Origin: an uncultured Ferrovum sp. | GTDB lineage: Bacteria; Pseudomonadota; Gammaproteobacteria; Burkholderiales; Ferrovaceae | Assembly: GCA_903909215.1 (NCBI GenBank) | Contig: CAIVUX010000050.1 | Span: forward strand, 1-49,919 | DNA length: 49,919 nucleotides | Direction of reading: 5' to 3' | Shown: positions 1 through 49,919 of the stretch, one piece after another | How the letters are laid out: each line of letters begins with the position of its first letter | How positions within the stretch are numbered: the stretch's first letter is position 1 | Notes under the pieces: generated by a model | Told to the model about the DNA's origin: nothing | Databases searched by the model: none | Seen by the model: only the letters and a program-made list of their open reading frames with translations | Position numbers and translations under genes: made by a program

Positions 1-22
1 ACCCCTGGGGGGGTCTGACCCC
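1..22. repeat. GGGGTCWGACCCC palindrome copy, window edge
   Basis: An exact copy of the 13-bp palindrome lies at 10-22. The preceding bases (1-6, ACCCCT) look like the end of a second copy cut by the window edge. It sits inside the open frame of the helicase gene. Confidence 0.7.
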
Positions 23-2423
23 AACCGGGACGTTGGCGCGCGCGCGTGGTTTGCTGGAACAGTATTTATTGGCCAGTCCCAGCGTGACGCTGTCTACTTT
101 AGATGCTTGGTACCTTAACTTGCTGCGTCACGCACCACTTTCATCACATTTCATGCGCGATTGCAGCCCCAACCCGGACACCCGCTCATTGCGGCTGGAA
201 GCCTGGCAGTCTTTATTGGCGCAGCATCATGACGAGCACACAGAAACCGGCGCTGCATTGGATTGGTTGTTCCGCAACCAAGGGCTGGAGGCCACCCGCC
301 AATGGGTAACCGCCTTTGTGGATTGGCGTGCCGAATGGTGGGCCTATATTGCAGGCGAAGCCGAGCCTACGGCCGCAGCGCTTAAACGCCTCAAGGCAGA
401 ATTAGATGTGGATGCGGATGAAGACATTGCGCAGAGCTTGGTGCAACACGGCCATTTTGCCGCTGCCCTAGAGCGCTTGGCCCTGCAGCTGGAAAAAGGC
501 AGCGCCAGCTTAAAAAGTCTGGCGGCACAGTTGCGTGCTGGGTATGCGCATGAAAACCGCTTGCAGATGTTGCGCAGCATTCTGCGCACCGCAGGCGGTG
601 ATGGAGATCCACGCAAGAATATCGCCCAAGCCGTAGAAAAGGGCGATGCCGCGCTGCTGGCGGATTACGTTCTGGTGCTGCAGACCCTTGATGAGGCTTG
701 GCAGCGCCATACATCACAACAGGTGTTGCAACTCAACACCTACGCACTGCACGCGGGTGTGGCTTACTTAAATGAATTGATGGCGTTAAAAGAAGCGCGC
801 CGCGAAGCGGGTTTTTCGGATGTTCAATGGGCGGTGTATTCGTTACTGAACCATTCAGAATATGCGCAGCATTTGCAATATCGTCTTGATTCACGCTATC
901 GCCATGTGCTGTTGGATGAGTTTCAAGACACCAGCCCGCTGCAATGGTTGATTCTTAAAACGTGGTTAGAGGCTTCTCGCGAAGCAGAACGCTCGCCCAC
1001 CGTGTTTATGGTGGGAGACCCCAAGCAATCCATTTACCGCTTTCGGCGTGCCGACCCGCGGCTTTTTGATCAGGCCACGGAATATTTACAACACCATTGG
1101 CAGGCGGTGCGCGTCACACTCAACATGTCGCGGCGCAGTGGCCTGGCCATTATGGGTTTGGTAAACCGTGTGTTTGTCAATCTTCCACACTTCAACCATT
1201 TTAGACCGCACACTGTTACTGATCACGCGCCGATTGATGCCGTGCGGATGATTGAAGTGGGGTATAGCGAGAAGGACATGGTCACCACTGCAGCAACTGC
1301 AGCGGTCAGCACCGCCTTGCGCAACCCCCTTACCGAGCCGCGCAGAACGATTGCCGAAACGCAGGCGCAAGCGGAGGGGCGAGATTTTGCGCATCAATTG
1401 CAAGAGTGGGTAGGGTCTTTACAGATTGATGACCCCAAAGCGGGCAAGCGCATGGCCAACTATGGCGATTTTTTAGTGCTGGTGCGTCGACGCGGTCTGT
1501 TAGAACCCTACGAGAGTGCGCTGCGTGCGGCACATATTCCCTACCTTACCCGCCAGCGCGGTGGGCTGCTGGGCACCTTAGAGGTTCAAGACGTGCGCCA
1601 ATTGCTGCGTGCGCTGGTTAACCCTGCGGATCATTTGGCCTTGGCGCAAACTCTGCGCTCACCCATCTTTGATGCTGCGGATGAAGATTTGTTGGCGCTA
1701 TCCGCCACCCGCGATTGGTGGGCTGCGCTGCAGCAGCAACCCTTACCTAACCTGCAAGTGGCCGCAGCGCAACTCAGCCAATGGGCCGCTTGGTCGGTGA
1801 GTTTGCCCGTGCATGATTTGCTGGATCGCATTATGGGCGAGGGCGTGTTGGTGCGTCGTTATCAAGAACGCTTGCCCGAAGCGCTGGGCTCTTCCGTGCG
1901 CGCCAATTTAGAAGCCTTTCTTGAATTGGCGCTTACGCTGAATAGTGGCCGCTACCCCAGCTTGCCGCGTTTCTTGCAGGAGTTAGATGACATCGAACAG
2001 GTTGCGGACGAAGCGCCTGATGAAGGGGGCTTAGGCCATGCAGGCAATGCGGTGCGTATCATGACGATTCATGGTGCCAAGGGTTTGGAATCGCCCATAG
2101 TCTGGTTGCTAGAACCCAGTCAACCCAAAACCCACACAGAGGGACGGCAATGGTTTGTGGATTGGCCGCCGGGCGATGATCGGCCGCAGCATTTTTCACT
2201 GATACCCAGCAAGGGTTTAATGGCGCCGGCGCAGAAGAAACGTTTGCAAGAGGAAGAAAGCCATCGTCAACGGGAAGAGCATAACTTGTTGTATGTGGCG
2301 TTAACGCGGGCCAAGAATCTGTTGGTGGTGAGTGGTCGTGCAGGTGACGCCGGATCCAACTGGTTTAAGATGGTGCGGGCACAAGCTCTGGACCACGAGC
2401 TCATTTCCCGCACCCTGATCTAA
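3..2423 (+). CDS. AddA/RecB-like UvrD-family helicase, 5' partial
   Basis: This is the 3' part of a superfamily 1 DNA helicase of the double-strand-break repair type. The reading frame is open to the window edge, so the Walker A region lies upstream. A TTG at 33 is only an internal codon. Counting from there, motif II (DEFQD) is near residue 296, the VGDPKQSIYRFR motif near 330, TIHGAKGLE near 680 and the ALTRAKN motif near 757. The protein stops about 35 residues after that last motif, so the C-terminal PD-(D/E)XK nuclease domain of AddA and RecB is absent. Family members of this kind normally act with a nuclease partner, which is not seen here. A copy of the GGGGTCWGACCCC palindrome (10-22) is translated in frame as part of this protein. 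Family assignment is firm. The exact subclass is inferred. Confidence 0.88.
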   Translation, partial: PWGGLTPTGTLARARGLLEQYLLASPSVTLSTLDAWYLNLLRHAPLSSHFMRDCSPNPDTRSLRLEAWQSLLAQHHDEHTETGAALDWLFRNQGLEATRQWVTAFVDWRAEWWAYIAGEAEPTAAALKRLKAELDVDADEDIAQSLVQHGHFAAALERLALQLEKGSASLKSLAAQLRAGYAHENRLQMLRSILRTAGGDGDPRKNIAQAVEKGDAALLADYVLVLQTLDEAWQRHTSQQVLQLNTYALHAGVAYLNELMALKEARREAGFSDVQWAVYSLLNHSEYAQHLQYRLDSRYRHVLLDEFQDTSPLQWLILKTWLEASREAERSPTVFMVGDPKQSIYRFRRADPRLFDQATEYLQHHWQAVRVTLNMSRRSGLAIMGLVNRVFVNLPHFNHFRPHTVTDHAPIDAVRMIEVGYSEKDMVTTAATAAVSTALRNPLTEPRRTIAETQAQAEGRDFAHQLQEWVGSLQIDDPKAGKRMANYGDFLVLVRRRGLLEPYESALRAAHIPYLTRQRGGLLGTLEVQDVRQLLRALVNPADHLALAQTLRSPIFDAADEDLLALSATRDWWAALQQQPLPNLQVAAAQLSQWAAWSVSLPVHDLLDRIMGEGVLVRRYQERLPEALGSSVRANLEAFLELALTLNSGRYPSLPRFLQELDDIEQVADEAPDEGGLGHAGNAVRIMTIHGAKGLESPIVWLLEPSQPKTHTEGRQWFVDWPPGDDRPQHFSLIPSKGLMAPAQKKRLQEEESHRQREEHNLLYVALTRAKNLLVVSGRAGDAGSNWFKMVRAQALDHELISRTLI

Positions 2424-2424
2424 A

Positions 2425-3006
2425 TTACAGACCGCCGTGCTGTTGCGCCACCATGCAATAGATCATGGGGATAGACAGCAAGGTATTCAGACGCGACGTC
2501 AGCATAGCCATACGGGCTGCTTTGGCTTTTTCAGTGGCGTCTACCACCACCATACCCAATGCTTTTTTCTGATTGGGCCAAATAATAAACCACACATTAA
2601 AGGCCATCACGAGGCCCAGCCACATGCCAATCCCAATGGCGCGGGTGGGGGCTTGCAGCATTAACGCGCTGCCCAGATAGCCGTTCATGGAGGCCAGACC
2701 GATGCCCATAATGACGGTGAGCAAAGCGGCGTGGCGGAACCAGAACAGAGCACATGGGGCAATTACTTTAGAGATGGCGGGTTTTTGCTCATCCGGAATT
2801 TTGGGCATGGAAGGCATTTGCACAAAATTGAAATACCACAGCAAGCCAATCCACATAATGGCCACGGTGACATGCAGCCAGCGGAAGGCAAACATCCACC
2901 AGGCGTGAGAGGTGAGGTCTACGCTGCCCTGTGTTACCACAATGATCAGCAGCAGCGCAAAACCAGCGGCCACGGTGCGGCCCAACGATTGAAGAATACT
3001 TCCCAT
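2425..3006 (-). CDS. PuuD-like (urate oxidase N-terminal family) membrane protein
   Basis: This 193-residue integral membrane protein resembles the membrane domain of PuuD-type urate hydroxylases. Several hydrophobic helices are visible, and the first half carries an RWLHVTVAIMWIGLLWYFNF stretch typical of that family. PuuD enzymes that oxidise urate also carry a C-terminal cytochrome c domain with a CXXCH motif, and none is present here. The true role may therefore differ from urate oxidation. The start at 3006 is preferred because AAGGAG lies seven bases upstream. An upstream in-frame ATG at 3075 lacks this support and would add a non-conserved hydrophilic leader. The gene converges with the helicase one base away. 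No purine-catabolism genes are nearby. Family match is moderate and function is uncertain. Confidence 0.7.
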   Translation of the reverse strand: MGSILQSLGRTVAAGFALLLIIVVTQGSVDLTSHAWWMFAFRWLHVTVAIMWIGLLWYFNFVQMPSMPKIPDEQKPAISKVIAPCALFWFRHAALLTVIMGIGLASMNGYLGSALMLQAPTRAIGIGMWLGLVMAFNVWFIIWPNQKKALGMVVVDATEKAKAARMAMLTSRLNTLLSIPMIYCMVAQQHGGL

Positions 3007-3208
3007 AGCAAAACTCCTTAATTTACACAATGTTCGACAGTTAGAAGGTTGTTCGATACCTGCAAAAGATACCATAAAGCACCCTTAAGGCACATTGGAT
3101 TCTTTCTAAAATGTATTAACCCAATGAAATAACAGTAATTTTTTCTTTTGATTGGCGCCTCACTGGGCGCTTCCCCTGCTGTAATAAGGCCTTACGGAGG
3201 GAGGTGAC

Positions 3209-3943
3209 ATGAGGGCGTGGTGGAGGGCGTTTGTATCCCGTCAAGGCGTTGGCAAGGCCAGCACCACAGACACCTCGCGGCCACCCTTGGGCGCGCTGCC
3301 CATTACACAGCCTCATCTGCCATCGCAATGGTTTGAAGTGCAGGGCGCCCCCGTGGTGGAGCGCAATCGCTATTTTATGATGTGCTTAGGGTTGCTGTTG
3401 GCGCTGATGACGGCCTGTGCGGCTTTGGTCATGATGATACCCCTTAAAACGGTGGTGCCTTTTGTGCTGGAACGCTCGGAAGAGGGCGCCGTGGTGCCCG
3501 CCCCCATGACAGCGCAACGCTTTGAGCCGGGCATGGCCGAAAAACGCTACTTCCTGGCGCAATGGGTGCGCCAACTGCTCACCCTCGATCCTCATCTCAC
3601 CGAGCCTTATTTGTCCGAGGCTTATTTGCTCACCCGCGGCAAAGCCACGGTGGAGTTTACCGACTTCATTCAGCGATCCGCTCCAATGGCCGAGCTCAAA
3701 CGCGATCCCACACTCACGCGCACGGTATCCATTTCTAGCGTTTCGCTGATTGAAGACCAAGTGGCTATGGTGCGGGTGGTTGGCGAGCGGCGCAATGCCG
3801 GTAACCCAGCCGCCGTGCGAGAAAAATTTGTGCTGACCATTCATTTCACCACCTTGATGCCCAAAACAGAACAAGAGTTGTTGCGCAATCCCGTGGGCTT
3901 ATTTGTCACACACTTTCTGGTGAATACGGATTTGGAGAAATAG
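3209..3943 (+). CDS. virB8: VirB8-like type IV secretion inner-membrane protein
   Basis: VirB8 is a bitopic inner-membrane protein that helps assemble type IV secretion channels. This 244-residue product has a cytoplasmic N-terminus of about 50 residues. One membrane helix follows at roughly residues 55-78, then a periplasmic domain that carries the VirB8 pattern, including the region around RYFLAQWVRQLLTLDP. The ATG at 3209 follows a strong GGAGGGAGGTGAC ribosome site. The gene is followed two bases later by virB9 and then virB10, the usual order of the core complex. No other transfer genes are present in the window. The 200-bp gap upstream, shared with the divergent PuuD-like gene, holds the presumed promoter, but I cannot point to clear -35/-10 boxes. 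Confidence 0.85.
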   Translation: MRAWWRAFVSRQGVGKASTTDTSRPPLGALPITQPHLPSQWFEVQGAPVVERNRYFMMCLGLLLALMTACAALVMMIPLKTVVPFVLERSEEGAVVPAPMTAQRFEPGMAEKRYFLAQWVRQLLTLDPHLTEPYLSEAYLLTRGKATVEFTDFIQRSAPMAELKRDPTLTRTVSISSVSLIEDQVAMVRVVGERRNAGNPAAVREKFVLTIHFTTLMPKTEQELLRNPVGLFVTHFLVNTDLEK

Positions 3944-3945
3944 GC

Positions 3946-4719
3946 ATGAAGATATGGGTAGTGGTATGCGCACTGCAGTTAATGTCCCTTGAAGCGCTTG
4001 CCGAGAGTGAAGCAGTGTTGATGCCCGGTGACACGCATTTGGTGGTGTACCGTTACGACCCCAACAACACCTATGCGGTATTGGGTTTGCCAGGAGTGCC
4101 CACGGACATTCAATTGGCCCCTGATGAAAAAGTACTCGGATTCGCCATGGGCGACACTGTGCAATGGCTGATTGAAGAATTGCCAGGACATTTGTTTATT
4201 AAACCCATTAAAGCCGATTTATTTACCGCCGGCACGTTGGTTACGGACCGGCGTGTATATCAGTTGTCGTTTAAAAGCACGAACCCACAAGGGCGCTGGT
4301 ACCAGAAAGTATCGTGGAGTTACCCTGAGGTGGCATTAAGGGGCACCCATGAGACGGCCGCGGTTGCGCCCCTCGTGGAGATGGTGTCGCCGGACAAACT
4401 CGATCCCGCCACTTTAAATTTTGCTTACGACATCGAGGGCGAGGGCGATTTTAAACCGCTTGCCGTGTTTGATGACGGACGCTTTACCTGGCTTAAGGTG
4501 AAATCGCCACAAGCATTACCCGCTCTATTTATGGTGAGCGAGGAGGGTACGCAGTTGGTAAATTACCTCATTCAAGGCGATTACTTTGTGGTGCAGCGCC
4601 TATTGCCCGCGGCCTTATTAAAACTGGGCAGCAGTGAAGTGCGCGTCACCAATCGCCAATGGGCCAGCCGTACCAAAAAGAATGTGTGGCGCAACAGCAA
4701 AGCCACCCACTTTGAGTAA
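3946..4719 (+). CDS. virB9: VirB9-like type IV secretion outer-membrane-complex protein
   Basis: VirB9 (TrbG/CagX family) is a periplasmic protein that forms the outer ring of the type IV secretion core with VirB7 and VirB10. The product has 257 residues and begins with a signal peptide that ends near residue 20 (ALAES). The N-terminal beta-domain includes a stretch where the channel family has LFIKP. The C-terminal beta-sandwich contains DIEGEGDFKPLAVFDDGRFTW, close to the family pattern of a folded domain that recognises VirB10. The start lies two bases after the virB8 stop and the stop lies three bases before virB10, so the three genes are almost certainly co-transcribed. No virB7 lipoprotein gene is seen between them. 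Confidence 0.87.
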   Translation: MKIWVVVCALQLMSLEALAESEAVLMPGDTHLVVYRYDPNNTYAVLGLPGVPTDIQLAPDEKVLGFAMGDTVQWLIEELPGHLFIKPIKADLFTAGTLVTDRRVYQLSFKSTNPQGRWYQKVSWSYPEVALRGTHETAAVAPLVEMVSPDKLDPATLNFAYDIEGEGDFKPLAVFDDGRFTWLKVKSPQALPALFMVSEEGTQLVNYLIQGDYFVVQRLLPAALLKLGSSEVRVTNRQWASRTKKNVWRNSKATHFE

Positions 4720-4722
4720 ACC

Positions 4723-5967
4723 ATGACGCAGTGTGGTTCTGAATTGGATGAGGTGCTATCGACGGCGCGCTCGGGGCGAACCAGCCGCAACCTGCATTGG
4801 TTCATTGCCGCCGGACTGGGCGCCGTGGTGCTGATTGGTTTTGGAATTCAAAGTTCGCTTAAAGCGCGCGCCGCTGCCGCTGTACCGGTTGCAGCTAATG
4901 CGGAAGACAACCCGGTGGTGATGGGACGCGAGCCACCCTTGAATACGTTGCATGAAGTGCTGGTGCATCAAGTGGAAGCGGGGTCAGACCCCCTAAGGGG
5001 TCTGACCCCAAGTTCGGGGCCTGACCCCAAAGAAGTGGAGGCGGCACGGGTGCACCGCATGGAATTGGAAAAACAATTGGCCGTGGTGGCAGGTGCTCCT
5101 ATGCTGGCCATTAACCGCATGGGGACTGCGACACCCGTTAATATCAGCGCGCTGGCACCCCCGTCGGGCAATGCACCCAGCAGCACCGCGCGACTGATGG
5201 CAGAGGCAGGTGGCGCTCTTGCAGCGCGTCTGCCTGCAGGCATCGTCAATCCGGCCGGGCTTCGCAATCCAAATGCACCGGGCAATGGAGCAAATCAAAC
5301 AGATACAGCGCTGGAAGCCAGTGCCCGTGCAGCACGCGCCACCATCCCCCTTACTCCCATCAAACCCGCCAGCGCGCGTCAGGTGTTGGAAGGGGCTTTG
5401 ATTCCTGCGGTGCTGCTGACCCAAATCAGCAGTGATCTGCCGGGCATGATTACCGCTCAGGTCACAGAAGATGTGTACGACTCTATTCGCGGCCACTTTT
5501 TAGCCATTCCCAAAGGCAGTCGTGTGATCGGTGAATATGGTTCGCATGTGGTGGGTGGGCAAGAGCGCATCATGGCCTCCTTTCACAGGCTTATTTTGCC
5601 CAGCGGCGAGAGTTTTATTCTGGACACCCCGCAGGCCGCAGACGTGGGCGGTCAAGCGGGCATGAGGGATGAAGTGGACGATCGGTTTTGGAAACGCTTA
5701 GGGGGGCAATTCATGACCGCAGGACTTGCGCGTGTGGTGCAAGCGCCGCAAGGGGGCGTGACTATTTTGGGTGGAACGGGCAATACCTTGGCCGGAGATG
5801 CGGCGGGGCAAATTTTGGTGGACACCGCACGGGTGGGCTTTCAGGGCAACGCAGCTTTGGGGCCCATTATTGTCATTAAACGCGGCTACCCCTTCGTGAT
5901 TTTGGTGAATCACGATATGGATTTTTCTACGTTGGGGCATGTCGGCAATAGTCCCGCAGCACGTTGA
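4723..5967 (+). CDS. virB10: VirB10/TrbI-like type IV secretion protein
   Basis: VirB10 spans the envelope and links inner-membrane ATPases to the outer-membrane pore. The 414-residue product has one membrane helix near residues 27-46, a long flexible Ala/Pro-rich linker, and a C-terminal TrbI domain from about residue 220 (LIPAVLLTQISSDLPGMITA, then IPKGSRVIGEYGSHVVGGQE). The linker near residues 87-103 is encoded by three tandem copies of the GGGGTCWGACCCC palindrome, read in frame as GSDPLRGLTPSSGPDP. The gene ends 20 bp before the stop of the convergent aceE gene. The TrbI domain appears complete, so the protein could fold. Whether it has partners is unknown, because VirB4, VirB6, VirB11 and VirD4 are absent from the window. 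Confidence 0.87.
   Translation: MTQCGSELDEVLSTARSGRTSRNLHWFIAAGLGAVVLIGFGIQSSLKARAAAAVPVAANAEDNPVVMGREPPLNTLHEVLVHQVEAGSDPLRGLTPSSGPDPKEVEAARVHRMELEKQLAVVAGAPMLAINRMGTATPVNISALAPPSGNAPSSTARLMAEAGGALAARLPAGIVNPAGLRNPNAPGNGANQTDTALEASARAARATIPLTPIKPASARQVLEGALIPAVLLTQISSDLPGMITAQVTEDVYDSIRGHFLAIPKGSRVIGEYGSHVVGGQERIMASFHRLILPSGESFILDTPQAADVGGQAGMRDEVDDRFWKRLGGQFMTAGLARVVQAPQGGVTILGGTGNTLAGDAAGQILVDTARVGFQGNAALGPIIVIKRGYPFVILVNHDMDFSTLGHVGNSPAAR
4980..5028. repeat. Three tandem GGGGTCWGACCCC palindromes inside virB10
   Basis: Exact copies lie at 4980-4992 and 4997-5009. A variant with GGGGCCTGACCCC lies at 5016-5028. Together they encode part of the VirB10 linker without breaking the frame. Confidence 0.9.
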
Positions 5968-5987
5968 CGCGCGCCGCGGGATTGGGA

Positions 5988-8645
<2,658 letters not shown>

Positions 8646-8737
8646 GGTTTACCTCGCGATCAGCGTCTTAAGAATTGGGTTTACAGTGGGGATCACCCAT
8701 TGCAAGGAACAGTTTAATACTTGGGCGCTGTTTTGAC

Positions 8738-8787
8738 CATTGGGATAGGGGTCAGACCCCTACCGGGGTCTGACCCCTATCCCAATG
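8738..8787. repeat. Perfect 23-bp inverted repeat with two palindrome copies
   Basis: The arms at 8738-8760 and 8765-8787 are exact reverse complements separated by the four bases TACC. Each arm contains one GGGGTCWGACCCC copy (8748-8760 and 8765-8777). The right arm and part of the left lie inside the 3' end of moaC. A transcript of either strand would form a very stable hairpin. There is no T-run for a classical terminator. Confidence 0.92.
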
Positions 8788-9249
8788 CCCCGACTTACCA
8801 CCGGACTTTTCTAATAGGCGCACGCCGTCCATCACCATGCCACGGTCCACGGCTTTCAGCATGTCATACAAAGTTAGTAAGACCACAGACACAGCGGTTA
8901 AGGCTTCCATTTCCACACCGGTGCGGCCCACGGTTTCCGTGGTGACGGTGCAGGTGATGGTGGATTCCTTATCGTCCAACTCAAACTCCACGCTCACGTG
9001 GGTTAATGTCATGGGGTGGCAGAGGGGGATTAAATCGGAGGTCTTTTTGGCTCCTTGAATGCCCGCTAAGCGCGCCACACCCAATACATCGCCCTTTGAG
9101 GCGCTGCCGGAGCGCACCAGGGCCAAGGTGGCTGCTTGCATGCGAATAACCCCCGCGGCACGCGCCACGCGATGGGTTTCGGCTTTTTGGGCCACATCCA
9201 CCATATGGGATTGGCCGGCTTGATTAAAGTGACTAAGGGACTTGCTCAT
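8752..9249 (-). CDS. moaC: Cyclic pyranopterin monophosphate synthase MoaC
   Basis: MoaC makes cyclic pyranopterin monophosphate, the first pterin intermediate of molybdenum cofactor biosynthesis, in the cytoplasm. The product of 165 residues has the family signatures MVDV near the N-terminus, the DLIPLCHP stretch, and the region [25 protein letters not shown] chose the start at 9249 ([13 protein letters not shown]). The longer ATG at 9288 would add 13 residues not expected in the family. The last residues (about DRGQTPVGV) and the stop codon are encoded by the inverted repeat at 8738-8787, so the C-terminus seems to have been rewritten by the repeat. No other mo-cofactor genes are nearby. 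The gene is divergent from the BepA-like protease gene, 74 bp away. Confidence 0.95.
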
Positions 9250-9323
9250 AAAAGACAGACACCGTAACAAATTGAAAAAAGTGCGCATTCGGAACTCTGG
9301 CGCAATCGGGTTATCATACCCGC

Positions 9324-10811
9324 ATGCGCAAAATCCTTATACTCCTGCTCACTGTGGGCTTGGTGGGCAACCCCGCCGCTTATGAGTTGCCCGATCTGGG
9401 TGACAGCTCTGCGGCCGTATTTTCATCGCAAGATGAAAAAGCCTTGGGGCGCGAAATCATGATGGAAATTCGCGCCGATCGCGATTACTTTGACGACCCT
9501 GAAACGGTGGATTTTTTAAACAGTGTGGGTAACCGTCTGCTGGCGGTGAGCGAAGACGCCACGGGCATGCAGTTTGAGTTTTTTGTGGTGCAAGACCCTA
9601 GCTTGAATGCTTTTGCCATGCCCGGTGGTTACATTGGGGTGCATACGGGGCTTATGGTGGCCGCAGAAAACGAATCGGAATTGGCTTCCGTTCTGGCCCA
9701 TGAAATCTCTCACGTCACCCAACACCATATTGCGCGCATGATTGAGGCGCAAAGCAAAAACATGCCGCTCACATTTGCCGCTATGGCCGCCGCCCTTTTG
9801 GCCGCCCGCAGTAACCCCAATGCCAGTGTGGGGGCCATGATGGGGGCGCAGGCGGGCATGATTCAAGCAGAGCTGGACTTTACCCGTGAAAACGAACGGG
9901 AAGCGGATCGCTTGGGCATTCAGCGCCTGATTAAATCCGGTTACGATCCGCGTGCTATGTCTACCTTCTTTAGTAAGTTGCAGCGCTATGGCCGTTTTTA
10001 TGAAGGCACTGCGCCCGCGTATTTAAAAACTCACCCTTTGACCACGGAACGTTTGGCGGAAATTCAAAACCGCTTGCAAGGCTTGCCTTATAAGCAGGTG
10101 CAAGATCGCCCTGACTTTCAATTGATTCGGGCGCGCATCTCCGCCTTAACCGGCGGCAGCCAAGCCGCCTTGCGCAGTTTTGAGCAGCAGAAGTTGGATG
10201 TTAAGAACCCAGACGATCTGCCGCATGTGTATGGGTTGGCCGTGGCGCAATGGCGCGCCAGGCAATTGGATGCGGCGGCTAAAACCATGGCCTCTCTAGA
10301 AGCGGTTACCGCACCCAACGCACTGTTCTATAGTCTGGATGCGCAAATTAAACATGACGCGGGCGATGCCCCGGGGGCCTTGGCCTTGTATCGCGCAGGG
10401 CTTAATCATTACCCGGATCAGCGCGCCTTAAATTATGGCTACATTCAGGCCCTCATTGATTCTAATCGGGACCAAGAGGCCCTGGACTTTATCGCCAAGC
10501 GCATTGCCTTTAACAATCGCGATTACCATTGGTATCAAATGCAGAGCATGGCCTACGCGCATTTGAATGAGCAATTGTTAAGCCACCAGGCCTTGGCGGA
10601 ATCTTATATTAAGCAGGGCAACTTGCAAGCCGCCATGGATCAATTGCAAATCGCCATCAAGAGCGGCGATGGCGATTTCTATCAGAAGTCCAGCGTGGAA
10701 TCGCGCATCAGAGAAATTAAGACCACCCTAGAAGCGGAGAAGGGTGGGCGCAACAAAGGCTCCCGTTTAACGGGCCTTAATGCCGCGCGCGAATTAGCCG
10801 CGCGCAGTTAA
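9324..10811 (+). CDS. bepA: BepA-like M48 periplasmic metalloprotease with TPR repeats
   Basis: BepA (YfgC) is a periplasmic zinc protease and chaperone that helps assembly and quality control of outer-membrane beta-barrel proteins. This 495-residue product has a signal peptide ([20 protein letters not shown]-like, ending near residue 19). Its zinc motif HEISH is near residues 126-130, and the third ligand lies in [10 protein letters not shown] near residue 190. The C-terminal half from about 270 on is helical, as expected for TPR repeats. The length matches the family. The start at 9324 begins at the signal peptide. The 3' end overlaps the convergent valS 3' end by 18 bp, so no separate terminator can lie between them. 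Confidence 0.92.
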
Positions 10812-13544
10812 GCGTTTCAGTTGTTCTTGTATTTGAGTCACCCCCACCACAAACCCCGCTAAGCGTTCACGCTCTTGCACCACCACAGGGGCCGGTGCAC
10901 GGTCCACAAAGGTGGGGTTCTGTAATTTGGCTTCTGTGCGCGCCACTTCAGCCCGCAGCTTTTCTAATTGCTTGGTGAGGCGCTCAGTCTCTGCCGCCAC
11001 ATCAATTTCAATTTTCAGCATTAAGCGAATGTCGCCCACGCGCGCCACGGGGGCATCGGCGTCGGGAAATTCACCACTCACCACGGTGACCTCCGACAAA
11101 CGCCCTAAGAATTGTAAATAACCTTCTAGACCTGCCAAAGGAGCTGTGGCACCCGCCAACAACACCGGCACGCGCTCACCGGGACCCACGTTCATTTCAG
11201 AGCGCAAAGTGCGGCAGGCATTCACCAAGTCTTTTAACAGCGCCATTTCAGCCACGGCCGCCGCATCTGTTTTTTCTGGTTGAGAGATGGGGTAGGGCTG
11301 CAGCATAATGCTGGGGCCGGTTTTGCCCGCTAAGGGCGCCACACTCTGCCAGAGCTCTTCTGTGATGAAGGGAATGATGGGGTGGGCCAAGCGTAAGGTG
11401 GCTTCTAACACGCGCACCAAGGTGCGTCTTGTGCCGCGCTGTACCGCAACATCTTTGGAGGTGAGTTGGGTTTTGGCCAACTCCACATACCAATCGCAAT
11501 ACTCGTCCCACAAGAATTCATAAATGGCGCGCGAGGCCAGATCAAAGCGATAGGTGCGAAAGGCTTCCGCCACGGCGGCTTCCGCTTCTTGCAGCCGGCT
11601 GATAATCCAACGATCCGCTACGGACAGCTTCACCGCATCGCTCTCGTTTAAACCGCAATCATGCCCTTCCACATTCATCAGCACATAACGCGTGGCGTTC
11701 CACAATTTATTGCAGAAGTTGCGATAGCCTTCGCAGCGTTGCAAATCAAACTTAATGTCGCGCCCGTGCGTGGCGAGGCTGGCAAAGGTAAAGCGCAGGG
11801 CATCGGTACCAAAGCTCGCAATCCCTGTGGGGAATTCTTTGCGCGTGGCTTTTTCTATCTGCGCCGCTTGTTTGGGGTCCATCAAATTACTGGTGCGCTT
11901 ATTCACCAAGTCTTCAAGCGCAATGCCATCAATCAAATCGATGGGGTCCAAAATGTTGCCCTTGGACTTGCTCATTTTCTGGCCCTGGGCATCGCGCACC
12001 AGGCCCGTGATGTACACCTCGCGAAAAGGCACTTCACCGGTGAAATGACGCGTCATCATCACCATGCGCGCCACCCAGAAGAAAATAATATCAAAGCCCG
12101 TGACCAATACGCTGGTGGGCAAGAAAGTGGAAAGCTCCGGTGTTTTGTTGGGCCAACCCAGGGTGGAAAAGGGCCAGAGGGCAGAAGAAAACCAAGTGTC
12201 CAACACATCTTCATCCTGGGTGAGGGCAGCCCCTCCTGCTAAGACCTGCGCTTCCGCCAAGCTCTCTGCCACAAACACCTCGCCGGCGTTGTTATACCAA
12301 GCGGGAATGCGATGGCCCCACCACAGTTGGCGGGAGATGCACCAATCTTGAATGTTGTTCAGCCAATGGTTGTAGGTGGTGGTCCAGTTTTCCGGTACAA
12401 AGCGGACGTCACCGTCTTTCACGACTTTGAGGGCATCCTTCGCCATGCCTTCCATGGACACAAACCATTGGTCCGACAACATGGGCTCAATCACCGCACG
12501 GGTGCGATCGCCACGCGGCACCATAAGCTTATGGGGCTTCACGCTCTCCAATAACCCTTGGGCTTCTAGGTCCGCCAGCACCGCTTTGCGCGCCACGAAG
12601 CGGTCCATGCCCTGATAAGGCTTGGGTGCGTTTTCATTTACGCAGGCATTCAGCGTAAAAATAGAGATGGGGGCCAAGTGATGGCGTGCCCCCACGGCGT
12701 AATCGTTAAAGTCATGGGCGGGGGTAATCTTCACGCAACCCGTACCAAAGGCCGGGTCCACATACTCATCGGCAATAATGGGAATGGTGCGATCGCACAG
12801 CGGCAAACGCACTTGTTGACCGATTAAATGTTGATAGCGTGGGTCTTCGGGATGTACGGCCACCGCCACATCCCCCAACAAGGTTTCCGGCCGCGTGGTG
12901 GCGACGATGAGTTCGCCCAAACCGTTTTCTAAGGGATAGCGAATCTGCCACATGTGGCCGTCTTCTTCTTCCGACACCACTTCCAGATCCGACACCGCGG
13001 TTTGCAACACCGGGTCCCAATTCACCAAGCGTTTGCCGCGATAAATCAGCCCTTCGCGGTACAGCTCCACAAACACTTTGGCCACCGCTTCGCTTAAGCC
13101 CTTATCCATGGTGAAGCGCTCGCGCGCCCAATCGCAGGAGCTGCCCATGCGGCGCATTTGGCGCGTAATGGTGGAACCGGATTCTTCTTTCCATTGCCAC
13201 ACGCGTTCTAAAAAGGCGTCGCGTCCCATGGTGCGGCGGTCTAATTTCTGTGCTTCCAGTTGGCGTTCCACCACAATTTGCGTGGCGATGCCCGCGTGAT
13301 CGGTGCCCGCTTGCCAGAGCGTGTTATGCCCCAACATGCGTTGGTAGCGTGTGAGGGAATCCATGAGGGTGTGCTGAAAGGCATGCCCCATGTGCAAGGT
13401 GCCGGTCACGTTCGGTGGCGGTAGTAAAATACAATAGGGTGCGGCACCAGCCTCCATAGAGGCTTTGAAGTAGCCTTCTGCTTCCCATTGGGGATACCAA
13501 CGGGCTTCAATGGCGTGGGGTTCAAAGCTTTTTTCTAATTCCAT
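10794..13544 (-). CDS. valS: Valyl-tRNA synthetase
   Basis: ValS charges tRNA-Val with valine. It is a class I synthetase with an editing domain. The product of 916 residues shows the HIGH-type motif as [10 protein letters not shown] near residue 50 and KMSKSKGN near residue 522. It ends in the coiled-coil C-terminal arm of bacterial enzymes (around [20 protein letters not shown]). The ATG at 13544 lies four bases after the holC stop, so it is the last gene of a pepA-holC-valS operon, the same order as in E. coli. Its last 18 bases overlap bepA on the opposite strand. Confidence 0.98.
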
Positions 13545-13548
13545 GGGG

Positions 13549-13974
13549 TCAGGTCTTTTTGCTTAAATCGTGCGAGCGAATCTCAAATCCGCGATCGCGA
13601 TAAAAAATAAAACGCTCACGCGCACGGGCGCGGTCCGCGTCATCCAAACTGACAATTTCAATCAGTCGTTTAAACCTTGAAAAATATTCTGGGCGCTCGG
13701 GGTGTAAATTAATCAGCACCTCATCCGTGTGTGGCGTGCAACTGTTCGCATCAATGATGACCGGTGTAACAGACGCCAGCGCATGTTCCGCGCGGCAATG
13801 GGGCACAAAGCTGTGCACGTTGTGCGTCCACAGCGCTTCATCGATATGCGCCGCCGCCGTGGCATTGGCCGCACGAATCCATACCTTTAAGCCTTGCTCC
13901 CAGGCCTTGCCGGCCAATTGTAGGGCTACCGGTAATTTGTCCGGCACGTGGGTGTAGAAATCAATTTGCGTCAC
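13549..13974 (-). CDS. holC: DNA polymerase III chi subunit
   Basis: HolC (chi) binds single-stranded-DNA-binding protein and joins the clamp loader through HolD (psi). The 141-residue product begins [24 protein letters not shown]-like, which is typical of the family. It contains the conserved LWTHN stretch and the LINL segment. The start is a GTG at 13974, three bases after the pepA stop. An overlapping ATG at 13978 is out of frame. The position between pepA and valS supports the call. Confidence 0.95.
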
Positions 13975-13977
13975 GCA

Positions 13978-15462
13978 TTATCCTGCGCGGGTAATGAGGT
14001 AACGGCAGAACAAACTCACGGGGCGCCCAGTAGCGCCTTTCTCTTTGCCGCTCTTCCAGGCCACACCGGCGATATCCAAGTGAGCCCAGCGCATATTCTT
14101 GGTGAAGCGCGATAAGAAGCAAGCGGCGGTAATGCTGCCCCCGGCCCGTCCTGCCACATTGCCCACATCGGCGAAGTTGCTCTTCAGCCCTTCGTGATAT
14201 TCCTCCCACAGGGGCATGGGCCAAGCGCGATCAAAGGTGTAATCGCCCGCGGCTTTCAATTCACTACTCAATGCATCGTCATTGGCAAACAAACCCGCAG
14301 CTTCATTGCCCAATGCAATCACACAAGCCCCGGTTAAGGTGGCCACATCAATAATGGTGTCGGGTTTAAAGCGCTCGGAGTAGGTGAGGGCATCGCACAA
14401 TATCAGGCGCCCTTCCGCGTCGGTGTTGAGGATTTCAATGGTCTGACCCGACAGGCTGCGCACAATGTCGCCCGGGCGTGTGGCGTTGCCATCAGGCATG
14501 TTCTCGCAGGTGGGTACCACAATGGTTAGATTGATGGCGAGCTTCATTTCCGCCACCGCACGCATGGTGCCCAATACACTGGCGGCGCCACACATATCAA
14601 ACTTCATTTCATCCATTTCAGGAGCAGGCTTTAAAGAGATGCCGCCCGTATCAAAGGTAATGCCTTTGCCCACCAGCACAATGGGTTTTTTGGTTTTAGG
14701 AGCACCCGTGTAATGCATCACAATCAGTTTGGGCGCTTGACGACTGCCGGAGGATACGGCCAACAAGGAACCCATGCCCAACTTCTTCATGTCTGCTTCT
14801 TCTAATACGTCCACCTCCAACTTCCACTCTTTGCCCAGAGCACGGGCTTGCTTGGCCAAGTAGGAGGGTGTGCAGAGGTTGGGGGGCATGTTGCCCAAAT
14901 CGCGCGTCAGGTCCGTGCCATTGGCCACGGCTTCTGCGTTGGCCACAACGGTTTTGATTTTGGCGAGGTTGGCCTTAGCGGGCAGGCTTAAGGTGATGGT
15001 CTTAACACCATAGGCGGGGTCTTGTTTGTCCGACACGCGCGTGATGCGATAGCGCACATCGCGGGCTATGGTGACCAATTGTTCCACACGCCATTCCAAG
15101 TCACGCCCAGTGACGTCCAGTTCCGCCAAGCAGAGCAGGGCGTCCGCTATACCACTGCCATCTAAGGCACGCAGGGCCGCGCGCACCAAAGAGCGATAAT
15201 CGCGCTCGTTTACCGTCAACTCTTTACCCGTGCCCACCAACAGCACGCGCGGGGCCGCCACACCGGGCACGTTGTGAACCAGAAGGGTTTTGCCCACTTT
15301 GCCCGACAGGTCGCCCTGGCGCAGCAGTTTGACCAAATAAGCAGCGCTGGCGTCATTTAACACCTGGGCGCTGGGGGATAACTGTTGGGCTTCATTAACG
15401 GCGATGACCACGCAATGGGTGCGTGATTTTTCGGGGGATTGTGCTTTTATGCTAAATTCCAC
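13978..15462 (-). CDS. pepA: Leucyl aminopeptidase PepA (M17 family)
   Basis: PepA is a cytosolic di-metal aminopeptidase that removes N-terminal leucine and other residues. In some bacteria it also acts as a DNA-binding recombination accessory or regulator. The product is about 494 residues. The M17 signature NTDAEGRL is near residue 346, and the metal and catalytic stretch GKGITFDTGGISLKP lies earlier. I place the start at the GTG at 15462 (MEFSIKAQSPEK), which matches the family N-terminus and has GGAG nine bases upstream. An in-frame GTG at 15477 lacks a ribosome site. It is the first gene of pepA-holC-valS and is divergent from lptF across 94 bp. Confidence 0.96.
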   Translation of the reverse strand: MEFSIKAQSPEKSRTHCVVIAVNEAQQLSPSAQVLNDASAAYLVKLLRQGDLSGKVGKTLLVHNVPGVAAPRVLLVGTGKELTVNERDYRSLVRAALRALDGSGIADALLCLAELDVTGRDLEWRVEQLVTIARDVRYRITRVSDKQDPAYGVKTITLSLPAKANLAKIKTVVANAEAVANGTDLTRDLGNMPPNLCTPSYLAKQARALGKEWKLEVDVLEEADMKKLGMGSLLAVSSGSRQAPKLIVMHYTGAPKTKKPIVLVGKGITFDTGGISLKPAPEMDEMKFDMCGAASVLGTMRAVAEMKLAINLTIVVPTCENMPDGNATRPGDIVRSLSGQTIEILNTDAEGRLILCDALTYSERFKPDTIIDVATLTGACVIALGNEAAGLFANDDALSSELKAAGDYTFDRAWPMPLWEEYHEGLKSNFADVGNVAGRAGGSITAACFLSRFTKNMRWAHLDIAGVAWKSGKEKGATGRPVSLFCRYLITRAG

Positions 15463-15556
15463 GGTGTGTGTCTCCACTAAATAAGCTTGGGGTTGTAAAT
15501 CAATCGGAAATTATCCCGTTAAAGCCCTTTAAAAGTCAAAGAAACCCACCAAAAAC

Positions 15557-16666
15557 ATGATCTTCAGCCGCAGTCTACGCAAGGAATTCAGCCAAACCGC
15601 CCTGATGGCGTTGACGGTGCTGGTGGCTATTTTGCTCACCGTTACCGTGGTGAAGCTGTTGGGCTTAGCCGCAGGGGGCGCGCTGTCCGCAGACGCCGTG
15701 GCCGCCATGGTGGCTTTTGGCGTGCTGACCTACTTGCCGGTAATCTTATCGGCCTCGGTGTTTGCCGCGGTGCTCATGACCCTAAGCCGTTGTTATCGCG
15801 ACTCGGAAATGATTATTTGGATGAGTTCGGGGGTCAGCCTGACGCGCTTTATGGGGCCCGTGTTGGCCTTTGCCGTCCCCATGGCCTTGGTGGTGGGGCT
15901 GATGAGCGTGGTGGTATCGCCCTGGGCCATTGGCAAGAAGGCCGAGTATCAAACGCGTTTAGACAGTCGGGACGAGACCGCGCAGATTACCCCGGGCGTG
16001 TTTCGCGAATCCAAACAATCGGACCAAGTGTTCTTTGTGGATTCCATTAGCGAAAGCAAAGATAAGGTCTCTAACGTATTCGTGCAGTCCGTGCAGGACA
16101 ATAAATTGGGCGTGATTGCGGCCAATAAAGGGTTTGTGACCACGCACCCCAATGGGGATCGCTTCGTGGTGCTGCAGCAGGGGCGCCGCTATGAAGGCAA
16201 GGCCGGCACTACCCAATACAATTTAGTGGATTTTGATCAAGCAGAATTGCGTGTGGAGCAGCGCGGGGCCAGCTTAAGTGCCTTATCGGTGAAATCCATG
16301 AATGTGGGGCAATTGATTGCCAAACCCACCTTGGATGGTTGGGGGGAGATGCATTGGCGCTTGGGGTTACCCATTAGTTTGATGGTGTTGGCGGTGTTCG
16401 CCATTCCCTTGTCGTACGTCAACACGCGCGGCGGGCGGTCTTCTAACATGATTTTCGCGCTCTTGGCCTACATGGTGTACTACAACACCATGAGCATTTT
16501 TCAGGCCTGGGTGGTGCAGGGCCGCATATCCCCTTGGGTGGGGATTTGGCCCTTACATGCGCTTTTTTTCCTCTTGGCGCTGATGATGTTGTTGCGACGG
16601 CAGTGGGTTTGGTCCGTGCGCAACCTATTCAATGCTATAATTCAGCCCCTTCGGAGAGGTGGATGA
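15557..16666 (+). CDS. lptF: LPS export ABC transporter permease LptF
   Basis: LptF is one of two permease subunits of the LptB2FG transporter that extracts lipopolysaccharide from the inner membrane. The 369-residue product has the YjgP/YjgQ layout. Membrane helices occupy the first third, then a periplasmic beta-rich domain (around residues 130-260), then three helices. The ATG at 15557 starts MIFSRSLRKEF, typical of the family. Divergence from pepA is the conserved gamma/beta arrangement. lptG, which normally follows directly, is absent here. Instead the last 14 bases of the gene overlap the 5' end of tRNA-Ser. Confidence 0.95.
   Translation: MIFSRSLRKEFSQTALMALTVLVAILLTVTVVKLLGLAAGGALSADAVAAMVAFGVLTYLPVILSASVFAAVLMTLSRCYRDSEMIIWMSSGVSLTRFMGPVLAFAVPMALVVGLMSVVVSPWAIGKKAEYQTRLDSRDETAQITPGVFRESKQSDQVFFVDSISESKDKVSNVFVQSVQDNKLGVIAANKGFVTTHPNGDRFVVLQQGRRYEGKAGTTQYNLVDFDQAELRVEQRGASLSALSVKSMNVGQLIAKPTLDGWGEMHWRLGLPISLMVLAVFAIPLSYVNTRGGRSSNMIFALLAYMVYYNTMSIFQAWVVQGRISPWVGIWPLHALFFLLALMMLLRRQWVWSVRNLFNAIIQPLRRGG
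16636..16641 (+). promoter_or_regulatory. Candidate -10 box for tRNA-Ser
   Basis: A consensus TATAAT lies 11 bases before the tRNA-Ser 5' end, inside the lptF coding sequence. It is followed by a GC-rich stretch of the kind found at stable-RNA promoters. No good -35 box is visible at the expected spacing, so this is tentative. Confidence 0.4.
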
Positions 16667-16743
16667 GCGGTTTAAGTCGCACGCCTGGAAAGCGTGTTTA
16701 GGTGAATAACCTAACGCGGGTTCGAATCCCGCCCTCTCCGCCA
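16653..16743 (+). tRNA. tRNA-Ser (GGA anticodon)
   Basis: The gene folds as a class II tRNA with a long variable arm. The acceptor GGAGAGG (16653-16659) pairs with CCTCTCC (16733-16739), and the discriminator is G. The anticodon stem CACGC/GCGTG encloses CTGGAAA, giving anticodon GGA, which reads UCC and UCU serine codons. The T arm contains GCGGGTTCGAATCCCGC. CCA is encoded at 16741-16743. The 5' end overlaps the lptF stop codon. A terminator follows 40 bp downstream. Confidence 0.97.
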
Positions 16744-16783
16744 TAAGTACTTGAATACAAAGAGAATTTCATAAAACCCCGCC

Positions 16784-16810
16784 AAGCCCCACAGGCTGCG
16801 GGGCTTTTTT
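16784..16810 (+). terminator. Rho-independent terminator after tRNA-Ser
   Basis: The stem AAGCCCC (16784-16790) and GGGGCTT (16800-16806) enclose a nine-base loop and run into a T-tract (16805-16810). Confidence 0.85.
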
Positions 16811-16937
16811 ATGGCGCATTCTCTGCGGTAGGTTATGAGCCGTTTTTCAACGCCATTTCCAAAGTATTCTCAGTGGGCATTTAAAACGGTAGGTTGTGCC
16901 GTATCGACACGACACCAATACAGAGCGGTTTGCTACT

Positions 16938-17126
16938 TTAGAGTTGCGGAAAACCCAGCAGCTTGCGTTGTTCGTTCCAGTCGATGGGCAGAGGCAGATT
17001 GAGTTTGAGTGTTTCTGAGGTGAATTCTGCAGGATGGGTTCCATCCAGGATGGTTCTGATGATGTCTGGGGCAAGGCAGATCCGATAGATCATGCGGGTG
17101 ACGTGGGTATTGGAGATGCCTTCCTT
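16938..17126 (-). pseudogene. C-terminal remnant of a large serine recombinase
   Basis: Read on the minus strand, this stretch encodes about 62 residues ending in a TAA at 16938. They match the C-terminal end of recombinase-family proteins as I know it: an EGIS helix-turn-helix-like entry, CLAPDIIRTILDGTHPAE, then LPLPIDWNEQRKLLGFPQL just before the stop. The resolvase catalytic domain and everything before EGIS are missing. The frame ends abruptly at about 17126, where sequence from a fadE gene begins on the other strand. I infer a deletion scar left by a decayed integrated element next to tRNA-Ser. The 127 bp between the terminator and this fragment hold nothing I recognise beyond two copies of CGGTAGGTT (near 16827 and 16888). 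Confidence 0.7.
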
Positions 17127-17831
17127 GCTGATGTGTCCATGCTGGTACTCGGTGGAGACCTGAAGCGCCGTGAAAAACTATCCGCGCGTTTGGGGGACAT
17201 TCTCTCGCAAATGTATCTGGCCTCGGCAATCTTGAAGCGCTACCAGGATGAAGGACGGCAGCAGGCCGACGCACCGCTGCTCCATTGGGGCGTCTGGAAT
17301 GCGATGGCTCAGGCACAAGAGGCGTTTGACGGGCTTTTGGCCAACTACCCCAGCAAGGGGGTGGGCCGCTTCTTGTATAGGATTATTTTTCCCTTTGGTC
17401 ACCCCTATGTGGTGCCCTCCGATGAAATGGGGCGTCAAGTGGCGAAACTATTGATTGCACCATCGGCCACTCGTGATCGTCTTACGGAAGGTTGTTACAT
17501 TCCGCCCACCGCCGATGAGCCGGTGGGCGCCTTAGAACTGGCGCTTATTGCCACCATTGCTGCCGAGCCTATAGACGTCAAGGTGCGTGAGGCCGAGAAG
17601 CGCGAACTGTTTGCCGATAACCCATTGGCCAATGTGCGCGATATGGCTCATGCCGCCTGGCAACAGGGTGTGGTTAATGCCGAGGAATATGCCCTGCTGC
17701 AGAAACGGGATGAATTGCGTGACAAGGTGGTGCACGTGGATGATTTTCCATTTGACTATGATGTGAACACTGCGGCCCAGCGTCATGTAAGCGCAACCCA
17801 TACGGCTGCTCGTGAGGCGGCAGGCAATTAA
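17127..17831 (+). pseudogene. C-terminal fragment of FadE-type acyl-CoA dehydrogenase (DUF1974)
   Basis: FadE carries out the first oxidation step of fatty-acid beta-oxidation. Only its C-terminal domain (about 234 residues, from ADVSMLVLGGDLKRREKLS to the end) is present. It includes the recognisable SQMYLASAILKRYQDEGR, APLLHWGVWNAMAQ and HVDDFPFDYD stretches. A full enzyme is about 800 residues, so the FAD- and substrate-binding two-thirds are missing. An open frame extends upstream to an ATG at 17034. Those first 31 codons are antisense to the recombinase remnant and are not FadE-like. No ribosome site supports that start. The fragment sits 50 bp before the FadN-type gene, so the ancestral order was probably fadE-fadN-fadA. 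A small stand-alone DUF1974 protein is possible but unlikely to be catalytic. Confidence 0.8.
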
Positions 17832-17881
17832 CCTTGCGATGAAATTTTCTGGCAACAGTCAATATTAATGGGGGATGGGCA

Positions 17882-20263
17882 GTGAAAAGATTGATCGTAA
17901 AAAAAGCAGCCGTGCTTGGTGCCGGCACCATGGGGGCCCAAATTGCCGCCCATTTGGCCAACGCCAATGTGGAAGTGCTTCTGTTTGACTTGCCAGCCCA
18001 TGAGGCAGACAAAAGCGGCATTGTTATGAAAGCGTTGAGCGCTCTTAAAAAGCAGGAACCCGCACCTTTGGCAAGCCCCGATAACCTGCAACTCATTGAG
18101 GCCGCTAATTACGAGGAGCATCTGCCGCGCCTGGGTGAATGCGATCTGGTGATTGAAGCCATTGCCGAACGTATGGATTGGAAAAAAGAACTGTACACAA
18201 AGGTTGTGCCACACCTGGCCCGCCATGCGCTGATTGCTTCCAATACCTCTGGTCTATCAATCAACGAACTTGCAAAAATCCTGCCCTTGGATGTGCAACG
18301 GCGTTTTTGTGGCATCCATTTTTTTAATCCCCCGCGTTACATGCACTTGGTGGAACTTATTGCCACCCATTACGGTGACCCAGGCTTACTGGATCACCTA
18401 GAAACCTGGCTTACTTCACGTCTGGGTAAGGGGGTGATACGTGCCTTGGATACTCCTAATTTTGTCGCCAATCGAATCGGCGTTTTTTCCATACTGGCCG
18501 TAATCCATCACACCGCCCGACTGGGCCTTGGCTTTGATGAGGTGGATGCGTTGACGGGAGTAAGGGTTGGCCGCCCCAAGAGCGCCACCTATCGCACGGC
18601 CGACATGGTGGGGTTGGACGTTATGGCGCATGTGATAAAAACCATGCACGACACCTTGCCCCATGACCCCTGGCACAGCTACTTTGTTGCGGCGCCATGG
18701 CTGGCGGCGCTGATTGGGAAGGGCGCGCTGGGCCAAAAAACCAAGGCAGGCCTTTTCAAAAAAGTGGGTAAGGAAATTCTGGTGCTCGATCTTGCCCAGC
18801 AAGATTATCGCCCTGCCGGGGCCGAGGTGGACCCTGAGGTGGACGCCATCTTGAAACTCAAAAACCCCGCAGAAAAATTCATCGCGTTGCGCAATTCTGC
18901 GCATCCGCAAGCCCAGTTGCTATGGTCCAGTTACCGTGACTTATTTCACTACTGCGCGGTGCAGCTGGAGCATATGGCCGACAATGCCCGCGACATTGAC
19001 CTTGCCATGCGGTGGGGTTTTGGTTGGAGCTTGGGCCCCTTTGAAACCTGGCAAGTGGCGGGCTGGAAAAACATTACCCAAGCCATTGCCGAGGACATTG
19101 CCACAGGTCGGGCCATGAGCAGCACCCCATTGCCCCACTGGGTGTTTGAATGCGAAGGAGTGCACGCTCCACAGGGGTCATGGTCCGCAAGCGCCAAAAC
19201 CCTGCGCCCGCGTTCCGCCTTGCCGGTTTATCAACGGCAACTTTTTCCGGAAACGGTACTGGGCGAAGCCAAAGCAGATCGGGGTACCACGGTGTGGGAG
19301 AACGAGGGTGTTCGGCTTTGGACCCATGCTGCTGATTCTGGTATTGGCATTCTCTCCTTCAAAAGCAAAATGCACACCGTGGGCGATGAAGTACTGGACG
19401 GCCTTCTGGCGGCCATTGCCTTGGCCGAACAGCAGTTGGAGGGTATGGTGTTGTGGCATGAAGCACCCTTTGCCGTGGGCGCCAATTTGCAACAGGTGTC
19501 CCAAGCCTGTGCTATGGGGGCCTTCGATAAACTTGAGGCTACGGTGGAGAAATTTCAACGCACCTCTCAGGCGCTTAAATATGCCCAGATACCCACGGTT
19601 GCGGCGGTACAGGGTATGGCTTTGGGAGGCGGCTGCGAGTTTGTGATGCATGTCAGTGGACGTGTTCTGGCGCTGGAAAGTTACATTGGATTGGTGGAAG
19701 CCGGCGTGGGCCTGATTCCCGCCGGGGGCGGATGCAAAGAATTTGCCATTGCTGCCGCCCAACAAGCGGCGCGCACAGAAACGCCGGGGGAGGTGTTTCA
19801 TTTTCTGCAACCACCCTTCATGGCCATCGCTTTGGCGAAGGTGTCGAAGGGCGCCTTTGAGGCTGTGCGCGCAGGCTTTGCCAAACCCACTGACACCATT
19901 TTGTTTAACCACCACGAACTGCTTTATGTGGCACTTAAGGAGACGCGCGCCCTGGCTGAAGCGGGATATGTTCCACGGCTTAAGGCGCGTCAGATAACTG
20001 TGGCGGGACGCAACGGCATGGCTAACTTCGAGATGATGCTGATTAACATGAGAGAAGGCGGCATGATTTCCGCCCACGACTACCGCGTTGCCAAATCTGC
20101 CGCTACGGCCCTCTGCGGCGGTGATGTGGATACGGGAAGTAAGGTGGATGAAGAATGGCTTCTTACGGTGGAGCGCCGCGAGTTTATGCAGTTGTTAAAA
20201 ACCCCAGAAACCCAGGCACGTATTCAGCATATGCTGGAAACCGGCAAGCCTTTGCGCAACTAA
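17882..20263 (+). CDS. 3-hydroxyacyl-CoA dehydrogenase/enoyl-CoA hydratase, FadN type
   Basis: This bifunctional enzyme hydrates enoyl-CoA and oxidises 3-hydroxyacyl-CoA with NAD in beta-oxidation. The 793-residue product has the dehydrogenase first: a Rossmann GAGTMG at residues 13-18, and HFFNPPRYMHLVELI further on. The crotonase domain follows, with its oxyanion-hole region VQGMALGGGCEF near 576-587 and GLVEAGVGLIPAGGG after it. This order is the reverse of E. coli FadB and matches Bacillus FadN and many betaproteobacterial homologues. The start is a GTG at 17882 with a G-rich ribosome site upstream. The thiolase gene follows 34 bp later, forming an operon that originally also held fadE. 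Confidence 0.93.
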   Translation: MKRLIVKKAAVLGAGTMGAQIAAHLANANVEVLLFDLPAHEADKSGIVMKALSALKKQEPAPLASPDNLQLIEAANYEEHLPRLGECDLVIEAIAERMDWKKELYTKVVPHLARHALIASNTSGLSINELAKILPLDVQRRFCGIHFFNPPRYMHLVELIATHYGDPGLLDHLETWLTSRLGKGVIRALDTPNFVANRIGVFSILAVIHHTARLGLGFDEVDALTGVRVGRPKSATYRTADMVGLDVMAHVIKTMHDTLPHDPWHSYFVAAPWLAALIGKGALGQKTKAGLFKKVGKEILVLDLAQQDYRPAGAEVDPEVDAILKLKNPAEKFIALRNSAHPQAQLLWSSYRDLFHYCAVQLEHMADNARDIDLAMRWGFGWSLGPFETWQVAGWKNITQAIAEDIATGRAMSSTPLPHWVFECEGVHAPQGSWSASAKTLRPRSALPVYQRQLFPETVLGEAKADRGTTVWENEGVRLWTHAADSGIGILSFKSKMHTVGDEVLDGLLAAIALAEQQLEGMVLWHEAPFAVGANLQQVSQACAMGAFDKLEATVEKFQRTSQALKYAQIPTVAAVQGMALGGGCEFVMHVSGRVLALESYIGLVEAGVGLIPAGGGCKEFAIAAAQQAARTETPGEVFHFLQPPFMAIALAKVSKGAFEAVRAGFAKPTDTILFNHHELLYVALKETRALAEAGYVPRLKARQITVAGRNGMANFEMMLINMREGGMISAHDYRVAKSAATALCGGDVDTGSKVDEEWLLTVERREFMQLLKTPETQARIQHMLETGKPLRN

Positions 20264-20297
20264 ATGGTGTAAAACAAATTTTGCAAGGACTGTTTTT

Positions 20298-21497
20298 ATG
20301 AGCAAATACATTCAAGATGCTTATATCGTTTCCGCAACGCGCTTGGCCACTGCCAAGCGCAATGGCCATTACGCCACCACTCGCCCCGATGACCTGCTGG
20401 CCGCCGTCTTACGGGCCGCGCTGGCAGGCCAGCCCACCCTTGATCCGGCGTTGATTGAAGATGTGATTGTGGGTTGCGCTATGCCAGAAGGCGAGCAAGG
20501 ATTAAACGTGGCTCGTATTGGCCTTTTGTTGGCGGGTTTGCCAGACAGCGTGCCTGGCATCACCATTAACCGATTCTGCGCCTCTGGCTTGCAGGCCGTG
20601 GCGGATGCGGCCGCGAAAATACGCTTGGGCGACGCGGATGTGATGATCGCCGCGGGTGTGGAATCCATGAGCGCCATGCCACAAATGATGGGCAATAAGC
20701 CGTCCGTCAATTTGGCCGTCTTTGAACATCAGCAGACCATCGGTATTGCCTATGGCATGGGCCTGACAGCAGAGATCGTGGCGCAACGGTGGAAAGTTTC
20801 TCGCGCCGATCAAGACGCCTTCGCGCTGGCATCCCACCAAAAAGCCGTAGCGGCTGTGACCGCTGGCCATTTTAATGCCGAAATCACGCCATTTTTGCTG
20901 CGCACCCATGTGCCCGATTTGCGCAGTGGTGCGGTGCGGGTGGTGGAATGTCTGGTGAGTCAGGACGAAGGCCCTCGTCCGCAAACCACCTTGGAAACGC
21001 TAGCGAAACTGCGACCCGTTTTCGCCGCGCAGGGTTCGGTTACTGCCGGAAACAGTTCGCAAATGTCCGATGGCGCCGCAGCCGTTGTAGTGGTTTCGGA
21101 AAAAATATTAAAACACTTTAACCTAACGCCCTTGGCGCGTTTTATGGGTTTCGCTGTGACCGGGGTGGCGCCGGAGATTATGGGGGTGGGCCCCATTGCC
21201 GCTATCCCTAAGGCGCTGCAACGCGCGGGCATCACCCAGAATCAGTTGGATTGGATCGAGCTCAATGAAGCTTTTGCCGCCCAGTCGCTGGCGGTGATCC
21301 GCGATTTGCAATTGGACGCAGCAAAAATTAACCCACTGGGGGGCGCCATTGCTCTGGGGCACCCCCTTGGCGCCACAGGTGCCATACGCACCGCAACCTT
21401 GCTGCATGGGCTGAAGCGCACCGGCGGGAAATATGGCCTGGTGAGCATGTGCATCGGGACCGGCATGGGCGCTGCCGGGGTGTTTGAGGTGTTGTGA
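20298..21497 (+). CDS. fadA: Acetyl-CoA C-acyltransferase (3-ketoacyl-CoA thiolase)
   Basis: The thiolase cleaves 3-ketoacyl-CoA to acetyl-CoA and a shortened acyl-CoA, the last step of beta-oxidation. The 399-residue product has the acylated cysteine in NRFCASGLQ (Cys94). The catalytic histidine lies in GGAIALGHPLGATGA and the second cysteine in CIGTGMGAAG. All are intact and the length is normal. It lies 34 bp after the FadN-type gene with AAGGA upstream of the ATG and is the last gene of the unit. The 153 bp that follow, up to ompW, contain no recognisable gene. They hold an imperfect GC-rich inverted repeat around 21593-21611 without a T-run. Confidence 0.95.
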   Translation: MSKYIQDAYIVSATRLATAKRNGHYATTRPDDLLAAVLRAALAGQPTLDPALIEDVIVGCAMPEGEQGLNVARIGLLLAGLPDSVPGITINRFCASGLQAVADAAAKIRLGDADVMIAAGVESMSAMPQMMGNKPSVNLAVFEHQQTIGIAYGMGLTAEIVAQRWKVSRADQDAFALASHQKAVAAVTAGHFNAEITPFLLRTHVPDLRSGAVRVVECLVSQDEGPRPQTTLETLAKLRPVFAAQGSVTAGNSSQMSDGAAAVVVVSEKILKHFNLTPLARFMGFAVTGVAPEIMGVGPIAAIPKALQRAGITQNQLDWIELNEAFAAQSLAVIRDLQLDAAKINPLGGAIALGHPLGATGAIRTATLLHGLKRTGGKYGLVSMCIGTGMGAAGVFEVL

Positions 21498-21650
21498 GAG
21501 GGGTACACCCTAGATCGACAACATGCGTTGGGTCTTGAAATTAAACTGCATTTGGAGGATGCTAAGGGGAGTGAATAGTGGGTGGCCACGCGGCCTCTTG
21601 CGAATCGCGAGAGTCTTGGCTAACCTTAACAATAATCAAGGCAGATAATC

Positions 21651-22368
21651 ATGAACCTTCGAAGAGTGGCTGCTGTTTTACTGGCTGGAGTTTCATTGCT
21701 TTCAGCATCAGCTTGGGCTTTGAAGGCGGGTGATAACACCGTGGCTATTGGCGCCGCTTATGTCAATCCCAATGTCAGTGCCGACGCGTTGAACTACAGT
21801 GGGAATTCTATCTACTCAGTGCCATCAGGCTCTGTGCCGATCACTTCCGCATCGGCCTCCAGTACCACCACAGGCGCACTCATTCTGGGGCATATGTTTA
21901 CGGATAATATCGCCTTGGTGTTAGACGTCGGCTTCCCACCAAAAGTTAATTTATCCATGGCGTTGAACGGAGGCGCTTCCACCGAACTGGCCTCAGTGAA
22001 GCTATGGGCCCCCATGTTGGTGGGCCGCTATTATTTTATGGATGCTAAAGATGCGTTTCGGCCCTACATAGGCGCGGGCGCTGTGTATACCGCCTTTAAC
22101 AGCCTGTCCTTAAATGCCGTTGGGCAGCACTTGGCTCCTGCGGGGGCCGGCATTGATTCGGCTTGGGGTTTGGGTGGCCAGTCTGGGGGCCAACTACGAC
22201 CTCAACAGCAATTATTTTCTCACCGGGTCGCTCAGTTACACCTACACCAAGACCACGCTGCATATCAATACGTTGAATTTGGGTTTACCCGTAACCGTAG
22301 GTTCTGCATCTGCCGATCTAAAACTGGGTAACACCTTGGTCTTTTTTGGTGCAGGTTACCGTTTTTAA
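21651..22368 (+). pseudogene. ompW: OmpW-family outer-membrane protein, frameshifted
   Basis: OmpW proteins are eight-stranded outer-membrane beta-barrels. The first frame starts at 21651 with a signal peptide (ending ASAWA near residue 23). It reads through KAGDNTVAIGAAYVNPN, VLDVGFPPK and YRPYIGAG-like strands (FRPYIGAG) to GIDSAWGLG. From about 22170-22200 the homology continues in the +1 frame (ASLGANYDLNSNYFLTGSLS) and ends in the barrel-closing FFGAGYRF at 22368. The original frame instead runs to a stop at 22331 with no family similarity and lacks a C-terminal aromatic. One extra base in the G-rich stretch TTGGGGTTTGGGTGG would explain this. It may be a real inactivating mutation or a sequencing or assembly error. 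Confidence 0.82.
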
Positions 22369-22393
22369 CCCAAAACCATTCTAGGCGCATGCC

Positions 22394-22816
22394 TTAGGCG
22401 GACAGCGTCCGCCGTAGGGCACGCATCAGCAAACCGAGCCCTGGGATCTTCATGTAAAGCTCCTCGGTGGCGTCCCAGTAGTCTCTGTGGAAGCAGATCT
22501 TGCTCTCCGCGTTCGCTTTAAGATGACTCACACCCCGAATCACATGATCCTGACGCATACCCGGTTGGCGTCCGCGAAAGTGAAATTCCCAGATCAGCAT
22601 GATCTGGTTTTCTTTTTCAAAATGCTCCAGCACTATAAAGCGCGGTGAATCCACTTGTGTAAACATGTGGGTGAAGATGCGTTGAATGGCGGGCAGATTA
22701 CGCACTTCATTGAAGGGGTCTTTAAAGTACGCATCCACACTATAGTGCTGTGAAAACTGCGCAATACTCTGCGGCGTAAGGGCTTCGTAAAATTGAATCA
22801 GTGTGTTTAACATCAT
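22394..22816 (-). CDS. NTF2/SnoaL-like protein of the cyclopropane-lipid cluster
   Basis: This 140-residue protein has the size and pattern of the NTF2-like fold: an N-terminal helix, YFKDPFNEVRN, then LIWEFHFRGR and HRDYWDATEELY strands. Proteins of this kind are common at the end of Cfa/DUF1365/SDR gene clusters. Their reaction is not established, and binding of a small hydrophobic ligand is only a guess. The start ATG at 22816 overlaps the SDR stop by four bases (ATGA), so translation is probably coupled. It is the last gene of the long minus-strand unit that starts at cyoA and is convergent with ompW. Confidence 0.8.
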   Translation of the reverse strand: MMLNTLIQFYEALTPQSIAQFSQHYSVDAYFKDPFNEVRNLPAIQRIFTHMFTQVDSPRFIVLEHFEKENQIMLIWEFHFRGRQPGMRQDHVIRGVSHLKANAESKICFHRDYWDATEELYMKIPGLGLLMRALRRTLSA

Positions 22817-23571
22817 TTACCCCCTCCCAAACGGCGGACCAGATAAAAATACCAGCTGTAGGGCAACCATGAAAAAAGTTTTACCAGCCGCGTGAAGCGT
22901 TTGGGGTAATGAATTTCAAACGATCCGGATTTAAAACCTTGCAAGGTGGCCAAGGCAGCCTCTTCAACGGTTAATAGGGCAGGCATGGTGAAATCATTCT
23001 GTGCTGTAAGACGGGTGGCCACAAAACCTGGGTTGATGATCCACACCCCAATATTTTTAGGCGCTAAGTCGAAATACAGACATTCTGCAAAATTAATTAA
23101 GGCGGCCTTGGCGGGCCCATAGGCCATGGCATTGGGTAGGCCGCGATAACCGGCCATGCTGGAGACAAAGGCGATGCCGCCCCCCGGGGTTAAATCGTTT
23201 AATACCGCAGAGGTCAGTTTTAAAGCACCCATAAAATTAACGTTAAATAAGCGCTCGGCCTGTGCTAGGTTAAAACTCTCAGCATGCATGGGTTGATAGT
23301 CGCCTGCTAAGTAAATAACAATATCAACACCACCCATATTTTTAAGCAATGCAGCGCGCGCACCCAATAGGCTGGCTTCATCTGTGGCGTCGCAGGGTAG
23401 GGTTAAGGCCCCATTAAGGCCCAGGGCATCGAGGCGCTCCCGATGACGACTGGAGAGAGCCAAGCGAGCGCCTAGCGCATGCAATTGCCGCGCCAGGGCC
23501 TCACCAATTCCACTGGAGGCGCCTATCAGCCATACGCGTTTGCCAGACCAATGGGCGATTTTAGGGTTCAT
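22813..23571 (-). CDS. Short-chain dehydrogenase/reductase
   Basis: This is a classical NAD(P)-dependent oxidoreductase of 252 residues. The cofactor motif GASSGIGEA lies near residues 17-25. The catalytic serine lies in FVSSMAGYRG and the YxxxK pair in YGPAKAA. The C-terminus is basic and aromatic (SWLPYSWYFYLVRRLGGGK), which suggests membrane contact and a lipid-like substrate. It overlaps the DUF3833 gene upstream and the NTF2-like gene downstream by ATGA-type junctions. The context of Cfa and FAD amine oxidase suggests a role in modifying membrane fatty acids. The substrate is unknown. Confidence 0.88.
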   Translation of the reverse strand: MNPKIAHWSGKRVWLIGASSGIGEALARQLHALGARLALSSRHRERLDALGLNGALTLPCDATDEASLLGARAALLKNMGGVDIVIYLAGDYQPMHAESFNLAQAERLFNVNFMGALKLTSAVLNDLTPGGGIAFVSSMAGYRGLPNAMAYGPAKAALINFAECLYFDLAPKNIGVWIINPGFVATRLTAQNDFTMPALLTVEEAALATLQGFKSGSFEIHYPKRFTRLVKLFSWLPYSWYFYLVRRLGGGK

Positions 23572-24092
23572 GGTTTTTGAAACATTAAGGTTACTTCGCC
23601 CAGGCTAAACCCCCATTTCTTCATGGTGGAGCGGTTGAACATCACCTTATCATCCATTAAAAACATCCAGTCATCAAAATCAACATTGTAGACTTTGCCG
23701 TCCACAGGAAGGGCCAATACGTAGCGCCAATGCAGCGCGTTCCCTGAAACCTCTCCAATCGCTTCCCCAACTACGTCATCAGCATTCCCCAGAAAACGAC
23801 CATCGGATTGGCGTTTGATTTTCCAGACGCGGCTGGTGGCGGTGCCATCAGACCATTTGAATTGTTCATCAATGGTGCCCATATCTCCTTGCCATACAGC
23901 GTTAATGCTTACGTGGAAACGTTTTACAACTTCTCCAGAGCGCCCTTGAAACATGCCCCAGGCATCCAGGTGTCCGTTGAGGTAATGGGTTATATCAAGC
24001 ACTGGTTTTTCGGCGCTATATTGTTGCACAGCCGGCGTAGAACAACCGGATAGTCCCAGTAATGCAAGCAAGGTGGTGAGCAGGGCTTTCAT
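23568..24092 (-). CDS. DUF3833 family lipoprotein
   Basis: This 174-residue protein starts with a lipoprotein signal (MKALLTTLLALLGLSGC, Cys17 as lipidation site). It has the DUF3833 pattern in the mature part: YLNGHLDAWGMFQGRSGEVV, then DGTATSRVWKI, DDWMFLMDDKVMFNRS and a final WGFSLGEVTLMFQK. It is predicted to be anchored in the envelope. The family is found almost always beside Cfa, DUF1365 and SDR genes, but no activity is established. It overlaps the SDR start by four bases and follows cfa after 21 bp. Confidence 0.88.
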   Translation of the reverse strand: MKALLTTLLALLGLSGCSTPAVQQYSAEKPVLDITHYLNGHLDAWGMFQGRSGEVVKRFHVSINAVWQGDMGTIDEQFKWSDGTATSRVWKIKRQSDGRFLGNADDVVGEAIGEVSGNALHWRYVLALPVDGKVYNVDFDDWMFLMDDKVMFNRSTMKKWGFSLGEVTLMFQKP

Positions 24093-24113
24093 AAAACGAT
24101 CTCCAAAATGGGG

Positions 24114-25298
24114 TTATTGGTGCTTCAGTTCAAATTGCACAACGTCAATGTTTCCCGAACGAAAACCGGCTTCGCAGTAACTTAAATAAAAACGCCATAA
24201 GCGCCTGAATGTGTCATCAAACCCCAGCTTGGCAATGTGCTGCCATTGGCGATCAAAAGCGTCGCGCCATAGAACCAAGGTGCGGGCGTAACACATGCCA
24301 AAGGCCTGTTCGCCCACTATTTTTAGCCCTTGTTGATGTGCGGCCTCACGAAAGGCACTACCGCAAGGCAGCATGCCACCGGGAAAAATATACTGTTGAA
24401 TAAAATCAGTGCCGCGACGATAGTCTGCAAAAAGATCGTCCCGTATGGTGATGGTCTGTATGACGGCCTTACCGGATGGGGGCAGGGCCTGAGCCACGGT
24501 TTTAAAATAACTGGGCCACCAACGCTGGCCCACGGCTTCAAACATTTCGATGGACACCACATGGTCAAACTGCTGACGGTTATCGCGATAATCTTGCAAC
24601 AACAAACGGGCTTGTGGCACCTTGTCTCTGGCCCATGCCAGTTGTGCCGGCGATAGGCTTAACCCGGTTACCTGTAGGCCTTCTCGCGTCGCAACTTCTG
24701 CAAATCCACCCCAGCCGCAACCAATCTCCAGCACAGATTGCCCAGGCAGAGCCTCCAGTTGATGCAATACGCGGCGATACTTAGCCTCTTGCGCCCCTTC
24801 AAGATCATCGTTATTTTCGCTTTCAAAAAGGGCGCCGGAATAGGTCATGCTGGGGTCCAGCCAGAGGCGGTAGAAATCATTGCCCAGATCGTAATGGGCC
24901 ATGATGTTCTTCTTACTGCCCGCACGGCTATTGCCATTTAACCAATGGCGAAGTCGGGCAGTGATGAGATGATGCCAACGGCCGTAGATGGCCTTGCGCA
25001 GGTTTTGACGATTATCGGCCAGCAGTGTTAACAACTGAGCCAAATCAGGCGAATCCCAATCACCGTCTATATACGCTTCCGCCAGGCCAATGTCGCCACG
25101 GGCCAATACCTTTTCGAAGAGTGCGTCCCGTTGCACTTGCATGACGGCGCGGATTGCACCCGTTCCAAATGGGTGGCTGTCCCCATTGGGTAAGCGAAGT
25201 TCCAGTATGCCGCCCTGGAGGTTTTTAAGAAGGGCCATAACCATACGTGCGTCACGCGAGATGGATTGGGTGTTAGGCAAACTTAATGTGCTACTCAC
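24114..25298 (-). CDS. cfa: Cyclopropane-fatty-acyl-phospholipid synthase family methyltransferase
   Basis: Cfa-family enzymes transfer a methyl group from S-adenosylmethionine to the double bond of phospholipid acyl chains, giving cyclopropane or methylated chains. The 394-residue product has the SAM motif VLEIGCGWGG near residues 190-199. It also has HYDLGNDFYRLWLDPSMTYS and QQYIFPGGMLP, all characteristic of the family. The start is a GTG at 25298 with AGGAG nearby, inside the DUF1365 stop region (8-bp overlap). Homologues in this cluster type have in some species been linked to unusual methylated or furan fatty acids, so the product may not be a simple cyclopropane. Confidence 0.93.
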   Translation of the reverse strand: MSSTLSLPNTQSISRDARMVMALLKNLQGGILELRLPNGDSHPFGTGAIRAVMQVQRDALFEKVLARGDIGLAEAYIDGDWDSPDLAQLLTLLADNRQNLRKAIYGRWHHLITARLRHWLNGNSRAGSKKNIMAHYDLGNDFYRLWLDPSMTYSGALFESENNDDLEGAQEAKYRRVLHQLEALPGQSVLEIGCGWGGFAEVATREGLQVTGLSLSPAQLAWARDKVPQARLLLQDYRDNRQQFDHVVSIEMFEAVGQRWWPSYFKTVAQALPPSGKAVIQTITIRDDLFADYRRGTDFIQQYIFPGGMLPCGSAFREAAHQQGLKIVGEQAFGMCYARTLVLWRDAFDRQWQHIAKLGFDDTFRRLWRFYLSYCEAGFRSGNIDVVQFELKHQ

Positions 25299-26064
25299 CG
25301 GGTTTCTCCTGAGTTGATTGCGGGGCAGGGGGGTTCATACCAATAAAACGCACGCGTTTGATGATGAGTTTGACCGCTTGCCAATAGATGCGCGCCATTA
25401 TTCCAATGGTGAGGTAGGGCATGCGAAGAAACGCTGCCAGTAGTGATGCGTTTGACCATGGTTTGTTTTTTCCTGAAATGGCGGTTAACAATAATTCACC
25501 CTGCGCATCGTCGTAATCGATACGCATGAGAGAGTTTTCCGGGCCCATATAAAAACGGAAACGATACCCCCCTTCTATGGTGCAAAAAGGGGATACATGA
25601 AACGCTTTGCTGGCGGCCCACACCTGCCCGTTTTGCATAACTCCACCCTCAGGGTGGTGCAGTAAATAGCTGTGCGTGCCACCGAAGGTATTGTTGACTT
25701 CTGCCAACACCGCAATCAATTCACCCGCACCATTGTGACAAAACCAAAAGCTCACAGGGTTAAACACATACCCCAGCACACGCGGGAAGGTTTGAAGAAT
25801 AATTTCTCCATCTGGGGGCAGGCCTTGTTGGCGCAACAAGGATTGAATCCAGGGCAATAGTGCGGTGCCATCGCGCGGACCATGGTCTTTTTGATAAAAG
25901 CTCAGCAGGTTGAAGCGGTCTATGGAAAAAAACGCGCCGCCCGTGGCGTTTAATTCCTTCAAAGGCAATTGAACATAGAATACGGGGTAGGTAAATGAAT
26001 TGATAACCGGTCGAAGGCGCCGGTGCATGACTTGCCCTACCATTAATTGTGCTGGCATTCCCAT
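25291..26064 (-). CDS. DUF1365 family protein
   Basis: This is a 257-residue protein of the DUF1365 family, recognisable from VMHRRLRPVINSFTYPVFYVQLPL, FPRVLGYVFNPVSFWFCHN and NNTFGGTHSYLL. No enzymatic activity is established. The family is nearly always paired with the FAD amine oxidase and the Cfa homologue, which implies a shared pathway on membrane lipids. It starts four bases after the stop of the amine oxidase gene and overlaps cfa by eight bases. Confidence 0.9.
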   Translation of the reverse strand: MGMPAQLMVGQVMHRRLRPVINSFTYPVFYVQLPLKELNATGGAFFSIDRFNLLSFYQKDHGPRDGTALLPWIQSLLRQQGLPPDGEIILQTFPRVLGYVFNPVSFWFCHNGAGELIAVLAEVNNTFGGTHSYLLHHPEGGVMQNGQVWAASKAFHVSPFCTIEGGYRFRFYMGPENSLMRIDYDDAQGELLLTAISGKNKPWSNASLLAAFLRMPYLTIGIMARIYWQAVKLIIKRVRFIGMNPPAPQSTQEKPGE

Positions 26065-26068
26065 GTGT

Positions 26069-27379
26069 TTAGGCGCTCAGTGGCACATTCTGCGTAACAC
26101 TGCCATCTTCTTGCCAGGGCGCACGAAGGCCCATGCCGTTCACCACGCGCAGCGCGGACTTTAAGCCGTCTTCATGAAAACCGTATGCGGTCCATGCGCC
26201 TGCTAACCATAGACCTCCTTGTCCTTGCCAATGGTCCAGTTGTTTTTGTGCGGCTATGGCGGCGGCATCCAGCACGGGATGCGCATAATGAAATTGAGCC
26301 ATTATTTTATTTTGATCAGGTGCGCGCAGTGGGTTTAAGGTCACCACCACAGGCGCCTTAAAGGGCAATGGTTGCAGACGGTTAATGAGATAAGACACTT
26401 CTACGGGCCGCCCCACCGGTGTGCCCACGCCGGAAAAATAATTCCATGCGGACCATAATTTGTGCCGCCGTGGCAACAGTTGGGCATCGGTATGCAAGAT
26501 GGCGAGATTGGGTTGATAACGAATGGCGGCCAGCGCTGCCCTTTGTTCGTCATTGGCGCTGTCCCCCAGGATGTCCAGCGTCTGGTCGCTGTGGCAGGCC
26601 ATCACTACTTGGTCAAAAACCTCTGTGCCGGCTGCATGCGTGACGCTGAAACCGTGCTCGGTTTTTGCAACCTGGGTGACGGCACATTGAAGCCGCACAT
26701 CAGGCAGACCTGCGGCCATCTTTTTGACGTATTCATGGGCGCCGCCTTTTACTGTACGCCATTTGGGTCGATTAAAAATCTGTAATAGGCCATGGTTTTG
26801 ACAAAAGCGGACGAAGGTGATGAAGGGCATGTTCAAGGTTTCACCCGTCGGGCAAGACCAAATGGCGGCAGCCATGGGCAGCAAGTACCATTCACAAAAT
26901 GATTTTGAATAACGCCTTTTTTCTAAAAAATCTTTTAGGGAATCTTTTTCCTCTGCGTGCGCATTAAGCCCTGTACCGCACTCCTTGTTAAAGCGCAGTA
27001 TGTCGTAGAGCATCACCCAGAAAGCGCGCCGCACCCAGTTGCGCTTTTGCCCAAAAAGTGTAGCCAAATTGCTGCCCGCCCATTCCAAGTGAGGGTCTTC
27101 AAGGCTAACCGATAAAGACATGTCTGTTTCAACGCTATCAACGCCCAAGGTGTTGAACAGGGCGATAAGGTTGGGATAGGTGCGCACGTTGTACACCAAA
27201 AAACCCGTATCCACCGGATGGGTGAGACCTTCCAAATGCACGTCCACGGTATTGGTGTGGCCGCCCAAAGTGGCGCTGGATTCAAACAATGTGATGTGGT
27301 GATGTGGGTTCAGTAGCCAGGCGCTGGCCAGCCCAGAGATGCCCGAACCGATGACGGCAATGCGTTGCCTGTTAGTCAT
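26069..27379 (-). CDS. FAD-dependent amine-oxidase-fold protein of the cfa cluster
   Basis: This is a flavoprotein of 436 residues. The dinucleotide-binding motif VIGSGISGLASAWLL is at residues 9-23, followed by LFESSATLGGHTNTVDV. A C-terminal FAD-contact stretch (LWLAGAWTAYGFHEDGLKSA) is present. Such proteins are annotated as NAD/FAD-binding or amine oxidases. In this cluster they probably act as fatty-acyl desaturases or oxidases after methyl transfer, which is inference. It lies three bases downstream of cyoE and four bases upstream of DUF1365, so it is the junction between respiratory and lipid genes. Confidence 0.9.
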   Translation of the reverse strand: MTNRQRIAVIGSGISGLASAWLLNPHHHITLFESSATLGGHTNTVDVHLEGLTHPVDTGFLVYNVRTYPNLIALFNTLGVDSVETDMSLSVSLEDPHLEWAGSNLATLFGQKRNWVRRAFWVMLYDILRFNKECGTGLNAHAEEKDSLKDFLEKRRYSKSFCEWYLLPMAAAIWSCPTGETLNMPFITFVRFCQNHGLLQIFNRPKWRTVKGGAHEYVKKMAAGLPDVRLQCAVTQVAKTEHGFSVTHAAGTEVFDQVVMACHSDQTLDILGDSANDEQRAALAAIRYQPNLAILHTDAQLLPRRHKLWSAWNYFSGVGTPVGRPVEVSYLINRLQPLPFKAPVVVTLNPLRAPDQNKIMAQFHYAHPVLDAAAIAAQKQLDHWQGQGGLWLAGAWTAYGFHEDGLKSALRVVNGMGLRAPWQEDGSVTQNVPLSA

Positions 27380-27382
27380 AAA

Positions 27383-28330
27383 TCAAATTCCAGTGGGGCC
27401 ATTCAGTGCGGCCTTCGAGGCGCGCCATAGTGAACCGTTAGAATCTGCAGCAACACCCTGAAAGCCCGTTTGCGGAGCCACAAAATCCACTGACATCATA
27501 AAGCTTAGGGCCATGATCATCAGAATTGAGTAAACGAAAGACTTTTTAGCCCAACGCCGATCATCTGCTGAGTTGCGATTTAACCAAGTGGAGCGTATCC
27601 ACGCCGCGCCCAAGCATAACAACACCACCAAGTAACCCCAACCGGTGTTGTGGGTTAAAAACAGCAGCAAGGCGCAACCGGTAAAGGCCGCCACATACAC
27701 AGGCGTTTCGTGCTTCACGCGCGCCACGCCACGTACCAAGGGCAATACTGGAATAGAAGCGCGTGCATAGTCTTGCAAATGCAGAACGGCGATGGCGTAG
27801 GCGTGAGGGAATTGCCACACCACATACATGGCGAACAAAATGGCAGCCGCCACATCCAATTGATTGCTGGCGGCACAGTAACCCGCCAGAGGAGGTACGG
27901 CGCCAGCCAAACTGCCCACCCAAGTGCCATGCTGTGTGCGCTTTAAACCCAAACTATACAGACCGGCGTAAATCACCAAGCCTGCAAAGGCCACCGCCGT
28001 GGCCAAGGGGTTGGTGAACAGAAGCAGCGTTAAAAATCCGCACAATGAAAGCACCGCACCCCACACCAGTGCCTCAAACAGAGTTACACTTTTTAGCACC
28101 AGCGGGCGGTTGCGTGTGCGCTGCATAAGTGCATCAATATCGCGATCAATGCAGTTGTTCAGCACGCAGCCTCCTGCAATCACCAAGGCCAATCCCAGCA
28201 TAACCGCCAGAAAAGTGCTTGCGCTAATATGTCCGCGACTGCCCAGCAAAAAGCCGCCGGCCACAGAAACCAGGTTGCCCATGATGATGCCCGGTTTGGT
28301 TAGGGCCACATAGTGTTTCAAGCGATTCAT
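27383..28330 (-). CDS. cyoE: Protoheme IX farnesyltransferase (heme O synthase)
   Basis: CyoE adds a farnesyl group to heme B to make heme O, the cofactor of the bo3 oxidase encoded beside it. The product has 315 residues and several membrane helices. The prenyltransferase motif is NNCIDRDIDALMQRTRNRPL. I place the start at 28330 (MNRLKHYVALTKPGI), where the ATG overlaps the cyoD stop as TAATG. The longer in-frame ATG at 28384 lies within cyoD and is not conserved. Confidence 0.95.
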   Translation of the reverse strand: MNRLKHYVALTKPGIIMGNLVSVAGGFLLGSRGHISASTFLAVMLGLALVIAGGCVLNNCIDRDIDALMQRTRNRPLVLKSVTLFEALVWGAVLSLCGFLTLLLFTNPLATAVAFAGLVIYAGLYSLGLKRTQHGTWVGSLAGAVPPLAGYCAASNQLDVAAAILFAMYVVWQFPHAYAIAVLHLQDYARASIPVLPLVRGVARVKHETPVYVAAFTGCALLLFLTHNTGWGYLVVLLCLGAAWIRSTWLNRNSADDRRWAKKSFVYSILMIMALSFMMSVDFVAPQTGFQGVAADSNGSLWRASKAALNGPTGI

Positions 28331-28674
28331 TATCTGCCCATGGACATGGGCATCATGCGAACACCTGTGTTGTACATAATCCACAGGGAACCTCCCACCA
28401 AGAAGGCAATAATGATGAGGGTGTACACCAACACCATCACATTCCAGCGTTGTGATGATGAGCGGTCCAGATGCAAGAAATAATGCATTTGCACCACGAT
28501 CTGTACAATGGCGGCAGAAACAATCACCACGGTGGCCTCAAGGGCGTGATAGTTGCCCGACATGACAATGCCAAAGGACAGCAAGGTGAGCGCCAGCGAA
28601 AGAATGAACCCTATAACATAGCCCCGCGGTGAGCCGTGCGAGTCGCCGCTATCTTCCGTTAAATGCGCGCTCAT
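28330..28674 (-). CDS. cyoD: Cytochrome bo3 quinol oxidase subunit IV
   Basis: This small membrane subunit stabilises the CuB site of the oxidase during assembly. The product is about 114 residues with three helices and the conserved VQMHYFLHLDRSSSQRWN stretch. The start at 28674 (MSAHLTEDSGDSHG) follows the cyoC stop by one base. A longer upstream ATG at 28716 lies inside cyoC. Confidence 0.94.
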   Translation of the reverse strand: MSAHLTEDSGDSHGSPRGYVIGFILSLALTLLSFGIVMSGNYHALEATVVIVSAAIVQIVVQMHYFLHLDRSSSQRWNVMVLVYTLIIIAFLVGGSLWIMYNTGVRMMPMSMGR

Positions 28675-28675
28675 A

Positions 28676-29296
28676 TTAAAGAACTCCCATGAGGTAAATA
28701 ATGGTGAATACGCCAATCCAGATAATGTCCAGGAAATGCCAGAACAAGCTTAACCGTTGCAAGCGTGAGGTGACGGCAGGGGTAATGCCTTTAAAGATGA
28801 GCTGACCCATCATGACGGTCATCCAGATCAAACCCACGCTCACATGCAAGCCATGGGTCCCCACCAACCCAAAGAAGGAGGACAGAAACCCACTGCGGTT
28901 AGGGCCATTGCCTTCGCTGATCAGGTGAGCAAACTCATTCACTTCCATACCAATAAAACTTAAACCCAAAGCCGCAGTCACGATGAGCCACAGGACGGCG
29001 GTGGCGCGTTCTCGTCTGTACAAGGACAGCATGGCAAAGCCGTTGGCAAAGCTGGAGAGCAGCAGCGCCATGGTTTCGATGAACACATAGCGCAGGTCAA
29101 ATAACTCTTTACCGGTGGGTCCACCAGCGTAGTTGTGGCGCAACACGGCGTAGGTGGCAAACAGGCAGGCAAAGAGAATGCAATCGGTCATGAGGTAAAC
29201 CCAAAAACCAAATACCGCGTTATCGGCATGCTCCTCAGCGTGGTCCTCGTGGTGAACCAGAGACGCTTCGGGTGCGGATAATATATGTGCAGTCAT
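28676..29296 (-). CDS. cyoC: Cytochrome bo3 quinol oxidase subunit III
   Basis: This is subunit III of the heme-copper quinol oxidase, an integral membrane protein. The 206-residue product has five predicted helices. Family stretches include FGFWVYLMTDCILFACLFATY, and GTHGLHVSVGLIWM near residue 145. It starts at the TAATG junction with the cyoB stop and ends one base before cyoD. Confidence 0.96.
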   Translation of the reverse strand: MTAHILSAPEASLVHHEDHAEEHADNAVFGFWVYLMTDCILFACLFATYAVLRHNYAGGPTGKELFDLRYVFIETMALLLSSFANGFAMLSLYRRERATAVLWLIVTAALGLSFIGMEVNEFAHLISEGNGPNRSGFLSSFFGLVGTHGLHVSVGLIWMTVMMGQLIFKGITPAVTSRLQRLSLFWHFLDIIWIGVFTIIYLMGVL

Positions 29297-31374
29297 TATT
29301 CTCGTCCTTGGGTTGCGAGGTCATGGGTGCCGGCGGGGCGGTTGTGTTTTTCGCCAGCAACGCCTTCAGGGGCGCCCACAGTAGAGGGGGCATGGGCGCT
29401 GTGGGGCAGACCATTACTTTCAATACGAGCCACCTCATCCGCGCTTAGGGTGTAATCCACATTTTCATCATTGGCACGCATCACCACTGTGACCAACAAG
29501 GCGATGAGGCTGACCACGGCCAGCCACCAGATGTACCAGATCATGGCAAAGCCGAAGGCAAAGGTAAAAGCCCCCATCGCCACACCCACGCCCGTGTTGC
29601 GCGGCATATGAATGGGTGCGAAGGGGGCTGTGGCGCGATGGGGAATACCCTGTTCTTTCATGTGCGCGAAGGCATCTAAGGCTTGCACCTGGGGCAATTT
29701 GGCAAAATTGTAGAAGGGCGGAGGCGATGTGGTGGACCATTCCAGTGAGTGGCTGTTCCACAAGTCGCCCGTGGTATCACGCAGGGCATTGCGGTTGCGG
29801 ATACTGACAAATAATTGCACGCCCTGGCAGAAAATCCCCAAGGCCACCAAGGCGGTGCCCAGCAGGGCCGCGATCAGGTAGGGTTGCCACACGGGGTTGT
29901 CGTAATGTTCTAAGCGGCGCGGCATGCCCATAAATCCCAAGGCGTAGAGCGGCATAAAGGCCAGATAAAAACCAGACAGCCAAGCCCAGAAAGCGCGACG
30001 GCCCCACTTTTCATCCAATTGGAAACCAAACATTTTGGGAAACCAATAGCTGTAACCAGCAAAATAACCAAACAGAGCGCCGGGGATCAACATGTTGTGG
30101 AAATGTGCCACCAAAAACTCGCTGTTATGCAGGACATAATCTGCACCGGGAACAGAAAGCAACACACCAGTCATGCCCCCCACCGTAAAGGTGACGATGA
30201 ACCCTAGGCTCCACAACATGGGCGTGGTGAACTCAATGCGGCCGCGGAACATGGTAAACAACCAGTTGAACATCTTCACCCCTGTGGGGATGGAAATGAT
30301 CATGGTGGCAATGCCAAAGAAGGCGTTTACATCCGCCCCCGCGCCCATAGTAAAGAAATGGTGCAGCCACACCACAAAGGACAACACCGCAATGGCGATG
30401 GTGGCGTACACCATGGATACATAACCGAAGAGCCGTTTGTTTGAAAAGGTAGACACCACTTCCGAGAAAATGCCAAAAGCGGGCAGAATGACGATATACA
30501 CCTCAGGGTGACCCCAAATCCAGAATAGGTTGGTAAACATCATCTGGTTACCCCCCATGCCATTGGTAAAGAAATGCATATCGAAGTAGCGGTCTAGGGT
30601 GAGCAGCGCTAAGGTGGCGGTGAGCACTGGGAAGGACAGCATGATGAGTACGGTGGTAACCAAAATGGTCCAGGTGAATACGGGAATTTTCATCATGGTC
30701 ATGCCCGGCGCGCGCAGTCGCACAATGGTCACGAAGAAGTTAATCCCTGTAAGCAAGGTGCCTATACCCCCCAGCTGTAAGCTCCAGATCCAGTAATCCA
30801 CCCCCGTAGTGGGGCTAAATTCTTTTTCAGAGAAGGGTGGGTAGCCCGTCCAACCCGCTTGTGAGAAATCGCCCACAGCCAAGGACACCATCACCAATAA
30901 GGCGCTGGCCGCGGTAAGCCAGAAGCTTACAGAGTTGAGGAAAGGGTAGGCCACATCCCGTGCGCCAATTTGCAGTGGAACCACATAATTCATCAGACCA
31001 ATAAAGAAGGGCATGGCCACAAAGATGATCATGATGGTGCCATGGGCACTGAACACTTGATTGTAATGCTCGGGCGGCAAGAAACCTTGCCCCATGCCCT
31101 CCGCCAAAGCTTGGTGCGTGCGCATCATGATGGCGTCGGCAAAGCCGCGCAGCATCATCACCACCGCAAGGATGATGTACATCACACCGATGCGCTTATG
31201 GTCTACGCTGGTAAACCACTCGCCCCACAGGTAGGCCCAATGTTTTTGGTAGGTAATCCACACCATCAGCAGTAGGCCCAGCAAACACGCCGTGACCACG
31301 GCCCCCATGACGATGGGGTTTTGATAGGGAATGGCTGCTAGCGTGAGCTTGCCCAAAAAAAACGATGCGTTCAT
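29296..31374 (-). CDS. cyoB: Cytochrome bo3 quinol oxidase subunit I
   Basis: CyoB holds heme b, heme o3 and CuB and reduces oxygen to water while pumping protons across the inner membrane. The 692-residue product has the heme ligand in [11 protein letters not shown]. The CuB and tyrosine crosslink region is [21 protein letters not shown] with LHHFFTMG, and the heme ligands lie in [11 protein letters not shown]. Length and motifs fit the quinol-oxidase branch (extra C-terminal helices). The ATG at 31374 overlaps the cyoA stop by four bases. Confidence 0.98.
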
Positions 31375-32309
31375 GGGGTCATCCTGTTTATTTTTAATTC
31401 TGTGGCGTGCGCAGTATGTTCATGCGGCGCGTCGTGATGGGGTGTGGGGTCGGTATCCGGTGCGTATTTTTGCAAAATGGATTCAAACAGCATAGGGGCG
31501 ACACCTGAAAAATAAACCGGCTTTACGTTTTCGCTCGGCACTTCCAGTTGTTTGAGATGCATGCCATCTAGTTTGAGCTGACCCTTTTTAACACTATTCA
31601 CCCAACCCTGAAATTCTTGCGGGGTCATGGCGCGCACTTCAAAATGCATGCCTGAAAAACCTTCACCACTCATCTGAGTGTTTAACCCTTGATAAGTTCC
31701 AGGGGTATCCGCCAACAGGTTGAGCTCGGTTTGCATACCCGCCATGGCATAAATCTGACCGCCCAAGCGCGGGATGAAAAATGAATTCATGACGGAATCG
31801 GAGGTGATGTGAAAGGTGATGGGGGTGCCTGCGGGCAACATCAACTGATTGACTGTGGCAATGCCTTGCCCGGGGTAGATGAACAACCATTTCCAATTGA
31901 GCGCCACCACCTCTACGGTGATGGGTTTAAGCGTGGAGACCAGAGGCTTTTCAGGCGTGAGGTCATGGGTGGAGCGCCACACCAAGATACCCAGAGCCAG
32001 CACAATGAACGCGGGTATGGTCCACACAATCCACTCTATAAGATGAGAGTTATCCCACTTTGGGGTGTAAGTGGCGCTTTGGTTGGAGGCTCTGTATTTC
32101 CAGGCAAAGGCAAAGGTCATGACGATCACCGGAATCACCACAATCAGCATTAAGCCGAAGGCGGTGAGGATGAGGGTCTTTTCGTCAGCGGCAATGGGGC
32201 CTTTGGGGTCCAGAATGGCCCAGCGACTGTTGCCACAATCGCCTTCACAGGCGTAACCAGACTGAGCCAACCATAGGAAGGGCAGCAGTTTTAACCAGAT
32301 TTTCTTCAT
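31371..32309 (-). CDS. cyoA: Cytochrome bo3 quinol oxidase subunit II
   Basis: CyoA is the subunit II anchor and periplasmic domain of the quinol oxidase. The 312-residue product has an N-terminal export signal (a cysteine near residue 21 may be a lipidation site, though the lipobox is weak). Two membrane helices follow, then a cupredoxin-fold domain with [19 protein letters not shown] and [21 protein letters not shown]. It lacks the CuA cysteines, as expected for a quinol oxidase. It is the first gene of the cyoABCDE unit. The 249 bp upstream carry an inverted repeat at 32341-32372 that could be an operator. Confidence 0.97.
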
Positions 32310-32340
32310 TAGTATAATAAAACCAATAGGTTATAAATAA

Positions 32341-32372
32341 TCGTGGCCATTTTTCGAGGAAATGAACCACGA
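32341..32372 (-). promoter_or_regulatory. Inverted repeat upstream of cyoA, candidate operator
   Basis: TCGTGG (32341-32346) and CCACGA (32367-32372) form the outer arms. CATTT (32348-32352) and AAATG (32360-32364) form inner arms. The site lies 32-63 bp before the cyoA start. A regulator site or an mRNA leader hairpin would both fit. The regulator is not known. Confidence 0.4.
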
Positions 32373-32540
32373 CAGTTAGATTTAATCCAGTATTCTAACG
32401 CTGCGTTGCGTCAAAATGCACGGACTTTTTGGAAACTTCCAGACAGGATGGGGTCAGAAATTTTACAAGTACTTGATATTGTTATGTATTTTAGATAGGT
32501 GCAGGCGGGGGTTTTAATCGAGTTTCTGTTTTTTGAGTAG

Positions 32541-32556
32541 AAAAACCTGAGTTTTT
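32541..32556 (-). terminator. Possible weak terminator after hflX
   Basis: AAAAAC (32541-32546) and GTTTTT (32551-32556) form a short A/T-rich hairpin with a CTGA loop, just after the hflX stop. The stem is weak, so the call is tentative. The rest of the 249-bp gap holds a half-copy of the palindrome (GGGGTCAG near 32453) and no gene. Confidence 0.25.
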
Positions 32557-32558
32557 GA

Positions 32559-33881
32559 CTATTGCACGGGGTTGAGTTGATCGGTTAACTTCTGAAGCGC
32601 ATCCGGCGCACCACGTACGCGCAAGAACGAGCCCTCCACATCGCTGCGCTCTTCCAATACCTCGCAGCTGGAAAATATCTCACCGCGCAGTTTCTGCGCT
32701 GCCCACGGCAAAAAGAGCTCGGCTTCAATTAAATCTTTCCTGAAGTAGGCCACGATGGTCTTATGGAGTAAGGCCACATCGTCAATCCGTTTGGCGCTCA
32801 TCACGATGCAATCGGGGTAGCGGGACACCAGCATTGCGGTGCGGTTCGCCTGGGCGGCTTCATCGCCCACATGATCAATCTTGTTAAAAATACGGATGCG
32901 CGACACGCTCTGCGCACCAATTTCACTGAGTACTTCATCGGTTACTTGAACTTGGCGCTCAAAACCGGGATCGCTGGCATCGATCACGTGCAACAATAAT
33001 TCTGCATCCAGTGCTTCATCTAAGGTGGATTTAAAGGAGGCCACCAAGCCATGGGGCAGGTTTTTAATAAAACCCACGGTGTCGCTAATCAAGACGCGCG
33101 GCACGCTTTCCGGATGCAAGGTGCGCACGGTGGTGTCCAATGTGGCGAAGAGTTTGTTTTCTACCAATACGTCACTGCCCGTTAAGGCGCGCATTAAAGT
33201 AGATTTACCCGCATTGGTGTAGCCCACCAGCGCCACACTGGCCAAGCCTTGGCGCTCTTGACGGCGCGAGCGCTGTGTTTTGCGCTCCACATCCATGGCG
33301 GCAATTTCTTGTTGCAGTTCTGCAATATGGTCACGAATTTTGCGTTTATCTAATTCGGTGTGCGATTCACCGGCGCCGCGCCCCCCCACACCGCTGCGCT
33401 GACGACCCTGAGGGCCTGCCAGTTTTGCCATTTCACGCAAGCGTGGTGCCATGTAGCTGAGCCGCGCAATCTCCACCTGCGCTCTTGCCGCACGGGAGCG
33501 GGCATTGCGGTGGAAGATGTTCAAAATGACCATGGTGCGGTCCATCACTTCGCAACCCACCTCGTTTTCTAAGATGCGCGCTTGAGAGGGTGATATTTCA
33601 TGGTCCACTAACACTGCTTCAATAAGGCCGGTAACGGAGTCTTCTGCCGCCGATCCATTTACAAAGTCTCTAATCTCTTCACGCTTGCCTAACCCCAAAT
33701 AGGCGGAAGCATCAAAGGCGTTGCGCTTTTGAATGAAGGTTTGCACCACTTGGTAACCCAAGGTTTTGGCCAGATCGCGCAGTTCTGCTAAGGACGCTTC
33801 AAACTCGAGGTCGGTGATGTTGGGCAGCTGCACAGCAGCCACCACGGCGTAGCGGATTTTGTCGAGGGGCTCGATGGACAT
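32559..33881 (-). CDS. hflX: Ribosome-associated GTPase HflX
   Basis: HflX is a ribosome-binding GTPase that splits stalled or stress-arrested 70S ribosomes. The 440-residue product has the N-terminal HflX domain (around DLAKTLGYQVVQTF and YLGLGKREEI). A helical linker (SGVGGRGAGESHTELDKRKI) follows, then the G domain with P-loop GYTNAGKST near 219-227, DTVGFIKNLP and the NKIDHV specificity motif. It lies four bases after yjdM, suggesting one unit. hfq and the hflKC genes that often accompany hflX are not here. Confidence 0.95.
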   Translation of the reverse strand: MSIEPLDKIRYAVVAAVQLPNITDLEFEASLAELRDLAKTLGYQVVQTFIQKRNAFDASAYLGLGKREEIRDFVNGSAAEDSVTGLIEAVLVDHEISPSQARILENEVGCEVMDRTMVILNIFHRNARSRAARAQVEIARLSYMAPRLREMAKLAGPQGRQRSGVGGRGAGESHTELDKRKIRDHIAELQQEIAAMDVERKTQRSRRQERQGLASVALVGYTNAGKSTLMRALTGSDVLVENKLFATLDTTVRTLHPESVPRVLISDTVGFIKNLPHGLVASFKSTLDEALDAELLLHVIDASDPGFERQVQVTDEVLSEIGAQSVSRIRIFNKIDHVGDEAAQANRTAMLVSRYPDCIVMSAKRIDDVALLHKTIVAYFRKDLIEAELFLPWAAQKLRGEIFSSCEVLEERSDVEGSFLRVRGAPDALQKLTDQLNPVQ

Positions 33882-33885
33882 GGGG

Positions 33886-34230
33886 TTACGCTTTTCTAAG
33901 AAAACAGGCCTTCAGCATAAAGCTGCCGGCATCCATCTTGCAGTCTACTTCATGATCACCACCCACCAAGCGAATGCTTTTTACCTTAGTGCCCACCTTC
34001 AGGGTAATGGAGGAGCCCTTCACCTTTAAGTCTTTAATCAGAACCACCGAATCACCATCGACCAACACAGTGCCATTGGAATCTGTCACCACCACCGCGT
34101 CATTGTCCTCGTTGGGCGCGCTAGCCTGTATGGGCCACTCATGAGCGCAGTCGGCGCAGATATAGTTACCCCCATCAGCATAGGTGTTTTCCATGGTGCA
34201 CAGAGGGCAAGGAGGGATAGAAGCTGTCAT
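33886..34230 (-). CDS. yjdM: Zinc-ribbon protein YjdM (PhnA family)
   Basis: This 114-residue protein has an N-terminal zinc ribbon (CPLCTMENTY then YICADCAHEW) and the C-terminal domain of the family (VVTDSNGTVLVDGDSVVLIKDLKVKG). In E. coli the gene was once called phnA. It is not needed for phosphonate use and its function remains unclear. It is followed four bases later by hflX and is divergent from the peroxiredoxin gene across 135 bp. Confidence 0.93.
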   Translation of the reverse strand: MTASIPPCPLCTMENTYADGGNYICADCAHEWPIQASAPNEDNDAVVVTDSNGTVLVDGDSVVLIKDLKVKGSSITLKVGTKVKSIRLVGGDHEVDCKMDAGSFMLKACFLRKA

Positions 34231-34365
34231 GAGGAACTCTGGTGATGAAATGATGATCTAACCAAAGATACTACAGCGCGGGGGGTGAATCCACAAGCCG
34301 GTGACCGCACATCAAAAACCAATTGAGCGGTAGAATCCTACATTTTACAGTTATGGGAAGACGTT

Positions 34366-34908
34366 ATGAAAAAGACTTTGTTATTGAGCGCACTCACAGC
34401 CGTATTGGCATTTCCTGCAGGCGCCGCCCTTCAAGTGGGCAGTTCAGCCCCCCTATTCACCACCGAGGCCTCCATAGGAGGTAAGGTGTTTGCCTTCTCT
34501 ATGGCTGAGGCCTTAAAGAAAGGCCCCGTGGTGTTGTACTTTTATCCCGCCGCATTCACACCAGGCTGCACGGTAGAAGCCCATGACTTTGCCGATGCTG
34601 TTGAAAAATATCACGCTTTGGGCGCCACTATTATTGGGATTTCTCACGACGATATTGAAAAACTGAATAAGTTTTCTGTGAGCGAATGTCGCAGTAAGTT
34701 TGCTGTAGGGGCAGACCCCAAACAAAGCATTATGAAGTCCTACGATTCTGTGATGAGCATGATGTCTGACTATGCCAGCCGCACCTCATACGTCATTGCC
34801 CCCAGTGGTGAAATTATTTACACCTATAGCGATTTATCGCCCAGCCAACATGTCAGCAATACCTTAGACGCTTTGCAGAAATGGGTGGCTGCGCATAAAG
34901 CCAAGTAA
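34366..34908 (+). CDS. Exported PrxQ/Bcp-like peroxiredoxin
   Basis: Peroxiredoxins reduce hydrogen peroxide and organic peroxides through a reactive cysteine. The 180-residue product has a clear signal peptide (cleavage near residue 20, AGAALQ), so it should act in the periplasm, unlike E. coli Bcp. The peroxidatic site is FTPGC (Cys68) with the preceding FYPAAF. The Bcp-type resolving cysteine five residues later is replaced by histidine (TVEAH). A second cysteine at 108 (SVSECRSKF) could resolve the sulfenic acid instead. A signal-peptide-bearing peroxiredoxin close to msrA and msrB suggests an envelope oxidative-damage function. Confidence 0.88.
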   Translation: MKKTLLLSALTAVLAFPAGAALQVGSSAPLFTTEASIGGKVFAFSMAEALKKGPVVLYFYPAAFTPGCTVEAHDFADAVEKYHALGATIIGISHDDIEKLNKFSVSECRSKFAVGADPKQSIMKSYDSVMSMMSDYASRTSYVIAPSGEIIYTYSDLSPSQHVSNTLDALQKWVAAHKAK

Positions 34909-34917
34909 CCAAATCTA

Positions 34918-34935
34918 CCCTTAGGTTTTTAAGGG
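34918..34935. terminator. Weak hairpin between convergent genes
   Basis: CCCTTA (34918-34923) and TAAGGG (34930-34935) enclose a six-base loop in the gap between the peroxiredoxin and msrA genes. A second stem, AACACAG/CTGTGTT, follows near 34951-34979. Neither has a T-run, so a terminator role is tentative. Confidence 0.25.
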
Positions 34936-34995
34936 CCAATTGCGCAGTGGCAACACAGTGGCGCTATTTTCTTCTGTGTTAACCCCGGGTAGCGC

Positions 34996-35616
34996 TTACT
35001 GAAAGAGCGTGGGGAATAGTTTGCGCAGTTGCGCTACTTTGGGGGTGTCGTTAATCACGATGTAGGGTTGATCAGGATGCCTGGCCAAATAGTTTTGGTG
35101 ATGCTCTTCCGCGGCATAGAACTGCTGCAGCGGCACCACTTGCGTCACGATGGGCGATGAATAAGCGCCTGATGAATTTAATTTTTGAATGACGTGTTGC
35201 GCTTCATTCATTTGCTCGGGTGTGGCATAAAAAATTGCTGAGCGATATTGTGTTCCTGAATCAGGTCCTTGGTGATTGAGCTCTGTGGGGTTATGTGCCA
35301 CAGTAAAAAACACGTGCAGTAATTGCGCGTAACTCACCTGGGCGGGGTTAAATTGCACCTGCACCGACTCCGCATGACCTGTGTTACCCATACTGACCTG
35401 ATCGTAATGTGCTGTGGCCGCCGCGCCGCCGCTGTAACCCGACACCACCTGTGTAACACCCTTCACATGTTTAAATACGGCGTCCACCCCCCAAAAACAA
35501 CCACCGGCAAACACCGCTGTTTGCTGAGCGGGGGCCGCAGCATCGGCAGAGCTGCTAAAAAATGGGGCCAACCCCATCATGCCCACCAGTAAGGCGTGCG
35601 CGCGCAAATGCATCAT
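34996..35616 (-). CDS. msrA: Peptide-methionine (S)-S-oxide reductase, exported
   Basis: MsrA reduces the S-epimer of methionine sulfoxide in damaged proteins. The 206-residue product has a hydrophobic N-terminal signal segment (residues 1-28, ending ADAAA), so it is probably periplasmic. The catalytic GGCFWG follows (Cys40), then [23 protein letters not shown] and EEHHQNYL. The ATG overlaps the msrB stop by four bases (ATGA), so the two are translated together. The order msrB-msrA with both exported fits envelope repair. A thiol donor for it (thioredoxin-like or MsrPQ type) is not seen here. Confidence 0.94.
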
Positions 35617-36110
35617 GATTTATCCTCGATAAATTTTAACGCCACGCCATTGCTGCAGTAACGCAAGCCCGTGGGCTTTGGGCCATCCTCAAAAAGATGG
35701 CCATGATGGGCGCCGCAGCGTGCGCAATGGTATTCCGTACGCACCATACCAAGCTTGGTGTCGGTCTTGGTTTCTAAGGCGCCAGGCAATGCCGCATAAA
35801 AACTGGGCCAACCCGTACCGCTGTCAAATTTGGTTGTGGAAGAGAAGAGCGGCAGGTCGCAGGCCACGCAGTTAAACAGGCCATGACGCTTTTCGCTGTT
35901 GAGCGGGCTTGAAAAGGGGTATTCCGTGCCTTCTTTGCGCACCACTTCATATTGTTCTGGGGTTAGCATTTTTTTCCACTCCGCATCCGTTTTATGAATC
36001 CTTTGAATGACATCTGCGGCCAGTGCAGCGCTGGCCATGAAAAATTTAGATAATGAAAACACCACGCCACCTCGCATCAGCACGGTCATGAATGATCGTT
36101 TATTCATCAT
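35613..36110 (-). CDS. msrB: Peptide-methionine (R)-S-oxide reductase, exported
   Basis: MsrB reduces the R-epimer of methionine sulfoxide. The 165-residue product starts with a signal segment (basic [15 protein letters not shown] then a hydrophobic stretch to ASAALAAD near residue 33). It carries the two zinc CXXC pairs (CVAC and CARC) and the catalytic cysteine in RYCSNGVAL near residue 151. [10 protein letters not shown] is also typical. It is the first gene of an msrB-msrA pair and is divergent from the OsmC gene across 200 bp. That gap shows no other gene or clear motif. Confidence 0.94.
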
Positions 36111-36310
36111 GTTTTGACAACCTCACGTGGGGCTCTTTTCCAAGCAGCTCATAAAGATGGCATCATACCCCATAGACCTGTTTTAATTCATTAGGTTCAA
36201 TTCATCAAAAGTGGGGCGTTTTTATGGCATTTGGCCGCCCTGTGGTCGCCGGTGATCCATAGACTGGTATATTTGGCTTATGGATTTTTCATCTTTAACC
36301 GGAGAACAAC

Positions 36311-36817
36311 GTGAACGCAGAAGAGTTGCAAGCCCTACAAAAACCACTCAAACAAGCCTATCGAGATGCGCCTCATAGCGCATTGGCCACCTTGCGCGCC
36401 GAAGTGGTTTTGCGTCAAGAAGAGTTGGCCTGTCCCGTGATAACCGGCTTGGCGCAGCCCGTGGCGGGGTTGCATCCGGCGGCCGGTGGCGATGGATCCA
36501 AATCTTGCCCAGGCGATATGCTGCTAGAGGCTCTAGCATCCTGTGCGGGGGTGACTTTTATGGCAGTGGCCACAGCCTTAGGCGTTACCTTGCACAAAAG
36601 CGTGGTGCATGCCGAAGGAGATATGGACTTCAGGGGAACTTTGGGTGTATCCAAAGAAGTGCCTGTGGGTTTCACCGATATTCGTTTGCGTTTTGAGGTA
36701 GAGTCTAATGCCACAGCAGAACAACTGGCCACACTGATGAGGCTATCAGAGCGTTACTGCGTGGTGTATCAAACTTTGGCGCATCCACCCAAACTATCCC
36801 TGAGCATGAACGGTTAA
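36311..36817 (+). CDS. OsmC family protein
   Basis: OsmC/Ohr-family proteins use two cysteines to reduce organic hydroperoxides, and some divergent members have other roles. The 168-residue product has two cysteines near residues 65 and 78 in SKSCPGDMLLEALASCAG. This is the family signature, but with longer spacing before the first cysteine than in Ohr. The start is a GTG at 36311 with GGAG eight bases upstream. The stop overlaps the next start as TAATG, so it is coupled to the spermidine-synthase-like gene. Confidence 0.88.
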   Translation: MNAEELQALQKPLKQAYRDAPHSALATLRAEVVLRQEELACPVITGLAQPVAGLHPAAGGDGSKSCPGDMLLEALASCAGVTFMAVATALGVTLHKSVVHAEGDMDFRGTLGVSKEVPVGFTDIRLRFEVESNATAEQLATLMRLSERYCVVYQTLAHPPKLSLSMNG

Positions 36818-37569
36818 TGTCGTCTATCGATATTCGTGAAGAAGCGGGGGTACGCACCCTGCATTTTGGTTCTGAATGGATACAAGGGGCCATGCGCATC
36901 GCGCGGCCCTGGCAATTGGAGTTGGATTACACCAAAGAGATGATGGCCTCACTTCTCATGCGCGAGGGCGCACGCTTTCCACGTCATGCCTTACTAATTG
37001 GACTGGGCGCCGCTTCCCTCACCAAGTTCTTATATCGCTATTGCCCACAAACCAAAATTACCGTGGTAGAAATTGATCCACAAGTGGTGGCCGCCGCACA
37101 GCATTTTTTTAAATTGCCTGACGACCCTAAGCGGCTGAATATTGTGGTGGAAGATGGTGTTGCGTTTATGAGTCGAACGGATAAAAGCTACGATCTTATT
37201 TTGGTAGATGGCTATGACGCCGACGCACTGGCAGGGGCCTTAGATACCTTACCCTTCTACCAAATGTGTCGCGCACATTTGACGGACGCAGGAATTATGG
37301 CGGCCAATATATTTGGCCGACGCAATAGTTTTAAAGCCAGTTACAGCCGCATTAATGGCGCTTTTGAGGGCCGCTCTATTGCGTTTCCTTCCTGCGACAG
37401 TGGCAATGTGATTGCGTTTGCCACGGCTGGTGATGCGGTGCAGATTACTTTGGAAGACTTGCGTGAACAAGCGCTAAAACTAAAAGAGCGCTCAGGGCTT
37501 AATTTACTGCCCACCTTATCGCGCCTAGAAAATGCTCAGCGCTGTAAGGGCGGCATCATGAAGTTTTAG
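36817..37569 (+). CDS. Spermidine-synthase-like protein
   Basis: This 250-residue protein has the spermidine synthase/methyltransferase fold. The nucleotide loop is HALLIGLGAASLTKFLYRY with VVEIDPQVVAAAQ. An acidic stretch DLILVDGYDAD follows where true aminopropyltransferases have DXSDP. The second acidic residue pattern of SpeE (D-x-x-D-P-x-G-P) is not present, so it is probably not a genuine spermidine synthase. Such proteins are often misannotated as SpeE. It is coupled to the OsmC gene and converges with srkA, overlapping it by four bases. Confidence 0.82.
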   Translation: MSSIDIREEAGVRTLHFGSEWIQGAMRIARPWQLELDYTKEMMASLLMREGARFPRHALLIGLGAASLTKFLYRYCPQTKITVVEIDPQVVAAAQHFFKLPDDPKRLNIVVEDGVAFMSRTDKSYDLILVDGYDADALAGALDTLPFYQMCRAHLTDAGIMAANIFGRRNSFKASYSRINGAFEGRSIAFPSCDSGNVIAFATAGDAVQITLEDLREQALKLKERSGLNLLPTLSRLENAQRCKGGIMKF

Positions 37570-38570
37570 CTGCTCCACAAGGGCGGCTCGTCCATCAAGG
37601 CAATTTGTTCACGCAACTCCAACACACGGTCTTGCCAATAACGCTGCGTGTTAAACCACGGAAAGGCGATGGGGAAGGCGGGGTCTTGCCAGCGCCGCGC
37701 AATCCAGGCGGCATAATGAATCAGGCGCAAGGTGCGAAGCGCTTCGATTAGGTGTAATTCACTCGGATTGAAATCATAAAAACATTCGTAGCCGGCCAAC
37801 AGTGCGCCCATTTGCCGTGTGCGATCTGCTCGTTCACCGGAAAGCAGCATCCATAAATCTTGAACAGCAGGCCCCATACGGCTGTCATCAAAGTCCACAA
37901 AATGAGGGCCATCGGGGGTCCACAACACGTTCCCTGGGTGGCAATCGCCGTGCAAGCGTAAGGTAGCGACGCTTCCTGCACGTTCCATGCAATGGTGCAC
38001 GCTGACCAACGCTTGCTCTACGGCAGCACGATAAGCCGGTTCAATATCATCAGGTAGAAAATGATGAGCCAGCAGGTAGTCGCGCGGGACTGTGCCAAAG
38101 GTGTCAATGGTGAGTGCTGGGCGATGGGTGTAGGGTTGGGTGGCCCCCAAGGCGTGAATGCGTCCAATAAAACGACCCATCCATTCCAACGTATCCTCAT
38201 TATCCAATTCTGGTGCACGACCGCCGCGCTTTTCAAACACTGCAAAGCGATGCCCTTCAAAGGTATGCAGGGTCATGCCCTCATTAGGGGTCAGACCCCT
38301 AAGTAAGGCCATGGCCGGCACCACAGGAATTTCGGCCTCCACCAAGGTTTGCACAAAGGCGTGCTCTTCCAGAATGGCCGCATCCGTCCAGCGGCCGGGG
38401 CGATAAAACTTGGCCACCAAGGGTGGTCCGTCTTCCATGCCCACCTGATAGACGCGGTTTTCGTAGCTGTTTAGGGCCAATAGGCGCCCGTCGCCGCGCA
38501 GACCCACGCTCTCCAGCGCATTTAAAATGAGGTCTGGGGTGAGGGTGGAGAATGATTCGTCAGGTTTCAT
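37566..38570 (-). CDS. srkA: Stress-response kinase SrkA (YihE)
   Basis: SrkA is a Ser/Thr kinase of the APH fold that dampens stress-induced cell-death pathways in E. coli. The 334-residue product has LALNSYENRVYQVG near residue 30, the catalytic loop LHGDCHPGNVLW near 207-217 and VDFDDSRMGP near 228. The stretch RGLTPNEG near residue 94 is encoded by a copy of the GGGGTCWGACCCC palindrome at 38287-38299. It does not touch the kinase motifs. The last four bases overlap the convergent spermidine-synthase-like gene. The divergent neighbour is yaeQ. Confidence 0.93.
   Translation of the reverse strand: MKPDESFSTLTPDLILNALESVGLRGDGRLLALNSYENRVYQVGMEDGPPLVAKFYRPGRWTDAAILEEHAFVQTLVEAEIPVVPAMALLRGLTPNEGMTLHTFEGHRFAVFEKRGGRAPELDNEDTLEWMGRFIGRIHALGATQPYTHRPALTIDTFGTVPRDYLLAHHFLPDDIEPAYRAAVEQALVSVHHCMERAGSVATLRLHGDCHPGNVLWTPDGPHFVDFDDSRMGPAVQDLWMLLSGERADRTRQMGALLAGYECFYDFNPSELHLIEALRTLRLIHYAAWIARRWQDPAFPIAFPWFNTQRYWQDRVLELREQIALMDEPPLWSS
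38284..38302. repeat. GGGGTCWGACCCC palindrome inside srkA
   Basis: The core lies at 38287-38299. The symmetry extends to nine-base arms (TTAGGGGTC and GACCCCTAA) around a central A. It is read in frame within srkA. Confidence 0.9.
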
Positions 38571-38731
38571 AACCCTCTCAATAATGCATTAACCATATAC
38601 CGTATAATAAGAGAATATCGCACCATTACCCAGTATTTCACAGATCATCTCTGAAAAAATCATAAGCTTTGCTCGTAAATAAGCAAAAATTGTGTTTTGA
38701 TGGGCGCGCTGCAAATCAACTAAGGAATGTC

Positions 38732-39280
38732 ATGGCGGTTAAAGCATCGGTTCATAGAGCCAATCTAAAAATGGTGGATATGGATCGCAATTACTATCAA
38801 GATCATGCGCTCACCTTGGCGCGTCACCCTTCCGAAACAGATGAGCGCCTGATGGTGCGCATACTGGCTTTCGCCCTGAATGCGCGCGAGTATTTGGAAT
38901 TCGGCCAGGGCATGACTGACGATGATGAAGCGGATTTGTGGGAAAAAGATTTAACCGGCGCCATCGCTTTGTGGATTGATGTGGGTACCCCTGATGAAAA
39001 GTTGATTCGCAAAGCCTGTGGTCGTTCCGCTCAAGTGTTGGTCTATACCTATGGCGGACGCGTGGCGGATATATGGTTAGAGCAAAATGCCGCCGCCTTC
39101 GAACGCCAAGACAACCTCACCATTGTAAACATACCGGTAGAGACCAGTCGCGCCTTGGCGCTGCTGGCCAAAAAAACAATGGACCTGCATTGTATTGTTC
39201 AAGATGGCCAAGTGTGGATCAGTGAAGGCGACACCAATGTGCCCATTACGCTGCAGGTGGTTAAAGCAGCACGAAAATAA
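38732..39280 (+). CDS. yaeQ: YaeQ family protein
   Basis: YaeQ is a small protein with a PD-(D/E)XK-like fold. It was reported as a suppressor of haemolysin-transcription loss, and its enzymatic role is unknown. The 182-residue product matches E. coli YaeQ closely in DRNYYQDHALTLARHPSET, WIDVGTPDEKLIRKACG and the end DGQVWIS. The start at 38732 (MAVKASVHRANL) has AAGGA upstream and matches the family. An in-frame start at 38669 would add 21 unconserved residues. Confidence 0.93.
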   Translation: MAVKASVHRANLKMVDMDRNYYQDHALTLARHPSETDERLMVRILAFALNAREYLEFGQGMTDDDEADLWEKDLTGAIALWIDVGTPDEKLIRKACGRSAQVLVYTYGGRVADIWLEQNAAAFERQDNLTIVNIPVETSRALALLAKKTMDLHCIVQDGQVWISEGDTNVPITLQVVKAARK

Positions 39281-39326
39281 GCCTCTGCGCATGTTATGAT
39301 GCGCGACTCTCCTTAGAAATGCCATC

Positions 39327-41009
39327 ATGATTATTCTTAAAAACGTTGTTCTACGCCGCGGTGCCAAGGTGCTGCTAGACGGCAGCTCCGTCACCATTAA
39401 TCCGGGTGAGAAGGTGGGGTTGGTGGGCCGCAATGGTGCAGGAAAATCAACCTTGTTTGGGCTGTTTAATGGCTCCTTGCATGAGGATGGCGGTGACTTT
39501 ACCTTGCCTCCTCAATGGCGCATGGCCCAAGTGGCGCAGGACATGCCCGAAACCGAGCAAAGTGCCACCGCCTTCGTGATTGAAGGCGATACGGTGCTGT
39601 TGGCTGCGCAAAACGAAGTGCATGCCGCCGAGGCCACCGATGACGGTATGCGTATGGCACATGCCTATATGGTGTTGGATGAAGCGGGCGTACACACTGC
39701 CGAAGCCCGCGCGCAAACGCTTATCCTAGGATTGGGATTTAAAATGGAGGAGCTCTCCAACCCCGTGAACAGTTTTTCAGGGGGTTGGCGCATGCGTTTG
39801 CAATTGGCGCGCGCCCTGATGTGCCCCTCCGATTTATTGCTGCTGGATGAGCCCACCAATCACTTGGATTTGGATGCTTTGGTGTGGCTGGAAGCGTGGC
39901 TTAAAAAATACACCGGCACCATGATCGTCATCAGTCATGATCGCGAGTTTCTCGACACCGTCACGCAAGTGACCTTGCATATCGATAATGCCCGTCTGGT
40001 GCGTTACGGTGGCAACTACAGCACCTTTGAAGAAATGCGCGCCGATCAGATGGCGCTGCAGCAAGCGGCCGTTTCCAAGCAGCAAGATAAGATTGCCCAT
40101 CTGCAAAAGTTTATTGATCGCTTTAAGGCCAAGGCCAGCAAAGCCAAGCAAGCACAGAGTCGCGTGAAGGCTTTGGAGCGCATGGAGCGCATCGCACCCG
40201 TATTGGCCGATGCTGATTTCAGTTTTGAATTTAAAGAACCCGCCAATCTGCCCAACCCCATGCTGACCATTCGCAAGGGTGTTATTGGGTATCCGCCCTT
40301 GCCTGATGCGCCTGCCGATTCTCCACCCACAGTGATTGTGCGCGACATTAATTGTTCCGTGCATGCCGGCCAACGAATTGGTATCTTAGGCGCCAACGGT
40401 CAGGGCAAGTCCACCTTGGTGAAGACTATTGCACGCACCTTAACGCCCATTAATGGCGAGCTTACCGAAGGTAAGGGCCTCACCATTGGTTACTTTGCTC
40501 AACAAGAATTGGATGTGCTGCACCCTGAAGACAATCCCTTGCAACATATGACGCGCTTGGCGAAAGAAATCATTGCCAGCGGCCGTGGCGGCTGGGTAAA
40601 CGGCAAAGAGCAAGATCTGCGCAATTTCTTAGGCACCTTTAATTTTGGTGGCGACATGGTCAAGCAACCTGTGGGCACCATGAGTGGCGGTGAAAAAGCG
40701 CGCCTGGTGCTTTGTATGATTGTGTGGCAACGCCCCAATTTGTTGCTACTGGATGAGCCTACCAATCACTTGGACTTGGCCACCCGTGAGGCCTTGGGCG
40801 TGGCGCTGAATGAATTTGAAGGCACCGTGATGTTGGTCAGTCATGACCGCGCGCTGCTGCGGGCGGTATGCGATGAATTCTGGTTGGTGTCCCGTGGTGG
40901 GGTAGCCCCCTTCGATGGCGATTTGGCTGATTACCAACGTTATTTGTTAGAGGAAGCCAAACGTTCGCGCGATGAGGCTGGCGCACCCGATAAGAAGCGT
41001 GTTGCGTAA
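39327..41009 (+). CDS. yheS: ABC-F family ATPase (YheS-like)
   Basis: ABC-F proteins are soluble twin-ATPase factors that act on ribosomes. The 560-residue product has Walker A motifs at about residues 34-42 (GRNGAGKST) and 354-362 (GANGQGKST). Signature sequences SFSGGWRMRLQLA and TMSGGEKARLVL are present, as are two DEPTNHLDL Walker B stretches. Between the halves is the basic linker FKAKASKAKQAQSRVKALER. There is no membrane domain. The closest E. coli type is YheS, implicated in relieving translational arrest. It follows yaeQ after 46 bp and precedes arfB by 12 bp. Confidence 0.94.
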   Translation: MIILKNVVLRRGAKVLLDGSSVTINPGEKVGLVGRNGAGKSTLFGLFNGSLHEDGGDFTLPPQWRMAQVAQDMPETEQSATAFVIEGDTVLLAAQNEVHAAEATDDGMRMAHAYMVLDEAGVHTAEARAQTLILGLGFKMEELSNPVNSFSGGWRMRLQLARALMCPSDLLLLDEPTNHLDLDALVWLEAWLKKYTGTMIVISHDREFLDTVTQVTLHIDNARLVRYGGNYSTFEEMRADQMALQQAAVSKQQDKIAHLQKFIDRFKAKASKAKQAQSRVKALERMERIAPVLADADFSFEFKEPANLPNPMLTIRKGVIGYPPLPDAPADSPPTVIVRDINCSVHAGQRIGILGANGQGKSTLVKTIARTLTPINGELTEGKGLTIGYFAQQELDVLHPEDNPLQHMTRLAKEIIASGRGGWVNGKEQDLRNFLGTFNFGGDMVKQPVGTMSGGEKARLVLCMIVWQRPNLLLLDEPTNHLDLATREALGVALNEFEGTVMLVSHDRALLRAVCDEFWLVSRGGVAPFDGDLADYQRYLLEEAKRSRDEAGAPDKKRVA

Positions 41010-41021
41010 TATCAGCCGCTG

Positions 41022-41429
41022 ATGCGCCCCGTTATTCTTATTCCTGAAGATGAAGTTGAAATAACCGCTATTCGCGCGCAAGGCGCGGGTGGGCAGAACG
41101 TCAATAAGGTTTCTAACGCTGTTCATCTGCGCTTTAACATCGCCGCCTCCTCCTTACCCGACGATATTCGTGAGCGCTTGTTGCACTTGCGCGATCAGCG
41201 CATCAACAAAGAGGGGTGGGTGGTGATTAAGGCGCAGGAATTTCGCAGCCTGGAAAAAAATCGCAGCGAAGCGCTGCGTCGTTTGCAAGTATTGGTTTCT
41301 GGTGTGGCAACGCTCCCCAAAAAACGTTTGGCCACCAAGCCCACTCGTTCGTCGCAGCGGCGTCGCTTAGAGACCAAAGTGCGGCGCTCTGCCATTAAGG
41401 TTGGACGCGGCCGGGTGGAGGAGGAGTAA
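41022..41429 (+). CDS. arfB: Alternative ribosome-rescue factor ArfB (YaeJ)
   Basis: ArfB is a peptidyl-tRNA hydrolase that releases stalled ribosomes on nonstop mRNA. The 135-residue product has the catalytic GGQ in AQGAGGQNVNKVSNAVHLRF and a highly basic C-terminal tail that enters the mRNA channel (KRLATKPTRSSQRRRLETK). It is 12 bases after the ABC-F gene, so the two translation factors are likely co-transcribed. A direct pair of palindromes follows the stop. Confidence 0.95.
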   Translation: MRPVILIPEDEVEITAIRAQGAGGQNVNKVSNAVHLRFNIAASSLPDDIRERLLHLRDQRINKEGWVVIKAQEFRSLEKNRSEALRRLQVLVSGVATLPKKRLATKPTRSSQRRRLETKVRRSAIKVGRGRVEEE

Positions 41430-41442
41430 TGGGGGCCACATA

Positions 41443-41472
41443 GGGGTCAGACCCCCCTAGGGGTCAGACCCC
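41443..41472. repeat. Two direct copies of GGGGTCWGACCCC after arfB
   Basis: Exact copies lie at 41443-41455 and 41460-41472, in the 56-bp gap between the convergent 3' ends of arfB and the exonuclease gene. They could fold as hairpins at both transcript ends, but no T-run follows. Confidence 0.9.
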
Positions 41473-41485
41473 TGGTCTTCTGGTC

Positions 41486-42382
41486 TTACTGGTCTTGCAG
41501 CAGTGCCATGAGAGGGCGATAACGATTGCGTGCGGTCATGGCAATGACGCGCGGGTTTTTGCACATGGGCTTTAAGAAGGCCAGTTCCGCCGCTTCATCG
41601 CGTGTTTCAATCCACCAACACTTAGCCAGTAATGAGTTGCCCGGATGCCACTGATAGCCATGAGCTTTGGCGATGTCTTTTTTATCAAAATCCATGTTGG
41701 TGGCGAAGATGCGCCATGAGGGTGCGCGGGCGGAGGCCAGCAGTAAGGACAGCACAGTGGCGTCTTGTTCAGGCGTTTTTTGTTCTAACAAGGCCAATAC
41801 CATATCCACGTCGGCGCGTGCGCGATGGGCCTCGTTAAACAGACCAAAGCGGAAGGCCAGGTAATCTAATTTTAAGCTCGCCACTCCCCAACGCGCCCAA
41901 GGCACTTCGTTAAAGGTACAAGCAAAGGGCATGGCGGCAAAGCCGGGATGCCGCGCTTCTAAAAAGCCTCGATCAAAAGTGGCGTTGTGACAAATAACCA
42001 GCGAAACGCCTTCAAGGGCCTTCTCCATTTGGGCCACATCAATGGCTTGCCCCTTCACCATGTGGTCTGTGATGCCGGTAAGGCGAGTAATTTCTGGGGA
42101 AATGGACATTTCTGGGTCTTCCAGGCTTTCAAAGCGAGTCACCACACGGTATAAGGTGCCGGTTTCTTTGCCGTATTCGCAGGTGGCGATGGCGATGTCG
42201 ATAATACGATCACCCAAATCCACATTTAACCCGGTGGTTTCTGTGTCAATCACCGCCAAACGGCCGCAAGGTTCGCCACTGGTGTTGGTGGCAAACACAT
42301 GCTCATCGCCAATGGCCAGACGACGTGAGATTCTATAGTCGGGGTGTTTGGCCAACAGGGCTAGATCTTCTGCAATATCCAT
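41486..42382 (-). CDS. 3'-5' exonuclease, DEDDh (DnaQ-like)
   Basis: This 298-residue protein has a DnaQ-type exonuclease domain. Asp46 and Glu48 lie in VIDTETTG, the next acidic residue in CHNATFDRGFLEARHPG, and the final pair in HRARADVDM (DEDDh set complete). An N-terminal extension of about 40 residues and a C-terminal part of about 80 (WRIFATNMDFDKKDIAKAHGYQWHPG) lie outside the domain. The latter resembles the tail of stand-alone exonucleases rather than the epsilon subunit. A role in DNA repair or nucleotide trimming is likely. It converges with arfB and is divergent from the small lysine-rich gene. Confidence 0.9.
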   Translation of the reverse strand: MDIAEDLALLAKHPDYRISRRLAIGDEHVFATNTSGEPCGRLAVIDTETTGLNVDLGDRIIDIAIATCEYGKETGTLYRVVTRFESLEDPEMSISPEITRLTGITDHMVKGQAIDVAQMEKALEGVSLVICHNATFDRGFLEARHPGFAAMPFACTFNEVPWARWGVASLKLDYLAFRFGLFNEAHRARADVDMVLALLEQKTPEQDATVLSLLLASARAPSWRIFATNMDFDKKDIAKAHGYQWHPGNSLLAKCWWIETRDEAAELAFLKPMCKNPRVIAMTARNRYRPLMALLQDQ

Positions 42383-42511
42383 AACATTCCTTAATTCAAG
42401 GCAGTTAGTGTACTGCGGAAGCGCTGTGCTCGCCGCTCAATTTGAAACCCGCAAAAAACCGCTATACTGCGCAATTGCCGCAATTTTGCCGGTTCATTTT
42501 AGGAGATAACC

Positions 42512-42643
42512 ATGGGTAAAGAGAAAAACGCCAAGAAAGAAGTTAAAAAACAGGCTGCCAAAACACCCAAAGAAAAAAAGGCAGCGAAACAGGCCAAGAA
42601 AGACAGTGGTTCAGCAGCTCCCTTAATGACCAATCGTAAATAA
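42512..42643 (+). CDS. 43-residue lysine-rich small protein
   Basis: A short gene encodes 43 residues rich in Lys and Ala (about 40 percent lysine in the first 30 residues) with a neutral tail (SGSAAPLMTNRK). The ATG at 42512 has a strong AGGAG with six bases of spacing. The composition suggests an unstructured nucleic-acid-binding or ribosome-associated protein, but there is no recognised domain. It lies in the 298-bp gap between the exonuclease and cysK genes and is followed 37 bp later by cysK. Function unknown. The ribosome site and codon content make a real gene likely. Confidence 0.7.
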   Translation: MGKEKNAKKEVKKQAAKTPKEKKAAKQAKKDSGSAAPLMTNRK

Positions 42644-42680
42644 CCATTAAGCGCCACCCTCACTTGATTTAAGGATTCTC

Positions 42681-43652
42681 ATGACCTATTTCACCGACAA
42701 CTCTTTGAGTATTGGCAATACCCCGTTGGTTCGATTAAACCATGTCACAGATGGCGCTAAAGCCACGGTCTTGGCCAAAATTGAAGGGCGTAACCCGGCT
42801 TATTCCGTGAAATGTCGCATTGGGGCGGCCATGATTGCCGATGCCCAGATGCGCGGGGTATTGGGTGCGGGTAAGGAATTAGTAGAACCTACCAGCGGCA
42901 ATACGGGTATTGCCTTGGCCTTTGTGGCCGCTGCCAAAGGCATTCCCTTAACGCTGACAATGCCCGAGACCATGAGTCTAGAGCGGCGTAAGTTGTTAAC
43001 GGCCTTAGGCGCTAAAATTGTCCTAACGGAAGGCCCCAAAGGCATGAATGGCGCTATCGCCAAAGCCGAAGAGATTTTGGGGTCTGACCCCAAATACGTT
43101 TTGCTGCAGCAATTTAAGAATCCTGCCAACCCCGCCATTCATGAGACCACCACGGGCCCTGAAATTTGGCAGGACACAGAAGGGCGTATCGATATCTTTG
43201 TTTCAGGAGTAGGCACCGGGGGCACCATCACTGGGGTGAGCCGATACATTAAGAACACCATGAAACATGCTCTGTTCTCAGTGGCGGTAGAACCCACCGC
43301 CAGCCCCGTGATTACCCAAAAGCGGGCTGGGCAAGAAATTAAGCCCGGTCCCCACAAAATTCAAGGCATCGGTGCGGGTTTCATTCCCGATACTCTGGAT
43401 CTGTCAGTGGTGGACAGTGTGGAGCAAGTCACCAACGAAGAGGCCATTGAGTTTGCGCGGCGTTTGGCCCGTGAGGAAGGTATTTTGGCCGGCATCTCCT
43501 GCGGGGCTGCTGCTGCGGTAGCGGTGCGTCTGGCCAAGAAGCCTGAGCATGCCGGCAAAACCATAGTGGTGATATTGCCCGACACAGCAGAGCGTTATTT
43601 AAGCTCTGCCTTATTCGAAGGCGTGTTCGATGCCAGCGGTTTACCTGTTTAA
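42681..43652 (+). CDS. cysK: Cysteine synthase A
   Basis: CysK makes L-cysteine from O-acetylserine and sulfide with pyridoxal phosphate. The 323-residue product has the PLP lysine at Lys44 (SVKCR), the substrate loop [10 protein letters not shown], the phosphate-binding GTGGTITG and the C-terminal GISCGAA. It is closer to CysK than CysM ([30 protein letters not shown]). One exact palindrome copy at 43079-43091 is read in frame as GSDPK, where related enzymes have similar residues without any length change. The small exported protein gene follows after 22 bp. Confidence 0.95.
43079..43091. repeat. GGGGTCWGACCCC palindrome inside cysK
   Basis: An exact copy with central T lies in the cysK coding sequence and does not change the protein length compared with relatives. 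Chance convergence of codons for GSDP cannot be excluded. Confidence 0.75.
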
Positions 43653-43674
43653 GCGCTAACCGTTAAAAGGCCTC

Positions 43675-44058
43675 ATGAAAAAAATTCTATTGATTTTACT
43701 GTTGGTAGCTGTGGATGCCAGTGCCGATTGGCAACCTTTGGGAATTGACGATAACGGAAACACCGTGTTCTACGACTCCGCTCGAGTGTTTTCCACAGGC
43801 GCTATGGTGGAAGTATGGCAGCTCTATAACTTCAAGCACCCCGTGGCGCGCATGAGAAGCCCAGCGCACTCCGCCATACAAAAAACAATCATTGATTGCC
43901 GTCTTAAAAAACACCAGATGCGCCAACTCACTTTCTATCCCGATCAGGATGCGGTGGGCGAGTTAATCAACACCCATGATTTTTCTGAAGACGAAGTGTG
44001 GGTGGATTTGGTTCCAGACCCCACCACAGAGGCGTTGGTGCTCAAGGTTTGTAAGTAG
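43675..44058 (+). CDS. Surface-adhesin protein E-like exported protein
   Basis: This 127-residue protein has an N-terminal signal peptide (cleavage near residue 18, ASA-DWQ) and the pattern of the surface-adhesin E family: WQPLGIDDNGNTVFYDSARV, VEVWQLYNFKHP, then KTIIDCRLKKHQMRQLTFY and a final cysteine. Two cysteines (in IDC and the C-terminal VCK) may form a disulfide. The family is named after a Haemophilus adhesin, but most members have no shown role. It follows cysK by 22 bp. Confidence 0.78.
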   Translation: MKKILLILLLVAVDASADWQPLGIDDNGNTVFYDSARVFSTGAMVEVWQLYNFKHPVARMRSPAHSAIQKTIIDCRLKKHQMRQLTFYPDQDAVGELINTHDFSEDEVWVDLVPDPTTEALVLKVCK

Positions 44059-44066
44059 CATCACCA

Positions 44067-44702
44067 TCATGGGTAAGGGATTAATATTTCATTGCGCCTG
44101 AAAAAAGGCAAAATCCACGGCGGGTTGTAACGCGCCAATTGCGGCGTGGCGTCCGTATTTAACCCATGCGATACCATCCAGCTGTGTAAGTCAGCCGTCT
44201 TCTGGTGCACCCGTTCTTCACCAGTAAATCCACTAAAAACCAATACCGCCATTTTTTGCGCGGGTATTTCGCGCAGATGAACGTTGGGGTCGTCAGGGAC
44301 GGGTAGGTTCTCTAACGTGCTGCCAACAGGCATAACAAAATGCACGCGCCACTGACCTTCATTTGCTGTAATCGTGACCGGAGCCGTCATGGGAATTTTT
44401 TGTGATTGGGCTTCTATGGTGACAGGGGCCGTCATGGGAATTTTTTCACCACCCACTCCGGCGCGTGTTTTATTGGCCCCAAAAATATAGGCTGCAATGC
44501 GGCGAAACCCAGCGTTAGAAGCCTTACTAAGGTCACCCTCCAGAACGGTTTCGGCCACAATCATGGGGGCGTACAGCCGCAAGGCGTAATCGTCTGATTG
44601 TTCTAATAACGTGTAGGGCAGTTCTTCAACAGCCATTGCGTTTCCACAGTTTATAAGTCCAAAACCCAAAACAAAGAGAAGGGTTAATACATTGCAACCC
44701 AT
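44067..44702 (-). CDS. SOUL family heme-binding protein
   Basis: This 211-residue protein has an N-terminal signal (ending near residue 24, NAMAVEE) and the SOUL/HEBP fold, with YALRLYAPMIVAET and the twice-occurring KIPMTAPVTI motif. Members bind heme or related tetrapyrroles. The bacterial role is unclear. The duplicated motif (near 44390 and 44430) is a normal family feature rather than a new repeat. It starts two bases after the stop of the thioesterase gene, so the two are probably one unit. Confidence 0.88.
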   Translation of the reverse strand: MGCNVLTLLFVLGFGLINCGNAMAVEELPYTLLEQSDDYALRLYAPMIVAETVLEGDLSKASNAGFRRIAAYIFGANKTRAGVGGEKIPMTAPVTIEAQSQKIPMTAPVTITANEGQWRVHFVMPVGSTLENLPVPDDPNVHLREIPAQKMAVLVFSGFTGEERVHQKTADLHSWMVSHGLNTDATPQLARYNPPWILPFFRRNEILIPYP

Positions 44703-44704
44703 GG

Positions 44705-45112
44705 CTATAACGACACTTTATCTGCTTTTGCTTGTAATCGTTCGCCAAACTTGAGGCGGTCAATCACCATTCGTTCGTGGTGTGCCTTGCCAATCACCTC
44801 TACTCCATCATAAGCTTCAATCTGGAATTCAATTTTGCGACCCTCCACGGCAGTCACCACGGCGCTGGCAGTAGCGGTCATGCCTATGGGTGTGGCAGCC
44901 AAGTGGGTGACGTCCACACGTGTCCCCACGCAGCTTTCATTTGAAGAGAGGTAGGGTTTAATGGCGTTTAGCGCCGCATTTTCCATGAGCATGACCATCA
45001 CCGGCGTGGCAAAAACAGGCGGCAACATGGCATCTTTAAACCGATTGGCCAAGTGTTCGGCCGTGACCACTAGGGAAAACGTGCCTTGGGCTCCAAGGGG
45101 TATTGCTTGCAT
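44705..45112 (-). CDS. FlK-like hotdog-fold thioesterase
   Basis: This protein of 135 residues matches the fluoroacetyl-CoA thioesterase-like hotdog family. It has GAQGTFSLVVTAEHLANRF, PPVFATPVMVMLMENAALNA, then GTRVDVTHLAATPIGM and the end KAHHERMVID. I prefer the ATG at 45112, which has GGAG eight bases upstream and matches the family start. The longer ATG at 45187 adds an unconserved leader. The substrate is unknown, and a detoxifying acyl-CoA hydrolase is likely. It is divergent from the exported repeat protein. Confidence 0.85.
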   Translation of the reverse strand: MQAIPLGAQGTFSLVVTAEHLANRFKDAMLPPVFATPVMVMLMENAALNAIKPYLSSNESCVGTRVDVTHLAATPIGMTATASAVVTAVEGRKIEFQIEAYDGVEVIGKAHHERMVIDRLKFGERLQAKADKVSL

Positions 45113-45248
45113 GGCAAAGGCTCCAATAAGATGTTCTGAATCAACAGTATATTCGTGATGTGGCGACCTGTTGTATTTCGTTTTCATTGGGTCGTCAACG
45201 CCAGAGCATTATGGGTCGTTAAAGCACCACCATTACAGGGAGAATTTC

Positions 45249-45707
45249 ATGAAAAAAATTATTTTAGCCGCCGCCCTTGCCGGTGCCAGCTTTGCTGGTT
45301 TTGCAGCCAACGTGGGGGTGGCCATATCCGTGGGTCAGCCCGGTTATTTTGGCACCATTGTGATTGGCGACGCACCGCCACCACGGGTTGTTTATATGCA
45401 ACCCAGGCTTATCATGTCGCCACCCCCCGGCGTGATGGCTCCCCCTGTCGTTTACTTGCATGTACCACTTGAGCATTCACGTCATTGGCGTCGCTATTGC
45501 AACCTATACAACGCCTGCGCCCTGCCGGTGTTTTTTGTGCAAGATTCCTGGTACAACAACACCTACATCCCGCATTACCGTGACCACCGCGATTTCTATG
45601 AAGGCCGCCACGATGAAGGCCGCCGCGATGAAGGCCGCCACGATGAAGGCCGCCACGATGAAGGCCGCCACGATGAAGGCCGTCGCGATGAAGGCCGCGG
45701 TCGCTAA
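45249..45707 (+). CDS. Exported PXPV-type protein with C-terminal 5-residue repeats
   Basis: This 152-residue protein starts with a signal peptide (MKKIILAAALAGASFAGFA). The first mature part (NVGVAISVGQPGYFGTIVIG, APPVVYLHVPLEHSRHWRRYC, then LPVFFVQDSWY) resembles a family of small exported betaproteobacterial proteins of unknown function. The C-terminal 34 residues are an imperfect repeat of DEGR(H/R), encoded by a 15-bp tandem array. These are charged and unstructured, and the His content could bind metal. The ATG at 45249 has an AGGGAG site. The last four bases overlap the convergent response regulator gene. Confidence 0.8.
   Translation: MKKIILAAALAGASFAGFAANVGVAISVGQPGYFGTIVIGDAPPPRVVYMQPRLIMSPPPGVMAPPVVYLHVPLEHSRHWRRYCNLYNACALPVFFVQDSWYNNTYIPHYRDHRDFYEGRHDEGRRDEGRHDEGRHDEGRHDEGRRDEGRGR
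45600..45700 (+). repeat. 15-bp tandem repeat array (about 6.7 units)
   Basis: Six full 15-base units and an 11-base partial of the form GAAGGCCGCCACGAT run in phase with codons. They differ at one or two bases, switching His and Arg. The array may vary in copy number by slipped-strand mispairing without breaking the frame. Confidence 0.95.
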
Positions 45708-46420
45708 GAAGGGTTGGTTTGCAAAGATGGGGTGAGGACTGCGCAAAAAACGTACCCCTTGCCTCGCACGGACTCAATAAGGTTGCGCAGACAGGCTTGT
45801 TTTAATTTGATGCGCAGGGTTGAAACCAACGTATCAATGGTGCGATTGTCGTGCCGAGTAACGCGCCCATGCAGCGCACGATACATATCGTCACGGGTCA
45901 TGGTGCGGTGGTTAGAGCGCAGCAAGTGCAATAACAAATCAAACTCCATGCCGGTGAGTGATAGCCAACCATAAATATCATGACGTAACGTGCGCTGCAA
46001 CACGTTTATTGTAAATCCAAAAAATTCTTGCATTCCGTTTTCTGGCGCCACACGAATCGCGCTAACGCGCTTGGTTAAACGTTTCACCCGAAGGGCTAAT
46101 TCACGCGTTTCTAAGGGGGCTATCAAGTACTCATCAGCGCCCATTTCAAGTCCAGCGATTCTATCGCCTATAGCGGCCCCACCCATGAGAATGATGCCTG
46201 TTGTGGGAAAGCGTTGGCGTGTGTAGCAGACAAATTCATGCGCTAAATCGCTTTGCAGGTCAGTATCAATGATAGCAATGGCGGGTAGTTGGCTTTTAAT
46301 AACGGCAACAGCTTGGTTAAGAGTGGTGCAATGTGTGACCTGGACGTCTTCATGGGAAAGCGATTTTTGAATCAGTCTAGTAAGCTCAGGATCCTGTGTG
46401 AGTAATAGCGCATCAGTCAT
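45704..46420 (-). CDS. OmpR-type response regulator with degenerate receiver
   Basis: This 238-residue protein has a receiver domain (about 1-120) and a winged-helix DNA-binding domain of the OmpR type (about 140-235: TGMEFDLLLHLLRSNHRTMTR, then TIDTLVSTLRIKLK and RGKGYVFC). In the receiver Asp52 (IAIIDTD) remains as the likely phospho-acceptor. The acidic pair at the N-terminus is reduced (LLLTQDPE), the conserved Thr/Ser is Gly80-Gly81, and the KP lysine is Ala101 (APLE). It may act independently of phosphorylation. I use the ATG at 46420 (MTDALLLTQD), as longer starts are outside the domain. No histidine kinase is adjacent. The MFS gene lies 77 bp upstream on the same strand. Confidence 0.85.
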   Translation of the reverse strand: MTDALLLTQDPELTRLIQKSLSHEDVQVTHCTTLNQAVAVIKSQLPAIAIIDTDLQSDLAHEFVCYTRQRFPTTGIILMGGAAIGDRIAGLEMGADEYLIAPLETRELALRVKRLTKRVSAIRVAPENGMQEFFGFTINVLQRTLRHDIYGWLSLTGMEFDLLLHLLRSNHRTMTRDDMYRALHGRVTRHDNRTIDTLVSTLRIKLKQACLRNLIESVRGKGYVFCAVLTPSLQTNPS

Positions 46421-46497
46421 GGTGGGCCCGTCTGGCCAATGAGGACCTGTTGAGAGTACGCCCAGGTATGCTGTATAAGCAAGTGCCCAAGAACAGG

Positions 46498-47694
46498 TTA
46501 GGTAATTGGCGATGGGGCGAAACGTTTCCATAGGGTATTTGTTGCCAATACCAGACACCAGATGCCTAAGCTACCGCAGGCCAACAGCCAGGCCAATGCG
46601 CTTTTTTGCCCGCCGGCTAAATCCAACAAAACACCCACCATCACAGGGGCTATAAAGCCTGCGCCAAAGCCGCCCAAGGAATACACCGCCATAGCAGAAC
46701 CACGGTTTTGCGCATTGGTGCTGGCCACCAACCCTGCGGTGAGTGCGGCGGAATCGGCCATGATGGCGGCAAAATAAACCGGCAATACCGCAATCAATAA
46801 CCAAGGAGTGGAGGCCAAAAAGCCTGTCAACCAAGCCAATGCTCCTGAGGCCAGCATGACACGCAGGATGTGACGGTGGCGATCACCACGAATGGCCGCT
46901 TCGTTGCCCAAAATACTGGCAGGGATGCCGAACAAATTAACCAAGGCGGCAATGGCTGTGGCGCTGAGTGGCAACTCAGATTGCGTGCCGGCGTAGGTGA
47001 GCAGCGCCACGATCCAAGCTCTGAAGCCAAACAATTCCCAGCAATGTGCACAATAGCCCAATACATGGCGACGAATCTCGGCATTTTTAAGTGCGATCCA
47101 TTGGGTTTTGAACATAGACAGACGCGGATGGGGAATGGGATGTTGGGCGGGCAGCAATCGCCACACCAACAAACCGGCCAGTAGGGGCAGTATGCCCGCC
47201 AAACAGAACGCTGCAGGCCAGCCATAGGCTGTACCCACCCAACCCGAGAACGCGTAGGACAGGCTGGCGCCAATTCCAAAGGTGGAGGTGTAGAAAGCAA
47301 TGAAGCGAGGCTGCAGAGATGTTTCCACGCGGTCGGTAAGGGCGCGCAAGCCGGGCATGTAGGTGCCCGCTAGACCGGCCCCCGTAATGGCCTGAAATAG
47401 GCAGGCCGAAAACAAATCATGCGCCAAAAAATAAAATCCCAGACTGCCTATGCCGGCCAGTGCTGTTCCCAGTAAAAACACGCGGCGTGCGTCCACGTGA
47501 TCGGTGAGGCTTGATAGCCAAGAAATACTGACCACATAGCCGGCAAAGTAACTGCCACCCAATACTCCTGCTTGCCACGCAGAGAGATGCCATGTGTTTT
47601 GCAAAACCGGCAATAACGCTGGGACCGCAGAAAAACCGGCCATGCTGAGCGCTTCGGCCAAACACATGAGTAAAATAAGTCGAAAAGCAGTCAT
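46498..47694 (-). CDS. MFS transporter
   Basis: This is a major facilitator superfamily permease of 398 residues with about twelve membrane helices. The conserved loop between helices 2 and 3 is represented by SSLTDHVDARRVFLLGT near residue 62. A second-half symmetrical region follows (NLFGIPASILGNEAAIRGDRHRH). The substrate cannot be read from sequence. It is divergent from aceK across 51 bp and is followed by the response regulator on the same strand, so the regulator may control or be co-expressed with it. Confidence 0.9.
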   Translation of the reverse strand: MTAFRLILLMCLAEALSMAGFSAVPALLPVLQNTWHLSAWQAGVLGGSYFAGYVVSISWLSSLTDHVDARRVFLLGTALAGIGSLGFYFLAHDLFSACLFQAITGAGLAGTYMPGLRALTDRVETSLQPRFIAFYTSTFGIGASLSYAFSGWVGTAYGWPAAFCLAGILPLLAGLLVWRLLPAQHPIPHPRLSMFKTQWIALKNAEIRRHVLGYCAHCWELFGFRAWIVALLTYAGTQSELPLSATAIAALVNLFGIPASILGNEAAIRGDRHRHILRVMLASGALAWLTGFLASTPWLLIAVLPVYFAAIMADSAALTAGLVASTNAQNRGSAMAVYSLGGFGAGFIAPVMVGVLLDLAGGQKSALAWLLACGSLGIWCLVLATNTLWKRFAPSPIT

Positions 47695-47745
47695 GTTGTG
47701 CGGGTATGGGTTATAGACAGTGATAATATAAAAGGATAAACCTGC

Positions 47746-49656
47746 ATGGATGATAGCTCAAAAATGTCCCAATCCATTGAACAGCACTCTCCTCACAGAC
47801 ACCGACCCCTCTCGGTGGCAACCTTGGTGGCGCACGCTCTGTTGGAAGGGTTCGATAAACATTACCGATTATTTCGCGATGCCGCTCGGCAAGCGTCAGA
47901 ATTTTTTGCCCAAGCCGATTGGGTGGCGCTACAAAACATTACCACTGAACGGATTCAGTTTTATGATCTGCGCGTCACTGAAGCGGGGCAGCGATTAATC
48001 CGAGAATTTAATGCCGATTCACTAGATGATGCGCTGTGGCAGCAAGTGAAGATGGAGTACATTGTGCTGCTAACAGACCATCGGCAACCTGAGTTGGCAG
48101 AGAGTTTTTTTAACTCGGTGTTTTGCCAGATCATGCACCGTTCGTACTACAACAATGATTTTATTTTTGTGCGCCCTGGGGTTTCTACCGAGCATATTGA
48201 TTCTAACCCACCCTCATACCTTTGTTATTATCCTTTGCGCGACGGCTTGCGCGGCGTGTGTTCACGCATTATTGAAGACATGGGCTTTAAGCAGCCCTTT
48301 GGCCATTTGAAACGCGATATGCAACGTACCATCAAAGCCTGGCGAATGCATTTACCTTATCCGCTGGTGCTAGAAGCCAACCATCAAGTGCAAGTGCTAA
48401 GCGGACTGTTTTATCGCAATACCTCGGCCTACATTGTGGGTAAGATCATTAATGGCGGGCAAGTGTACCCCTTTGTGGTGGCGGTCATGCACGATCAAAA
48501 CCAACAACTGCAAGTGGACACTGTTTTGCTGACCACGGAACAGTTGGCGGTATTGGTGAACTCCAGTCGCGCTTATTTTTTAGTGGATATGGAAGTGCCA
48601 TCGGCTTATGTGGAGTTTTTGCACAGCATGTTGCCCAATAAACCCAAGGCCGAGCTGTACAGCATATTGGGCCTGCATAAACAAGGAAAAACGCTGTTCT
48701 ATCGCGATTTCTTGCACCACTTAAAGCATTCTAGTGATGACTTTATTATTGCCCCGGGCATTCGTGGGTTGGTGATGGCGGTGTTTACGCTGCCTTCCTA
48801 CCCGTACGTGTTTAAGGTGATTAAAGACATCATCTCGCCGCCCAAACAAATTAATCGCGAACAAGTCAAAGAGAAATACTTGTTGGTAAAATATCATGAT
48901 CGGGTAGGGCGCATGGCCGACACCATGGAATATTCTAATGTGGCGTTTCCTAAGCAGCGCTTTACCGCTGAATTGTTGGATGAACTGCGCACCTTAGCGC
49001 CATCCCTTATTGAAGAGAGTGACGACACCATTATTTTGCAGCATGTTTATATTGAACGGCGCATGGTGCCTTTGAACATTTACATGGATAAAGCCAACGA
49101 CGAACAACTGGCCCATGCGGCAGTAGAGTTTGGTAACGCCTTAAAAGAATTGGCGGCGGTAAATATTTTTGCCGGTGATTTGTTGTTTAAGAATTTTGGG
49201 GTGACGCGCTATGGCCGCGTGGTGTTCTACGATTACGATGAAATCGATTACATCACCCATTGCAACTTCCGAAGAATTCCAGAGCCGCGCAACGAAGAAA
49301 ATGAAATGGCAGCAGACCCTTGGTATTCCGTGGCGCCCAACGACGTGTTTCCGGAGGAGTTTGAACATTTCTTACTGACTGATCCGCGCGTGCGGCAGGC
49401 CTTTATGGCGGTGCACCGCAACCTGTTCGATTACCTGTGGTGGATTGGGGTGCAGCAGCAGATTAAAGCGGGAAAAGTGGCGGATATCATCCCTTACCCA
49501 GTAGCGCAACGCTTCTCCAGACTTTTTGCCGATGGGGTGCGTCATCCCCACATTACGCGCCGCAAAGCCACGCCTGGCGCCATGGCCAGCCATTCTCAGG
49601 CCTTAACTACCGGCCGCAAGCGGCCTTTGGGGCGGTTTTCGTTTGACAGCGATTAA
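47746..49656 (+). CDS. aceK: Isocitrate dehydrogenase kinase/phosphatase
   Basis: AceK switches isocitrate dehydrogenase off and on by phosphorylation, sending carbon to the glyoxylate bypass. The product has 636 residues, longer than E. coli AceK (578), with extra residues at both ends. Characteristic stretches include FFNSVFCQIMHRSYYNNDFIFVRP, VMAVFTLPSYPYVFKVIKD (ATP site lysine) and FGVTRYGRVVFYDYDEIDYI (Mg-binding DYDE). The ATG at 47746 has AAGGA upstream. aceA and aceB are not nearby. The end of the gene contains the -35 box of the tRNA promoter that follows. Confidence 0.96.
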   Translation: MDDSSKMSQSIEQHSPHRHRPLSVATLVAHALLEGFDKHYRLFRDAARQASEFFAQADWVALQNITTERIQFYDLRVTEAGQRLIREFNADSLDDALWQQVKMEYIVLLTDHRQPELAESFFNSVFCQIMHRSYYNNDFIFVRPGVSTEHIDSNPPSYLCYYPLRDGLRGVCSRIIEDMGFKQPFGHLKRDMQRTIKAWRMHLPYPLVLEANHQVQVLSGLFYRNTSAYIVGKIINGGQVYPFVVAVMHDQNQQLQVDTVLLTTEQLAVLVNSSRAYFLVDMEVPSAYVEFLHSMLPNKPKAELYSILGLHKQGKTLFYRDFLHHLKHSSDDFIIAPGIRGLVMAVFTLPSYPYVFKVIKDIISPPKQINREQVKEKYLLVKYHDRVGRMADTMEYSNVAFPKQRFTAELLDELRTLAPSLIEESDDTIILQHVYIERRMVPLNIYMDKANDEQLAHAAVEFGNALKELAAVNIFAGDLLFKNFGVTRYGRVVFYDYDEIDYITHCNFRRIPEPRNEENEMAADPWYSVAPNDVFPEEFEHFLLTDPRVRQAFMAVHRNLFDYLWWIGVQQQIKAGKVADIIPYPVAQRFSRLFADGVRHPHITRRKATPGAMASHSQALTTGRKRPLGRFSFDSD

Positions 49657-49672
49657 CAGCGCCTGCTATAGT
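49643..49672 (+). promoter_or_regulatory. Sigma-70 promoter for tRNA-fMet and rRNA leader
   Basis: A perfect TTGACA (49643-49648) and TATAGT (49667-49672) are 18 bases apart, with the start expected near 49680. The -35 box lies inside aceK and the aceK stop codon lies in the spacer. The tRNA begins 20 bases after the -10 box. Confidence 0.75.
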
Positions 49673-49692
49673 AGCTGACTCGACTCAACGGA

Positions 49693-49768
<76 letters not shown>

Positions 49769-49770
49769 CA

Positions 49771-49919
49771 AATGTCCCTGCTCTTTAAAAAACAGATAAC
49801 CGATAGGTGTGGGTGCTGCGAAGTGCTAAGTAATATCGCAGTACTCACAAGAAGTAGAAATTTTCCGTCATAGGAACACTTTGAGTGAGGTCTCGAAAGA
49901 GACATTAAAAAGCAAGCAG
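49771..49919 (+). promoter_or_regulatory. rRNA-operon-type leader with boxA
   Basis: A boxA-like TGCTCTTTAAAAA (49779-49791) is followed by a 13-bp stem with two G-U pairs (49809-49821 with 49836-49848). A small hairpin GTCTC-GAAA-GAGAC (49890-49903) comes after it. This pattern fits the leader before a 16S rRNA gene, where boxA recruits the Nus antitermination complex and the stem is cut by RNases. The rRNA gene itself would begin beyond the window end. The tRNA-fMet gene is probably in the same transcript. Confidence 0.7.

Follow-up and report, generated by a model that had tools for sequence, protein, structure and literature searches.

Directly 3' of a tRNA-Ser(GGA) gene in an uncultured Ferrovum sp., the end of a serine-recombinase gene system on the minus strand abuts the 3' part of fadE on the plus strand, and we consider this arrangement to be probably a non-functional scar left by a single deletion between an element at the tRNA gene and fadE. 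The whole stretch of DNA that was analyzed, 49,919 nucleotides long, is referred to here as the window, and the features that matter to the argument are the following:

16653 to 16743, plus strand: tRNA-Ser (GGA), called by ARAGORN; left border of the variable site
16938 to 17132, minus strand: C-terminal (HTH-like) module of a serine-recombinase system, 5' truncated with its stop codon kept, placed by phrog_14161, tblastn and alignment
17034 to 17831, plus strand: chimaeric open frame of 265 aa, a misannotation hazard
17118 to 17132, no strand assigned: junction zone of 12-15 bp, microhomology-like, read as recombinase on one strand and as FadE on the other
17118 to 17831, plus strand: 3' part of fadE (ACDH_C / DUF1974; PF09317), about 237 codons, 70% identical to the FadE of locus L071
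17882 to 20263, plus strand: fadB-type 3-hydroxyacyl-CoA dehydrogenase/enoyl-CoA hydratase, open over its whole length
20298 to 21497, plus strand: fadA-type acetyl-CoA C-acyltransferase, open over its whole length

The fadE remnant and its missing part

The plus-strand fragment matches PF09317 (ACDH_C) from 17118 onwards over profile positions 78-284 of 284 (E 3.4e-76; 250-257 bits against a Pfam cut-off of 25), which bears out the C-terminal end of fadE that the initial annotation had placed here, with about 237 codons where it had counted 234. The 70% identity is to residues 569-791 of the L071 protein, a FadE of 799 aa from a Rhodocyclaceae record, and the counterpart of residues 1-568 is absent both at the locus and from the rest of the assembly. 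When the 799-aa protein was searched against the genome, the only other match was a weak one (E 0.01) to the C28 paralogue, an acyl-CoA dehydrogenase that is also the sole PF00441 match in the genome; neither the lost half nor a second fadE, which the initial annotation had suggested looking for, was found there. The NCBIfam FadE models give 196-218 bits, against cut-offs of 600-1300.

A fragment that is open to its stop codon over about 237 codons could conceivably be a working stand-alone ACDH_C protein, and its best identity of 70% is near the 72% of fadB in the same locus, L071. In many other loci, however, FadE identity is lower than that of fadB (64% vs 72% in L059, for example), the fragment is without the catalytic acyl-CoA dehydrogenase part, and a scan of the plus strand over 16600-18000 detected nothing promoter-like. 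Across 61 genomes there are 27 ACDH_C matches, 25 of them in frames of at least 614 aa and the other two in the window's own frame and in a 98-aa frame in G036, so that the conserved short gene with DUF1974 only, which had been named as the case against a truncation, does not occur among them. We regard a working protein as very improbable. ACDH_C was detected in 8 of 31 same-family relatives, most of the family being without FadE.

The recombinase tail

On the minus strand, a frame with its stop codon at 16938-16940 is open for 79 codons, and residues 18-76 of it match phrog_14161, described as 'recombinase' (E 3.5e-10); a 62-codon version of the tail gives E 3e-10, and the module is encoded at 16941-17132. 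Pfam and NCBIfam returned no match to the tail. In 60 relatives, tblastn found it at 14 places (E<1e-3). The strongest match (46% identity, E 5.1e-12) falls at the end of a long frame in G026, and the portion of that frame present in L029 has Resolvase and Recombinase domains. The tail also aligns with rows from 12 relatives, one of which (L054) is out of frame. Matches to phages (best E 3e-4) and to plasmids (best E 2e-7) are weak; no close relatives of the tail were confirmed among viral contigs, and no similar DNA was found in plasmids. The search with the translated tail that the initial annotation had called for thus returned a real similarity to recombinases.

The Resolvase catalytic domain (PF00239) is absent from the tail and from the whole genome, in a search whose control was positive in 10 of 14 genomes, and the Recombinase domain (PF07508), present in the intact relatives tested, has no Pfam match in the tail. 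Since both catalytic domains are gone, nothing is left here that could recombine DNA.

The junction and the chimaeric frame

The two remnants meet without a gap. In a FadE alignment of 44 rows (the window plus 43, two of them duplicates), the window residues AFLADVSM, from 17118 on, match the FadE consensus and the preceding run does not, while the recombinase-like reading of the minus strand ends near 17132; the remnants therefore overlap by 12-15 bp, and the abutment proposed earlier at about 17126 falls inside this overlap. An overlap at the protein level is no proof of microhomology in the DNA, and the fadE relatives picked up by a pattern search differ at three or more of the 15 junction bases, so microhomology is only suggested. 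The junction was seen in one genome, all 60 relatives searched being from other genera, and viral contigs held no exact match to 36 bases across it.

The short overlap, together with the fragmentation of the genome into 51 contigs, might also be taken to indicate an assembly chimaera, in which the ends of two unrelated contigs, having a short word in common, were fused there. In that case the other gene halves would be expected elsewhere in an assembly listed as 99.85% complete, but neither was found, and the site is variable in relatives anyway; we think such an artifact improbable.

The misleading 265-residue frame foreseen by the initial annotation is present (17034-17831), its first 28 codons running antisense to the recombinase tail. 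It might be annotated as an acyl-CoA dehydrogenase in spite of lacking the catalytic part, and annotators should be warned accordingly.

Genomic context of tRNA-Ser(GGA)

Matches to lptF were found in 30 relatives, and 17 lptF neighborhoods were fetched. In 13 of these 17 loci tRNA-Ser(GGA) lies just 3' of lptF, and all 13 keep homologues of pepA, holC, and valS on the far side of lptF; the four gene names agree with Pfam. The 3' side of the tRNA gene, compared by tblastx between 13 downstream stretches and the window, differs between relatives. The window has a distal block and several short pieces in common with G018, an hflX-like GTPase gene with G006 and an exonuclease-domain gene with G010; short pieces are also shared within two same-genus pairs, and there is otherwise no sharing, a count that is limited since 5 of the 13 stretches are under 600 bases long because their contigs end.

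Island-type genes lie 3' of tRNA-Ser in all three relatives checked by Pfam. Among the ten proteins from these three stretches are a methylase-restriction fusion, DUF5131, an ISL3 transposase, HipA, an AAA protein, a subtilase, and Fic; one further protein has matches below cut-off only and two have none. The fusion, DUF5131, the transposase, HipA, and Fic come from loci L202, L204, and L206 (in G007, G003, and G002, respectively). We therefore regard the DNA 3' of tRNA-Ser(GGA) as variable and island-like in the bacterial family of Ferrovum, the labels 'island' and 'att' for tRNA-adjacent features denoting familiar kinds. Intact elements, which the initial annotation had suggested looking for at the tRNA-Ser locus of relatives, did not turn up: no matching element was found, and no serine recombinase lies beside tRNA-Ser in the 17 fetched lptF loci or in the G018 extension. 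Within the window there is no repeat of the tRNA end of at least 12 exact bases, and hence no direct repeat of the tRNA 3' end of that length at a far border, as would be looked for in an integrated element.

The 10-bp word AAGTACTTGA has exactly two copies in the window, one at 16745-16754, 1 bp after tRNA-Ser, and one at 32467-32476, 15.7 kb away and just before an hflX-like gene; in shuffles, 0.03 copies are expected on average. Because the word was spotted by eye, after the fact, it is a candidate border only, and the pair may possibly delimit a 15.7-kb insert as island borders or may be due to chance.

The gene at 32559-33881 is a second hflX-like GTPase gene by Pfam, with close relatives in few of 32 genomes (G006, G008, G009, G033, G036, and G043); a more distant hflX-like gene is present in nearly all of the 32. 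We had considered the hflX-like gene after tRNA-Ser in G006 as proof of an empty site and dropped it, because a second copy in G006 is closer (80% vs 71% identity) and the distribution of the gene is patchy. Between tRNA-Ser and the recombinase stop, the word CGGTAGGTT occurs at 16826-16834 and 16887-16895, 61 bp apart; these are its only copies in the window, and two or more copies arose in 2 of 100 shuffles.

fadB, fadA, and beta-oxidation

The FadB protein is up to 72% identical, over 793 residues, to Rhodocyclales record proteins, and its best NCBIfam models are FadB types, all of which score under their cut-offs; FadA matches PRK09052 above cut-off (E 4.7e-206) as well as Thiolase_N/C. 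Compared with the family of Ferrovum, the window FadB is 59-64% identical to that of the g6 genomes and mostly 45-55% to the fadB products of other members. In the trees, both FadB and FadA branch with Rhodocyclales/Achromobacter sequences and apart from the g6 sequences of the family itself (support 0.997 for the FadB clade and 0.125 for its innermost clade; 0.964 for FadA). We had taken fadB as a possible mark of a vertically inherited operon, and these identities and trees make that unlikely.

The foreign placement of FadB and FadA raises another history for the junction, namely that a foreign piece starting inside fadE and carrying fadB, fadA, and perhaps more arrived already truncated and came to lie against a recombinase gene or remnant, a complete fadE never having been present here. 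In keeping with this, the only fadB found in genera g7 and g8 is the one that is roughly 50% identical. The best identities of the fadE remnant, FadB and FadA are nevertheless similar (70%, 72%, and 75%), and a whole fadE may therefore have come along with them; moreover, the remnant clusters with five Accumulibacter loci (support 0.811), and sequences that include those of family members G005, G011, and G017 come next (0.873). We consider a truncated arrival unlikely, if less so than an assembly artifact, and it is against this history that the single deletion put forward by the initial annotation becomes less certain, its geometry and the absence of the missing parts still speaking for it.

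The spacing of the genes adds a complication. Of 87 fadB loci, 40 also hold fadE, which lies 1,569-9,495 bp upstream in 37 and downstream in 3; in none of the 40 does fadE stand 50 bp before fadB. The gap in the window is therefore unusual, and more than one rearrangement may have happened.

As for metabolism, the initial annotation had proposed that the first enzyme of the beta-oxidation operon was removed. The truncation of fadE is plain, but the genome retains a 598-aa acyl-CoA dehydrogenase with N-terminal, middle, C-terminal, and PF12806 domains, which 18 of the 19 same-family relatives searched also have (one of them as a 153-residue piece only), and there is a second fadB in the genome as well. 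Because these remain, beta-oxidation is not clearly lost; the scar is no demonstration of a loss of fatty-acid oxidation, and its metabolic meaning is smaller than was first proposed.

Farther along, an OmpW-family gene at 21651-22371 follows one frame to about codon 173 and then another (22114-22368), a frameshift that is either real or from the assembly; the similarity to relatives in G006 and G018 covers residues 1-173.

Proposed history of the locus

A single deletion fits the geometry because each gene is without the part that faces the other, and neither part occurs elsewhere in the assembly. We infer that the variable site 3' of tRNA-Ser(GGA) would once have been occupied by an element with a serine-recombinase gene set, oriented so that the recombinase tail faced the tRNA. 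A single illegitimate deletion, perhaps between short sequences alike at both ends, would then have taken out the DNA between a point within the recombinase tail gene and about codon 569 of fadE, and what it would have left over corresponds to the present arrangement, 62-64 tail codons head to head with about 237 fadE codons, with fadB and fadA behind.

Comparison with known systems

The initial annotation had assigned the tail to a large serine recombinase. Its recombinase character stands, as the match to phrog_14161 indicates, but 'large' is less certain: 13 of the 14 tail matches in relatives lie in frames of at most 172 aa (one of them with two stops) and the remaining one in a long frame of 651 aa, so the tail, judged from these sequence matches, may derive from a small partner gene instead. 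In some relatives such a short gene does follow a large recombinase gene. In 5 of the 13 loci read (L031, L032, L034, L052, and L054) a 4-bp overlap links the short frame to a large recombinase-like one; by Pfam, the large frame has Resolvase and Recombinase domains in L031 and L034, and the large frames of L032, L052, and L054 are called recombinase by resemblance. Beside the short frame of some other loci, such as L030 and L036, no large recombinase was seen. The small partner in L032 has a weak, below-cut-off match to a SopB-type HTH model, and two other partners are without a match.

Mobile elements offer both forms. In phage AcaML1, genes named as 'large' and 'small subunit' overlap by 4 bp, and plasmid pSU2 has a gene row of DUF2924, recombinase, and small gene, whereas plasmid pWH01K carries the fused form as a single 598-aa protein. 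The window's tail matches the end of this module in sequence (phrog_14161, AcaML1, pSU2, and pWH01K) and stops at about the same place, but unlike the serine recombinases of proteobacterial phages, plasmids, and islands it is without the catalytic Resolvase and Recombinase domains, and the 62-64 codons left fit the fused and the split form alike and cannot tell them apart. We judge the chances to be evenly balanced that the tail is the relic of a two-gene serine recombinase with a separate small, HTH-like C-terminal protein, whose island was maybe the 15.7 kb between the AAGTACTTGA copies; if so, the scar would record the loss of such a two-part system. Among the papers listed, neither titles nor the beginnings of abstracts dealt with split recombinases of this kind.

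Compared with intact FadE (PF09317; PRK09463, PRK13026, NF038187), the window keeps the C-terminal third only and is without residues 1-568. Decayed genomic islands at tRNA genes likewise have a recombinase remnant directly behind the tRNA and variable genes in relatives. The window differs from them in that the tRNA end was not found repeated, the one candidate border repeat is 10 bp long, and no intact copy could be found. The scar looks like ordinary genome decay.
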